DNA from: a virus
Reading direction: 5' to 3' (one strand)
Virus record (IMG/VR): IMGVR_UViG_3300047444_000117
Coordinates: 1-48,085 of that record
DNA: 48,085 nt
Below the pieces are notes generated by a model that did no database searches, was not told the DNA's origin, and worked only from the letters and a program-made list of their open reading frames with translations. Below, in pieces: positions 1 through 48,085 of this stretch. The first letter of the stretch is position 1. Every line of letters starts with the position of its first letter. The position numbers were made by a program, and so were the translations under genes.

Positions 1-45
1 AGGGTTCTAGGATGCTCGATATTTAGGCAATCGGTCCGAGTTAAT

Positions 46-148
46 GTAAATGAGAACGATTATCATGGTTTCGTTGTGATATACCAACACATCTGACCGA
101 ATGATAACGATTCTCATTAGTACCGGGGGATAGGTGAGAATTATTCTC
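46..148. promoter_or_regulatory. Cluster of three Fur-box-like operators
   Basis: Three sites resemble the 19-bp Fur iron-box palindrome. Site 1 (46-64) matches 14 of 19 positions of the classical consensus by my hand alignment. Site 2 (100-118) matches about as well and is nearly the inverse of site 1. Site 3 (136-148) is a perfect GAGAAT-T-ATTCTC palindrome. Fur represses iron-uptake genes when Fe(II) is plentiful. In this window the first gene downstream is a tRNA, followed by the late operon. I see the sequence similarity directly; binding by host Fur is inference. The sites could instead belong to flanking DNA if this end is not phage. Confidence 0.5.
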
Positions 149-150
149 GT

Positions 151-210
151 TTAGCCTTGGACACCGACAGGTTCGAACTGCTTAAACGCTAAGTCCAAAT
201 AAAAGGCTAG
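151..210 (+). repeat. Structured element 1: bulged long-stem hairpin
   Basis: TAGCCTT (152-158) pairs with AAGGCTA (203-209). The stem is continued inward by GGAC (159-162) with GTCC (193-196), leaving a 3-prime bulge of six bases. A smaller CAG/CTG stem carrying a GTTCGAA loop lies inside. The strand AAGGC can alternatively pair with GCCTT at 216-220. An element of the same architecture occurs at 412-474, on the other side of the tRNA. Function is unknown; packaging-site structure or a processing signal are possibilities. Confidence 0.35.
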
Positions 211-233
211 ATAACGCCTTAGCTCTCATAAAT

Positions 234-257
234 CCGGCCCGTTACGGCTAGTCCGTT
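234..257 (+). repeat. Direct-repeat pieces left of the tRNA
   Basis: TCCGGCCCGT (234-243) and GGCTAGTCCGTT (246-257) recur on the other side of the tRNA as TCCGGCCCGT (391-400) and GGCTAATCCGTT (467-478, one mismatch). The tRNA gene is therefore bracketed by two pairs of direct repeats in the same order. This could be a trace of tRNA insertion or of a duplicated packaging-region element. Confidence 0.4.
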
Positions 258-280
258 AGGAATCCTTGTATTAATCATAT

Positions 281-368
281 GGAGAGTTGGCGGAGTGGTC
301 TAACGCTGCAGACTGCAAATCTGTGAGGCTATGCCTAGACGCTGGTTCGAATCCAGCACTCTCCTCCA
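281..368 (+). tRNA. tRNA with Cys anticodon (GCA) on a class II scaffold
   Basis: The 88-nt gene folds fully. The acceptor stem is GGAGAGT/ACTCTCC, the discriminator is U, and CCA is encoded. The D stem is GCG/CGC. The anticodon stem GCAGA/TCTGT closes the loop CTGCAAA, giving anticodon GCA. The T arm is GCTGG/CCAGC with TTCGAAT. The variable region forms an extra AGGC/GCCT arm, as in Ser, Leu or Tyr tRNAs. GCA plus U73 are the main cysteinyl-tRNA synthetase identity elements, so charging with Cys is likely. However, normal tRNA-Cys has a short variable loop. The anticodon arm differs by little from bacterial tRNA-Tyr. It would be transcribed in the late direction. Confidence 0.9.
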
Positions 369-390
369 TACACGCCCTAGAGGCAAACAG

Positions 391-478
391 TCCGGCCCGT
401 AGATTCCCCGTGGTTAGCCTAGTGTGCACACGGTCATCGCTCTATGGGTCGGACACTGGTTACCAAGGCTAATCCGTT
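391..478 (+). repeat. Structured element 2 and direct-repeat pieces right of the tRNA
   Basis: TTAGCCT (414-420) pairs with AGGCTAA (466-472), extended by a G-T and a G-C pair. AGTGT (421-425) pairs with ACACT (453-457), leaving an eight-base 3-prime bulge. The layout copies that of the 152-209 element although the sequences differ. It lies in the leader between the tRNA and the terminase small subunit gene and contains the second copies of the TCCGGCCCGT and GGCTARTCCGTT repeats. No gene is visible in 369-527. Confidence 0.35.
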
Positions 479-527
479 GTGCGCGCGCATACATACGCGT
501 AGCCCATTATAGTAAGGAGTACATAAT

Positions 528-1013
528 ATGGCACGCAAGCGCTCTGATTCAGCTACGCACGCCGTGGAATCCATGCAAGCCGTAATTGCTGGCCCGGTTC
601 AGCCTCCTGAGCATGTAAAGCTAAGGGAGTGCGATATCCCGTTTTGGGAGGCTATTGTATCGGCCCGTGCGGCTAACACCTGGAACAAGGCTGACTTAGC
701 TCTAGCGGCTAACCTGGCCCGTTGCCAAGCTGACGTAGAAAAATATCAGAAGCAATTAGACGATGAGGGTCCAATCCTCGTTAATGCGCGCGGTACCAAG
801 ACGGCTAATCCATTGTTCGCCATTATAGAGCAACTCTCACGCCGCGCCGTGGCCCTCTCCCGTGTTGTCCATGTCCACGCTGAGGCCACTGTAGGCCGCT
901 CGCGGGACGGCGGGAATAAGCTGGTAGCCCAACAGGGTGCGGAGGCTGCTGTAGACGCTGTACGCGGGTCTGAGGAGCATTCCCTTATCCCCGGACTTAG
1001 TACGCTTCAATGA
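528..1013 (+). CDS. terS: Terminase small subunit (P27-like family)
   Basis: This 161-residue protein would recognise the packaging site and load DNA on the large terminase in the motor at the portal. It has the size, the early position before the large subunit and the helical central segment (about residues 36-125) seen in the P27-type small terminases of HK97-like phages. The start is set by TAAGGAG at 513-519 upstream of the ATG. The end overlaps the next start as ATGA. The large subunit follows after an intervening HNH gene. Its DNA target is unknown; the phased repeats at the right end of the window are a candidate. The call rests on family resemblance and context. Confidence 0.8.
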   Translation: MARKRSDSATHAVESMQAVIAGPVQPPEHVKLRECDIPFWEAIVSARAANTWNKADLALAANLARCQADVEKYQKQLDDEGPILVNARGTKTANPLFAIIEQLSRRAVALSRVVHVHAEATVGRSRDGGNKLVAQQGAEAAVDAVRGSEEHSLIPGLSTLQ

Positions 1014-1510
1014 TTGGCGTTACTCAGGAGTACCTAAAGTCGCTTCTGTCATATGACCCGCTCACCGGCGAGTTTCACTGGCGCACCCGCCGTGGGCGTA
1101 TTGCTGCCGGAACGCTCGCGGGAACGGTAGACGAGGACGGCTATACGCAAATCTGTATCAACTTTGTCCGCTACCGCGCGCATCGGCTGGTGTTCCTGTA
1201 TGTGGACGGCTACCAAGTCCCGGACGGTATGGACGTGGACCACGACAACGGAGACACAGGCGATAACCGATATTCAAACCTTCGTATCGCCACGCGCGGA
1301 CAGAACATGTACAACGCTAAACGGCGCAAGGATAACCGTAGCGGTGTCAAGGGCGTGGGTTGGCACGGAGCCGCTAAAAAGTGGCGCGCACGGCTGCGGG
1401 TGGACGGAAAGGAGATATCCCTCGGCCTGTTCAATAGGCTGGAGGACGCGGAGGCTGCTGTAACCTCGGCGCGCTCTGCTGCGCATAGGGAGTTTTCCCG
1501 CCATGCCTAA
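1010..1510 (+). CDS. HNH-AP2 homing endonuclease 1, between terS and terL
   Basis: This 166-residue protein has an HNH nuclease region (about residues 55-100, with VDHDNGDTGDNRYSNLR carrying the His/Asn core) followed by an AP2-like DNA-binding domain (about 108-160, GVKGV...KKWRARL...LGLF). It overlaps terS by four bases and terL by eight, so all three are likely translated together. Such proteins cut intron-less alleles of neighbouring genes and spread by repair. It is one of five paralogues here (also 3065, 12540, 39809 and 47401), the mark of a family that has multiplied within this phage lineage. It is intact, and no intron is evident around it. Confidence 0.88.
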   Translation: MIGVTQEYLKSLLSYDPLTGEFHWRTRRGRIAAGTLAGTVDEDGYTQICINFVRYRAHRLVFLYVDGYQVPDGMDVDHDNGDTGDNRYSNLRIATRGQNMYNAKRRKDNRSGVKGVGWHGAAKKWRARLRVDGKEISLGLFNRLEDAEAAVTSARSAAHREFSRHA

Positions 1511-3053
1511 AGCACAGACACGCGCAGACCGCGTAATTGCGTTTATCGAGCGGTATTTGCGGGTACCGGAGGGGGCGCTAGTAGGGCAACCGATCCACCT
1601 AGAGAAATTTCAAGAGGAGTTTATCAGAGCGGTCTACGACAATCCCGCAGGTACCTCTAAGGCTATCCTCTCGCTGGCCCGCAAAAATGGGAAAAGTGCT
1701 GTTATCGCGTGTATCTTGCTGGCTCACCTCGTTGGCCCTGAGGCTAAGCTCAACTCTCAAATCGTCTCCGGCGCTATGTCGCGCGATCAAGCCGCCCTGG
1801 TGTTTAACCTCGCGGTCAAGATGGTGCAATTGTCGCCCGATATTCGAGACCTCGTACACGTAAGCCCCTCGGGTAAGAAGCTAACAGGAAAGCCCCTTAA
1901 CGTTGAGTACAAAGCGCTCTCCGCTGAGGCGGCTACCACGCACGGCCTCTCACCTATTCTCGCAATCCTTGACGAGATAGGCCAGGTACGCGGCCCGCAA
2001 TCGGACTTTATTGACGCGGTGACCACGGCCCAAGGCGCGCACGATGGTAAAGCGTTGGTCATTGCGATTAGCACGCAAGCGGCTACGGACGCGGACTTAC
2101 TCTCAATCTGGATTGACGATGCGCTTAAATCAGGTGACCCGCGTATCGTATGCCACCTGTACGCAGCGGACCCGGACGCGGAGCTAGACGACCCTAAGGG
2201 CTGGCAAGCGGCTAACCCGGCCTTGGGTATATTCCGCTCCCGGCAAGACGTAGAGCAACAAGCCGCAGAAGCTAAGCGTATGCCCTCGCGGGAAAATACG
2301 TTCCGTAACCTTATCCTTAATCAACGCGTCTCCACGGTCTCCCCGTTTGTCTCGCGGGACGTGTGGAAAAGTTGCGCGGGTGCGCCCGTATTTGCTCCCG
2401 GCTCGCAAGTATTCGGCGGACTGGACTTATCGGCCCGTACCGACTTAACCGCGTTCGTGATTATCGGTAGGCGTGAGGGTAAATGGCACTCCGCTAGTTA
2501 CTTCTGGACTCCCCAAGAGGGCCTTAAGGATAGAGCTAAGCGTGACCGTGTGCCGTATGACCTTTGGGCGGACCAGGGATACCTACGCACTACTCCCGGT
2601 CGCACCGTCGATTACGAGGTTGTAGCCGCTGACATTCTGGAGATTGTCCAGGACTACGAGGTACACAGCATCGCATATGACCGTTGGCGAATTGACCTCC
2701 TTAAGAAAGAGTTCAAGGACATAGGCATAGACGCGGATACGCCAAGCAAAGACGGCGGTCGCCTCCCATTGGTCCCTCACGGGCAAGGCTTTAAGGACTT
2801 CTCGCCCGCCCTCGATGCGCTAGAGGCCGAGTTAGTCAACGGGCGCGTAGTCCATGACGATAACCCCGTACTAACCATGTGTGCGGCTAACGCAGTCGTG
2901 CAAAAAGACCCTAGCGGTAACCGCAAACTGGACAAAGCCAAAGCTACCGGACGTATTGACGGCATGGTGGCTATGGGTATGGCGTTCGGTGCAACGGTGT
3001 TGGCTGCTGCTGACCTTGAGCCGGAGCGCTCTTTCCAATTGCTTGTTTTCTGA
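1503..3053 (+). CDS. terL: Terminase large subunit
   Basis: This is the ATP-driven DNA packaging motor and nuclease, 516 residues. The ATPase shows a Walker A ARKNGKS (residues 59-65) and a Walker B ending in Asp157-Glu158 (ILDE). The C-terminal RNase H-like nuclease begins with GGLDLSARTD, with Asp308 as a metal ligand. Sequence style and length fit the HK97-type (Terminase_1) large subunits, which normally make cos ends. An AGGGAG site precedes the ATG, which lies inside the end of the HNH gene. The gene is intact and is followed by a second homing endonuclease, so it is bracketed by two selfish genes. Confidence 0.95.
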   Translation: MPKAQTRADRVIAFIERYLRVPEGALVGQPIHLEKFQEEFIRAVYDNPAGTSKAILSLARKNGKSAVIACILLAHLVGPEAKLNSQIVSGAMSRDQAALVFNLAVKMVQLSPDIRDLVHVSPSGKKLTGKPLNVEYKALSAEAATTHGLSPILAILDEIGQVRGPQSDFIDAVTTAQGAHDGKALVIAISTQAATDADLLSIWIDDALKSGDPRIVCHLYAADPDAELDDPKGWQAANPALGIFRSRQDVEQQAAEAKRMPSRENTFRNLILNQRVSTVSPFVSRDVWKSCAGAPVFAPGSQVFGGLDLSARTDLTAFVIIGRREGKWHSASYFWTPQEGLKDRAKRDRVPYDLWADQGYLRTTPGRTVDYEVVAADILEIVQDYEVHSIAYDRWRIDLLKKEFKDIGIDADTPSKDGGRLPLVPHGQGFKDFSPALDALEAELVNGRVVHDDNPVLTMCAANAVVQKDPSGNRKLDKAKATGRIDGMVAMGMAFGATVLAAADLEPERSFQLLVF

Positions 3054-3064
3054 CCACGAGACAT

Positions 3065-3550
3065 ATGCTCACACAGACTCGCCTACGGGAATTAGTCGAA
3101 TACAGCCCGGAAACGGGTGTTATGAAGTGGAGAGTTTCCGCGTGTAATCGTGCGATTGTTGGCTCTCCTGCAGGAAGCAAGCGCAAAGACGGTTACGTCT
3201 ACATCGGTATTGGCGGAAAGTACTACTCGCGGCACAGGTTAGCGTGGTTGTACGTCTATGGCGTTCTTCCTGACAACTTAGACCATAAGAACAAAGTACC
3301 CGGCGAGGACTGGCTAGACAATCTACGTCCCGCTACGCATGCGCAAAACATGCAAAACAAGGGCATTCAAAAGAATAACCGCCTTGGCGTGCGTGGTGTT
3401 CGGAAACTGGACGGCGGCGGGTACTTAGCACGCGTACAAGCTAACGGCAAGCAAGTCCTCTGCAAGGTCGTTACGACACTGGAGGAAGCGGCGCACGCGG
3501 TTAGTGCGGCGCGCACACACTACCACGGCGACTACGCCCGCAACGAATAG
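3065..3550 (+). CDS. HNH-AP2 homing endonuclease 2, between terL and the protease
   Basis: This 161-residue paralogue of the 1010-1510 gene has the same domain order: a start like MLTQTRLRELVEY, an HNH core around LDHKNKVPGEDWLDNLR (about residues 76-92), then an AP2-like segment from GVRGVRK to the end. It sits in the short gap between the large terminase and the prohead protease and does not interrupt either. The role is presumably self-propagation by cleavage of phage genomes lacking it. The target site is probably in terL or the protease gene, by analogy with free-standing homing endonucleases. Confidence 0.88.
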   Translation: MLTQTRLRELVEYSPETGVMKWRVSACNRAIVGSPAGSKRKDGYVYIGIGGKYYSRHRLAWLYVYGVLPDNLDHKNKVPGEDWLDNLRPATHAQNMQNKGIQKNNRLGVRGVRKLDGGGYLARVQANGKQVLCKVVTTLEEAAHAVSAARTHYHGDYARNE

Positions 3551-3564
3551 GAGACCGAACAACA

Positions 3565-4191
3565 ATGAGTATCAAGGCGTTTAGCGCTTTTGTTATCAAG
3601 AGCGTTAATGAGGATGCCCGCGAGTTTGAGGGTATCGCAAGTACGCCAACCCTGGACCGTGTAAAGGATAGCGTTAAGCCTGAGGGCTTGCGTTACCAAA
3701 GCGAGGTCCCGCTCCTCCTGAATCATAACCACGCTCAGCCAGTTGGCACTGTGGTATTCGGAAAAGCTACTCCTAAGGGTCTCCCGTTCAAGGGAAAGAT
3801 TGCAAAGGTAGACGAGGAAGGGACCGTTAAGCAACGCACGGATGAGGCTTGGCACAGCATCAAGCACAAAATCATTAAGGGCGTATCCATCGGGTTTAAA
3901 CCGGAGGAATACGAACCTAATAAAGCCGGTGGCATGGACTTTACCAAGGCGGAGGTACATGAGCTTTCCTTGGTTTCTATCCCGTGCAACCCGGAGGCGG
4001 TCATTACCGCATTCAAGTCGCTAGAGGATGCTGAGGCCGCGCAAGCGGGCGAAGTGCCGGGCGAAAACACCCAAGAGCAAGACGAGGCGGCGGCGTTGGC
4101 TGCGGCTGAGGTTGTTAAGGCGCAAGAGGAAGCGGAAGCCTCGCGCAAAACGCACGAAATGCGTGTTCGGAAACTTCTGCTTTCTTTTTGA
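3565..4191 (+). CDS. Prohead maturation protease (HK97 gp4-like)
   Basis: This 208-residue serine protease would cleave the capsid delta domain and itself inside the prohead. The HK97 protease pattern is visible: His54/His56 in LLNHNH and the presumed nucleophile Ser108 in GVSIGF, with Glu/His nearby in EVHELSLVSIPCNPEA. An acidic, Ala/Glu-rich tail (about residues 150-195) may act as a scaffold-like segment. It lies directly before the major capsid gene. Here the portal gene is not upstream of the protease, as it is in HK97, but follows the capsid gene. Confidence 0.92.
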   Translation: MSIKAFSAFVIKSVNEDAREFEGIASTPTLDRVKDSVKPEGLRYQSEVPLLLNHNHAQPVGTVVFGKATPKGLPFKGKIAKVDEEGTVKQRTDEAWHSIKHKIIKGVSIGFKPEEYEPNKAGGMDFTKAEVHELSLVSIPCNPEAVITAFKSLEDAEAAQAGEVPGENTQEQDEAAALAAAEVVKAQEEAEASRKTHEMRVRKLLLSF

Positions 4192-4200
4192 TTTAAAACA

Positions 4201-4214
4201 TAGGACTACATATG
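4201..4214 (+). promoter_or_regulatory. Extended ribosome site TAGGACTACA before the capsid gene
   Basis: TAGGACTACA directly precedes the capsid ATG. Close relatives of this leader precede the tail tube gene (8165-8175), the SSB-like gene (leftward, near 33712-33722) and the 122-residue early gene (leftward, near 42250-42260). A G variant (AGGAGTAC) precedes terS, the helicase, DNA polymerase and 42899 genes. The copies lie next to products needed in large amounts, so this may be a strong phage-specific initiation leader. Confidence 0.45.
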
Positions 4215-5540
4215 ACCCTCGCTGAACAAATTAAACTGGCCCTCGCCAATATCCTCGTTAAGTCGGACTCGCTGGCCGCAATCGTCAACAAGGGCATGCA
4301 AATGTCGGATGACGAGGTTACGCAAGCTGAAGCATTCAAGGCGGAGATTAAGGCTCTCGAATCGCGCGTTGCGCTGCTGAAAGAGGAAGAAGCGCGCCAA
4401 GCCGCCGCCGCCGTTGCCGTTACGGAAAAGGGCCTTACCGTTACGGACACCTCGCGCGTCGAAGTTAAGGACAACAAGCAAAAGGGTGCGTCCGTTGCCC
4501 GCGTTGCGCTCACGCTCATGGCCGCTCGCGGTAACTTGATGCTGGCTGAGCAAATGGCCGCTAAGCACTACAAGGATGACGCGGTTGTTAATGGCGTGGT
4601 TAAGGCTGCTGTAGCTGCTGGTACTACCTCCGTCGCGGCATGGGCGGGCAACCTGATTTACCCGGAAGTGTACGCAGCGGACTTTATTGAACTGCTGTAC
4701 CCGCAGACGGTCATGGGCCGCTTGGAGGGAATGCGTAAGATTCCGTTCAACGTTCGTATTAACGGTATGAACGGTGGTACTCAGGTCGGCTGGGTTGGTG
4801 AAGCTAAGAACACGCCGGTTACGTCCGCCTCGTTCTTTAACGTCAACCTCGGTTGGAACAAGGTGTACGCAATCTCGGCATTCTCGGACGAGATTATCAA
4901 GTTCTCTAACCCGGCTGTAGAGTCGTTGGTGCTGTCTAACCTCGTTGAGGCTACGGCGCAAGGTCTGGATGCTACGTTCCTCGGTTCGGGTGCAGCTACG
5001 GCGGTTAGCCCGGCTGGCTTGTTCTACGGCGTTACTCCGGTTGCCTCGGGCGCAACGCTTGCCACTGCGGACGGCTCGCAATCGGCACTGGACCTTATTG
5101 CAGACTTGCAAGCGGCCATTGCTCCGATGATCGCGGCCAACCTCCCGGTTGGTGGTATTCGTTTGCTTATGTCGCCTGCCCGTGCTTTGCACTTGGGTTC
5201 GCTGCGTAATGCGCTCGGCGCTAAGTGGTTCCCCGGCCTCGACCTCAACGGCGGTACGCTGGAGGGTTTCCCGGTTATCACGTCTAACAACGTTGCAGGT
5301 AACGTTATTGACATCCTCTTGCCGAACGAGATTTACCTCTCTGAGGACGCAGGCCCGGAAATTGACTTCTCGCGTGAGGCGTCGCTCATTATGGACAGCG
5401 CACCGGATACGGCGGGCTCGGCTGCGGTCTCGATGTTCCAGACCAACCAAGTTGCGGTCAAGATCGGCCAATTTATCAATTGGGCTCCGCGCCGCGCTGG
5501 TATCGCAGCGAAAATCTCGGGCGCCGATAAGTACAAGTAA
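4212..5540 (+). CDS. Major capsid protein (HK97 fold)
   Basis: This 442-residue shell protein has an N-terminal helical, charged segment (about residues 1-100, coiled-coil like) that matches the removable delta/scaffold domain. The capsid fold follows: a turn toward GNLIYPEVYA, an E-loop region around PFNVRINGMNGGTQVGWVGE, the spine helix and A-domain, and a C-terminal strand ending VAVKIGQFINW. It follows the protease and has the TAGGACTACA leader. Codon usage is strongly biased to G/C-ending codons, which produces a long spurious open frame on the other strand. The call is secure from length, order and architecture; the exact cleavage site is not predictable by eye. Confidence 0.94.
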   Translation: MTLAEQIKLALANILVKSDSLAAIVNKGMQMSDDEVTQAEAFKAEIKALESRVALLKEEEARQAAAAVAVTEKGLTVTDTSRVEVKDNKQKGASVARVALTLMAARGNLMLAEQMAAKHYKDDAVVNGVVKAAVAAGTTSVAAWAGNLIYPEVYAADFIELLYPQTVMGRLEGMRKIPFNVRINGMNGGTQVGWVGEAKNTPVTSASFFNVNLGWNKVYAISAFSDEIIKFSNPAVESLVLSNLVEATAQGLDATFLGSGAATAVSPAGLFYGVTPVASGATLATADGSQSALDLIADLQAAIAPMIAANLPVGGIRLLMSPARALHLGSLRNALGAKWFPGLDLNGGTLEGFPVITSNNVAGNVIDILLPNEIYLSEDAGPEIDFSREASLIMDSAPDTAGSAAVSMFQTNQVAVKIGQFINWAPRRAGIAAKISGADKYK

Positions 5541-5569
5541 TTTACTTAGACGCACTAACACATGTGCCT

Positions 5570-5585
5570 ACCCTCTTAGGAGGGT
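5570..5585 (+). promoter_or_regulatory. Hairpin after the capsid gene
   Basis: ACCCTC-TTAG-GAGGGT forms a six-pair stem with a four-base loop, 30 bases after the capsid stop and just before the ribosome site of the next gene. No T-run follows, so an intrinsic terminator is unlikely. RNA processing or protection of capsid mRNA is possible. Confidence 0.35.
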
Positions 5586-5608
5586 GGGTACCCTTCAAAG
5601 GATTTTAT

Positions 5609-5803
5609 ATGTTGGTAAAGGTTAAAGCCCTTCGGAGGGTAGTTTTAGACCGCGTGATTAACGCGGGTGACGTAGTAGACATGCATGTAGCGCTTGCCCG
5701 CTTGCTGTATATCGCGGGCGACGTTAAGACGCACACGGAAGCAAGTGAGCCAACGGAGCAACCGGCTACGCCGCGCCGTGGCCGTCCTCGTAAGGAGGCT
5801 TAA
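5609..5803 (+). CDS. Small head-region protein with C-terminal AT-hook motif
   Basis: I chose the ATG at 5609 over an upstream in-frame ATG at 5564 because AAAGGA lies at the right distance. The upstream start would run through the hairpin at 5570-5585. The 64-residue product has an N-terminal part (MLVKVKALRRVVLDRVINAG...) like the short proteins of unknown function often found beside portal or capsid genes. It then has a Pro/Thr/Glu linker and a basic tail, RRGRPRKEA. The RGRPRK core is the canonical AT-hook that grips the minor groove of A/T DNA. It might bind packaged DNA or help portal assembly; that is inference. Its TAA overlaps the portal ATG. Confidence 0.75.
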   Translation: MLVKVKALRRVVLDRVINAGDVVDMHVALARLLYIAGDVKTHTEASEPTEQPATPRRGRPRKEA

Positions 5804-7152
5804 TGGCGAATATCGTAACCAAGGCTCTCGACGGTCTGCGAAGGTTCAAACGTAACGCTTTACCTATCGGAAGTACCGCCATAGCGTCTAGTGGCTCAGC
5901 CGGATTTATCCGCGAGCCATACATGGGAGCTTGGCAACAAAACCAATCCCTTACTACCCGCGATGGAATGCTTGCTAGCTCCGCCGTGTTCGCGTGTGTA
6001 GACCTTATCTCCTCTGACGTAGCCAAGCTACGCACCAAGTACGTGAAGCTAATTGACGGTGTGTGGCAAGAGTCGGCGGCTCCGCGATACACAAACGTAC
6101 TGCGTAAGCCTAACCCGTATCAAACGCGGTTCCAATTCTTTAAGACTTGGATAGGAAGTAAGCTGACTCACGGTAACGCCTTTATATTGCTGACGCGCAA
6201 CAGCATGGGCGTAGTAATTCAAATGGACGTGCTAAACCCTCGGTATGTTGTCCCTTTGGTGGCCCCTGACGGCTCGGTGTTCTACCAAATCACAATGAGT
6301 CCACTACAGGTTAGCCCGCTGGACGCGTGGGTAGTCCCCGCACGGGATATGATCCATGACCGGGGTATGACTTCCTGGCATCCTCTTATCGGCATGACGC
6401 CTATTGCGGCGTGCGCGGCATCCGCTACGCTGTCTAACGCGATCTCTACCAATAGCGCGGCGTTCTTTAGCAATGCGGCCCGCCCCTCTGTGTTCATGTC
6501 CGCTCCGGCTGCTATTAGCAGCGAGACGGCGGCACGCCTTAAGGCGCAAGTAGAGAGCGGCTATAGCGGCAATAACGCGGGTAAGGTCATGGTGGGCGGT
6601 GATGGTCTGACGCTTACCCACATGACAATGAGCGGCGCGGACGCGCAAACCATTGAGCAACTTAAATGGACGGCTGAGGACGTAGCGCGATGCTTTCACG
6701 TACCAGGCCATAAGATCGGCCTCGATACCGGCTCACGTACCGCCAATAGCTCCGCAATCTACGAGTCTATGTATTACTCGGATTGCTTGCAAGCGTACCT
6801 TGAGTCTATCGAACTACTGCTAGATGACGGGCTTAACCTCCCCGATGATAGTTCGCTCAAGTTTGATACCAAGGGCCTCATGCGTATGGACGAGTCCGCA
6901 CAGCACACGGCTAACGCTCAAGCAATCGGGGCCGGTTACATGAAGCCCAACGAGGCCCGCGCTACTGTTGGTCTCCCTCCGGTTGAGGGCGGGGATACGC
7001 CGTACTTGCAACAGCAGAATTACAGCCTTGCGGCCCTCGCGGAGCGAGACAAGACCAACCCCCTAGCAGCACCTCCGCAACCCGCTGGAGGGGCTGGAAA
7101 CACGCCCACGGCTGAGCCCGCAACAACGGATGACGGAGGTAGCGCGGAGTGA
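5803..7152 (+). CDS. Portal protein (HK97 type)
   Basis: This 449-residue protein would form the dodecameric portal through which DNA enters and to which tail connectors attach. It shows HK97-portal features: SSAVFACVDLISSDVA near residue 60, the wing and stem region with GNAFILLTRN, and a helical segment ending in the KWTAEDVARCFHVPGHKIG motif (about residues 290-308) that is typical of the family. The last 40 residues are Pro/Ala/Thr-rich and probably disordered. Translation is coupled to the previous gene by TAATG. Its position after, not before, the capsid gene is unusual. Confidence 0.93.
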   Translation: MANIVTKALDGLRRFKRNALPIGSTAIASSGSAGFIREPYMGAWQQNQSLTTRDGMLASSAVFACVDLISSDVAKLRTKYVKLIDGVWQESAAPRYTNVLRKPNPYQTRFQFFKTWIGSKLTHGNAFILLTRNSMGVVIQMDVLNPRYVVPLVAPDGSVFYQITMSPLQVSPLDAWVVPARDMIHDRGMTSWHPLIGMTPIAACAASATLSNAISTNSAAFFSNAARPSVFMSAPAAISSETAARLKAQVESGYSGNNAGKVMVGGDGLTLTHMTMSGADAQTIEQLKWTAEDVARCFHVPGHKIGLDTGSRTANSSAIYESMYYSDCLQAYLESIELLLDDGLNLPDDSSLKFDTKGLMRMDESAQHTANAQAIGAGYMKPNEARATVGLPPVEGGDTPYLQQQNYSLAALAERDKTNPLAAPPQPAGGAGNTPTAEPATTDDGGSAE

Positions 7153-7442
7153 GCATTATCTCCTTAGACCAAGCCAAGGCTCAGCTACGTCTTAACGACG
7201 ACTATAGCGACACAGAGCTAACCACGATGGTAGCCGCCGCAAGTGACATTGTGGCGAGCTATCTAAAGTGGCCTGACCCTCCGCCGTATGACGGCGTAAC
7301 CACGCCGTACCCCGCACGCATTCAAACCGCAACCCTCCTCGTATTGTCATCCCTGTATGAGGATCGGGAAGGGGCTAATGATCCAATTGGCCCCGCTGTG
7401 GTTTCCATTCTCGCCCGTGACCGCGACCCGGCATTAGCGTAA
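7149..7442 (+). CDS. Head-tail connector (HK97 gp6-like)
   Basis: This 97-residue protein starts at a GTG that overlaps the portal stop (GTGA). It opens with ISLDQAKAQLRLNDDYSDTELTTMVAAASDIVASYL, a helical pattern found in gp6-like and DNA-packaging connector proteins that form the first ring below the portal. A later segment, ATLLVLSSLYEDREG, is also typical. It overlaps the next gene by one base and so forms a tightly coupled connector series. Confidence 0.88.
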   Translation: MSIISLDQAKAQLRLNDDYSDTELTTMVAAASDIVASYLKWPDPPPYDGVTTPYPARIQTATLLVLSSLYEDREGANDPIGPAVVSILARDRDPALA

Positions 7443-7816
7443 TGGTATCGCGTAGACCCTCTAAGCGAGTCGTAACCGGCCTCCGTGCCGGTACGCTAAG
7501 TACTCGCCTCAGTTTGCAGCGCAAGACGGGAAAGGACGCGTTAGGACAGCCTACAAACACATGGACGGAATACGCCCAAGTGTGGGGCGCTGTCCTCCAG
7601 CTTAAAGGCGTGGAGAAAGTAACCGGTGGGACTTCCGTAGATACGGCCTCGGGTTCTATTCGCATTCGATACCGCACGGACGTTACCAACGGTGACCGCG
7701 TTGTAGCTCTCAGTGCGGACGGGCAAACCTTTAACATCAATTCCGTTATGCCTAACGCGGCCTCCCGTGAGTACACGGACCTCGTAGTAACGGAGAACGC
7801 TAACCAAGGGGGCTAG
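7442..7816 (+). CDS. Head closure / head-tail adaptor protein
   Basis: This 124-residue protein has the LSTRLSLQRKTGKDALGQPTNTW opening and the VWGAVLQLKG segment characteristic of SPP1 gp16-like head-tail adaptors (stopper proteins), a small beta-barrel that closes the portal channel after packaging. It lies between the gp6-like connector and the tail terminator candidate, the standard order. An N-terminal basic stretch precedes the barrel. Confidence 0.85.
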   Translation: MVSRRPSKRVVTGLRAGTLSTRLSLQRKTGKDALGQPTNTWTEYAQVWGAVLQLKGVEKVTGGTSVDTASGSIRIRYRTDVTNGDRVVALSADGQTFNINSVMPNAASREYTDLVVTENANQGG

Positions 7817-7818
7817 CT

Positions 7819-8166
7819 GTGATTGCTGAGCAAGTAATAGTATCCGCCCTCGGCGGCTTGGCTAACGGCTCCGTCTACCCTGACGTAGCCCCGGCGCATA
7901 CACCCACACCTTGGATAACGTACCAATCGGTAGGCGGTCCTGGGACAGCAAACCTAGACGGCACCGCCCAGGCGCTACGTAGCTCGCGCATGCAAGTAAC
8001 CGTGTGGGCGGCTACGCGATTAGGCGCGGCCCTCCTCATGGAGGACTGCTACCAGGCGCTAGTAAACCCCACGGTTAAAGCGGTACCTCTTGGCGCACCC
8101 ACAAGCCTCTATGAGGTGGACACCCTCCTCTACGGCTCCCGTCTAGATTTTTCGATCAAATATTAA
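7819..8166 (+). CDS. Tail completion / terminator protein (DUF3168-like)
   Basis: This 115-residue protein starts with GTG two bases after the previous stop. It resembles the HK97 gp10/lambda U-type tail-terminator proteins: a helix with EQVIVSALGGLANGSVYPDVAP, a TPWITYQSVGG strand and a conserved MQVTVWA core. It would cap the tail tube and join it to the head. It precedes the tube gene directly. Confidence 0.8.
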   Translation: MIAEQVIVSALGGLANGSVYPDVAPAHTPTPWITYQSVGGPGTANLDGTAQALRSSRMQVTVWAATRLGAALLMEDCYQALVNPTVKAVPLGAPTSLYEVDTLLYGSRLDFSIKY

Positions 8167-8175
8167 GGACTACAA

Positions 8176-8610
8176 ATGACTACTCAAACGTCTACGGCGC
8201 TCTCCGCACAGGGCACGGGCATTCAAATTGATACGGGCACTGCGGGTACCCCATTGCTGGTAGATATTACCAACGTGTCGGACATTTCCGGCTTTGACGG
8301 CAAGGCTACGCAAATTGACGTTACTAACCTTAAGTCCACGGCTAAGGAGCGGCGCGCAGGTCTGCAAGATTGGGGCTCGGTTACGCTCGCAACGGACATT
8401 AACCTTAAAGAAGCATCGCACGCGGCGCTACTGGCGGCTAAGCAAGCGGGCACGGCAAAGAGCTTTACGGTTACGTTGTCGGACACTTCCAAAATTGCCT
8501 TTACGGCATTTGTGTCCACGTTCCCGATTAGTGCAAAGGTTGACGCAGTGTACAAGGGGAATATCGTCTTGGACATTACCGGCGACATTACTGTTACGCC
8601 AGCGGCCTAA
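8176..8610 (+). CDS. Major tail tube protein
   Basis: This 144-residue protein contains DITNVSDISGFDGKATQIDVTNLKSTAKERRAGLQDWGSV, a pattern found in lambda-V-like and HK97-like tube subunits, and ends without the extra Ig-like domain present in lambda V. It stacks into hexameric rings around the tape measure. The leader AAGGACTACA resembles that of the capsid gene, fitting high expression. An intrinsic terminator follows. Confidence 0.9.
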   Translation: MTTQTSTALSAQGTGIQIDTGTAGTPLLVDITNVSDISGFDGKATQIDVTNLKSTAKERRAGLQDWGSVTLATDINLKEASHAALLAAKQAGTAKSFTVTLSDTSKIAFTAFVSTFPISAKVDAVYKGNIVLDITGDITVTPAA

Positions 8611-8617
8611 CTACGGG

Positions 8618-8640
8618 GCGGGCTACGGCCCGCTTTTAAA
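8618..8640 (+). terminator. Intrinsic terminator after the tail tube gene
   Basis: GCGGGC-TACG-GCCCGC forms a six-pair GC stem with a tetraloop, followed directly by TTTT (8634-8637). It would partly stop transcription after the tube gene and so raise tube output relative to the tape measure. The next gene has its own ribosome site (AAGG at 8653) and presumably gets read-through. Confidence 0.75.
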
Positions 8641-8666
8641 TCACTTCCCAATTTTAAGGCTAGATA

Positions 8667-9002
8667 ATGGATAAAGCACAACTCCTCGCACTCGTGAAGT
8701 CTGACGTTAAAGAGGTGGAAATTAAGGCCCTCGGAGTGCTCCTCAAGTTCCGCAAATTTACGGGTAAGGTGCGCGACGAGTTCCACGCGGCGGTCAAGGC
8801 TGGTGACGGTTCGGCATCGCACTTTGAGGCGGCGATTACTGCGGCTACTGTGGTTGACGACGACCACAACGCAATGTTTACCCAAGAGGACGTAGCCGCA
8901 CTGCAAGACGCGAATGCTGTGGCTCTCTCAGAGATTGCTAAAGCGGCTATGGACGTCAATAAGATTGGTGCTGCGGCTGAGGAAGAAGCAGCAAAAAACT
9001 AA
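8667..9002 (+). CDS. Tail assembly chaperone, G-like (pre-frameshift product)
   Basis: This 111-residue acidic helical protein is the short form of the tail chaperone pair, equivalent to lambda gpG. It keeps the tape measure soluble and recruits tube subunits. The reading frame ends ...GCA GCA AAA AAC TAA, so the slippery heptamer lies immediately before the stop. Position between tube and tape measure genes and the frame relation to the next gene support the assignment. Confidence 0.9.
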   Translation: MDKAQLLALVKSDVKEVEIKALGVLLKFRKFTGKVRDEFHAAVKAGDGSASHFEAAITAATVVDDDHNAMFTQEDVAALQDANAVALSEIAKAAMDVNKIGAAAEEEAAKN

Positions 9003-9367
9003 GGGCCAGCCCGGAGCGCTTAATGTGGTTCCGGCTGGCTAAAGCGTTAGGTAAGTCGGTTAGACAGGCACAGGAGGAGATTGACTCGGCGGAGTTTGGC
9101 GAGTGGATAGCGTTCTACTCGATTGAGCCGTTCGGGGACCGCATAGAGGACTTGCGCGCGGGTATTATCGCTAGCGCGATTGCAAACTGTAATCGCTCCA
9201 AAGACACTCCACCGTACAAGCCCTTGGACTTTATCCCTTGGGCGCAAGAGCCTGTAGTTAAGTCCGGCCCGCCTCCCGCTGAGGCTATTGCGGCGCTATT
9301 CGGCGTCAATCTCACGGAGGCTAAAGCAAGTGGCAAAAAGCAATTCATTGTCCGTAGAGGGGCTTGA
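8667..9367 (+). CDS. Tail assembly chaperone fusion G-GT made by -1 frameshift
   Basis: Slipping back one base at 8993-8999 joins the 111-residue G part to the 9023-9367 frame with no stop between, giving about 233 residues. The linking codons encode LRASPERL. The downstream part (WFRLAKALGKSVRQAQEEID...FGEWIAFYSIEPFGDRIEDLRAGI) matches the DUF4035-type T domain, which binds tube protein. Whether the T part can also start alone at the ATG at 9023 is open; no convincing ribosome site precedes it. As in lambda, the fusion would be a minor product. Confidence 0.88.
8993..8999 (+). promoter_or_regulatory. Programmed -1 frameshift slippery site A-AAA-AAC
   Basis: The heptamer A AAA AAC fits the X XXY YYZ rule in the correct zero frame, directly before TAA at 9000-9002. 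The minus-one frame continues to 9367. Its place between two tail chaperone genes is the conserved position of such sites in siphoviruses. Confidence 0.9.
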
Positions 9368-9785
9368 CGGCCTAGCGGATACGTTTAAGCGTATGGCTGA
9401 CCCCGCCAAGCAAGAGGACGCGCTTAGAAAAGCGGCGGCGGCGGGTGTTTCCGTATTCAAGCAAGAGATTACTTACCGGGTTCCCGTTCGGTACGGGTTC
9501 CTTAAGCAAAGTGTGTCTGTCGCGTTCCTAGATGATGAGTCGGTTAAGAGCAAAGTAGCTACATACGAGACAGTGTTTATCGGCACCGCCCCGGACATTC
9601 AAGGTATCAAATCGGACAAGTGGTTAAAGGGTATGCGCAACGTAGACGTAGCCCGGTGGCTAGAGTTTGGTACGTCCAAAATGCCCGCGTACCCGTCCGT
9701 GCGTCCTGCCTTTGACGCGAAGAAACAAGAGGCCGTGGACGCAGCGGCGGCAAAGTTTAGGGAGGTTGTCATAGATGGCGAGTAA
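9330..9785 (+). CDS. Minor tail / head-tail joining protein (HK97 gp10-like)
   Basis: I start this gene at GTG 9330, which has GGAGG at 9316-9320. The alternative in-frame ATG at 9288 lies deep inside the chaperone gene. The 151-residue product has GLADTFKRMADPAKQEDALRKAA, YRVPVRYGFLKQSV and VARWLEFGTSKMPAYPSVRPAF. These match the HK97 gp10 family, whose RWLEFGTSKMPAxPFxRPAF motif is diagnostic. In most phages this gene precedes the tube gene; here it follows the chaperones. It overlaps the tape measure start. Confidence 0.85.
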   Translation: MAKSNSLSVEGLDGLADTFKRMADPAKQEDALRKAAAAGVSVFKQEITYRVPVRYGFLKQSVSVAFLDDESVKSKVATYETVFIGTAPDIQGIKSDKWLKGMRNVDVARWLEFGTSKMPAYPSVRPAFDAKKQEAVDAAAAKFREVVIDGE

Positions 9786-12531
9786 CAATGAGGTAAAGAC
9801 AAAATTCACCGCTGACTCCTCCGGCTTTACTGCGGCGGTCGATAAGGCCAGCCAACGTATTAGCGCATACGCGGCTAGTACGGGTCGCGCTAAAGAGGTC
9901 CTGGAGAATTTCCAACAAGCCTTGGAGGAGTCCGGGGCCAGCACAAGTAAGCAAGTTCAGGAAATCGCTAAGGCGGTTGTACAAATGGACAAAATGGCTA
10001 GCACTGCGGGCAAGACCCGTGCGGAGCTAGCGAGCATGAAAGCGGAGAGCCTCGGTATCTCCTCCGCAATGAAGGGATACATTAGCGACATTGACGAGGC
10101 CACTAAGCACACCCACTCATTTAGTCTAGCGAGCGCGGGCGCGCAACGTGAGTTGCTGGTGTTGGGTCATGAGTTATCGCAAGGCAGAATTAAGAATTTT
10201 GCCAGTTCTCTTACGGTCCTCGCTAACCGCGCGGGTGCCATGAGTTTGATCTTTAACCCGCTGGCCCTCGGTATTGGTGCCGTGGCTGCTGTAGCCGCTC
10301 TGTCTGCTGAGGTAGTGCATAAGGACGCAGAGGAGCTTGAGGGCTACGCGGACACCGTACAAAAGCTCTCGCAGCAAACCGGCCAAAGCACAAAGAGCAT
10401 TCAGGAGTGGTCTTACGCTACTCAGTCTGTTGGCCTAGACGCTAAGGACTCGGCTAAGGCTATCGTTGCCCTGGGTGAGGCTCAGAATAAGGCCGTAGAG
10501 GGCAATAAGAACGCGGCCAACGCATTTACGGCTCTCGGTATCTCCATGCAACAGGTCAAGAGTGAGTCACCTCACGACATGTTGCTAGACGTTGCGGACG
10601 CGTTCCAACAGTCTCAGGACAGCGCGGCTAAGGCTGCGGTAGCTCATGAGTTGTTCGGTGAGGCTGGCGAGAAGCTAATCCCGTTGCTCGATAAGGGACG
10701 TACTGGTATTGAGGAGTATGCGGCTCAGGCTACGCGGTTAGGTGGCGTGCTATCGGACGATACGATTAAGCAACTCGCCTCCATGAAGGAACACACGGAG
10801 GAAGCTCACGCGGAATGGGAGGCAATGACCCTACACGCAAAGGCTCAGCTTATCCCGGCTATCGAAGCTATCACGGGAGCCTTTAGCGATAACTCCGCTA
10901 TGGGTCCGGTTATTGACGACTTCTATAAGGGCGTGCTTGAAACGTTCCGGGTTGTGGCTACCGCTGCGGGGTTAGTCGTTACTGGTATCCGCCAGGTTAT
11001 CACCACGATTGCTACGCTAGGTGCGGAGGCTAAGGACTTTTGGGACGCTGACTTTAGCGCGATGGTTACGGACGCTAAGGGAGGCTACGATAAGCTCAAG
11101 GCGGAGGGAGACGGTTACCTAGCTTTTACTAAGAAGCTGTGGAGCGACGTAGGTAGCATCCCCACGCCTAAGATTGGTCCTACTGGCGATAAACAGATTC
11201 ACTACGCCAAGGGCGAGAAAGCTCCTAAGAAGGGTAACGAGAACGAGCTTAACGGCCAAATCGCAGAGCTAAACACACAGCTTAAGAACATAGACGATAG
11301 CCGCAAGGAACACCTCGAAAGCCTCAAGGTGGACTTTGATAAGGGTCTGTTGGACTACCGCGATTACTACGTAAAGGTTATCGCAACCAACGAGGACTAT
11401 TACAAGCAAGAGGAAGCAATCCAGGAGAAGCGGATTGAGCTTGCTAAACAGAAAAAGAATATTGCGGCGGCGCAAAGTGCGCAGCAAGAGCTAAACCGCT
11501 TGGAGCATGAGCGCGTTACGGCTGCACAGAAAGCCTCTGACGACCTCGGCAAGACGTTTGAGAAGCGTGCACTTGATACTAAGAAGTACGCGGAGCAAGC
11601 GGAGGCCGCTACACGTCTACAGGCGGACGGTTACGCTAAGACTGACGCAGAGCGCTTTATGTCTCCGCAGCAGAAGTCCGACTACTCCGGCGAGGTGAAA
11701 CTCCGTGAGAACTACTACAAAGAGGTAGTTAAGCTCAAGGAGGAGTACGACTCTAAAAAGATTGACCAACAGCAATACGACGACAAGACGCAAATAGCCG
11801 CTCAGGCGTTCTCTGACCAAGAGGCCCTTTACACAAAGCATCTTGAGAACGAGCAAGCAATCCGTAACAGCTATCAGGACCAAATCAAGCTGAGTATTAC
11901 GGGCATTGCTAGCGCGGGTAGGACTAACGCTCAGTACGTAGGAGACGCCTTTACCTCCGTGTGGGGCTCTATGTCTAGCGCGCTTGATGCGTTCGTTACT
12001 ACGGGCAAGCTCAACTTTAGCCAGTTCGCCAGCAGTGTACTTGCCGATATGGCGAAAATCGCGCTACATGCTGCGGAAATGCAAATTTTCCAAAGCGTGG
12101 CTAGCGGGTGGTCCGGGTTCTCTACGGGCGGCTCCGTGGGCCACTATGCGGACGGCGGACACATTAGCGGTCCCGGCTCAGGTACTAGCGATAGTATCCC
12201 GGCCATGCTCTCTAATGGTGAGTTTGTGGTTAAGGCTGACGCAGCCAGCAAACACCGTAGTTTGCTAGAGGCTATCAACTCAGGTCATGCACAGCACTTC
12301 GCTACAGGCGGAGCCGTTGGTGACTCCGTTTCCTCGTCCTCGGATAGCTCGGGCAATGGTTCGGGTACGGGCGTAAACATCACCGTAAATCACGGCCAAG
12401 GCGGCGGGCTCACGGAGCAAGACGCTAAGGATATGCACGCACTAATCCAGGCGTTTGTAGATAAGCGTATGGACCAACGGATGCGGGGACAAGGCTCGTA
12501 TAGCTATCAAATGAAGTACGGATTAATCTAG
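9775..12531 (+). CDS. Tail tape measure protein
   Basis: This 918-residue protein sets tail length; at about 0.15 nm per residue it predicts a tail near 140 nm (family rule). It has an N-terminal coiled-coil region (residues 1-150), a hydrophobic segment around FNPLALGIGAVAAVAALSA (about 158-180), and long helical stretches (about 480-700). The Gly-rich C-terminus with YADGGHISGPGSGTSD and SNGEFVVKA is typical of lambda-H-like tape measures. The ATG lies inside the end of the preceding gene with GGGAGG ahead of it. Confidence 0.95.
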   Translation: MASNNEVKTKFTADSSGFTAAVDKASQRISAYAASTGRAKEVLENFQQALEESGASTSKQVQEIAKAVVQMDKMASTAGKTRAELASMKAESLGISSAMKGYISDIDEATKHTHSFSLASAGAQRELLVLGHELSQGRIKNFASSLTVLANRAGAMSLIFNPLALGIGAVAAVAALSAEVVHKDAEELEGYADTVQKLSQQTGQSTKSIQEWSYATQSVGLDAKDSAKAIVALGEAQNKAVEGNKNAANAFTALGISMQQVKSESPHDMLLDVADAFQQSQDSAAKAAVAHELFGEAGEKLIPLLDKGRTGIEEYAAQATRLGGVLSDDTIKQLASMKEHTEEAHAEWEAMTLHAKAQLIPAIEAITGAFSDNSAMGPVIDDFYKGVLETFRVVATAAGLVVTGIRQVITTIATLGAEAKDFWDADFSAMVTDAKGGYDKLKAEGDGYLAFTKKLWSDVGSIPTPKIGPTGDKQIHYAKGEKAPKKGNENELNGQIAELNTQLKNIDDSRKEHLESLKVDFDKGLLDYRDYYVKVIATNEDYYKQEEAIQEKRIELAKQKKNIAAAQSAQQELNRLEHERVTAAQKASDDLGKTFEKRALDTKKYAEQAEAATRLQADGYAKTDAERFMSPQQKSDYSGEVKLRENYYKEVVKLKEEYDSKKIDQQQYDDKTQIAAQAFSDQEALYTKHLENEQAIRNSYQDQIKLSITGIASAGRTNAQYVGDAFTSVWGSMSSALDAFVTTGKLNFSQFASSVLADMAKIALHAAEMQIFQSVASGWSGFSTGGSVGHYADGGHISGPGSGTSDSIPAMLSNGEFVVKADAASKHRSLLEAINSGHAQHFATGGAVGDSVSSSSDSSGNGSGTGVNITVNHGQGGGLTEQDAKDMHALIQAFVDKRMDQRMRGQGSYSYQMKYGLI

Positions 12532-12539
12532 GAGCGTAC

Positions 12540-13031
12540 ATGCTTACACAGGAACGGCTCAAGGAGCTAGTGCACTACGATCCGGCTACCGGGCTGTTTA
12601 CCTGGCGGGTGGCGCGGCCTAAGTGTCGCGTAGGTGGTCTGGTCGGTTCTACAGACAGCAAAGGTTACTTACGCGCACGAATCGACTACGTAGAGTACCG
12701 CCTACATAGATTAGCAGTACTTTACATGGTCGGGGAGTTTCCCGCTCTAGAGGTTGACCATAAAAACCTAGTGCGTGCGGACAATAGGTGGGAAAACCTC
12801 CGGCTAGCAACGGGTAGCCAGAATCAACATAACAAAGGCACGCAACGTAACAATACGTCCGGGTTCGTTGGTGTCTCGTTCTTTCGGCGCACGGGTACTT
12901 GGCGGGCGCGCTGCAAAGTTAAGGGCCGCGAGGTCTCCTTAGGCTACTACAAAACCGCTGAGCTAGCTGCGTCCGCTGTTAGCGCCGCTCGGGAGCGACT
13001 ACACGGCGAGTTTGCACGGAGGACAAATTGA
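12540..13031 (+). CDS. HNH-AP2 homing endonuclease 3, between tape measure and M
   Basis: This 163-residue paralogue of the other HNH-AP2 proteins has an HNH core VDHKNLVRADNRWENLR (about residues 78-94) and an AP2-like domain from GFVGVSFFRRTGTWRAR onward, ending LHGEFARRTN. It follows the tape measure by eight bases and overlaps the TTG start of the M gene, so it sits between genes that are adjacent in lambda. It is intact. Confidence 0.88.
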   Translation: MLTQERLKELVHYDPATGLFTWRVARPKCRVGGLVGSTDSKGYLRARIDYVEYRLHRLAVLYMVGEFPALEVDHKNLVRADNRWENLRLATGSQNQHNKGTQRNNTSGFVGVSFFRRTGTWRARCKVKGREVSLGYYKTAELAASAVSAARERLHGEFARRTN

Positions 13032-13366
13032 CAACCCAAGTATTTACGTGGTCTCCGCTAGTCGATCCCACGGGACAGACTAAGTTTATTACCCGCGTAG
13101 CCCAATTTGCAGACGGGTATAGCCAGTCTGTACCGGACGGCCTCAACAACAAAAAGGCTACATGGCCCCTAACCTTTGCGGGTACGTCCGCAGAGATTAC
13201 TCCTATCAAGGCATTCCTAGACGCGCGCAACGGGTCCACGTCTTTCTATTGGACGGCACCCCTTGGCGTGCAATCTTTATTCAGGTGTGCAGATTACTCG
13301 CTCAAGGCTTCAGGAGGCGATATGTACACACTCAGCGCAAACTTTGAGGAGGTGTTTAGTCCGTGA
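13028..13366 (+). CDS. Minor tail protein M
   Basis: This 112-residue protein of the lambda M family (F-x-W-x-P near the start, RVAQFADGYSQSVPDGLNN, then FYWTAPLG) joins the tail tip below the tape measure. Start is a TTG overlapping the HNH stop (TTGA), with GGAGG just upstream. Length matches lambda M (109). It precedes a fibre gene instead of L. Confidence 0.9.
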   Translation: MTTQVFTWSPLVDPTGQTKFITRVAQFADGYSQSVPDGLNNKKATWPLTFAGTSAEITPIKAFLDARNGSTSFYWTAPLGVQSLFRCADYSLKASGGDMYTLSANFEEVFSP

Positions 13367-14673
13367 CCGCATTACTGACGATTAACCAAGGTACGGCCCC
13401 GGCTGGATCGGACGGGGATACAGTCCGCTCCGCTTTCTCGAAAGTTAACGCCAACGTAGCTGTACTCCAAACCCAAGCCGCACTCACCTCCGCTACAGGC
13501 ATTACCACGGCCCAAGAACTCACCACGGCGCATATAGGTAAGCGGGTTAATATCACGCTAGCGAGTGCGGGTGTCGTAAATCTCCCCGCCGCGTCTACCT
13601 GTACAGCGGATAGCGTTATCCTCCTCCGCAACATCGGGACTACCGTTGTAACGCTGGCTATTACCACGGGTTCCGCCGACACCGTAGCACTATCCAAGTT
13701 GAACCCAGGTGAGTCTGCATTGATGGACACGGACGGTATACACGCGTGGAATGTGCTTACGCGAGGTCGGTCAAACTCGGATAACGAGATTGTCAACGGT
13801 AACTGTACGGTCAATGGTAACGAGGTTGTCGGCGGCACATTGGGCGTAACCGGCAACGGCACCGTTGGCGGTACGCTCGGTGTAACGGGCTTATCTACCT
13901 TGACAGGCGGGGCGTCTTTTGGTGCAAGCGGGCAAGCTGCTATATCGTCGGCGGGCGCGTATTCCGGCGTAGGCGCGTCATACACGGGTAACGTTAGCGT
14001 AGGTGGAACACTCGGGGTTACGGGTCAAGCTACATTTACGCTCCGCCCTACATTCGCGTCTAAAACGCCGTGGGATACCGGGAACCTTGCTAACCCCGCA
14101 ACGTTGGATACCGGCCAAACTTTCACAGCTACAAAGACTTTCACAGGGCAGATTAACATTAGCCGTCAAGCGCCTAACGGTACATGGTCAAACGCACCCC
14201 TGGTAATTGCCGGGTACCCCGGTGTTGGTTCTATTGGTTTAGGTAGTGGTACCTCCGCGGTCACCATGCGTTGTTCTGCTACCTCCGGTACGCTTGAGGT
14301 TGTCTCCTATGACTCGTCTGTATTCGCGCCTATCTCGGCGTCCGCGTTCAACGTCAACTCAGACCGCGCGATTAAGACTGACGTTACGCCACTAGCGGAC
14401 GTAACCGAACAACTACGGGCATTGCGCGGCGTCTCGTATCGTATGAAGCAAGGCGGCGAGGCACAGTTAGGCGTCATCGCCCAAGAGGTACAGGCAGTGT
14501 TCCCGGAGGCGGTCGTAGAGACGGGCCTTATGATCGATGAAACCGGCCGCGTGGTGGTGGAAGGCGGAAGGCCCATGCTGGCGGTCAACTATAACGCCCT
14601 TGTCCCAGTACTCCTCCAGGCTCTGCGGGAAATGGATGCCCGCATTGCCGAACTGGAGGGCAAATGTCAATAA
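13363..14673 (+). CDS. Tail fibre with S74 intramolecular chaperone
   Basis: This 436-residue fibre starts at a GTG overlapping the M stop. The middle is Gly/Thr/Val-rich with repeated GGTLGVTG units (about residues 155-225), as in beta-structured trimeric fibres. The C-terminal 104 residues are a Peptidase_S74 (endosialidase-type) chaperone: SDRAIKTD with Ser333 and Lys338, then GVIAQEVQAVFPEAV and VNYNALVPVLLQALREM, and a final helix. The chaperone trimerises and then cuts itself off before the catalytic Ser. Its place between M and L, genes adjacent in lambda, suggests insertion of a receptor-binding module. Confidence 0.9.
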   Translation: MTALLTINQGTAPAGSDGDTVRSAFSKVNANVAVLQTQAALTSATGITTAQELTTAHIGKRVNITLASAGVVNLPAASTCTADSVILLRNIGTTVVTLAITTGSADTVALSKLNPGESALMDTDGIHAWNVLTRGRSNSDNEIVNGNCTVNGNEVVGGTLGVTGNGTVGGTLGVTGLSTLTGGASFGASGQAAISSAGAYSGVGASYTGNVSVGGTLGVTGQATFTLRPTFASKTPWDTGNLANPATLDTGQTFTATKTFTGQINISRQAPNGTWSNAPLVIAGYPGVGSIGLGSGTSAVTMRCSATSGTLEVVSYDSSVFAPISASAFNVNSDRAIKTDVTPLADVTEQLRALRGVSYRMKQGGEAQLGVIAQEVQAVFPEAVVETGLMIDETGRVVVEGGRPMLAVNYNALVPVLLQALREMDARIAELEGKCQ

Positions 14674-15344
14674 CAGCGGACGTACAACAGCTAGAACCCG
14701 GCGCGCTTGTCGAGCTTTACGAATTGGACTCCTCAGTAATGGGCGGTGACGTGTTGCGGTTCCACGCTCACCTCCAGGCCGGGCCTATCGTTTGGCAAGG
14801 CGTGGAGTACACGGCGTGGCCTATCATGGCTCACGGATTCGAGCGGGTAGGCGGAGCGTCTCAGCCCTCGCCCACTCTCACCGTGGCTAACCTGGACGGC
14901 TCTATTTCCACTCTGTGTATTCTCCTCGGTGACCTCGTGGGCGCAAAGGTAAAGCGGCACCGCACGCTAGCCAAGTACCTAGACGGACAACCCACGGCGG
15001 ACCCTACGGCGGAAATGCCGGTAGAGCTTTGGCTTATCGAGCAAAAGACGGCAGAGACTAACCTTAACGTTGAGTTTACCTTGTCGTCCGTGCTGGACTT
15101 CTCCGGGAGACAACTACCTAACCGCCAGGTAGTGGCTACGCTATGCCCGCAAGAGTGGGCGTACCGTGGCCCTATCTGCGGCTATACGGGGACCGCGTAC
15201 TTTGACGCTAACAACAATCCGGTTAGTGACCCCTCGCAAGACGTATGCGGGCGTAGGCTATCTAGCTGTAAGTGTCGATTCGGGGCGGATAATCCTTTAC
15301 CGTTCGGTGGGTTCCCCGCTGCGGGAACGGCGGGCACGCTTTGA
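14664..15344 (+). CDS. Minor tail protein L
   Basis: This 226-residue protein of the lambda L family has an N-terminal PGALVELYELD, the central PTLTVANLDGSI...LLGDLVGAKVKRHRT motif, and a C-terminal Cys cluster (LCPQEW, ICGYTG, DVCGRRLSSCKC). In lambda this cluster holds a 4Fe-4S centre at the tail tip. Start overlaps the fibre gene by ten bases. Confidence 0.92.
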   Translation: MSITADVQQLEPGALVELYELDSSVMGGDVLRFHAHLQAGPIVWQGVEYTAWPIMAHGFERVGGASQPSPTLTVANLDGSISTLCILLGDLVGAKVKRHRTLAKYLDGQPTADPTAEMPVELWLIEQKTAETNLNVEFTLSSVLDFSGRQLPNRQVVATLCPQEWAYRGPICGYTGTAYFDANNNPVSDPSQDVCGRRLSSCKCRFGADNPLPFGGFPAAGTAGTL

Positions 15345-16102
15345 CTAGCGCCTCACTTAAGGAGTCTATCGCCCGCCATGCTTTGGACTCCTACCCTAAT
15401 GAGTGTTGCGGCTTGGTGGTCAACGGTGAGTATTTTCCTTGCCGTAACACCTCCGCAGCACCTACGGATGGTTTCGAGATTGACCCGGACGACTACATAG
15501 CGGCGGAGACGTTCGGGACCATTACCGCCCTTGTCCACTCACACCCAGGCGCTAGCGCTAAACCATCGCAGCATGACCTAACCGTATGCGAGGAGGCCGG
15601 TATCCCTTTGTGGGTAATCGTCTCTTTGGGCGCACAGGCGGACGGTTCTATAGCGATTGAGGATTGGTACGAATTCAGCCCTACCGGGTACTCTGCCCCT
15701 CTCGTTGGTTGCGAGTTTTCACACGGTACTAACGATTGCTACGGCCTTATCCGCCGCTGGTACTGGCAAACCCACGCAATAGACCTACCGGACTTTCCCC
15801 GTTCCTCGGAATGGTGGGATGACGGACATAGCGATTTGTACACAGAGGGCTTTCCTAAAGCGGGATTTGTACCTCTCACGGAGAACGATATACCGCTAGA
15901 GGTGGGAGACGTTCTCCTTATGCGTATCCGCTCGCGTAACAACGTACCTAATCATGCGGCGGTTTATGTGGGTGACGGAAAAATACTCCACCACTGCTAC
16001 GGCCAGCTATCCCGACATGATTTATTCGCTCGGTATGCGGACTACGTAACGCACACGCTTAGACATAAGGAGGCGCATACATGGAACAAGTCCGCACAGT
16101 AA
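15341..16102 (+). CDS. Tail tip protein K: JAMM metalloprotease plus NlpC/P60 hydrolase
   Basis: This 253-residue two-domain protein begins at a TTG overlapping the L stop. The N-terminal Mov34/JAB domain has Glu21, the HSHP zinc motif (about 66-69) and Ser/Asp downstream. The C-terminal NlpC/P60 domain has its catalytic Cys in NDCYGLIRRWY (about residue 133) and His in NHAAVYVG. It would trim tail-tip proteins and cut peptidoglycan stem peptides during DNA entry. Order L-K-I-J is as in lambda. Confidence 0.92.
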   Translation: MTSASLKESIARHALDSYPNECCGLVVNGEYFPCRNTSAAPTDGFEIDPDDYIAAETFGTITALVHSHPGASAKPSQHDLTVCEEAGIPLWVIVSLGAQADGSIAIEDWYEFSPTGYSAPLVGCEFSHGTNDCYGLIRRWYWQTHAIDLPDFPRSSEWWDDGHSDLYTEGFPKAGFVPLTENDIPLEVGDVLLMRIRSRNNVPNHAAVYVGDGKILHHCYGQLSRHDLFARYADYVTHTLRHKEAHTWNKSAQ

Positions 16103-16689
16103 AGCTGTACGGCAAGCTAGGGGCAAAGTACGGGCGTACTCATAGGTACGTCCTCTCGTCTCCACGGGACGCCTTGCGCGCGCTTATTGCTATGGTTCCC
16201 GGTTTCGAGCGAGAGCTTATGACTAGCCGTGAGCGGGGCATTGAGTATGCGGTGTTGGTCGGTAACCGCAACATCGGAGAGAACCAACTTACACACCCTA
16301 GCGGCTCGGACGATATTCGCATTGCGCCGATTGTGTCGGGTAGCAAAAAGGCGGGACTCTTTCAAACAATCGCGGGTATCGCTCTTGTGGTGGTCGGTGC
16401 GGTGTCTACCTACTTCGGGAACCCGTACGGAACCCAAATGATGCTTATGGGTGCAAGCATGGCACTAGGCGGCATCGCACAAATGCTAGCCCCGCACTCC
16501 TCACCTAACTCCGCAACACAAACAACGTCCTATGACTTTAACGGGGCGCAAAACACAACGTATCAAGGCGGGCCGGTCCCGCTCCTGTACGGACGTATGC
16601 GCGTCGGTTCTACGGTCATTAGCGAGGGCCTACTCGCGCAAGACGGAACGGTACAGCTAGTAGGCGGCAACTACGTAATTACCTCGTAA
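16081..16689 (+). CDS. Tail assembly protein I
   Basis: This 202-residue protein of the lambda I family has an N-terminal ubiquitin-like beta-grasp part (VKLYGKLGAKYGRTHRYVLSSPRDALRAL), a hydrophobic glycine-rich pair of helices around residues 110-150, and a C-terminal QGGPVPLLYGRMRVGSTVIS segment. It helps assemble the tip with J and is thought to be absent from mature virions in lambda. It overlaps K. Confidence 0.9.
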   Translation: MEQVRTVKLYGKLGAKYGRTHRYVLSSPRDALRALIAMVPGFERELMTSRERGIEYAVLVGNRNIGENQLTHPSGSDDIRIAPIVSGSKKAGLFQTIAGIALVVVGAVSTYFGNPYGTQMMLMGASMALGGIAQMLAPHSSPNSATQTTSYDFNGAQNTTYQGGPVPLLYGRMRVGSTVISEGLLAQDGTVQLVGGNYVITS

Positions 16690-16698
16690 GGAGAATCT

Positions 16699-19600
16699 AT
16701 GCAGGCACTTAAGGGCGCTAAAGGCGGAGGTAGTTCCACGCCAACCCAGGCTAATGACAGCCTCCAAAGCATTACCTACGCTCAGGTCATGGACCTTATC
16801 AGTATGGGTCCAATCTACGGCCCGCCCTCCGGTGACCCGCAACAAGATACCTACCTGAATGACGTTCCTATTAAGAACGCGAATGGTACGTATAATTACA
16901 ACGTGGACGCGTTTGCGTTCCGGTTCGGGGACGTAGACCAAACGTATATATCCGGGTTCGATACCTCCGCTAATGAGACTAGCGTAGGCGTGGAGCTTAA
17001 GAAGGTAACGCCGTGGAATGTGGTAGTTACCGACATTACTAAAAACGCAATCGTAGTTACGCTCGGCGTCCAGTCTCTTAGCAGTACGAACGCGAGCACA
17101 GGAGACGTTAGCGGGTATGAGGTGGCGTACCAAGTGCAACTTTCCGTGGACGGTGGACCGTTCAATATCGTTATTGCTACGTCCTTTAACGGTAAGTGTT
17201 CCGGCTCGTATAACCGCTCACACCGTGTCCCTTTATCGGGCGCAACGTCGCAGTACGCGCTACGTGTGGTGCGCCTGACTGACGACACAACTAGCGTTTA
17301 CATTCAGGACACCACGAACGTAGTTAGTTACTCGTTGGTGGTGGATGCAAAGCTCCGTTATCCATATAGCGCTATCGCAGCCTTGTCGGTGGACGCAGTA
17401 CAGTTTTCGTCCATCCCCACGCGCTCCTACGATATGAAGGGGCTGTTAGTTAAAGTACCGTCAAACTATAACCCTAACCTCCGTACCTACGTAGGCAATT
17501 GGGACGGCTCGTTTGTAACTGCGTGGACGGATAACCCCGCGTGGATTTTCTATGACCTCTGCTTAAACCCTATCTACGGGCTAGGCCAGTTCGTAGATGC
17601 ATCCATGCTAGACCGCTATTCTTTGTACCAAATCGCTCAGTACTGCGATGTAATGGTTAGTGACGGCAAAGGAGGCATTGAGCCGCGCTTTACCTGTAAC
17701 TGTTATATTCAAGCTCGCGTAGACGCGTACAAGGTTCTCCAAGACCTCGCTAGTATCTTTCGCGGTATGGCGTATTGGTCGGCGGGCTCAGTTGTCGCTA
17801 CGGCGGACATGCCGGGAGACCCGGTGTATCTGTACACGGCTGCTAACGTTATCGGCGGACAGTTCAAGTACGTTGGTAGCTCGCTAAAGACGCGGTACAC
17901 ATGCGCGGTAGTGCAATGGAACAACCCGGATAACGCCTATAAGCCGGAGCCGGAATACGTTGAGGATAGAGACGGTATCGCACGCTACGGTATCAACCGC
18001 GCACAGATTACCGCATTCGGTTGCACGTCGCGCGCACAGGCTCAGCGTGTAGGCCAATGGTCTATTCTGACTTCGCGCTACGAAACCAACATGGTTACCT
18101 TTAGCGTGGGCCTAGACGGTACGTTATGCCAACCGGGCCAAATCATCGCTATTGCTGACCCTGCACGCGCTTCACAACGGAGAGGCGGGCGCATTCATTC
18201 GGCCTCGGACACCTCGCATGTCACGCTAGACAAGATCGACCCGAACATGGCCGTAGGCGATACGTTGCGCGTAGTGTTGCCGCAAGGTGGTACCTATGAG
18301 TCCTCTATCAGCGGTATCAATGGCAACACGGTAACGGTTAATCCTCCGCTCTCCAACGTCCCCGTTGTGGGTGCTGTGTGGGTTAGCGAGAGCGCGCAAG
18401 TAAACGCTCAATTGTTCCGCGTGGTCTCTATCGCGGAGAAAGAGGGCATTACGTTTGAGATTACCGCCTCGCAGCATGAGCCAGGTAAATACGGGGCGAT
18501 TGATAACGGCGCGGCTGTTGATGTTAAGCCAATTACCGGAAACTCATTTACCACTCAGGTACCTCCTAGCGGCGTAACGCTATCGCAATACGTTGTGATT
18601 GACCAAGGCATAGCCAAGACCAACATGACGGTTGCATGGCAACCCGCGCCTAGCGCAGTAGCGTACACAGTCCAGTTTCAAAAGGATAACGGTACGTGGG
18701 TAGACGCAGGCACAACCGGAGGCACCTCCGTAGACGTACATAACATCTACACGGGTAGCTACTTGGCTCGCGTCAAAGCCACTAACGCTATGGGTGTGTC
18801 GTCGGTGTACGCGGTATCTACCACGACAAACCTAACGGGTAAGAACACGCCTCCGCCTACGGTTGCCTCGCTGTCCGCTAGCTCGGACAAGATATTTGCA
18901 ATTCAGGTTAATTGGGCGTTCCCTCCCGGTGCTGGAGACACGGCGTACACGGAGATTTACTACAGCCACACCAACGACTTTAATACGTCAACCCAACTCG
19001 GACGGTTTAGCTATCCAACCACGGTAACAAACCTGTTGGGCTTGGTGGCTGGATACGATATGTACTTTTGGGCGCGGTTGGTAGACACAACCGGAAACAT
19101 CGGCCCTTGGTATCCAAGCGATACGGGCGCGGGTGTGCACGGCATGGCCTCGGCGGACGCTACGGCAATCCTCCAGTACCTTACCGGGCAAATCACCGCT
19201 ACGCAGTTATCACAGAGTTTGCTAGCCCCTATTCAGGCTATTCCGGGATTGCAGCAAGACGTAACTAAAAACGCTGCGGATATCACCACGGAGCAACAGG
19301 CGCGACTTAGCGGGGACTCGGCCCTATCGAGCCGTATAGACCAAATCACGGCACAGGTTGTTATCCCGGAAATGGCTGGTGACACAGGGAGCTATGCGGG
19401 CGATACCACGGTATATGCGGGTGTGTGGTCGGAAAGCTCGGCACGGGCTGAGGCGGACCTAGCGTTATCGCAAAAGGTAGACACGGTAACCGCACAGATT
19501 AGCAACGCGGCTACTACGTTGCTGGCGGCTGTCCAAACAGAGACGCAGGCACGGACGGACGCGGATAGCGCTATGGCGTCCCAAATCACTACGGTACAAG

Positions 19601-20097
19601 CGCAAGCAAACGCTAACGCGGCGGCTGTGCAAACTGTGGCGCAATCCTACGCGGACCTTAACGGACGAGTATCGGCCTCTTACCAAATCAAGACGCAGAT
19701 TACAACCAACGGACGCACCTACATTGCGGGTATCGGTGTGGGCGTGGATAACACTAGCGGTACGGTGGAGTCTCAAGTACTTGTGGCCGCTAGTCGGTTC
19801 GCGGTGCTTGACCCTAACGGCTCGGCTGTGTCGTCCCCGTTCGTTATTCAGGGCGGTCAAGTGTTCATGAATTCGGCCTTTATCGGTACGGGCTGGATTA
19901 CCAACGCAATGATTGGTGGTGTCATTCAGTCCACGTCCGTAGGCGCTAATGGTCAACCCCGCTGGAGTCTCGATAAGAACGGAGTACTAACAATGAACGG
20001 AGCTAACGCGGGGAGCGGGTACCTTACCATTAACGATAGTACGGTTATGGTCTATGACGGTAACGGTACGTTGCGCGTGCGTATGGGTATCTGGTAA
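16699..20097 (+). CDS. Tip attachment / host specificity protein J
   Basis: This 1132-residue central tip fibre has the same length as lambda J. The N-terminal 600 residues contain the hub features seen in J proteins (PTQANDSLQSITYAQVMDLISMGPI, VGVELKKVTPW). Two fibronectin III-like domains follow at about 630-830 (VAYTVQFQKDNGTWVDAG, YTEIYYSHTNDFNTS). A helical Ala/Gln-rich stalk runs from about 855 to 1000, and the receptor-binding C-terminus follows. TAAGGAG precedes the ATG. The stop overlaps the next start, so distal proteins are co-translated. The extreme C-terminus should define host range. Confidence 0.95.
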   Translation: MQALKGAKGGGSSTPTQANDSLQSITYAQVMDLISMGPIYGPPSGDPQQDTYLNDVPIKNANGTYNYNVDAFAFRFGDVDQTYISGFDTSANETSVGVELKKVTPWNVVVTDITKNAIVVTLGVQSLSSTNASTGDVSGYEVAYQVQLSVDGGPFNIVIATSFNGKCSGSYNRSHRVPLSGATSQYALRVVRLTDDTTSVYIQDTTNVVSYSLVVDAKLRYPYSAIAALSVDAVQFSSIPTRSYDMKGLLVKVPSNYNPNLRTYVGNWDGSFVTAWTDNPAWIFYDLCLNPIYGLGQFVDASMLDRYSLYQIAQYCDVMVSDGKGGIEPRFTCNCYIQARVDAYKVLQDLASIFRGMAYWSAGSVVATADMPGDPVYLYTAANVIGGQFKYVGSSLKTRYTCAVVQWNNPDNAYKPEPEYVEDRDGIARYGINRAQITAFGCTSRAQAQRVGQWSILTSRYETNMVTFSVGLDGTLCQPGQIIAIADPARASQRRGGRIHSASDTSHVTLDKIDPNMAVGDTLRVVLPQGGTYESSISGINGNTVTVNPPLSNVPVVGAVWVSESAQVNAQLFRVVSIAEKEGITFEITASQHEPGKYGAIDNGAAVDVKPITGNSFTTQVPPSGVTLSQYVVIDQGIAKTNMTVAWQPAPSAVAYTVQFQKDNGTWVDAGTTGGTSVDVHNIYTGSYLARVKATNAMGVSSVYAVSTTTNLTGKNTPPPTVASLSASSDKIFAIQVNWAFPPGAGDTAYTEIYYSHTNDFNTSTQLGRFSYPTTVTNLLGLVAGYDMYFWARLVDTTGNIGPWYPSDTGAGVHGMASADATAILQYLTGQITATQLSQSLLAPIQAIPGLQQDVTKNAADITTEQQARLSGDSALSSRIDQITAQVVIPEMAGDTGSYAGDTTVYAGVWSESSARAEADLALSQKVDTVTAQISNAATTLLAAVQTETQARTDADSAMASQITTVQAQANANAAAVQTVAQSYADLNGRVSASYQIKTQITTNGRTYIAGIGVGVDNTSGTVESQVLVAASRFAVLDPNGSAVSSPFVIQGGQVFMNSAFIGTGWITNAMIGGVIQSTSVGANGQPRWSLDKNGVLTMNGANAGSGYLTINDSTVMVYDGNGTLRVRMGIW

Positions 20098-20402
20098 TGG
20101 CGCAAGGGCTACAAATATGGAACGCGTCCGGGACTTTGCTCCTGGACTCGTCCGACAGATTAGGGCGTATCGTTGGTTCCGCTCGCGTAGCTGGTACAAA
20201 TGATAGCCGCGCGGTGGACCTAAGCCAAGGTACGGCATTTTATAGCTTCCAACCTGATTTTCTGTTTAAGCACGTAAGCCAAATCACACCGCCTCCGATG
20301 TTCACCATTAACGCGGGCGGTATATCGTGGGTGTACGACACGGACGGCGGTACTACTAACAGATACCCTGTAACGGGGTGGGTCTTTTACGGGGTCTTTT
20401 AG
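20097..20402 (+). CDS. Small distal tail protein with NASGTLLLD module
   Basis: This 101-residue protein is coupled to J by TAATG. It opens GLQIWNASGTLLLDSSDRLGRIVG. The same module, as GLQVFNAAGTLIADAASPFARI, recurs inside the following gene, whose N-terminus (GFQAFNASGIYQIDG) is a third, looser copy. The three are evidently related beta-rich units. It is likely a fibre tip or J-associated decoration; function is not known to me. Confidence 0.75.
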   Translation: MAQGLQIWNASGTLLLDSSDRLGRIVGSARVAGTNDSRAVDLSQGTAFYSFQPDFLFKHVSQITPPPMFTINAGGISWVYDTDGGTTNRYPVTGWVFYGVF

Positions 20403-21142
20403 TGACAGCAGGCTTTCAGGCATTCAACGCAAGTGGCATCTATCAGATTGACGGGACCACGGCTAACTACCAACTAACGCAATCGCTCACGCAGGCACTA
20501 GCACAAACTAGCGTACCTACAACGTTTAATAACGTGGGTACTCAGTTCAGTGCTACCTATTGGTACACCAAGTTTACCTTTACGGCTAATAGCCCTCTGT
20601 TTGCTTTCATCGGGTCTGGTAATGTCATGGTAACCCCGTGGCGATTTACACAGATAGGCTCAGGTACTTACACGGCTGAGTTTATCGGGTCCTCCGCGTG
20701 CAGCGTCACTTTATACGTTTTCGATAACGTAGCGCCTACTAATAACAGATTTGGCCTACAGGTGTTCAACGCGGCGGGCACTCTGATAGCGGACGCTGCA
20801 AGCCCATTCGCGCGGATTATTGACGTTGTAGAAGGTCAGTACATGGGCGCGGTAGGTACCTCCGGGTTTGACGCTACGGGCTCAACTTATCCCGGTGTGC
20901 AGACACAGCAACGAGCCTACGGGCGAAACGTCGCTATCGCGGGATGCTTCCCCGCACACTACATGCTGACCTCCGGCGGCGGTAGCGGTGACCCTACCTC
21001 TATGACGGGCATATCCGTAAGCGGCGGTGTGGTTACCTGGGAGTTTCATGTGTTCGCGGGGTCGTCCGGTGACCACTACGTAGGGTTCCACGAGTCCTCT
21101 TATTATCGTTTCATGGTCCTAGACATGACAGGGATTATCTAA
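20402..21142 (+). CDS. Distal tail fibre protein with duplicated module
   Basis: I prefer the GTG at 20402, which overlaps the preceding stop (TAGTG), over an in-frame ATG at 20378 inside the previous gene. The 246-residue product carries two diverged copies of the NASG module, at the N-terminus and around residues 118-150. A Gly/Ser-rich region (YMLTSGGGSGDP) and a C-terminal beta part (VVTWEFHVFAGSSGDHYVGFHESSYYRF) follow. It is probably a receptor-interaction or J-cap protein. Confidence 0.75.
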   Translation: MTAGFQAFNASGIYQIDGTTANYQLTQSLTQALAQTSVPTTFNNVGTQFSATYWYTKFTFTANSPLFAFIGSGNVMVTPWRFTQIGSGTYTAEFIGSSACSVTLYVFDNVAPTNNRFGLQVFNAAGTLIADAASPFARIIDVVEGQYMGAVGTSGFDATGSTYPGVQTQQRAYGRNVAIAGCFPAHYMLTSGGGSGDPTSMTGISVSGGVVTWEFHVFAGSSGDHYVGFHESSYYRFMVLDMTGII

Positions 21143-21450
21143 TGCCTATCCAACTCGATTACGTAACGCCCGCCACGGGCGCACAAGCGAGCTACCACGC
21201 GGTTAATGTGGTGACTCTTAACTATGATGGTGCGTTCACTATGGCTACCGTTGCCTCCTACGTCTCAAAGGACGCTAAGGACACGGGCAAGCAAGCCATG
21301 TATCAACAGCAAGTCCAAATTAACGGTCTACCTACGGGTGACCCGCGCGCTTTCTGTGAGTCCGCTCTCGTTGAGCTTAAGCCCACGGACGGCTCAGCGG
21401 ACCCTTTCCCAATTCGGTACACGTTCGCAGGCGGCGCTATCGTAGATTAA
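21142..21450 (+). CDS. Conserved-looking small tail-end protein, function unknown
   Basis: This 102-residue soluble protein is coupled to the fibre gene by TAATG. It is the last gene of the tail block. Features include PIQLDYVTPATGAQASYHAVN and a terminal strand IRYTFAGGAIVD. No signal or membrane segment is seen. The position suggests a distal tail or fibre-assembly role, but I do not recognise the family. Confidence 0.7.
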   Translation: MPIQLDYVTPATGAQASYHAVNVVTLNYDGAFTMATVASYVSKDAKDTGKQAMYQQQVQINGLPTGDPRAFCESALVELKPTDGSADPFPIRYTFAGGAIVD

Positions 21451-21454
21451 TTCG

Positions 21455-21470
21455 GCCTTAACCATAAGGC
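21455..21470 (+). promoter_or_regulatory. Hairpin in the lysis-cassette leader
   Basis: GCCTTA-ACCA-TAAGGC forms a six-pair stem 20 bases before the holin ATG and close to its TAAGGAG site. With no T-run it is not a standard terminator; it may modulate holin translation or mark an RNA processing site. Confidence 0.35.
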
Positions 21471-21489
21471 GTACTAAGGAGTATTTAAA

Positions 21490-21750
21490 ATGATGCGTGA
21501 AGCGGCGGACAATGTAGCCTCCGGGGTGCACGCAGCGAGTGCGGTGGGTGCGGCGGTTTATAGCCTCACCTCTCTACCGCTTAGTGAGATTGCGGCGGCT
21601 ATCTCTATTTTGCTGTCGATGGTCTATATGTGGGGCGCGTTGCCCCGGTGGTGGAAAACAACGGTAGCGTTTTGGCGGGGCGTGCGTACTGGAGACTTCT
21701 CCGCGTGGCGCAAGCTCGGAGACCAACCAATGCAAGACAAGGAGGATTGA
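21490..21750 (+). CDS. Holin
   Basis: This 86-residue membrane protein precedes the spanin genes. One strong transmembrane segment (IAAAISILLSMVYMWGAL, about residues 34-52) follows a weaker amphipathic stretch, and the C-terminus is charged (QPMQDKED). Its size and position suit a holin that times lysis by permeabilising the inner membrane. A TAAGGAG site precedes the ATG. Because the endolysin is SAR-like, this could be a pinholin that merely depolarises the membrane. Confidence 0.75.
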   Translation: MMREAADNVASGVHAASAVGAAVYSLTSLPLSEIAAAISILLSMVYMWGALPRWWKTTVAFWRGVRTGDFSAWRKLGDQPMQDKED

Positions 21751-21753
21751 GCC

Positions 21754-22122
21754 GTGTTCGCTACGCTCGAAGCTAAGTTGATTATGGCGGGTGTGTCCGT
21801 GGTGTTGGCCCTTGGGCTAGCCCTCGGAGCATACGCGGCGTATCAACATATCCAAGCTCAGAACGCCCGTATCGAATTATTGGACGGGCAAGTAAAGACG
21901 GAGCAAGCGAACACGGCGGCGGCCCTCACAGCGGCTAGCGCGGTATCGGCTGCACTGGACGCACGGGCTACGGCCCAAAACGCGGCACAGGTGCGCTCCG
22001 TTACTTCAACTAGGGCGTTGGCACAGGCCGTAGCAGCGGAGCCCGCTGTAGCGTCTATGGTGGTCCCTGAGTCGTACTGGCAAGCTATTTATGGAGGTGC
22101 GGACAATGGCGCACAAAAATAA
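21754..22122 (+). CDS. Inner-membrane spanin (Rz-like)
   Basis: This 122-residue protein starts at GTG after AAGGAGG. One N-terminal transmembrane helix (LIMAGVSVVLALGLALGAYAAY) is followed by a long alanine-rich coiled coil, the pattern of Rz. Its 3-prime end overlaps the outer-membrane spanin start by 17 bases in another frame, the usual embedded arrangement. Together the two proteins bridge the periplasm and fuse the membranes at the last step of lysis. Confidence 0.85.
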   Translation: MFATLEAKLIMAGVSVVLALGLALGAYAAYQHIQAQNARIELLDGQVKTEQANTAAALTAASAVSAALDARATAQNAAQVRSVTSTRALAQAVAAEPAVASMVVPESYWQAIYGGADNGAQK

Positions 22123-22411
22123 ACGGTCCCTCCACTCTCATGCGGGATGGTTGGCTGTGGTGTTCGCGGGGCTGTCTATGCTCGCGGGCGGGTGTGCCAG
22201 TCAGGTGCAAACCATCGTGCGCCCGGTGACTCCTCCCGATTCCCTCATGCAGAATTGCGCGCACGCTGCGCGTCCCTCGGATAACACGGTAAACGGTTTG
22301 GCCTTGGGTCTCATTGCGGAGCGCTCGGTTACGGAGTCGTGTGATTGGGCGGATAAGGCAGCACTCCGCGCGTGGGCGGACGGCGTAAAGGCCGCTACGT
22401 CCTCTAAGTGA
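22106..22411 (+). CDS. Outer-membrane lipoprotein spanin (Rz1-like)
   Basis: The start at 22106 (GGAGG at 22092-22096) is preferred over an upstream ATG at 22091. The 101-residue protein has a basic N-terminus, a hydrophobic signal segment and the lipobox LAGGC, giving a mature lipoprotein that starts CASQVQTIVRPVTPP. It has a short proline-containing linker, like Rz1, and then an unusually long C-terminal part for Rz1. It partners with the Rz-like protein. Confidence 0.85.
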   Translation: MAHKNKRSLHSHAGWLAVVFAGLSMLAGGCASQVQTIVRPVTPPDSLMQNCAHAARPSDNTVNGLALGLIAERSVTESCDWADKAALRAWADGVKAATSSK

Positions 22412-22731
22412 GGCGGACCTACACGGTAGCGCCTTACGGTTCCCGCGTGGTATTCACGGATGACGTAAAGGCGTTTAACGCGTTGGCGAGTACGGAGGGA
22501 TTGAGGAAAGCTGACGCGACTTGCGGAGCTATGGCTCCAGGCCGCTCGGTGGATTACGTGGTAGGTATCTTTGATCGCCATTGGCTAACGGCGGTGCATG
22601 AGTGTACGCACCTCGCGGCTAACGTCCTCCCGGCTGTGGGGATTGACCCGCTCTCGAATAATTCGGAGCCGCTGGCCTACCTGGTGGATAATCTAACGGC
22701 GGTCTGCTGCAGGCTCCTGGGTATCCGCTGA
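22408..22731 (+). CDS. Putative HExxH zinc metalloprotease
   Basis: This 107-residue protein starts with GTG overlapping the Rz1 stop (GTGA). It contains HECTH at residues 64-68 in the helix WLTAVHECTHLAAN, and Glu87 in SNNSEPLAYLVDNL could be the third zinc ligand (HExxH-x18-E, gluzincin-like). No signal peptide is visible, so it likely works in the cytoplasm or is released at lysis. Similar small HExxH proteins occur in phages, but I know no established function. It lies between lysis genes and integrase. Confidence 0.65.
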   Translation: MRRTYTVAPYGSRVVFTDDVKAFNALASTEGLRKADATCGAMAPGRSVDYVVGIFDRHWLTAVHECTHLAANVLPAVGIDPLSNNSEPLAYLVDNLTAVCCRLLGIR

Positions 22732-22789
22732 GTGCTACACAGACATGCACCGCACGTTGCACCTCGCGTACGCTAAGTCATTGATTTAT

Positions 22790-22811
22790 AACGGGGTCGT
22801 CATAATCCGTT
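22790..22811. other. Possible attP core near the integrase
   Basis: AACGG (22790-22794) and CCGTT (22807-22811) are inverted arms around a 12-base centre, upstream of the integrase gene. The centre and right arm (TCATAATCCGTTG) resemble the anticodon arm of a CAT-anticodon tRNA, a common integration target. This is weak evidence; no host junction is available in the window. Confidence 0.2.
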
Positions 22812-22820
22812 GTTGTACAC

Positions 22821-22849
22821 TTCCCACACTAGAAGCCCCGTGCTATGCT
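22821..22849 (+). promoter_or_regulatory. Candidate sigma70 promoter of the integrase
   Basis: TTCCCA (22821-22826), a 17-base spacer and TATGCT (22844-22849) with an extended TGC upstream. A start near 22856 would give a leader of about 60 bases containing the CCGGGC/GCCCGG hairpin at 22873-22891. Independent expression of the integrase from the late operon is plausible. Confidence 0.5.
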
Positions 22850-22872
22850 GGTTCCCGGCCCCGTCAGGGTTT

Positions 22873-22891
22873 CCGGGCGATTTGTGCCCGG
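22873..22891 (+). promoter_or_regulatory. Leader hairpin before the integrase
   Basis: CCGGGC (22873-22878) pairs perfectly with GCCCGG (22886-22891) around a seven-base loop, between the candidate promoter and the ribosome site AGGGAG near 22906. No T-run follows. It may limit read-through translation from the late transcript or be a protein binding site. Confidence 0.45.
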
Positions 22892-22916
22892 TGTGTATGC
22901 TACACAGGGAGTCACG

Positions 22917-24323
22917 GTGAGCGAGCATCTTACACGGCGCGGCGGGCGGTACTATTACCGGCGTAGAGTCCCGTCCGACCTCGTAGAGAAGTACGGTAGG
23001 AAAGAGCATACCCAGGCTTTGGGGACTGCGGATAAAAAGGAAGCGACCGAAGCCGCACGTAGGGCGGCGGTACGACTTGACGAGATTTTTAGGCGGCTCC
23101 GGGCGGAGATAAATACGAGCCTTCCGGCCTCGCTGGACACACCCTTACCCACGGTGTACCGCCCGGTGTCGCGTATCCCGCTAGACGAGGTGCTAGACCA
23201 TGAGGAGCGCGTAGAAGCACAGAGGGAGGAGGACGCGCGGGAGGCGCGCATAGAGGAAATTAAGGACGCTATACGTGCGCTGTACGGAGACACGCCCGTA
23301 CCCCTCTCCGCCTCGATAGCGCGCCCCGAAATTGATATGGGGCCGGTGGTGCCCGATACACCTCCGCAGCCCGTTAGCGCGCCTGTGGTCGAGTCCAAAT
23401 CAGGGTTCCCGGAGGCTATCAAAGAGTGGCAACGCAAGCGCACTCCCGGCCCCGGTGCGGTAGACGGAATGAATCTAACCGTATCCCGGTTCTTTGAGGT
23501 GTGCGGGCGCGTCTCCCTCCAGGCTGTCACGCGAGACCACGTTAAGAAGTATCAGGACCATTACCTAGCGGCGGGTATGAATCCCGGCACTGTGCGCTAT
23601 TACAGTTCGCTCCTTAAGGCCCTGCTATCGGTGGCGTTCGATTCTGGAATGATCAAGAGCAACCCGGCTATCGGGGTCAAGCTGGACCGACCTAAGAAAG
23701 CTCCCAAGGCGTCGCGCGTTGCGTTCGCTCTTGAGGACATACGGGTAATACTGGAGAGGTTGCCTACAGAGGGTAACTACCACTGGATACCGCTAGTGGG
23801 CCTCTATACGGGCATGCGGCTTGAGGAGATATGCCAGCTTGCGCCGGAGGATATCAAAGAGGAGACATACCGGGATGCACACGGTAAGACGAGGAAGGTG
23901 TCCGTTATATACGCCACGGACGAGGGCGATAACCAAGGGCTAAAGAATGCGGGATCACGCCGCAAGGTTCCCGTACACGCGGAGCTAGTCAAAGCCGGGT
24001 TTGTCGATTACGTCAAAGCGCAATCCGGCCCGCGTATTTTCCCTGGTCTTAAGGCTAACAAAGCCGGAAGGGAGGGCGCTAACGCTAGTATATGGTTCGG
24101 CAAATTCCTACGCGAGAAATGCGAGATTACCGACCCGCGTAAGGTGTTCCACTCGTTCCGCCATTTGTTTAAGGACGTACTCCGCGAGCATGGCGTACAG
24201 GAGCAAGTTAGCGACGCCCTCACGGGTCACACCAACGGTAGCGTTGGGCGGACCTACGGCGGAGACTACTACCCGCTTCGTCCATTGGTGGAGGCCGTAG
24301 GCCAGTTTGAGCTACACCTTTAG
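22917..24323 (+). CDS. int: Tyrosine recombinase integrase
   Basis: I choose GTG 22917 because AGGGAG lies 7-12 bases before it; an in-frame ATG exists at 22845. The 468-residue enzyme starts with an arm-binding, DUF6538-like segment (LTRRGGRYYYRRRVPSDL), has a long linker (about 60-165), a core-binding domain and the catalytic domain. Arg301 (TGMRLEE), His412-x-x-Arg415 (HSFRH), His438 (TGHTN) and Tyr447 (RTYGGDYY) are all present. It should therefore integrate and excise the genome. It lies inside the lysis region, in the rightward strand. The stop overlaps the converging 24320-24598 gene by four bases. Confidence 0.93.
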   Translation: MSEHLTRRGGRYYYRRRVPSDLVEKYGRKEHTQALGTADKKEATEAARRAAVRLDEIFRRLRAEINTSLPASLDTPLPTVYRPVSRIPLDEVLDHEERVEAQREEDAREARIEEIKDAIRALYGDTPVPLSASIARPEIDMGPVVPDTPPQPVSAPVVESKSGFPEAIKEWQRKRTPGPGAVDGMNLTVSRFFEVCGRVSLQAVTRDHVKKYQDHYLAAGMNPGTVRYYSSLLKALLSVAFDSGMIKSNPAIGVKLDRPKKAPKASRVAFALEDIRVILERLPTEGNYHWIPLVGLYTGMRLEEICQLAPEDIKEETYRDAHGKTRKVSVIYATDEGDNQGLKNAGSRRKVPVHAELVKAGFVDYVKAQSGPRIFPGLKANKAGREGANASIWFGKFLREKCEITDPRKVFHSFRHLFKDVLREHGVQEQVSDALTGHTNGSVGRTYGGDYYPLRPLVEAVGQFELHL

Positions 24324-24598
24324 CGCCTCGGGGCGTTGTAGATAGTTCCCTCTACAGCGTCCCCAACTTCCCTAGCTGCGCACCCTCCCTCGTCCATACA
24401 CGCGTAGAGCTTAGCCTTAGACGCTACGTATAGCTGGCTGCGGGCGCTAGGTGCATCGTACTTGTGCGCGGCCAAACAGTCCTTTAGGTCCTGGGACGAG
24501 GCGCGCGGGTTGACTACCAAGCCGTGACACTCCTCGATACCCGCATGTGCGGAGACGGAGACCACTAGCAGGCCAACAAAAGACAAATAGCGGAGCAT
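24320..24598 (-). CDS. Small secreted Cys-containing protein
   Basis: This 92-residue protein has a clear signal peptide (MLRYLSFVGLLVVSVSAHA, cleavage near A19), so the mature part of about 73 residues would be periplasmic. It has four Cys (ECHG, DCLAA, YACMDEGGC) that could form two disulfides. A strong AAGGAGGG site precedes the ATG. It is the last gene of a leftward operon headed by the RHH protein. Possible roles are superinfection exclusion or lysogenic conversion; the family is not recognised. Confidence 0.75.
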   Translation of the reverse strand: MLRYLSFVGLLVVSVSAHAGIEECHGLVVNPRASSQDLKDCLAAHKYDAPSARSQLYVASKAKLYACMDEGGCAAREVGDAVEGTIYNAPRR

Positions 24599-24641
24599 AC
24601 CCGGACCCTCCTTAAAGGCCCTGAGTATAACTCCGCGTGGT

Positions 24642-24722
24642 CTATCTAAGTATTAGAAGGGACACACTCACGGTTATTACCGCCGTGAGGCACAGGATTA
24701 GCGCAACCACGGACCAACGCAT
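24642..24722 (-). CDS. 26-residue membrane peptide
   Basis: This tiny frame reads MRWSVVALILCLTAV followed by ITVSVSLLILR and a TAG. It is one hydrophobic helix with Arg at both ends. Its ATG overlaps the TGA of the RHH gene by one base (TGATG), the usual sign of translational coupling. In size and build it resembles type I toxin peptides and small phage membrane regulators. I infer that it is real from the coupling and its composition; expression is unproven. Confidence 0.5.
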   Translation of the reverse strand: MRWSVVALILCLTAVITVSVSLLILR

Positions 24723-24922
24723 CACGTCTGTCTTAAAAGGGACATGTTGCGCGCTATGTACTCCTGAACAGCCATTTTAACAATTACGCTAGAGGTGCAA
24801 TCCTTAGCTACCGCGAGTAAACGCACCTGCTTTATCAGTTCGGGCGTTGCCTTTGTGCTAAGCACGCGCACCTTACCGGCATCCGCGTAAGGCTCCTTAG
24901 GTATTACTCCGTTTCGCCCCAT
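24722..24922 (-). CDS. Ribbon-helix-helix DNA-binding protein
   Basis: This 66-residue protein has a beta strand KVRVLSTKAT followed by helices PELIKQVRLLAVAKD and TSSVIVKMAVQEYIARN, the Arc/MetJ-type fold. A GGAGGT site precedes its ATG. Its own promoter lies at 24950-24978, overlapped by tandem TTTTGGT repeats (24967-24973 and 24982-24988), a likely autoregulatory operator. It could be an antitoxin-like regulator for the membrane peptide, or the lysogeny regulator, since the main early promoters share part of the operator sequence. Confidence 0.8.
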   Translation of the reverse strand: MGRNGVIPKEPYADAGKVRVLSTKATPELIKQVRLLAVAKDCTSSVIVKMAVQEYIARNMSLLRQT

Positions 24923-24949
24923 ACCTACCTCCGTGGTGTTGATGCCATG

Positions 24950-24978
24950 ACTCTACGCGGGTACCATTTTGGTGTCAA
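24950..24978 (-). promoter_or_regulatory. Sigma70 promoter of the RHH operon, with operator-like repeats
   Basis: Leftward -35 TTGACA (24978-24973), 17-base spacer, -10 TAGAGT (24955-24950). CAAAACGG sits directly before the -35, giving the CAAAA-N3-TTGACR pattern seen at three more promoters at 45.7-46.0 kb. The leftward repeats ACCAAAA (15-bp period) overlap the -35. Confidence 0.7.
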
Positions 24979-24984
24979 CCGTTT

Positions 24985-24993
24985 TGGTAAAAT
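24985..24993 (+). promoter_or_regulatory. Extended -10 promoter candidate for the endolysin
   Basis: TGG-TAAAAT matches an extended -10 element 20 bases before the endolysin start codon region, with no good -35. It overlaps the RHH promoter region on the opposite strand, so RHH binding could block both. Confidence 0.35.
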
Positions 24994-25013
24994 AAATTTA
25001 GGAGGTTGGCCCT

Positions 25014-25508
25014 ATGGCCCTCAACAAGAGAATCATTACCTCTATCGTTGGTGCTGCACTCGTTAGTACTGCTATGTTCACCGCCAGCTTTGAGGGCGTA
25101 TCGAACAGGGTGTACACGGACCCAGTAGGCCACAAGGCCGTATGCGTGGGCCACGATAGCTACGCCCCGGACGGTTCCCCGCTCAAAGCCGGGACGGTCT
25201 ATACGGACGACATTTGTTCTTACCTGCTAGGCCAGGATACCAAGGCGGCGGACCAAGCGGTTACCCGGCTGGTTACGGTTCCCCTCTCGGCCGGTGAGCG
25301 TATGGCCTATACGGACTTTGTGTTTAACTTGGGAGAGAATGCGTTTGCAACCTCTACAGCCCTCGTCAAGATTAACAAGGGGGATCGTACAGGAGCTTGC
25401 AAAGAGTTGCTACGGTGGGATAAAGGTAAGGTACGCGGGAAGCTAGTAACGCTCCCCGGTCTTAAGACGCGACGCCAGGCAGAATACGCGGCGTGCATGA
25501 AGAAGTGA
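25014..25508 (+). CDS. SAR-type lysozyme endolysin (GH24 family)
   Basis: This 164-residue muramidase has an N-terminal weakly hydrophobic Ala/Ser/Thr-rich helix (residues 8-25), a likely signal-anchor-release domain exported by the host Sec system. Catalytic Glu27 and Asp36 are spaced as Glu11 and Asp20 of T4 lysozyme. The third residue, Thr in the classical E-8-D-5-T triad, is Ala42 here (HKAVCVGH), with Cys44 close by. The family ending GLKTRRQAEYAACMKK is intact. AGGAGG precedes the ATG. It is separated from the holin and spanins by the integrase and RHH genes. Confidence 0.88.
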   Translation: MALNKRIITSIVGAALVSTAMFTASFEGVSNRVYTDPVGHKAVCVGHDSYAPDGSPLKAGTVYTDDICSYLLGQDTKAADQAVTRLVTVPLSAGERMAYTDFVFNLGENAFATSTALVKINKGDRTGACKELLRWDKGKVRGKLVTLPGLKTRRQAEYAACMKK

Positions 25509-25511
25509 AAC

Positions 25512-25534
25512 GGCCCTCGAAAGAGGGCCTTTAA
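25512..25534 (+). terminator. Intrinsic terminator between convergent operons
   Basis: GGCCCTC-GAAA-GAGGGCC (25512-25529) is a seven-pair stem with a stable GNRA tetraloop, followed by TTT. It ends the rightward late transcript just before the leftward lipoprotein gene stops at 25540. The leftward side has a poor T-tract, so termination there may be weak. Confidence 0.75.
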
Positions 25535-25539
25535 ATGAC

Positions 25540-26313
25540 TTACTGGCTAGCGGCTACGGGAGCGCTCGCGGGCTGCGCGGTTGCGGCTTTGTACCGTGAT
25601 GCAATATCAGCGGCTACAGCTTGCGTCCGCATATTTAGCATATAGGTATCAGGCGTGCGGCAATCCGCGCTCATATGCTCGGACGTAGAGAGCGTGTTAG
25701 ACAGCCCGCCAACCGTGTACATAAGAGCGGAGTTACCGGCTTGCACAATCGCGGACTCCAGCCCGTACACAATGTCACTCGTTGGGATATTCGCGCACGG
25801 CTCGATAGGAGCAACCACAAACACTTGCTTACCGGATACGTGCGCCCGGTTGACAAACACGGCTAGGTCATTAGCGAACTGACTAACGGCGGCTTGCTGG
25901 TTCGGGTCCGTCCACGGCGTAACCATGTCGTTAAGCTGGAAATTGACAATGAGCCATTCGCTAGGGTCTTTGCCGAATTGGTCAGGAGTCGGCGGGAGGC
26001 CGTTATTCTCGCCCATGACGATACCGTGTAGCGTGGTCCCGTCCATTACTTGCGCGGTAACGTTGGCCGTAACGCCTTGAGCCGCTAGGGCGTCCTGCAA
26101 GCTCTGTACCGTGGTTGCGGAGCCCGTGGTATCGCTCGCAGCCCGGATAACCGCAGCGTGAGCCGTGGCTTGCGTTCCCTGCAACGGGAGGCCGTAGAAC
26201 GAGAGCGTAAGCGCGGGCTTAGCCGTAAGGGCGGCGGACGAGTCCCCGGAACCTCCACCACATGCGGCAAGCGTGAGAGCGGCTAGAGCGGTAACAATTG
26301 CTGTCTTAATCAT
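25540..26313 (-). CDS. Lipoprotein with degenerate SGNH-hydrolase fold
   Basis: This 257-residue protein has a signal peptide and lipobox LAAC (Cys18 followed by Gly, predicting outer-membrane sorting). The mature part aligns with SGNH/GDSL hydrolases. The block I position reads SFYGLPLQG where GDS is expected, so the nucleophile Ser is missing. The block III Asn survives (NFQLNDM). The final Asp-x-x-His region reads SADCRTPD, without the His. It is probably a catalytically dead enzyme used as a binding protein, for example to mask a receptor against superinfection. It ends the leftward operon, after the RNA polymerase gene. Confidence 0.7.
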   Translation of the reverse strand: MIKTAIVTALAALTLAACGGGSGDSSAALTAKPALTLSFYGLPLQGTQATAHAAVIRAASDTTGSATTVQSLQDALAAQGVTANVTAQVMDGTTLHGIVMGENNGLPPTPDQFGKDPSEWLIVNFQLNDMVTPWTDPNQQAAVSQFANDLAVFVNRAHVSGKQVFVVAPIEPCANIPTSDIVYGLESAIVQAGNSALMYTVGGLSNTLSTSEHMSADCRTPDTYMLNMRTQAVAADIASRYKAATAQPASAPVAASQ

Positions 26314-26392
26314 TTTGGTCCTATTGGGTATCTGTTGTAGCCCTCGGAGGGCCTTACGTAAGTTTACACGGTCTCTCAGCGTTTACAAGGAA

Positions 26393-28714
26393 TTAGAACC
26401 ATGCAAACAACGAGTCCCGTACATTATTCAAATTGAGTGAGCCGTACTTAGGTAGCTCGGGGAGCTTCTCCTTAGCCGCAGCAGGCAAATCCGCCGTTAC
26501 CTCAGCCGTCCAGTTAGCCAGAAGGTCCGTAGACATAAGCTCTACAAACTCCTCTCGCGTACTGTTGAACACCTCCCCGCACTGTGCGAACGGTGCGCCG
26601 AATGAGTCATGGATCATCCAGAAATTACGGACGCCCTGACGGTACAGCGCATTAACCGTGCGTACCATATGGGCCGCGTCTACACCGTGGACGAAGTTAG
26701 GCGATACTCCCGCGCGTTGGCCTCGCTTGCTTAGGGTGTCTTGTGTAATCTTAAAAGCACGGTCTCTTGACACGCCAAACGATTTTGTACGTATCTGTAC
26801 GGTGCGCTCGTTAAACCGCTCTTGCGTTACCACAAGACCCGCTGGCGTAGTCCATCGGAGGGGCTTACCTTCCTCGGTCAGCACGTCCGCCACAGATTGC
26901 AAGTACGCCATAGCGCCCAACATACCCGGCGCAACCTCGGTAAAGCACGCGTTGATCTGATTCGCCAACCATAAGCACTCCCCCTCAGGTGCGCCCGTCT
27001 TAGCCTGTACTTGCTCGCCAAACGTAAATGCACCCGCGCTATAAACCTTGGTCATGCTCGGGGCCTTGAGTAAGTCCCGGTCAATCGCCTTGGTGGACCA
27101 AAACCGGAGGTGCTCCATAAGCTCCACACCCGCCCCGGCTACAGAGGTACACAGCCTCCGCGTAAGTGCCTCCGCCATGCGTCCATAGTAATCGTCCCCG
27201 CGCTCGGTTGGCGTGAGGTTCACCATAGCGCCCGCGCTCTCGTCCCGCGTCATGCCGGATAGCATTTGCACGCCCGAACAAGACCCGTCAAGTGCGCCCG
27301 CCAGGCGGCTGCGGAACCCCGGCCCCTCATACGTGAAGCCGTTCCACTCAATACAGGCGGCTAGAAACTGGTACGGCTTGTCCGCTCCGCGCCACTCTTG
27401 ATTAACGTATGGGTCCGTGGCAACGCCGCGAATCATTACATCATTATCCCGCGTCCACTCCTCGCGCTCCTCCGGTGTACGGTTGACCTTGCGCCCGTCT
27501 ACCATGACCTTATCGGCCCCGTACAGGTTGCACAGATTGATAGCGAGCCAACGCGCACCCTCACGGCCCAACGCAACGCCCTCAGCAAACTCCAGCAACC
27601 CTTTACACAGGTCGGAACCTTGCGGGCTAACGATCGTAGTAGCAGGGTACATGCGGCCCCGCCAGTCGAGATTCCACGGGAAGTAAAACGCCTCCGCGTC
27701 CCCAAGCTCCTCAAACGCGTCCAACGTAAGGGCTGAGCGGATCATATTGCTACGGGTCTCCGCTGGTGCATCGTGGCGCACCTCTACAGTACCGTACCCT
27801 TCAATGTGTGAGGACAAAGACTCACGCTCGAAATACTCCGCCACCTCCTTAACGCGTGCATTGACGCGCCACGCGGTACCCTGTAGGGCGTTCAAGGCGG
27901 ACACGATATCTTGCCCCTCGATAGCCTTGCGAACGCCTCTAACGGCCTGTACGTGGCTGTACAGATACCCGCCGTGCGCCATGCCTGTAGACCAAGGCAC
28001 GGGAGGGACTAGCATAGGCTTGCCCTCGATAAACTCCGTGAGGCTCCCGTCCGTCAATACCTCCTGGAGAAACTTAGGAGTAGCCATGAGGTTATTAACC
28101 TCTTGCTTGACTGAGCCAAAGGAGCGCGCCCCGGTTACCTCCTCAATCCAGCCCGTAGAGTGACAAAAGTAATCAATAAGGACTAACGCGGTTTGCTCAT
28201 ACCCAAGCGTCTTATGCGGGTCAACGCCGCCGCACTTATCTTTAAGACGCGCCCCGATACGTTTAGCGGTGCTCTGCACGCTTGCGCCGTCTAAGGTCAT
28301 CATACGGCCCCACGTTACAGACAACCCGCACCACGTAGCCTCTACTAGCTGCTGTACGCTGAGGGCGCTAACCGGGTTCTTACTCTTGCCGTCCAATTGC
28401 ACGCGTGATGGTTGGCTATTCTCCGCAGACAACGCGCGCTTAAGATCAATCCTGACTCGTGGGCCTCCGGTACCTAGTGCGTTACTGAAGTCGCTAAGCG
28501 CGCGCTCTACAGCGTCCCGCCTAAGGTGCGCCTCCGTAATCTTAAATTCGCTAACCGCCTCTCGTGAGAGTTGCTTAAGTACTAACTCGCTAAACCCCTC
28601 CGATACCAAGCGGTCCACATGCGCGCGGGCATATGGGCGCTCTGTAGGAATATGGGAGGCTTGTAAGTCTCGCTTTGCTCGGCGTGCCGCTTGGTATTCG
28701 GAGAGTGTAGCCAT
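26393..28714 (-). CDS. T7-type single-subunit RNA polymerase
   Basis: This 773-residue DNA-directed RNA polymerase has all catalytic elements: Asp476 in DGSCSGVQ (T7 D537), Arg546/Lys550/Tyr558 with the T7 K631-Y639 spacing, and Asp703 in IHDSFG (T7 D812). It ends LFAWF, like the T7 FAFA foot. It is about 110 residues shorter than T7 RNAP, mainly in the N-terminal domain. AAAGG precedes the ATG. It is the last of the replication-type genes on the leftward strand, far from the early promoters, so late expression would be delayed. Its own promoters were not recognised. Combining it with an HK97/lambda tail block and an integrase is unusual. Confidence 0.95.
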   Translation of the reverse strand: MATLSEYQAARRAKRDLQASHIPTERPYARAHVDRLVSEGFSELVLKQLSREAVSEFKITEAHLRRDAVERALSDFSNALGTGGPRVRIDLKRALSAENSQPSRVQLDGKSKNPVSALSVQQLVEATWCGLSVTWGRMMTLDGASVQSTAKRIGARLKDKCGGVDPHKTLGYEQTALVLIDYFCHSTGWIEEVTGARSFGSVKQEVNNLMATPKFLQEVLTDGSLTEFIEGKPMLVPPVPWSTGMAHGGYLYSHVQAVRGVRKAIEGQDIVSALNALQGTAWRVNARVKEVAEYFERESLSSHIEGYGTVEVRHDAPAETRSNMIRSALTLDAFEELGDAEAFYFPWNLDWRGRMYPATTIVSPQGSDLCKGLLEFAEGVALGREGARWLAINLCNLYGADKVMVDGRKVNRTPEEREEWTRDNDVMIRGVATDPYVNQEWRGADKPYQFLAACIEWNGFTYEGPGFRSRLAGALDGSCSGVQMLSGMTRDESAGAMVNLTPTERGDDYYGRMAEALTRRLCTSVAGAGVELMEHLRFWSTKAIDRDLLKAPSMTKVYSAGAFTFGEQVQAKTGAPEGECLWLANQINACFTEVAPGMLGAMAYLQSVADVLTEEGKPLRWTTPAGLVVTQERFNERTVQIRTKSFGVSRDRAFKITQDTLSKRGQRAGVSPNFVHGVDAAHMVRTVNALYRQGVRNFWMIHDSFGAPFAQCGEVFNSTREEFVELMSTDLLANWTAEVTADLPAAAKEKLPELPKYGSLNLNNVRDSLFAWF

Positions 28715-28732
28715 AATGCCTTTATCAGTGAG

Positions 28733-29335
28733 TTAGCCCCATTGCTCCGCCATAGCCTCAGCAATTCCGGCGTATGTGCGGGAGCGTTCTTTCCATCGGT
28801 CAGGTCCGGGCGGCATCTTGTGTACGCGCGCCTCGCGCCCCTCTACGATGTTGGTAGGCTGGAGCTTTGGGAGGTTCTTAAGCCACAGGCACGTAGCCTT
28901 AGTTTCTCCATGCCCGAATTGCCAAGGCTGGATAACCTGGTCAGGTTTGCGGATACGCCCACTAATCACGCTTACGGGGTTCTCAAGCGCGATACGTTCA
29001 ATAGGCGCACTCATAAGGAGGCGGACAAACTCAAGGGCCTCCTCTTGGTCGGTGCGGCGCGTTGGGTAACTTGGGTGCGCCCGCCGCTCATTGGTCGGTA
29101 GGTGTCTGTCCTCAGGGTGATACAGCCATCGCACGCCCGCTACAGTCAGGTACGTACAAGGCGGGTGGCATATCATCAAATCCCAACCATCGTAAAGAAC
29201 GTCTCGTACGTCCCCTTGGTAGTGGTTCCCCGGTGTGTCCGTGGGTAGAAGATCACAGGACATTGCGTAGTTTCCTCGCGCTGCGAATGCACCCCGCACA
29301 CGCCCGCTATATTCGCAGGCCGCCAGGATACGCAT
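28733..29335 (-). CDS. Cytosine-C5 methyltransferase-like protein
   Basis: This 200-residue protein has an SAM-binding start (RILAACEYSGRVRGAF), an acidic motif, a catalytic-loop motif HPPCTYL (Cys60) and motif VI-like ENP (118-120). These are as in C5-cytosine methylases. It lacks room for a usual target recognition domain. Such short phage proteins are widely annotated as DNA methyltransferases but are rarely tested. It might protect phage DNA from host restriction. Its ATG overlaps the previous stop (TAATG). Confidence 0.75.
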   Translation of the reverse strand: MRILAACEYSGRVRGAFAARGNYAMSCDLLPTDTPGNHYQGDVRDVLYDGWDLMICHPPCTYLTVAGVRWLYHPEDRHLPTNERRAHPSYPTRRTDQEEALEFVRLLMSAPIERIALENPVSVISGRIRKPDQVIQPWQFGHGETKATCLWLKNLPKLQPTNIVEGREARVHKMPPGPDRWKERSRTYAGIAEAMAEQWG

Positions 29336-29529
29336 TAGGTAAAGGCGTAGTAATCGGCGGTAAGCTCACGCTCCAGCCGGTTAGAGTCCGATACGCCTAG
29401 CTCTAGGTAAGCGTCCCGCATGTGGTCTCCAGCCCGTACTACGTTCCCCGTCTCCAGTGCGATAGCGATAAGGTTATAAAACGCGTTGTACTTGGCTTGA
29501 TTGATTACCCGATTCAAAGTCTTATGCAC
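29335..29529 (-). CDS. Small helical early protein, unknown
   Basis: This 64-residue protein overlaps both neighbours (eight bases upstream, one base downstream), so it is clearly part of the operon. It is charged and helical (NRVINQAKYNAFYNLIAIALETGN, then DHMRDAYLELG). No known motif is seen. It lies between a nucleotide hydrolase and the methylase-like gene. Confidence 0.65.
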   Translation of the reverse strand: MHKTLNRVINQAKYNAFYNLIAIALETGNVVRAGDHMRDAYLELGVSDSNRLERELTADYYAFT

Positions 29530-29911
29530 TTACGTTGTACTCCTTACGGATAAGCTCACTCAAAAACAGGGCGTTAGTAACTACGTGGTCAATGTGCAAT
29601 TCACCACTCTCCACGTCGCGGGAATCTAGCCCGTGCTTACCCATTTCGTTCCAATGTCGCTCGAATGCGGAGCTATAACGGTCTATTCCCTCGTCTACCT
29701 CCCGCCAGCTATGCGCGGCGTATTTACGTGCGCCAAAGGTAAGCACGCGGGCTACGCCCTCAAGCGCTCGCGCACAACCAAACCGGAGCAACGAGAAACG
29801 GGGCTTTCCGCCGTCAAACTTGAGACCACCTACCGGGGCTTTGTCCACGCCAAACGGACACGTAGCCAAGTGGGTCATTCCTGGGTCCGCCTCACAGTTA
29901 CACCTATCCAT
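29522..29911 (-). CDS. dATP/dGTP diphosphohydrolase-like protein (MazG-like superfamily)
   Basis: This 129-residue protein contains LKFDGGKPRFSLLRF (about residues 30-44), EGVARVLTFGARKYAAHSWR (51-70) and a helix with ESGELHIDHVVTNALFLSEL (101-120). This is the pattern of the phage dATP/dGTP pyrophosphohydrolase family (DUF5664). The N-terminal CNC...H...C cluster could bind zinc. Members adjust dNTP pools; some relatives (MazZ) act in 2-aminoadenine phages. No PurZ-like gene is present here, so a general pool function is likelier. Confidence 0.8.
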   Translation of the reverse strand: MDRCNCEADPGMTHLATCPFGVDKAPVGGLKFDGGKPRFSLLRFGCARALEGVARVLTFGARKYAAHSWREVDEGIDRYSSAFERHWNEMGKHGLDSRDVESGELHIDHVVTNALFLSELIRKEYNVSA

Positions 29912-30125
29912 ACTTTCTCCTGTGCTTTTTGAGCTTCTTTGCTACGCGTTTGTCAAATCGCTTGGTCTCAATAACCCCGCGCTCTATCAGTAAGAGGACA
30001 AAGGCGGTTGTGTCCGCCGCCTCGTCCGTAAGTTGCTTTGCGCCCCAATCCTCACGGGCTAGTTTCATGGCGGCTTGTATAAACTCGCTCGCCTCCTCTG
30101 CTGCGTGTCGGAGTAGGGCTGTCAT
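29904..30125 (-). CDS. MazG-like nucleotide pyrophosphohydrolase (short)
   Basis: This 73-residue protein has a helix with EEASEFIQAAMKLA (about residues 10-23) and LTDEAADTTAFVLLLIERG (32-50), matching the EExxE...ExxD metal-binding pattern of MazG folds. It is minimal in length and would act as a dimer or tetramer. It overlaps the next gene by eight bases. The basic tail KRVAKKLKKHRRKYG is unusual. Confidence 0.65.
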   Translation of the reverse strand: MTALLRHAAEEASEFIQAAMKLAREDWGAKQLTDEAADTTAFVLLLIERGVIETKRFDKRVAKKLKKHRRKYG

Positions 30126-30134
30126 ATGCCAGTA

Positions 30135-30923
30135 TTAAGAGATAAGGAGGTTCTTACGGTGCTGCTTAGAGGAAGTCATAACGCGGCCTCGGGACCAATG
30201 CCCGCATTTGCAGTGATACCGGGTGTACTTGCCAACCTGAGTACTACGGGTACCCTTGCGGATAACGTCCGATGAACCGCACGCGGGACACTTATGAGCG
30301 TCCTCTGTGTCGTCCTCGTCATAGTTGGCTACGTTCGGGTGACCTTGCATCCACGGACGGAGGATTAGGTACAACTCCTCCAGTGAGAGAACGTCCGCGA
30401 TATTGTAGGTTTTCATTTCGGCCCAAGCCTCCTGATTACCTGCAAGACATTCGCGCCACAACGTAAAGCCCGCAAATTTGCCGTGGTTCAACTTCTTATG
30501 TGTGGTGCACAGCTTGTCCGTAAGAAACTCAAGTTTCGCGCTAGTCATAGCGAAGTGTCGGCGCGCTTCTAGGAGTGTGTCCACAACCTTAAACGGAGAC
30601 GGCGGCGGCATGCCAAGCAATAGGAAGCGGGCTTGGATTTTTCGAACGTCAAACTTCTTAGCATTATGACCAACGACAATATCCGCTTTGTCTAGCAGCT
30701 TCCACAACTTACGGATAATCCGCGTGTCGTCCTCTTTGTCACGCTGGCGGCTATTGTCCTCGTAGGTAATAGCGTCCTCACCTAACCACTTGGCGCAAAA
30801 AGACAGTACGCACCACTCCCGGTTAATCTGATTAAGTCCTACGTTTTGGTCCCATAGGCTCCATACGTAAGCCAGGATAGGCGCGCTTTCAATATCGAGT
30901 AACAGGATTTTAGGTCGATTCAT
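30135..30923 (-). CDS. DEDD 3'-5' exonuclease with C-terminal zinc ribbon
   Basis: This 262-residue RNase H-fold exonuclease starts at ATG 30923 (MNRPKILLLDIESAP); an in-frame ATG at 30965 would add 14 residues. The DxE pair is in LLLDIESAP, a second Asp is in NAKKFDV, and YNIADVLSLEELY supplies the last. The tail has CPACGSSD...YHCKCGHWSRG, a zinc ribbon. It resembles phage YprB/PolB-like exonucleases used in recombination or proofreading. It overlaps the upstream gene by 14 bases. Confidence 0.8.
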   Translation of the reverse strand: MNRPKILLLDIESAPILAYVWSLWDQNVGLNQINREWCVLSFCAKWLGEDAITYEDNSRQRDKEDDTRIIRKLWKLLDKADIVVGHNAKKFDVRKIQARFLLLGMPPPSPFKVVDTLLEARRHFAMTSAKLEFLTDKLCTTHKKLNHGKFAGFTLWRECLAGNQEAWAEMKTYNIADVLSLEELYLILRPWMQGHPNVANYDEDDTEDAHKCPACGSSDVIRKGTRSTQVGKYTRYHCKCGHWSRGRVMTSSKQHRKNLLIS

Positions 30924-31116
30924 GTTTGGCGGTAGCTTCCTTTGTGATTTGCTCGCGGGCTTCAATCTCGAATTGAGTGGCGGCGTTGGTGTAAGTGTCT
31001 TTTGTCACGGTGCGTACGGCTCGAAACTCCGTACCGTCCACACTGGCTACAACCTCGTAGACCATGAGGCCGTATTGCTCGGTCCAACCCTTCCGTACTG
31101 TCTTAATTACTGTCAC
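30910..31116 (-). CDS. Small early protein, unknown
   Basis: This 68-residue soluble protein has a beta-rich middle (YGLMVYEVVASVDGTEFRAVRTV) and a charged helical end. It overlaps the endonuclease VII-like gene by four bases (ATGA) and the exonuclease gene at its end. No motif is recognised. Confidence 0.65.
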   Translation of the reverse strand: MTVIKTVRKGWTEQYGLMVYEVVASVDGTEFRAVRTVTKDTYTNAATQFEIEAREQITKEATAKHEST

Positions 31117-31514
31117 GCGCTCTCTACCTTCTTAGCGGCCCGCTTAGCCTTAGCCGCTGCGTTACGCTTAATCCGTGCGGCCTCTTTCTTTTCCTCAGGC
31201 GTCTTATGCGTGTGGTGTAGAAGGAACGTAGGGTTATTGTTGAAATGCTCGATATACGCAGCGCACCGCCGCAACACCTCCGGGATAGGAAGCCCGGTAC
31301 CCATCGCTTTAGCCGCGTTCTCAATCTTGCCTAGGCGGCTGTTAGTCCACGTTGCGAGGATTGCCCGGTGAAACCCTGTGGTATGACAATGGTCCGCAGC
31401 GGCTTTATCCGGTGGAATAATCCAACCTGAGATAGGGTCCCGTCCATTTTGCTCGGCTAGTTTTGCGGCCCGGTATTCCGGGAGTTTGCTAGCTGGTAAT
31501 TTGCTTAAGCTCAT
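31113..31514 (-). CDS. Endonuclease VII-like Holliday-junction resolvase
   Basis: This 133-residue protein has the His-Asn core AADHCHTTGFHRAILATWTNSRLGKIENAA (about 40-69) of recombination endonuclease VII. The first zinc Cys pair of T4 endo VII is absent: the usual C-x-x-C region reads DPISGWII. Its lysine-rich C-terminal tail (AARIKRNAAAKAKRAAKK) probably binds DNA. It would debranch replicating DNA before packaging, as T7 gp3 does. It overlaps the exonuclease gene by 26 bases. Confidence 0.8.
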   Translation of the reverse strand: MSLSKLPASKLPEYRAAKLAEQNGRDPISGWIIPPDKAAADHCHTTGFHRAILATWTNSRLGKIENAAKAMGTGLPIPEVLRRCAAYIEHFNNNPTFLLHHTHKTPEEKKEAARIKRNAAAKAKRAAKKVESA

Positions 31515-32424
31515 TAAGCTCCTTAGTTACGCGCGCCTCCAACCGGAGCAACGCATCGTTGATCGTGTGGTGTTTATCCGGGAACGCCTCCGCAACGTTT
31601 CTAATGGTCGCTTGCGCGTCCGTACGGAGCCATAGCAAGGCCGCTTGCTCTACTAGGTAGTCAGACCACGGTGCGCCGTAATGCTCCGCGTACGCGGCCA
31701 TTACGCGGTCTTGGGCTTGCTCCGCGTCCGTGGCTGGTGCGAGGTACTTAACCGCCCGCGCCTCTCCGCATTGCTGCCCGAATAACTTAGGCAACCCCGG
31801 TATGTTGTCGGCGGTGTCTCCTTGGAGGAGTTGCAGAAAGAACCATTTAGAACCGTACTGGAGACCGTCAACGCCCATAACGTCATACGCGCCAGGCGGT
31901 ACCTCTGTAACCGTGAAGTCCATCCAATTGATATGCACTCCGGGGAGCATTCGCATATCCTTATCGCGCGTAGCAATAACGGACTTACCTTGGTGTGCGC
32001 AATACGCAATACCATCGTCCGCCTCACGCGTTACCCAAACCTTAGGCGTAAAGCGCGGCCCCTCGTAATGCTCCAGTACTTCCCGGAGGTACGCCCAATT
32101 CTTAGGTTTGCGTCCTGAGCGTTGCCCTTGGTACTTCTTAACCGTTGCTATTAAGTACCTGTGCGCTTTAGTACAGCCACTTGCGCTAAGGTGTAGCCTT
32201 ACCGACTCCGCCCCACTCCTCAGCCTCATTAGCTCTATGCGGTCGAATGCGTTATGACGCGCCCGTGCGGGCTCACAGTCATCGTTTCCCGCCGCGTAGT
32301 AAGCCAAATAATCGGCGTCCACATGCATTTCTAATCCGGGTACCGTTGGTGGAAATACGCCCACCCCAAATTGCGGGGACTCCTCGGTGGTCCGCTGTAT
32401 GAGTGTCGCTAGATTTGCGTCCAT
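31489..32424 (-). CDS. 5'-3' exonuclease (T7 gp6-like, FEN superfamily)
   Basis: This 311-residue protein shows the FEN metal-binding acids: VDADYLAYYAA near residue 35, EADDGIAYCA, ATRDKDMRML and the H3TH-associated LLQGDTADNIPG. It would remove RNA primers and degrade host DNA during replication. Gene order with ligase, polymerase and resolvase mirrors T7. It overlaps the HNH gene upstream by 16 bases. Confidence 0.9.
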   Translation of the reverse strand: MDANLATLIQRTTEESPQFGVGVFPPTVPGLEMHVDADYLAYYAAGNDDCEPARARHNAFDRIELMRLRSGAESVRLHLSASGCTKAHRYLIATVKKYQGQRSGRKPKNWAYLREVLEHYEGPRFTPKVWVTREADDGIAYCAHQGKSVIATRDKDMRMLPGVHINWMDFTVTEVPPGAYDVMGVDGLQYGSKWFFLQLLQGDTADNIPGLPKLFGQQCGEARAVKYLAPATDAEQAQDRVMAAYAEHYGAPWSDYLVEQAALLWLRTDAQATIRNVAEAFPDKHHTINDALLRLEARVTKELNELKQITS

Positions 32425-32861
32425 TGCCTCCCCGAACGGATATTAGTTACTTGCCAGCGGCTAACGCCAAACTCCGCGCAGAGGTCTTTAACTCGCGCGG
32501 TACTGGCTCGGATTTGTGCGGCTTGCTCAGCGGTTAGCTTTTGTTTCCCGCCTACGCGGTTGCGGTCCCGCGAGTCGCGCATGTTGCGGCTACGAGAGCC
32601 CCAATACAGGTGATTAGGGTTACAGCACGCCTTGTTATCGCATGTGTGGCATGCGTGCGGCTTTCCCTCCGGCGGCCCGCCTTTTACCGCCGTTAGCGCG
32701 GCCCTGTGCGCACGCTGCGGCTTACCGTCCCGCATGATTTGCCCGTATCCCGTGGACGCGAAAGAGGCTAACCACGGCCAACACTCGTTAGGTCCGCGCT
32801 TATCAACTTTCGCCCACAGTCTCACAAGGAACGGGCCGTTTATTCTCACGGCCCTAGCCAC
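32409..32861 (-). CDS. HNH endonuclease of a second family, between SSB-like and exonuclease genes
   Basis: This 150-residue protein lacks the AP2 domain of the five paralogues. It has ECWPWLASFASTGYG (a NUMOD/HNH_3-like entry), HRAALTAVKGGPPEGKPHACHTCDNKACCNPNHLYWGS (about 50-87, with the His and Cys cluster) and an end region KLTAEQAAQIRAS...CAEFGVSRWQVTNIRSG, a helix-turn-helix. It is probably a free-standing homing endonuclease that overlaps the exonuclease gene. Confidence 0.85.
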   Translation of the reverse strand: MARAVRINGPFLVRLWAKVDKRGPNECWPWLASFASTGYGQIMRDGKPQRAHRAALTAVKGGPPEGKPHACHTCDNKACCNPNHLYWGSRSRNMRDSRDRNRVGGKQKLTAEQAAQIRASTARVKDLCAEFGVSRWQVTNIRSGRQWTQI

Positions 32862-32863
32862 GA

Positions 32864-33706
32864 TTAACCCAACGAGGCCAGCGGGTCCGCGCTCGCTTCA
32901 TTCTCCGGGGCCTCACCACGCTCCGGCGTCTCAGCCTCAGGAATGTCCGCCTCCGGGGTACCCTCCGGCGCGCCTGCAATAGCGGCCAGCGGGTGTGCTT
33001 TCCAGTTAGCGGCTTTCATGATTCGCTCTTGGAGGACGTTCTTAGAGCGCTTGGGGCTAGTGACATTGCCTTTATCGTCTTTGCGCTCCTCGTAGAAGCC
33101 GGGGATATGGATCGAATCCCACATAGCCTTATTAGCGAGGTCCCAAATGAACGCCTTAAGCTCTGTGAGGGCCGGGGCAACCTCAACCGTAACCATGTTG
33201 CCTGTAAGAACGTCTTGAACGGACGTACCACGGAAGTTATAACCGTTAGGTCCCTTTAGGTTTGCGTACACCTTCTTACCGTCTTTGCTCTTGCGGTGGA
33301 ACACCTCAACGATAAACGGCTTACCCAAGAGTTGCGCCATGTGGGTAGCGGTACCGCCGTGCGCCGCGTTCATCATGGTAAAGAGCTTGAAGAAGTTAGC
33401 ACGGTCACTGAAGCTAAGAGTCTCCTGTACCGTGACACGTTGCGGAATGAGCGTACCGTCATCCATCTTGCGGGGCTCATGGTTCGGGCCGGAAAGCTCA
33501 AACACCAAGTCCACCTTATCCCGCAAAACCATCTTGCCTTGCATGTTCTCTTCTTCGTGCTTACCAAGCTCGAAGTAACCAACGAGGCGCGCACGGGCCA
33601 TGCCAGCGGCGGGAGGCGTATACTCCGCGCTCTGCTTAACTTGCGTCATGTCCGGACCAGTCTTAGCGGCTTGTGCGATTACGTCAGCGAGATTAAATTG
33701 CGTCAT
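32864..33706 (-). CDS. Single-stranded DNA-binding-like protein with DPLASLG tail
   Basis: This 280-residue protein is like the ssDNA-binding proteins of T7-related phages: an N-terminal MTQFNLADVIAQAAKTG, a beta-rich core (about 35-190) and a proline/glutamate-rich acidic tail (about 245-273) that ends DPLASLG. Acidic tails of SSBs recruit partners. The same final motif ends the 41874-42242 protein. It has a TTTAGGACTACAC leader and precedes the polymerase downstream on the map, consistent with high early expression. Confidence 0.75.
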   Translation of the reverse strand: MTQFNLADVIAQAAKTGPDMTQVKQSAEYTPPAAGMARARLVGYFELGKHEEENMQGKMVLRDKVDLVFELSGPNHEPRKMDDGTLIPQRVTVQETLSFSDRANFFKLFTMMNAAHGGTATHMAQLLGKPFIVEVFHRKSKDGKKVYANLKGPNGYNFRGTSVQDVLTGNMVTVEVAPALTELKAFIWDLANKAMWDSIHIPGFYEERKDDKGNVTSPKRSKNVLQERIMKAANWKAHPLAAIAGAPEGTPEADIPEAETPERGEAPENEASADPLASLG

Positions 33707-33741
33707 GTATATGTGTAGTCCTAAATGATTGTGTGTTTGAT

Positions 33742-36150
33742 TTAGTGAAGAAACGAGGGCGTGTAGCCGCTCATGTATTGTTGTCTCAGTTCAACGCGGA
33801 ATTTATCGGCGCATTGGTCAAAGTCTCCAGTAAAGCCGTTCTCTTGCATCATGTTGTTTCCGTGCACCGTGACACTTGGTACAGGTACAGGAATGGTCCA
33901 GCCGAAATACCACTCCATAAAATCGCTAGCGCCCAACATGCACGCATGGAGAAGCGCGCTAGACTCATGGAGTACTTCTTTGCGTGCGTCCGCGTACAGC
34001 GCGTCATGCACTTGGTTTACGAGTAACGCCCGATGGTTGAAATTCTTACGGGCGTAGAACGCACGAATAGCCAACCACATAGCCGCCTTAGCCCACTCAC
34101 CGCCAGTACCCTGTACCTCGTAGTTGGCAATTTCCGTAGGGCTAAAACCTTGCGTCATACCGCCTTGGCGAATAACCCAAGCCGGGGACGGGGACTCCCG
34201 GTAGCTATAAATCTTGTTATCAGGCGTTACGCTGAAGCCCTTACCAAGCTGGCACATAAGGCCCGGTACGTCCGGGTGTGGCTGTACGTTTTGCGTTGGT
34301 CGGCGGCTGCGTTTAATGCGCTCCGTCTTTTGGCGGTTGTACTCCTCAAGCTCGGGGTACCGTTCGTTCTCCGCCTTGATAAGCGCTTGCACGTCCTCAA
34401 GGCTCATGCCGGTGGTTTCCGCAATCTTGGTAGCGCCCGCACCGTAGGCACGTTGGAACGAGAATTCCTTAGCGCCTTGCCGCTTCTTAGGCCAACCCTC
34501 ACGCGGAGCGATACCTTTATCCTTATCGCCCTTACACCACAGCAAAGCCTCCTCATACGTGCAACCCTCTTTCTGGCTAACACGTACACAGTGCATATCA
34601 AGGCCCGCATTCAAGTCCGCGATAAGCTGCTTACAGCCGGAGAGAATCGCCTGTACGTACACCTCAAGGGAGGTAAAGTCAGACTGGACGATTTGCCCGT
34701 CCTCGCCAAAGCGCGACTCAAATACCAGCTTTACCTGGCTACCTGACTTAAGAGCACCGTTTTCGTCTAGCTCGCCCTTAGGGACGTTTTGTAGGTTCGG
34801 GTTATTGGACGAGAAGCGCGCCGTAACCGTGGACGTGTGGTTAATGCTGTGGTGGATAATGGAGTCAATGCCAACGAGCATTAGCATGCCCTTAGCCTCG
34901 CCCGTCTTTTCGTCCACCGTGTAGTAATAGGTACCAAGGTCTTTGCTGAGCTTGGCTACCTCGGAGAGGGTCTTTAGGAAAGGGATATCCCGGTTACCCA
35001 ACGCCTCGATAACTTCTCCTGCAACGCTGTACAACCCCTCCGTACTACTGGACCATTCCGGCCTAGGCTCGGTGAATCCGGGAAACTCGTAGAAGTAATC
35101 CCGCATTGCTGACTTGGGCTTACTAAGGTCGTCAACCTTTTTAGTAATAGTCTTGTACTCGCCCGCGTTCTTACCGCTGAGATACCGCACGGGCTCCGGT
35201 TGGTGCGCTAGCCTCGTCCAGTCCTCTACCGACATGGTTTCAAAGGTAGGCTTACCGTCTACCGTTGTGGGCCTCCCCTTTAGGTATAGGTGCTTCTCCT
35301 CTTTCTTCGTGTACGCTTGCTTGCCGTCCTCGTCCAAGATAGGCGTGCGCTTTTCGTACTTGACCTTGCCACCAAAGATTAGCGGGCTAAGGTGGTACCG
35401 ATTCGACCAATTGAAGTCAAACGGCAATTCCTCAGGGAGGTACGCGCGTAGCTCGGTGGTAATCTCCTGTAGCTTCTTCTGCAATTCGGAGGCGAGCTTA
35501 AGGCCCAACTCCTTATTAACAAACATGCCATTTTTTTCCATTTCGACCGAACACAGCAAGCTACCCATGTTAAGGAGAATGGATTTAACTTGCCCGGTCT
35601 TGCGTGCTTTCTCTAACTGTCCCTTGAAAATGAGGCGAGTATTACCAATGTCCCCGTGTCCGCTTTCGTCACCACAGAGGTAACGCATAAGCAAATCTCG
35701 GTCAATGTCTACCGTATCTACGCCTGCGTTCCAAAGTGCCTTTACCTCGTCAATCTTGAGATTGCCACCGTAGGCAGGAACCATGTCGTCCATGCTGAGC
35801 ATTTGGCTAGACGGCTGCATACCGTCTAGTAGATACTGAGCCAATTGTACGTCCCAAACATTTCCGCCCCGCGCTACAAACTCCATCCACGCGTCGTAAT
35901 TTTGCGGCTCGCGGAGCGCATACAAGAGGTCGAATTTTATATTTTGACCTACTAGTAGCGTAGTGCCCTTAAGCAAACGAGTAAACCAATCAAACGGCTT
36001 AGCGGCCCGTCCGTAATACGCTCCCTCTACTGGCCCGTCCCCAACAGCCCAACCCGCCGCAACTATGAAATTCTCCGCTAGGAACGGAGAACCCTTGCGC
36101 TTCATATAGGACTTAATAGACGTTTCCAAGTCAAACGTAACGAATGACAC
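33742..36150 (-). CDS. DNA polymerase I-family replicative polymerase
   Basis: This 802-residue polymerase starts at GTG with AAGGAG upstream. The 3'-5' exonuclease has Asp7/Glu9 (FDLET), Asn70-Asp74 (NIKFD) and Tyr157-x3-Asp161. Polymerase motifs are Asp491 (QSDFTSLE), Arg557/Lys561 (RQGAKEFSFQRAYG) and His715-Asp716 (VHDALYAD). All catalytic residues are present. It resembles T7-group PolA enzymes. No host-factor binding loop can be assigned by eye. Confidence 0.95.
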   Translation of the reverse strand: MSFVTFDLETSIKSYMKRKGSPFLAENFIVAAGWAVGDGPVEGAYYGRAAKPFDWFTRLLKGTTLLVGQNIKFDLLYALREPQNYDAWMEFVARGGNVWDVQLAQYLLDGMQPSSQMLSMDDMVPAYGGNLKIDEVKALWNAGVDTVDIDRDLLMRYLCGDESGHGDIGNTRLIFKGQLEKARKTGQVKSILLNMGSLLCSVEMEKNGMFVNKELGLKLASELQKKLQEITTELRAYLPEELPFDFNWSNRYHLSPLIFGGKVKYEKRTPILDEDGKQAYTKKEEKHLYLKGRPTTVDGKPTFETMSVEDWTRLAHQPEPVRYLSGKNAGEYKTITKKVDDLSKPKSAMRDYFYEFPGFTEPRPEWSSSTEGLYSVAGEVIEALGNRDIPFLKTLSEVAKLSKDLGTYYYTVDEKTGEAKGMLMLVGIDSIIHHSINHTSTVTARFSSNNPNLQNVPKGELDENGALKSGSQVKLVFESRFGEDGQIVQSDFTSLEVYVQAILSGCKQLIADLNAGLDMHCVRVSQKEGCTYEEALLWCKGDKDKGIAPREGWPKKRQGAKEFSFQRAYGAGATKIAETTGMSLEDVQALIKAENERYPELEEYNRQKTERIKRSRRPTQNVQPHPDVPGLMCQLGKGFSVTPDNKIYSYRESPSPAWVIRQGGMTQGFSPTEIANYEVQGTGGEWAKAAMWLAIRAFYARKNFNHRALLVNQVHDALYADARKEVLHESSALLHACMLGASDFMEWYFGWTIPVPVPSVTVHGNNMMQENGFTGDFDQCADKFRVELRQQYMSGYTPSFLH

Positions 36151-36163
36151 GTATCAGTACTCC

Positions 36164-36712
36164 TTAGTTTGTCAGTTCAGTAAAACGCAGCATGAAACGG
36201 AGATAAGCCTCGCGGCTCGGTTGCGGACGTACCCGGCGTCTAATCGGCTCGATGCCACGCGCCCAACTCCATGCGATCATGTCGGTACCGTGAAGCTCAG
36301 GGCGCGGCTTAGGCATAAGGTCGCGCCGCTCCGTCACCAACATACGGAGGTCCGCTTGCTTAACGCTTGGGTCCAGCGGGAACACCAACCCAAACCGCGC
36401 ACAGATAGCACGCTCTACGCGTTGCTCAATCTCTTTGTATTGCGGGACGAGTTGTTTAAGTGGGCTGGACAAGTCGCCCATGTACGCTTCAGAGGCGTCA
36501 TGCAAGAGGCCCGCTAGGGCATGCTCAGGCGGTACCAACTCGGAGACCGCTACGGAGTGTTGCGCAACGCTATAGAAGTCCCGCGTATGGCCCGTGAATC
36601 GGTTAATGCGGCTGAGGGCGTGGGCTACGTCCTCAATATCAATCATGTCCGCCGTAGGGTTGCCAAAGTCAAAGTAGCGGCCCGTAGCGGTTAGGATTTG
36701 CGGAGGCATCAT
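36164..36712 (-). CDS. HD-domain nucleotide phosphohydrolase (YfbR/DatZ-like)
   Basis: This 182-residue protein has RYFDFGNP, IEDVAHALSRINRFTGHT, QHSVAV (His52), HDASEAYMGD (His71-Asp72) and VKQADLRML (Asp121), the full HD metal set. The family removes phosphates from deoxynucleotides and includes the dATP triphosphohydrolase DatZ. Together with the two MazG-like proteins it forms a dNTP-pool group. The start overlaps the previous stop (ATGA). Confidence 0.82.
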   Translation of the reverse strand: MMPPQILTATGRYFDFGNPTADMIDIEDVAHALSRINRFTGHTRDFYSVAQHSVAVSELVPPEHALAGLLHDASEAYMGDLSSPLKQLVPQYKEIEQRVERAICARFGLVFPLDPSVKQADLRMLVTERRDLMPKPRPELHGTDMIAWSWARGIEPIRRRVRPQPSREAYLRFMLRFTELTN

Positions 36713-36954
36713 TTAACCTTGACAGTGGTTGTGTACGGCGTGGCCGATTTACCTTGCAGCGAACGTGTTCCGCTCGATACGGTGTTACCGTCCGCGTCTT
36801 TGATAGCTATCAAGATTTCGTACCTAAATCCTGGCTTGATACACGGTGCGGTTACTTTGAATTCCGCTTTTGGTCCGCCGTACACCTCCGCGTAACTGTC
36901 CTGAGCGTAAAGCCCAGCAAGTCCAATTCTCGCCCGTATTGCTGACGTGTCCAT
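36709..36954 (-). CDS. Small beta-rich early protein, unknown
   Basis: This 81-residue protein lies between the ligase and HD genes with one- and four-base overlaps. Sequence segments such as EVYGGPKAEFKVTAPC, RYEILIAIKDADGNTV and PYTTTVKVK look like a small beta sandwich. No motif or membrane segment is present. Confidence 0.65.
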   Translation of the reverse strand: MDTSAIRARIGLAGLYAQDSYAEVYGGPKAEFKVTAPCIKPGFRYEILIAIKDADGNTVSSGTRSLQGKSATPYTTTVKVK

Positions 36955-37871
36955 TAGGTATCCTCAATGTGGCGAAACGCCTTGTAAACCGGATGACGAG
37001 GCGCGTCTACAGTCCCGTGGTCAAAATGCTTGAAAGTGACAAGACGGCCCAAGAGTTGACTTTTACCCTCCCATAACTCCCTACGCTGACTCGCGGTAAA
37101 GCCAGTTCCAATATTGAACCGCACGCCTCCCCGTTCAACCACAAGCGCCCCAAGAGTGCCTTTGCCAACGAGGCCAGCTTTAGCCGTGCTGCGCTCCGTC
37201 TTGCCTGTAGCGTCCTTAGTCGCCTCATTTTCATTCTTCATTTCCTCCTCGAAGCCAACGATTACCGCCTCAGCGTCTACAAAGCGCTTGACCTTGACTA
37301 ATCCGCCCTCGCGTTCCGTGGAACGTCCGTGTTTATACAGTCCGCAATGGTCACGAATCATCATTCCTTCATAACCCTCGGCCAACCACATAGCCTCTTT
37401 CTCGTCCAACATTTCCATGCGTGTGCACATGTGCTGTGGTACGGTCTTTACGCGGTCAATAAACGCGGCCATGTGCGGACGCTCCCACGGAGCAACCTTG
37501 GAGTACACGTAATCGCTACGCTCCCAAAATTCCACGTTGGGTAACACTGCGTCAAACACATAGAAAGTAAAGCCCTCGTCTAGCGGGTTAGATTTACTCA
37601 TAACCGCCATACTGTTTTGCATACAGTTAGGGTCTGTGGCGCGGCCTACCACTAGCTCACCGTCCAGACCGTCCAACTCGTTCCGGTATCGGCTAAAGAA
37701 CGTCTGTACCTTGGGGTTAGGGATAGGCTTAAGGCTACGGCTATACGCAACACCGCCGAACACCACGCAGCGGATACCGTCAATCTTTGGCGAGGCCCAC
37801 ACAGGAAACTGGATAAGCTCCGGCTTGGTGAGCGTTGCGGCAAGATTGGGTTTGAATCCTTGTGGAATCAA
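36954..37871 (-). CDS. ATP-dependent DNA ligase
   Basis: This 305-residue ligase of T7 size class has adenylation motif KIDGIR with Lys29, then DGLDGELVVGR, TFYVFDAV, LAEGYEGMMIRDH and a final VKVKRF. These are the nucleotidyltransferase motifs I, III, IIIa, IV and V. The C-terminal OB fold (KGTLGALVVERGGVRFNIGTGF) is present. It joins Okazaki fragments in the T7-like replication set. Confidence 0.93.
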   Translation of the reverse strand: MIPQGFKPNLAATLTKPELIQFPVWASPKIDGIRCVVFGGVAYSRSLKPIPNPKVQTFFSRYRNELDGLDGELVVGRATDPNCMQNSMAVMSKSNPLDEGFTFYVFDAVLPNVEFWERSDYVYSKVAPWERPHMAAFIDRVKTVPQHMCTRMEMLDEKEAMWLAEGYEGMMIRDHCGLYKHGRSTEREGGLVKVKRFVDAEAVIVGFEEEMKNENEATKDATGKTERSTAKAGLVGKGTLGALVVERGGVRFNIGTGFTASQRRELWEGKSQLLGRLVTFKHFDHGTVDAPRHPVYKAFRHIEDT

Positions 37872-38008
37872 GCTGTAATCTCCAGTTCGTTAATGTCGCC
37901 CCAACAGTCCAGGGAATCGCGGATACACTCCTTGAGGTTTGACGTGTCGCGCTCTTGCCACTCCTCCACGTCGTCTACCTCAATCTCAAAGCTAACCTTG
38001 ACTTTCAT
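37868..38008 (-). CDS. Small acidic early protein, unknown
   Basis: I start this gene at ATG 38008 (MKVKVSFEIEVDDVEEW), which overlaps the stop of the lipoprotein gene (TAATG). The 46-residue product is strongly acidic with two Cys. The upstream in-frame ATG at 38056 would lie inside the lipoprotein gene. Function unknown. Confidence 0.6.
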   Translation of the reverse strand: MKVKVSFEIEVDDVEEWQERDTSNLKECIRDSLDCWGDINELEITA

Positions 38009-38403
38009 TAACGACGCCCCGAACGGAAAGAACCAAACGAGGGCGAGCGGGACCAACCCGTAGGGCTACTCCGGGACGGTGCGCTATAGCTGTATGTCGT
38101 GCGCGGCGCAACGCGGGTAACGTTGGTTACGCTCTTGTTAATCACGGTGGTATTGCGCTGGACTCCGCCCACGCCCCCGCCGCTCATGAGGTGGCCCATG
38201 AGCATCCCCGTAAAGAACCCGTCATGAGCCGGAGGAGCGGCTTGGATAACCGTTACCGGGGCTTGGGGTACCGCGTTCATAACAGGGGCTTGTGGAGGCT
38301 GTACGTAGGTCACAGGGGCCGCTCCGGGAGAACACGCAGCGATCAACGCCGCAACCGCGATACAGCCCGCGCCGATAATCAGAATCTTTCTAGTGTTGTT
38401 CAT
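38008..38403 (-). CDS. Early lipoprotein between ligase and helicase genes
   Basis: The ATG at 38403 (AAAGGA upstream) is preferred over 38427, because it places a short basic N-terminus before the hydrophobic segment. The 131-residue product has a signal and lipobox LIAAC (Cys24), then a proline/alanine-rich region, HDGFFTGMLMGHLMSGGGVGG, and a Ser/Arg-rich basic tail. A lipoprotein inside a replication cluster suggests an early envelope function such as superinfection exclusion; that is inference. Confidence 0.7.
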   Translation of the reverse strand: MNNTRKILIIGAGCIAVAALIAACSPGAAPVTYVQPPQAPVMNAVPQAPVTVIQAAPPAHDGFFTGMLMGHLMSGGGVGGVQRNTTVINKSVTNVTRVAPRTTYSYSAPSRSSPTGWSRSPSFGSFRSGRR

Positions 38404-38494
38404 TCCGTATCCTTTAGGGCGTGCCATATCTCACATACGAGTACGCACATGCCCGGTAAAATTATTGGTAACTGGATCAGTACAACTAAGCTAA

Positions 38495-39790
38495 TCACGC
38501 CGCTTCAGTAGGCATAAGGAGGCGTCCCCGGTCACCATCAAAGATGACTTCAGCTTGTGGGCTCTTGGGTTGTCCCGTGCGGGCGAGCTTGTTTTTAGTA
38601 AGCCCGATCCAACGGGTCTTTTCGTAAAACGAATCATTGCTCGACCCAAGGGTAATGATTGCGTCCGCCGCACCTTGCTTGCCGGTCTTGCTATCCTTGA
38701 GCATGGAGAGCGTAGGAAACGTTAGGCCGTCACCGTCCGCGCTAATCTGTGAGTTAGCTATTACCGGCGTGTCATACTTGACAGCCATAAGTCGCGCCCA
38801 CTGATACATAGCTTCTAGCAATTGGTCTGTACGTTGCCCTCCGTTAAGAGCGGACCCGCTAAACTTGATGTTGTCTACCATGTCAAACACAACCAAGCCT
38901 GGAGGACAGCGGCGCATAATGTCCTCTACCTCGTAGCTATAAAAGTCGTGAATATCCATAACGCGGATACGGTCCACGCCACCAACGGCTGAGGCGTAGG
39001 CGCTTTTAATCTCGCTCCTTTGCGTGAGCTTTATAAGGTCCGCAGTAGTAGCGTTAAGCGCTGACTGATAGATACGGTGGACGATTCGCCTACCCGGCCC
39101 CTCGTTGTTAAACCACAGAACGTACCTTCCGTGGTCAGGGCCGTAATACTCGTCAAACTGGCGGGCCATGTGTGTAACCTCGGAAGCTACAAACGTGGTC
39201 TTACCTTTATCGGGCCGCGCGGCAAGTACAAGGAAGTCACCCGGCCTAACAGGACGCATGACGAGGTTTAGACACTCCAGCCGGAAATGTAATCCCCGGT
39301 CGTCCTTATCATCTTGGAGAATGTCCTCAATATCGGTATCAACCCAAGGTACCTTACCCTTGCGTGTCGTGTTGGTCTCGTACCGGGTCATTTCCTCGCG
39401 GAGCGAGATATAAAGGTCTATCTCCTCTCCAGATTCGTACTTCTTAACGAGGTCCGTTACGCGGTGCGCCGTCTCCGCTGCGAGCAAGCGCTCCATAATC
39501 CCGGCTTCTAACGCAGGGTCGCAATCCTCGCTAAACACACTGCCTAGGTAACTGCGGTAAAGCCCTAGTTGCTCCGGGGTTAGCGTTGGGTGCGCGAACG
39601 AGCCGAACCACAACATAAACGGGTCAAGCTCGATACGGTCAACGCCCGCAAACTCCGTAAAGTACTTACCAAAGTCCGCGAGGATTACCTTGCTCTTTTC
39701 CTCCAGTGCTACTGTGGGTACCGCTTTAGCTAATCGGTCGTATCGCTCCTTGCTCTTAAACAGGCGGAGCAAAGTAATCTCTAATGACAT
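38495..39790 (-). CDS. DnaB-type replicative helicase
   Basis: This 431-residue helicase has Walker A ARPDKGKTT (191-199; the usual leading Gly is Ala), a Walker B-like LVVFDMVDN, and QISADG and late arginine motifs of the RecA fold. The N-terminal part is not a primase: the primase is separate (40239-41063), so the T7 gp4 functions are carried by two genes. A homing endonuclease gene lies between them. TTAGGAGTAC precedes its ATG. Confidence 0.9.
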   Translation of the reverse strand: MSLEITLLRLFKSKERYDRLAKAVPTVALEEKSKVILADFGKYFTEFAGVDRIELDPFMLWFGSFAHPTLTPEQLGLYRSYLGSVFSEDCDPALEAGIMERLLAAETAHRVTDLVKKYESGEEIDLYISLREEMTRYETNTTRKGKVPWVDTDIEDILQDDKDDRGLHFRLECLNLVMRPVRPGDFLVLAARPDKGKTTFVASEVTHMARQFDEYYGPDHGRYVLWFNNEGPGRRIVHRIYQSALNATTADLIKLTQRSEIKSAYASAVGGVDRIRVMDIHDFYSYEVEDIMRRCPPGLVVFDMVDNIKFSGSALNGGQRTDQLLEAMYQWARLMAVKYDTPVIANSQISADGDGLTFPTLSMLKDSKTGKQGAADAIITLGSSNDSFYEKTRWIGLTKNKLARTGQPKSPQAEVIFDGDRGRLLMPTEAA

Positions 39791-39808
39791 GCGGTTTTGT
39801 ACTCCTAA

Positions 39809-40279
39809 CTATCCGTGGTTTGCAAACTCTCCGTGGTGTAGCTCTCTTGCTGTACGTACCACGTACTCAGCCTCCTCTTTGGTAGGAAAGCGACCTAGAT
39901 TAACCTTCTTACCGCCAATACGGAGTTGCGCAAGCCATTTGCCCCGACTGGCCACGTAGGAGACTCCCTTAATTCCACTGGTGTTGCTAATACTCCTCCT
40001 GTGGTTGCGCTGATTTTGTACGCGTGTTGCGGGCCGCAGATTCGTCCACACGTTGTTTGACCTATTAAGGTCTTTGTGGTCAACGTCATGCGGAGGCCAC
40101 AAACCCGTCACCAGAAAGTAAGCTAATCTATGCGCTCTGTAGTCTCTACCCTTGTGGCGTACGCGCCTATAACCAAACTGCGCGGGCGTATCTACGCGCC
40201 TCTCACCCTCGTAGATTGCCCCGGTGGTTTTGTCGTACCTAAACAGCGTACTTAATTCCCTGTCTGTCAAATTCTCCAT
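39809..40279 (-). CDS. HNH-AP2 homing endonuclease 4, between primase and helicase
   Basis: I start at ATG 40279 (GAGG upstream); 40288 is an alternative. The 156-residue protein has HNH core VDHKDLNRSNNVWTNLR and AP2-like GIKGVSYVASRGKWLAQL, ending HHGEFANHG. The start lies within the end of the primase gene. It separates primase from helicase, domains joined in T7 gp4. Confidence 0.87.
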   Translation of the reverse strand: MENLTDRELSTLFRYDKTTGAIYEGERRVDTPAQFGYRRVRHKGRDYRAHRLAYFLVTGLWPPHDVDHKDLNRSNNVWTNLRPATRVQNQRNHRRSISNTSGIKGVSYVASRGKWLAQLRIGGKKVNLGRFPTKEEAEYVVRTARELHHGEFANHG

Positions 40280-41063
40280 AAATCTCATCCCTCGGTACTA
40301 ACTTAGGGTCTCGCCCAAATATCACGTTATACGTTTCGCAACCGTATGCACGAAGTTGCTTTATTATTACCTCTGCCGCACTCCGCCCCGCCCTATCCGA
40401 GTCAAGAGCTACTATTACCGGGCGTCTTGACTCTATTAACTTCGCGGCGGTGTAAGGGGATAGCTTTGTACCAAGTAGCGCCCAAGACTCAACGCCGCAC
40501 TTTGCTAGCTTTACGGTGCTGAGTATGTCCTCCGTGAGGGCCACGGACGGCCCCGTACCCTCTTTGAATACTAGGTTGGACTTGTCCGCTTTCGGGTTAA
40601 GTACCTTTCGCGGGTGTGTCGGATCTAGAGTGCGCGCTTGCCAGTAAACAATCTTCCCGCTGTCGTTCTTAACCGGCAACACCACACGCTGTAGAGACGT
40701 ACAGTAATAGATACCCAAGCTCTCTATATCTGTGTTACTAACTCCAGCCCGATAGAGCCATACACGGGCCGCAAGGGGCCATTGCTGCGGCTCATAGACG
40801 GCGGGCATGGGTAGGCTAGGGCTAATCTGCGCGATCCGCTCAGCGGCCCTCCTACGCTCGATACGCGCTAGTTTCTCTGCTAGATTCTCCGGGGCTTTCT
40901 CGTGCCAGCCACGATACGAGCATCTATGACAGTACGCGCTATACCCGCCCTCTTTGTGGTTAAGCTGGAGGGCCGCGCCCTCTCCGCAAGCATGCGGAAT
41001 CTTGCGCGTGTATCCCTCCGGCAACCTCTCAGCGTGCGCTACCCAATCCTTAGAATCGCTCAC
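40239..41063 (-). CDS. DNA primase (T7 gp4A-like, zinc + TOPRIM)
   Basis: This 274-residue primase has a zinc-binding N-terminus (HACGEG...YCHRCSYRGWH, with Cys26, Cys45 and Cys48), a central region (VSNTDIESLGIYYCTSLQRVVLPV) and a TOPRIM motif PVIVALDSDRAGRSAAEVI. It makes RNA primers for the helicase-polymerase replisome. It ends before any helicase domain. Confidence 0.9.
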   Translation of the reverse strand: MSDSKDWVAHAERLPEGYTRKIPHACGEGAALQLNHKEGGYSAYCHRCSYRGWHEKAPENLAEKLARIERRRAAERIAQISPSLPMPAVYEPQQWPLAARVWLYRAGVSNTDIESLGIYYCTSLQRVVLPVKNDSGKIVYWQARTLDPTHPRKVLNPKADKSNLVFKEGTGPSVALTEDILSTVKLAKCGVESWALLGTKLSPYTAAKLIESRRPVIVALDSDRAGRSAAEVIIKQLRAYGCETYNVIFGRDPKLVPRDEIYGEFDRQGIKYAV

Positions 41064-41075
41064 GCTGTAACCTCC

Positions 41076-41369
41076 TTAAAACTGTTTGTCTACGCCGTGC
41101 TTTGCGGCCTCTGCTGTAGCCACGGTAGCAACCCGGTTAGCCTCATGTGCGGCTTTACCTGCAAGTTGGTCGGCGCTATACGCTTGTACTCGGTGATACG
41201 AGGCGAGTTGACCAAAGCGAGCTACCCGCGACTCCGCACGTTTAACCATCACGCTAAGGCTTTTAACGTGCATGTCTACCAACTTAGCCCGGACGACTAC
41301 GGACATAGTTGCGGCGGCTTGGTGTGCTGCATTGAACGCAACGAGTACGGCGCGTGTAATATGGTGCAT
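41076..41369 (-). CDS. Alanine-rich helical early protein, unknown
   Basis: This 97-residue, Ala/Val-rich, probably all-helical protein (AVLVAFNAAHQAAATMSVVVRAKL and AHEANRVATVATAEAAKHG) lies upstream of the primase. No enzymatic motif. Small early proteins in this position of T7-like phages often bind host enzymes. Confidence 0.6.
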   Translation of the reverse strand: MHHITRAVLVAFNAAHQAAATMSVVVRAKLVDMHVKSLSVMVKRAESRVARFGQLASYHRVQAYSADQLAGKAAHEANRVATVATAEAAKHGVDKQF

Positions 41370-41378
41370 GACTGCTCC

Positions 41379-41666
41379 TTAAGTATTGGTTGCTTTGCGG
41401 TACATTTCCCGCGCTTCGATATACGCCGCATAATGAAAGTCTGCGGACTCGTACTCCTCTTGGGCTTGCTCTTTGTACGTTGCAGAAGTGTTATAAGCCC
41501 CTGCTACGCGCGCACCCTCCGCCATACGCCCAAGGTCTCGCGCTACCTCGTTGCACTCCAGGAATTCCCGGTAATGCTCTTTCTCGATACGCTTAAGGTA
41601 CTCAAGCCGTCGCGCCTCAAGTTGCTCTCTTAGGCTGCGCAACCACGTTGTAATGCGCTTAATCAT
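41379..41666 (-). CDS. Charged helical early protein, unknown
   Basis: This 95-residue protein is rich in Glu, Arg and aromatic residues (LRSLREQLEARRLEYLKRIEKEHYREFLECNE), probably a long helical hairpin. It overlaps the upstream gene by four bases. No motif is recognised. Confidence 0.6.
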   Translation of the reverse strand: MIKRITTWLRSLREQLEARRLEYLKRIEKEHYREFLECNEVARDLGRMAEGARVAGAYNTSATYKEQAQEEYESADFHYAAYIEAREMYRKATNT

Positions 41667-41872
41667 GTCACCCTCGTAAGTGCGGTAGATAGCTCTAGCG
41701 TGTACTGCGTCTCGCCCGCTGCGTTGCGGATTAGAAACGGGTACTCGTCAGGGTGTTCTATCGGGTCGGTGTCCACTTCCTCACGTAACGCGGTCATTGC
41801 GTCTATGAGAGTTGGGTAACCCGCATGAGACGCGCGAGAGCGGCCCCATGCGTCCGTAATAAAGTAGTTCAC
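41663..41872 (-). CDS. Small early protein, unknown
   Basis: I start at GTG 41872 (VNYFITDAWGRSRASH), two bases after the stop of the 122-residue gene. A frame-extending ATG at 41989 would overlap that gene by over 100 bases. The 69-residue protein has a compact alpha/beta look. The start choice is uncertain. Confidence 0.55.
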   Translation of the reverse strand: MNYFITDAWGRSRASHAGYPTLIDAMTALREEVDTDPIEHPDEYPFLIRNAAGETQYTLELSTALTRVT

Positions 41873-41873
41873 T

Positions 41874-42242
41874 TCAAATGAGCGAGGCCAACGGGTCACC
41901 GCTAGCCGATTGTGCGGCGGTGTTCTCTGCGTCCGCTTCCTGCACTGCCTCACCAACGCCCGTGATATCGCCCGGACGGATAGATACAATCTCCTCCTCC
42001 GCGCCCTCGCCCTTAATCACGCGGATAAACTTACCTTTGTCCGTGTCGATAACTGAGCGGACTTCCCCGCCGTAGGTCTTACGGCTGTCCTTTCGGCCAA
42101 AGACGAATTGGATAACGTCCCCGGCCTTAAGGTTGTCAATGAACCCTTGAGCTTTCTCGGAGGCTTCGAGTTGCTCTACCTTGGCGGTATCGGCCTTGAT
42201 ACGTGAGCGGAGTTTTTCAATCGTTTCTTTAATGGTTGCCAT
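41874..42242 (-). CDS. Early coiled-coil/SH3-like protein with DPLASLI tail
   Basis: This 122-residue protein has a helical N-terminus (IKETIEKLRSRIKADTAKVEQLEASEKAQGF), a middle with a KOW/SH3-like look (LKAGDVIQFVFGRKDSRKTYGGEVRSV), an acidic disordered linker and the ending GDPLASLI. The SSB-like protein ends DPLASLG. The shared terminus suggests a common binding partner. It has the TTAGGACTACAT leader. Confidence 0.65.
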   Translation of the reverse strand: MATIKETIEKLRSRIKADTAKVEQLEASEKAQGFIDNLKAGDVIQFVFGRKDSRKTYGGEVRSVIDTDKGKFIRVIKGEGAEEEIVSIRPGDITGVGEAVQEADAENTAAQSASGDPLASLI

Positions 42243-42281
42243 GATTAGATGTAGTCCTAAGTGTTTGCGGTTAGATGTTGG

Positions 42282-42899
42282 TTACTTGACTTCGTTAAGC
42301 TCGCGGATTGTTTCCGTGCGCTCGGTGAGTTTCACAGTCTTATGCACGGTGCGAACTACGGAGAAAATCTCGAATGTGCGGCCCGGTTCGGCGGACTCGC
42401 GGATACCTTCCTCCGCTTCCTCTACGCTGGCGTACTCGGTAGCCCACGCTAGGCACTCCGGGTAATCCGTGCTGATAACCTTGTAGACGGTGGCGGGCTG
42501 TGCGGGCACCACAAATTCCAACAAGTCAGGGTCAAAACCGAATGTCCCGCCTTCACCCTCGAACGTCAGCACGGGATAACCGCGATCGTCTACAGAGCGC
42601 ACTACAAGACGTTCGGGGTTAGCACCATTAGCCTGCGCATGCTCAGCTAACCAACTATTGGTAGTGCGCAAGACGTCTCCAGCCTTGAACGACTTCGCTC
42701 CAGTAACAAGCTCGAAATGTTCCGGGTCCCATTCGTCGCGCCCGCCGTCATACACCAACGTAATAAATCGCCCATTTTCCGTAACAGCTTTAACCACAAC
42801 CGCTTGCGGGTCGCCGCCCTCTCGCAGCACTTGTCGTGTTGCCCAACCATCATTTGCACGGAGAACGTCACCAACCTTAAATTGCTTGCTCATATCCAT
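42282..42899 (-). CDS. Early protein with tandem SH3-like repeats
   Basis: This 205-residue protein has an internal duplication: FKVGDVLRANDGW (residue 7 on) and FKAGDVLRTTNSW (about 71 on), each followed by a beta-rich stretch ending in DPEHFELV or DPDLLEFV. A C-terminal third (about 135-205) is different. Each unit resembles a small SH3-like barrel. Possible role: binding a host protein. A TTAGGAGTAC leader precedes the ATG. Confidence 0.65.
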   Translation of the reverse strand: MDMSKQFKVGDVLRANDGWATRQVLREGGDPQAVVVKAVTENGRFITLVYDGGRDEWDPEHFELVTGAKSFKAGDVLRTTNSWLAEHAQANGANPERLVVRSVDDRGYPVLTFEGEGGTFGFDPDLLEFVVPAQPATVYKVISTDYPECLAWATEYASVEEAEEGIRESAEPGRTFEIFSVVRTVHKTVKLTERTETIRELNEVK

Positions 42900-42926
42900 G
42901 TACTCCTAAGTATCTATGTTTAACGG

Positions 42927-43118
42927 TTAGGCGGCTTTACGCAGCCACACAAGAGAATGCGGGGAATTCTTAAGCGGGTGTTCGTTCGGGAGAAAGTCCG
43001 CAGAGCATACGTGCGATACACACCCGAACGAATCAGTAACGAACGCACACGGACCACAGCCGGAGTCGTGCGGATTCTCCACTAGCTCTAGCTCGGGATG
43101 CTCGCTTAGGAGTTTCAT
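42927..43118 (-). CDS. Small Cys-rich early protein, unknown
   Basis: This 63-residue protein contains SGCGPCAF, FGCVSHVC and several His and Asp residues; it could bind zinc. The ATG overlaps the stop of the upstream gene (ATGA). Function not recognised. Confidence 0.6.
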   Translation of the reverse strand: MKLLSEHPELELVENPHDSGCGPCAFVTDSFGCVSHVCSADFLPNEHPLKNSPHSLVWLRKAA

Positions 43119-43444
43119 GCGGCCTCCAGTTGCTTGCGTACCCAGGCGAGGCGTGCGGGGTCTTTATGCATGCTATTCAAAGCCTCCGCGCGGTCGTACC
43201 CCTCTTTACCAAACGGGTAATCCTTATTCCGCCCCTCCGCCGCGTAGATAGCTCGTAACTCGTCCTCCAGCACGTAAGCCTCCGGATAACCCTTTCGCCC
43301 GCGATCCCATGAAAACTCTACGGAGTTATAACAAAGACCGCAATCCCTGTGGAAGTGGCCCGCACCATACTGCCCGCGCGGGTCCGCGTCTCCCTCCGCC
43401 CAATCAAGCCACGCCGTGAGAAACTCGCGCAATAGATCGCTCAT
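43115..43444 (-). CDS. Early protein, unknown (109 residues)
   Basis: This soluble protein has a Trp/Tyr-rich middle (HFHRDCGLCYNSVEFSWDRG) with one CxxC-like pair and a helical C-terminus. It overlaps both neighbours by four bases in ATGA junctions. No recognised family. Confidence 0.6.
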   Translation of the reverse strand: MSDLLREFLTAWLDWAEGDADPRGQYGAGHFHRDCGLCYNSVEFSWDRGRKGYPEAYVLEDELRAIYAAEGRNKDYPFGKEGYDRAEALNSMHKDPARLAWVRKQLEAA

Positions 43445-43824
43445 GCGGCCTCCACCTTGATACTAGCGCGGACCTTTCCGAGAGACTCCACACGCACAAG
43501 CTCAAACTCGCCCGTGATACCGTTATCCCGCAACCAATCGCCAGCGGCTACCGGAGTATCAAACGTGGTGTCTAGGAGTTTGCCTCGCTCAAGGATACGG
43601 ACCTTAGCCGTTGAGACAGCTAAGGTAAGCGCGTACTCCGGATAGTACAAACTGGTTAGGTACTCTCCGCCAAGGGGTACTAGGTAATCCCCGTCCCCGT
43701 CGATACCGATAATAGTGGTGGTCTTTCCTACGTGGTCGTCAAGCGTAGACACGTAGTAGCCCCAATCGGTAGATACGGTACCGATCACTACCTTATCGCC
43801 AACCTTAAATTTCGCTTCGTTCAT
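43441..43824 (-). CDS. SH3-like early protein, unknown
   Basis: I start at ATG 43824, which has GGAGG upstream; an in-frame ATG at 43857 is an alternative. The 127-residue product begins MNEAKFKVGDKVVIGTVS, a KOW/SH3-like opening like the units in the 42282-42899 protein, then a region ending VRASIKVEAA. Possibly related to it by descent. Confidence 0.6.
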   Translation of the reverse strand: MNEAKFKVGDKVVIGTVSTDWGYYVSTLDDHVGKTTTIIGIDGDGDYLVPLGGEYLTSLYYPEYALTLAVSTAKVRILERGKLLDTTFDTPVAAGDWLRDNGITGEFELVRVESLGKVRASIKVEAA

Positions 43825-43982
43825 ACCGCCTCCGAGTATTTGCCCGATTTGTTCCAATTGATTACGGCCCGTCCTGCTACACGGGGTTTTACTGCTACGC
43901 CGTGTGCGTTCAGGTTCGCGGGCTTACCCATGCTAGGTACCCAACGCGTAGCCCGTTCCGGCTTGATAAAATTACGCTCCAC
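43821..43982 (-). CDS. Small early protein, unknown (53 residues)
   Basis: I choose GTG 43982, with TTAGGAGTAC upstream, because an ATG at 44108 would overlap the 44017-44202 gene. The product VERNFIKPERATRWVPSMG... is basic and proline-containing. No motif. Its stop overlaps the next start. Confidence 0.5.
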   Translation of the reverse strand: MERNFIKPERATRWVPSMGKPANLNAHGVAVKPRVAGRAVINWNKSGKYSEAV

Positions 43983-44016
43983 TTCCGCTGTACTCCTAAC
44001 TATTGTGGTTCGTGGG

Positions 44017-44202
44017 TTAGCGCAGCACGGCGCGGGACTTAAGGCTAAAGAATTCTTTGTCTGACTCGCGGCGGTTACCGACCACAACGCGCTTAGCGTC
44101 TTGGTCAAAGTTGAGGTACTGGCCTACGGTGTGCGTGCGGTCAAAGTTGAACGGGCGCGGTTGAGTTGCGGGCGTTGCTGCGGTCTTTGCGGTGGTGTTC
44201 AT
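44017..44202 (-). CDS. Small basic early protein, unknown (61 residues)
   Basis: The ATG is preceded by GGAACTGAT, exactly as in the 44233-44574 gene (GGAACTGATATGAA), so the two share a leader. The protein has a Thr/Ala/Pro-rich N-terminus and a charged C-terminus. No motif is seen. Confidence 0.55.
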   Translation of the reverse strand: MNTTAKTAATPATQPRPFNFDRTHTVGQYLNFDQDAKRVVVGNRRESDKEFFSLKSRAVLR

Positions 44203-44232
44203 ATCAGTTCCTAGAGGGTATGTGAGGTGTGT

Positions 44233-44574
44233 TTAGGCGTTAGCTACAGTGGGGTTATCGCGTACAAAGTCGTGCAAATCCTTTGCTTCCTTGAGGCCGC
44301 AACCAAGGACCTCGCGGGCTCGCTTGATCCAAGCTACAGGTCTACTCCAGCCGGGACCCGGCGTACCAATGTCCCGGTTGATCCCGCGAATGTCGGGCCC
44401 GTACACCTGCACGCCAGAATACTCACGCGCTGCAAACAGAAGGTCAGCAGGCTTACGCACTTCCTTCACAGCGGCTTGCACAAACAGAGCGTTAAACAAC
44501 TCCTCCGCGTTGGCCTCTCCGGCATGTTCCAGCGTGAGCGCAATAGCACGAATGAACGTAGCGTTAAATTTCAT
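44233..44574 (-). CDS. Early protein with ribosomal L7/L12-like C-terminal motif
   Basis: This 113-residue protein ends with WIKRAREVLGCGLKEAKDL, strikingly like the L7/L12 C-terminal helix region (IKxxRExxGxGLKEAKDL), the surface that binds elongation factors in bacterial ribosomes. The N-terminal half (AIALTLEHAGEANAEELFNALF) is helical. It may interact with translation or be a phage version of a small helix-binding domain. The leader has a 14-bp tandem repeat (44601-44630). Confidence 0.6.
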   Translation of the reverse strand: MKFNATFIRAIALTLEHAGEANAEELFNALFVQAAVKEVRKPADLLFAAREYSGVQVYGPDIRGINRDIGTPGPGWSRPVAWIKRAREVLGCGLKEAKDLHDFVRDNPTVANA

Positions 44575-44600
44575 ATCAGTTCCTTGGTAATGTGCCGATA

Positions 44601-44630
44601 TCCTGGATTCCTAACTTCCTGGATTCCTAA
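44601..44630. repeat. Tandem direct repeat in an early leader
   Basis: TCCTGGATTCCTAA occurs exactly twice, at 44601-44614 and 44617-44630, a 16-bp period. On the leftward strand each copy reads TTAGGAATCCAGGA. The inner word TTAGGAATCC also occurs at 256-265 before the tRNA. A regulator site or a phage polymerase signal are possible. Confidence 0.6.
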
Positions 44631-44639
44631 GTATCTTGG

Positions 44640-44888
44640 TCAATGAAAGAGCGGTACCTCGTCCTGTACCTCAATTTGATTCGGTGCCGGAAGTATCGCG
44701 GCAAGCTCGCGGAGCGTCTCCTCGAAGTCTCCCGCGCAATTGGTTACTACCGTTACGAGCATGCCCCGGTTAAGCTCAGTTACACACGTTCGATATACAT
44801 GCATACCGCAATGGGTCAGGCTAGACGTTAGGACAAGCAAAGCAGGCTTGCCGCTAACAGGTACGGAGACTTGTAAAGTTTTAATCAT
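44640..44888 (-). CDS. Small early protein, unknown (82 residues)
   Basis: This 82-residue protein has beta-strand segments (TLQVSVPVSGKPALLVLTSSL and MLVTVVTNCAGDFEETLRELAAIL). No motif is recognised. It is separated from the upstream gene by a 187-bp gap with a perfect palindrome. Confidence 0.6.
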   Translation of the reverse strand: MIKTLQVSVPVSGKPALLVLTSSLTHCGMHVYRTCVTELNRGMLVTVVTNCAGDFEETLRELAAILPAPNQIEVQDEVPLFH

Positions 44889-44935
44889 GTATTGGGGGTG
44901 CTACTGGTTGCTCACGCAACGACTTGGTTACTGGT

Positions 44936-44952
44936 CAGGTAACCTTTACCTG
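44936..44952. promoter_or_regulatory. Perfect palindrome CAGGTAA-CCT-TTACCTG
   Basis: Seven-base arms around three bases in the 44889-45075 gap. It looks like a dimeric-repressor operator or transcription regulator site on the early leftward transcript. The rest of this gap holds a GACCAA/TTGGTC inverted pair (near 45017-45038) but no gene that I can support. Confidence 0.45.
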
Positions 44953-45075
44953 GTACGTCTAACTAATTGCCATACGGTAGTGCGGTGCTGTCCGCGTCCC
45001 TCCATTCTGGAATGTCAGACCAAGGTACGGCTTTGGTCGGTGCTGCGTTACGGTTAGTGTTGCGGCTGTTACACG

Positions 45076-45384
45076 CTATACTTTCGGCTGAACAATAGCG
45101 ATCACTGCGACTATGTCTAACAAGCCTTGCGCCGATAACGCCTTTAAAACTCGGGCTCGCTTCCGTGGAAACATGCGCCCGAGGGCTAGTACGTTGTTCG
45201 GATTGACGCGCGGGCTTACGTGGCTACCACTTTCCCGCATTGGGGAGGTCTTGGTTTCACCGTAGCCAGGCGACTTACACGCAGCATGATTAATCTTACG
45301 TACAGGCTTACGGGCCGATTCCGGCAACTTCTCCGTTTTCGGCCCGCTCAGACTGATACGCTGGTCGATTGTGAATCGAGACAT
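45076..45384 (-). CDS. First gene of the leftward early operon, unknown
   Basis: This 102-residue basic protein (many Lys/Arg/Pro) starts behind a strong AAGGAGG site and a hairpin leader. MSRFTIDQRISLSGPKTEKLPESARKPVRKINH and RMFPRKRARVLKAL suggest nucleic-acid or protein binding. As the gene nearest the early promoters it is a candidate host-takeover protein; no family is recognised. Confidence 0.7.
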   Translation of the reverse strand: MSRFTIDQRISLSGPKTEKLPESARKPVRKINHAACKSPGYGETKTSPMRESGSHVSPRVNPNNVLALGRMFPRKRARVLKALSAQGLLDIVAVIAIVQPKV

Positions 45385-45403
45385 AACGATAAACCTCCTT
45401 GGG

Positions 45404-45437
45404 TAGATAAGGAGACTCGTAAGAATCGCCTTATCTA
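45404..45437 (-). promoter_or_regulatory. Leader hairpin of the leftward early transcript
   Basis: TAGATAAGG (45404-45412) pairs perfectly with CCTTATCTA (45429-45437) around a 16-base loop, just upstream of the first early gene's ribosome site. It could be an RNase III-type processing or mRNA-stabilising element, as in T7 early mRNA. Confidence 0.5.
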
Positions 45438-45739
45438 ACCTTTCGGTCAGTCCCTCCAGCTATTAACCTTTGGGCCCATCGTTACTTGGGGTACACAGGT
45501 TGCCCCTCCTAGGAGACACATAGCCCGTGTTCACTGTATTTAAGCGCCTTGCGCCACAGCTAACGATTTCAGTATTCGGCCCTTGCATTCTCCCGCTGGC
45601 ACTTCGCTAACTTAGCGCGCTCTACTGGAGCTACTTACGGCTTGGGCTGCCGGGCCTGGGTGGCCTGTGCTGCTCCCGGTACAAACTGCTTGCTACTTTG
45701 TTTCACCTCGTTACACACAGTAACAAGTGCGTGGGCTGA

Positions 45740-45768
45740 ATGTTAGCTAGACCGCATTAGGGTGTCAA
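45740..45768 (-). promoter_or_regulatory. Leftward sigma70 early promoter 1
   Basis: -35 TTGACA (45768-45763), 17-base spacer, -10 TAACAT (45745-45740). CAAAAACG lies directly upstream of the -35. The TTGACACC extended -35 matches that of the RHH promoter at 24950-24978. Confidence 0.75.
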
Positions 45769-45855
45769 CGTTTTTGTTCAACCGTTTACGCCCCGTGTAC
45801 TCTAGCCCTTACCGCCCTGCGTCTAGCGCTTGCTGCTGCGCTGACCACGGAACGA

Positions 45856-45884
45856 AATGTACGCGAGTACACATAACTCGTCAA
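45856..45884 (-). promoter_or_regulatory. Leftward sigma70 early promoter 2
   Basis: -35 TTGACG (45884-45879), 17-base spacer, -10 TACATT (45861-45856). CAAAAAGA lies directly upstream of the -35. It is 116 bases upstream of promoter 1 and points the same way. Confidence 0.6.
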
Positions 45885-45942
45885 TCTTTTTGCGTAGGTA
45901 CTTACCCGATGCTTTAAGTGTGTACAGAGTTGCGCAAAAGCA

Positions 45943-45972
45943 TTGACAATTCTTGGTTGCCCCTAGTACAGT
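45943..45972 (+). promoter_or_regulatory. Rightward sigma70 promoter of the inactive-integrase gene
   Basis: -35 TTGACA (45943-45948), 18-base spacer, -10 TACAGT (45967-45972), start near 45980, then a short leader to the ATG at 46008. CAAAAGCA lies directly upstream of the -35. It is divergent from early promoters 1 and 2. Confidence 0.7.
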
Positions 45973-46007
45973 AGCGCGCGTGCAGACACACTAATAGAGA
46001 AAACCAC

Positions 46008-46919
46008 ATGCCGAACATCATTACAAAATACGGAAAAGACGGACGAGTGAGCTACCAGGCTGTAGTCCGCGTGGATAAGGCTAGGCCAGTTAAAAAGACG
46101 TTCGCCACGGCTGAGGAGGCCGAAGAATGGCGTGTTGCCAAGGACGCAGAATTGCGGGAGCTGAAGACACAACCCGCTTACGAGTTCACGCTTGCGGAAG
46201 CTGCTGAGGAGTACTCACTGTACTATCCCTCGTTCCCTGAGGAGCTTAAGGAACGTCTTGCGGAAACGTATGAGACACCTATCGTAGATATTCAAGAGAC
46301 CGAATTAGAAAACCTCTCGGATAGCGAGCTAGATATTATCGAGTCTGTAATTGAGCACTCCCGTAGACATATGGGCGTTACGGTTCCGGCTAATCCCGTA
46401 ACCATGCTCCGCGCTCGTCGTCTTAATCTCCCGTACAGACCGATTACTCAGTTTGAGGAGGACGCGTTAATAGACGGAGCTAAAGACAAAGCTAATAACA
46501 GCCTATCGGACGTGCTAATACTTGCATTGGACACCGGCTTAGTCCAACAGGAAATTATTGACCTTGAATCCAATAAGGTTTACTTGGACCAAGGTATTAT
46601 CCGCATGAATGAGACGAGAGTAATAGAGCTAACTCCGAGAGCCAAGACGGTATTAACGCGTAGGCTCGGTGATAATACCTCCCGTGTATTTCCTGACCTC
46701 CAGAAGAACACTGTTCAAACCGCGTTCATTAGACTCCGTACTAAGCTCGGTCTTAATGGACCGGATTTTAACGACCTCCGAAAGATTGCCATTCATAGGC
46801 TATCCGAGAAACTCAGCATTCCGGCTCTCAAGGAAGTCCTTGGGTACGCCAAATATGACTCACTGGACTGGCTCTTAAACCTCCAGAAAGCCCGCCAGCA
46901 AATGGCCGCAGGTTTGTAA
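46008..46919 (+). CDS. Catalytically degenerate tyrosine-recombinase-like protein
   Basis: This 303-residue protein follows the integrase plan: an arm-binding N-terminus (RVSYQAVVRVDKARPVKKTFATAEEAEEW), a short core-binding part (about 60-145) and a catalytic-like domain (146-303, LILALDTGLVQQEIIDL...FNDLRKIAIHRLSEKL). However, the Arg of TGxR is Val179 and the His of HxxR is Asn255; Arg258 alone is kept. The GH pair is Gly279-Tyr280, and no Tyr occupies the nucleophile position near 289. So it cannot recombine. A DNA-binding regulator or directionality-type partner of the true integrase is plausible. It has its own promoter, divergent from the early operon. Confidence 0.8.
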   Translation: MPNIITKYGKDGRVSYQAVVRVDKARPVKKTFATAEEAEEWRVAKDAELRELKTQPAYEFTLAEAAEEYSLYYPSFPEELKERLAETYETPIVDIQETELENLSDSELDIIESVIEHSRRHMGVTVPANPVTMLRARRLNLPYRPITQFEEDALIDGAKDKANNSLSDVLILALDTGLVQQEIIDLESNKVYLDQGIIRMNETRVIELTPRAKTVLTRRLGDNTSRVFPDLQKNTVQTAFIRLRTKLGLNGPDFNDLRKIAIHRLSEKLSIPALKEVLGYAKYDSLDWLLNLQKARQQMAAGL

Positions 46920-47021
46920 GCGGTTGCTACATTAGTTGGTCAGTAGACTAAGAGAAGCAAGCTCTTTAAACGCCTCGGCTGTGCAATGCGGCCTCTTTCT
47001 TTTCTTTGATTCCCTATATAA

Positions 47022-47104
47022 AACCATGGTTATACCAATAGGTTAAATCCTGTTGGTCTATACCTATTAATATAATAACTAAGGATAACACCATGGTTAA
47101 ACCA
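47022..47104 (+). repeat. Direct repeat AACCATGGTTATACC / ACCATGGTTAAACCA
   Basis: ACCATGGTTWWACCA-like sequence occurs at 47023-47037 and again over the HNH start codon at 47090-47104, one mismatch. Each contains the palindrome AACCATGGTT or ACCATGGT. The interval is AT-rich, with candidate -10 boxes (TATAAA near 47016, TATAAT near 47070) but no good -35. The copies may be operator sites for the HNH gene. Confidence 0.4.
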
Positions 47105-47389
47105 GTATTATACCCTAGGCTACGAGGTAGCAAAGGCGTAGCTCAGCGTAAGCGCATTAGAGAAAGAGATAACTATCAATGCGTTAAATGTAGAATAGCT
47201 GTATTAGTTGGTCAGGTAGACCATATTCAATCATTAGAGGATGGTGGAACTAATGATGATAGGAATATGCAACTTCTATGTACTCCATGCCATGAGAGGA
47301 AAACAGCTAATGACAGAGGTTATAAGGTAACCACTGGTACAGATAGTAATGGTTATCCTACCAGCAAAGCGCACCACTGGAATACCTAA
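47093..47389 (+). CDS. HNH endonuclease, likely packaging-associated
   Basis: This 98-residue minimal HNH enzyme has CVKC and CTPC zinc pairs around QVDHIQSLEDGGTNDDRNMQLLCTPCHERK, with the H-N-H residues in order. It lacks the AP2 domain. In HK97-type cos phages a gene like this lies next to the packaging site and terminase genes and stimulates terminase. If the ends join, terS is the next phage gene besides one homing endonuclease. CTAAGGAT precedes the ATG. Its AT-rich composition differs from the main genome. Confidence 0.85.
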   Translation: MVKPVLYPRLRGSKGVAQRKRIRERDNYQCVKCRIAVLVGQVDHIQSLEDGGTNDDRNMQLLCTPCHERKTANDRGYKVTTGTDSNGYPTSKAHHWNT

Positions 47390-47400
47390 TAGGAGATAGA

Positions 47401-47892
47401 TTGAGTATTACCCAAGATAAACTCAAAGAGTATCTAGCCTATGATTCTTGTACAGGTGTATTCACTTGGTTAAAACCTAAGGCACGTAGGATTAAAGTAG
47501 GTAGCGTAGCTGGTTCTCCCGTGGTACGTGGTGGTTATCTGTCTATCATGCTTGATGGTATTAACTACCCGTGCCATCAATTAGCGTGGTTGTATGTGTA
47601 CGGTTACATACCGAATGAGATAGTAGATCATCGTAATAACCAACCTACGGATAACCGTATCAATAATCTTAGATTAGCTACCAAGACTAATAACGCCTAT
47701 AACACCAAGCTATCTAAGCGTAGTACTACTGGTATTAAAGGAGTACACATACGTAACGGTAAGTATATAGCTAGAGTAACCGCTAACGGTGTATCACACT
47801 TCCTCGGTAGCTACACAAGTATAGACGCTGCTACCAATGCTGTGCGCTCAGCTAGAGAACGTCTACATGGTGAGTACGCTAACCACGGCTAG
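47401..47892 (+). CDS. HNH-AP2 homing endonuclease 5, at the right end
   Basis: This 163-residue member of the five-gene family starts at TTG behind AGGAGAT. It has HNH core VDHRNNQPTDNRINNLR and AP2-like GIKGVHIRNGKYIARV, ending LHGEYANHG. Unlike its GC-rich paralogues it is AT-rich, so it was acquired separately or has stayed in a different mutational context. It sits beside the packaging HNH gene. Confidence 0.88.
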   Translation: MSITQDKLKEYLAYDSCTGVFTWLKPKARRIKVGSVAGSPVVRGGYLSIMLDGINYPCHQLAWLYVYGYIPNEIVDHRNNQPTDNRINNLRLATKTNNAYNTKLSKRSTTGIKGVHIRNGKYIARVTANGVSHFLGSYTSIDAATNAVRSARERLHGEYANHG

Positions 47893-47896
47893 GCCA

Positions 47897-48011
47897 CATT
47901 GATTAACTCATTGTTGGTCTACATTGAATTACTCATTGGTTATTACATTGAGAGTTACCCTTGGTCTAACCTTGGTACCTACATTGGTAGTACCCATTGG
48001 ATAATACATTG
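47897..48011. repeat. Phased array of ten CATTG/CCTTG motifs
   Basis: CATTG or CCTTG begins at 47897, 47909, 47922, 47934, 47946, 47959, 47970, 47982, 47995 and 48007, a mean spacing near 12.2 bases. Flanks alternate TACATTG and CTCATTG/ACCCTTG types, so the larger unit is about 24-25 bases. The last 74 bases (48012-48085) are AT-rich with no evident motif. It is not coding, since the period is not a multiple of three. Terminase binding site or origin iterons are the main options. Confidence 0.75.
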
Positions 48012-48085
48012 GTCTGAGACCTAATATTCTTATTTCTCAAACGTGTTCTTATTCTGGAAATTAAGTTTTATATTTCTAAGAAAAT

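Follow-up and report, generated by a model that had tools for sequence, protein, structure and literature searches.

A periodic CATTG repeat array on the left flank of a putative HK97-type cos site in a temperate siphophage family

Near the right end of a virus record of 48,085 nucleotides, a five-base motif recurs ten times at nearly constant spacing. What is this array for, and which protein would read it? The stretch analysed here (the window) is the whole record, and it comes from a virus of soil bacteria. A first-pass annotation of the window had described ten copies of CATTG/CCTTG in steps of 11-13 bases in non-coding DNA. This description was borne out: the positions were counted and the stretch lies outside the called genes. 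The definition of the array is based on sequence, positions and statistics.

47897 to 48011, + strand: repeat array, ten direct copies of CATTG/CCTTG with a mean spacing of 12.2 bp

The cores start at 47897, 47909, 47922, 47934, 47946, 47959, 47970, 47982, 47995 and 48007, and the successive steps are 12, 13, 12, 12, 13, 11, 12, 13 and 12 bp, which are not all multiples of 3. Eight cores are CATTG and two are CCTTG, all on the + strand. Anywhere else in the window, C[AC]TTG occurs at most three times per 118 bp. We scored the array by a de novo chain search, in which any 5-mer with steps of 11-13 bp was allowed. The array scored 18, shuffled sequences scored 4.2 on average with a maximum of 6 (n = 200), and the next-best chain among 120 tiles of 400 bp from the window scored 7. 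The array is thus well beyond what chance would produce. When the step range leaves out 12-13 bp, the score of the array drops to 4-7. Of the 16 phage records that were scanned, 6 contained exact four-fold 5-mer repeats at the array spacing, and each time they were at the array only. Because Tandem Repeats Finder did not report the array, its copies are not recent duplications. The repeat search of the window found no multi-copy promoter-like motif at the array.

The array had also been called helically phased. The mean spacing of 12.2 bp corresponds to 1.16 turns of B-DNA, and successive cores are rotated by about 60 degrees. Therefore, the array has a regular period, but its cores are not in helical phase. 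A repeat unit of 24-25 bases, proposed in the same annotation, is partly real: the dinucleotide just 5′ of successive cores tends to switch between TA and CT/CC, and the same tendency is seen in relatives.

The genes around the array are as follows.

46008 to 46919, + strand: dInt, a protein of tyrosine-recombinase fold that has an arm-binding domain but lacks most catalytic residues; may bind the array, but in this clade alone
47093 to 47389, + strand: HNH nuclease gene (PF01844), syntenic with HK97 gp74 and conserved left of cos in the family
47401 to 47892, + strand: homing-type HNH_3 gene (phrog_99 kind), an insertion that separates the HNH gene from the array and is absent from the close relative L003
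528 to 1013, + strand: terS, small terminase of the HK97/16-3 type (phrog_5601)
1503 to 3053, + strand: terL, large terminase

L004 is the same phage, identical to the window over 10.6 kb, and it continues from window position 48085 via ten bases, TTATACGGCA, into window position 1. Because L004 joins the window ends in this way, the array precedes terS on the circular or concatemeric map, as had been supposed, and the order is dInt, packaging-type HNH, homing-type HNH_3, array, cos, terS and terL. The claim that the array follows the packaging-type HNH gene needs correction in one respect. The gene that adjoins the array (47401-47892) is the homing-type HNH_3 gene, and the HNH gene conserved beside cos in all relatives is the one that precedes it (47093-47389). 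Five similar HNH_3 (phrog_99-type) homing-like genes are present in the window, at 1010-1510, 3065-3550, 12540-13031, 39809-40288 and 47401-47892, and none is found in the close relative L003/G001. In an Rfam search over the window and relatives, tRNA alone was matched: a complete tRNA-Cys gene lies at 281-368, between cos and terS, and it is not at the corresponding loci of the relatives tested.

The position of the array relative to the genome end depends on where cos lies. The phage has a TerS and a TerL of the HK97/16-3 family, with terS just right of cos and the HNH gene left of cos, as expected of an HK97-type cos. The following elements were recognised.

125 to 129, + strand: G-run left of cosN, present too left of the right genome end in HK97 and 16-3
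165 to 174, + strand: inferred cosN, the 10-nt stretch CGACAGGTTC between two strand cuts, a putative 3′ overhang, flanked by GGACAC (159-164)
185 to 201, + strand: candidate TerS recognition box AACGCTAAGTCCAAATA, which starts 11 nt right of the cut; the same box and offset are found at the HK97 left end

In nearly all relatives one element is conserved, namely the G-run, then GGACAC-CGAC.GGTC, then AACGCTAA. Contig right ends (G005 and G008) and left ends (G008 and L008) share the same alignment columns. The contig ends of G008 and L008 fit a 10-nt gap and G005 has a 7-bp overlap instead; the contigs do not show strand polarity. At the left end of HK97 the sequence is GTTTGAATTT-AACGCTAA, compared with CATTCAAAAC-AACGCTAA in L008; the box and its +11 offset are the same. 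HK97 cos ends are 3′ overhangs of 10 nt, and HK97 TerS binds from +15 to +29 from the cut (PMC11331095). The HK97 overhang is given as 10 nt in a figure legend and as 12 nt in the discussion of another paper (PMC9410871). Because the conserved element agrees with the left end of HK97 and with the points at which the contigs of relatives end, a cosN at window positions 165-174 is strongly indicated, with a likely TerS box at 185-201. The resemblance to known cos regions is close. HK97 and 16-3 share with this phage the TerS/TerL family, the G-run left of cos and, putatively, a 10-nt single-stranded end. HK97 also has an HNH gene (gp74) left of cos, at its right end, and a AACGCTAA-type box from +11; the Rhizobium phage 16-3 has GCTAA at +15. 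In contrast, neither HK97 nor 16-3 has a repeat array in the corresponding interval.

The ends of the window itself were at first favoured as cos, because ten bases are missing between them according to L004, like a trimmed 3′ overhang. This candidate was rejected on the evidence for 165-174. In L004 the window ends are 10 bases apart (TTATACGGCA), with 164 bp between them and the inferred cosN to their right, and a GAAAATTTATACG element at the window ends is common to L003, L020 and L024 only. Several palindromes were observed near cos. Fur-box-like palindromes (AATGAGAATNATTCTCATT) are at 49-67, 100-118 and 135-149 in the window. Most of L003, L005, L006, L009, L017, L225, L226, L231, L086, G005 and HK97 have them no more than about 130 bp from cos. 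The one in HK97 has 15 of 18 matches, which was equalled in 0 of 300 shuffles. Near the cos of L016, L024, L229, L232 and 16-3 such palindromes were not seen. Another palindrome-like element, GTTGTGATATACCAAC, is at 75-92 and is found once or twice left of cos in L009, L018, L016, L006, L079 and L080.

In the window, about 250 bp separate the end of the array from cosN to its right. Where both can be measured, the array lies left of cos at a distance of 109-314 bp; this distance varies and there is no fixed geometry. Arrays of relatives lie in the same interval (packaging HNH gene to cos), on the same strand and with the same steps of 11-13 bp, and their recurrence at the same place is what would be expected of an array of binding sites. 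The core differs among them. It is CATTG in L003 and L005, CATAG in G008, and CAGTG in L009/L007, L016, L017, L018 and G005, as well as in L224 and the isolate prophages L225, L226, L230, L232, L233 and L235. A CAGTG array is also present in G014 and in G013, a prophage of Pararobbsia alpina LMG 28138 (Burkholderiaceae) that was found by a genome scan with the HNH profile. The arrays of L005 and G014 are statistically weaker than the others. Half or fully decayed arrays were found in L227-L229, L231, L241 and L079. There is no array in L236, L006, L020, L024, L086, L087 and most clade-B dInt phages. Several relatives share the cos and have a very similar terminase, yet their array is decayed or missing; the array is therefore not essential to packaging as such. 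Across all genomes compared, we found no gene whose presence tracks the array.

Is the array nevertheless under selection? In aligned close relatives (a small set in which one sequence was used twice), 4 of 140 core sites and 16 of 152 spacer sites were variable (p = 0.010). The lower change in the cores supports the view that the core is under selection. In addition, the period and the place of the array persist across strongly diverged phages. These properties bear on the simplest alternative, a neutral or decaying tandem repeat without function. Copy number and integrity do differ among close relatives, as this explanation would have it. However, the cores vary less than the spacers, period and place are kept in strongly diverged phages, and the silence of Tandem Repeats Finder shows that the copies are not recent duplications. 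We regard a functionless repeat as very improbable.

We tentatively read the array as a series of iteron-like direct repeats that acts in cis and serves as protein-binding sites on the left flank of an HK97-type cos. In a family of temperate siphophages, it would lie in the non-coding interval from the packaging HNH gene to cosN, and a phage-encoded protein may bind head to tail along it. Judged from its position, the array could be an optional accessory of that genome end, with a role in initiation or termination of packaging or in control of the late operon, which begins at this end. The best-supported part of this reading is that a direct-repeat array for protein binding, optional and fast-evolving, flanks cos on the left, with a core that drifts among CATTG, CAGTG and CATAG. 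That it forms an accessory protein-binding array of the cos flank is a proposal that we favour with some reserve.

The first-pass annotation had suggested a ring-shaped TerS as the binder; on this reading the array is a packaging site, and TerS would wrap its DNA. The neighbourhood suits this idea, for the array lies beside cos and terS, and TerS is of the HK97/16-3 type. However, the state of the array does not track TerS. Among isolate prophages, TerS is 94-100% identical (88-92% for L236) and the arrays range from intact to absent. TerS of L241 is 99% identical to that of array-intact phages, yet the cores of L241 are changed. TerS of the array-less G006/G007 is 73-78% identical to TerS of four array carriers. 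Because the array state varies among near-identical TerS proteins, TerS is unlikely to be the binder. Moreover, the conserved HK97-like candidate TerS box lies on the opposite side of cos, right of it, and conservation of TerS residues near the ends contrasts with a changing array core. In HK97, a site of 15 bp suffices for TerS, and the DNA is threaded through the channel of the protein (PMC11331095). In our reading, the small terminase does not use the array as its core recognition site, and we consider its use as a TerS-wrapped packaging site improbable. The packaging HNH protein gives a similar picture: it is 96% identical between L231 and L235, and the array is decayed in L231 and intact in L235.

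Repeated protein-binding sites beside cos are already known from phage lambda. In lambda cosB, a DNA-binding protein, the small terminase, recognises a few short R sites next to cosN, on its right flank. In contrast, the arrays described here have up to ten 5-bp cores and lie on the left flank, with TerS an unlikely binder, and the co-change of TerS and array that would be expected of an array like the R sites was not found. A search of the literature, limited to open-licence papers, gave no match for cos-flank repeat arrays, and nothing in these papers contradicted the remark in the first-pass annotation that no siphovirus packaging site with this layout was known to it. We could not find a description of this variant, an array of up to ten cores on the left flank with the TerS site on the right.

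A further candidate, in the clade of the window, is dInt. The protein combines a recombinase fold with an arm-binding domain of the beta-beta-beta-alpha type. No clade-A member retains Arg I, the Lys hairpin, His or Tyr, and a dN/dS of about 0.08-0.17 indicates purifying selection. dInt was found in G001-G005, G008, L012 and L018, and its clade B comprises G007 and G014-G017. No bacterial carrier turned up when genomes were scanned with the dInt profile. Conceivably, dInt uses its N-terminal arm-binding domain to contact the array in the way that phage integrases recognise arm-type sites, and now serves as a structural or regulatory DNA-binding protein. The retention of the arm-binding domain and fold under purifying selection, with the catalytic residues lost, is consistent with this, its gene lies one gene from the array, and every clade-A dInt locus with a readable HNH-cos interval carries an array. 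We had earlier favoured dInt as the necessary binder. It was demoted because CAGTG arrays of the same kind are present in prophages without any dInt (G023, G024, G028, G030, G031 and G032, and also G013), and the whole P. alpina genome holds distant integrases only. Furthermore, clade-B dInt phages are mostly without the array. Binding by dInt is therefore an unlikely answer. A related candidate, that the array represents the arm sites of attP, was rejected. Integrase arm-type sites of attP are repeated short sites, like the array, and dInt with its arm-binding domain is nearby in the clade of the window. In contrast to an attP site, however, the neighbouring recombinase is catalytically dead, the canonical integrase is encoded at 22845-24323, 22 kb from dInt, and arrays without dInt exist.

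In the isolates and G013, an S24-type repressor sits in the dInt slot (S24 was assigned from the sequence and not by a profile search). In another explanation, the array is an operator or activator array through which a regulator controls the late operon (terS onward) or neighbouring immunity genes. A TTGACA hexamer is present between the array and cos in the isolate prophages L229, L232, L233, L235 and L241, and one S24 repressor type is found in 5 of 6 isolates with an intact array as compared with 1 of 6 others. However, the correlation with repressor type is weak, with exceptions in G028 and G034, and no sigma-70-like promoter was found on the + strand from the array to the window end. Because dInt and the S24 repressor are unrelated, yet both accompany the CAGTG core, neither protein explains all arrays. 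Control by such a regulator is a doubtful explanation, although one worth keeping in mind.

Iteron replication origins and direct-repeat centromeres consist of short head-to-tail repeats with near-constant spacing in an AT-rich neighbourhood, and the array resembles them in this. The array might accordingly be taken as the iterons of a replication origin, bound by a phage initiator beside an AT-rich unwinding stretch; an iteron-binding initiator had been named in the first-pass annotation as well. The last kilobase of the window is the most AT-rich (40% GC), and the GC-skew minimum is at 47115. However, the skew minimum also falls where the genes change direction, and in relatives its position does not consistently match that of the array. 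In contrast to the known systems, no initiator or partition gene was recognised in this phage, and its replication genes are T7-like. The initiator idea thus found no positive support, and the chance that the array is an origin seems low.

Returning to an accessory binding array on the cos flank, we can also consider a more specific form of it. The array may be an extra cis module, not known from HK97, in which co-evolving 5-bp sites every 12 bp on the left genome flank seed a protein filament that grows head to tail and controls the use of that end; in the clade of the window, a retired, catalytically dead integrase would be the binder. We offer this form as a speculation that is unlikely to hold.

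Packaging from cos is studied in HK97 as a model, and the small-terminase site of this phage was resolved only recently. A widespread left-flank array, with natural core and loss variants among near-identical phages, provides a comparative system in which to ask if accessory sites are used by cos phages and what protein would read them. Furthermore, a cos map has been gained for an environmental family of Burkholderiaceae phages that has no close record in the phage collection searched. The replication genes of the window are an observation in their own right: a T7-like single-subunit RNA polymerase is encoded together with polA, helicase and primase in a temperate HK97-type siphophage (26393-28714, 33742-36150, 38495-39790 and 40239-41063), and the best match of the RNA polymerase in the phage collection is about 33% identical.
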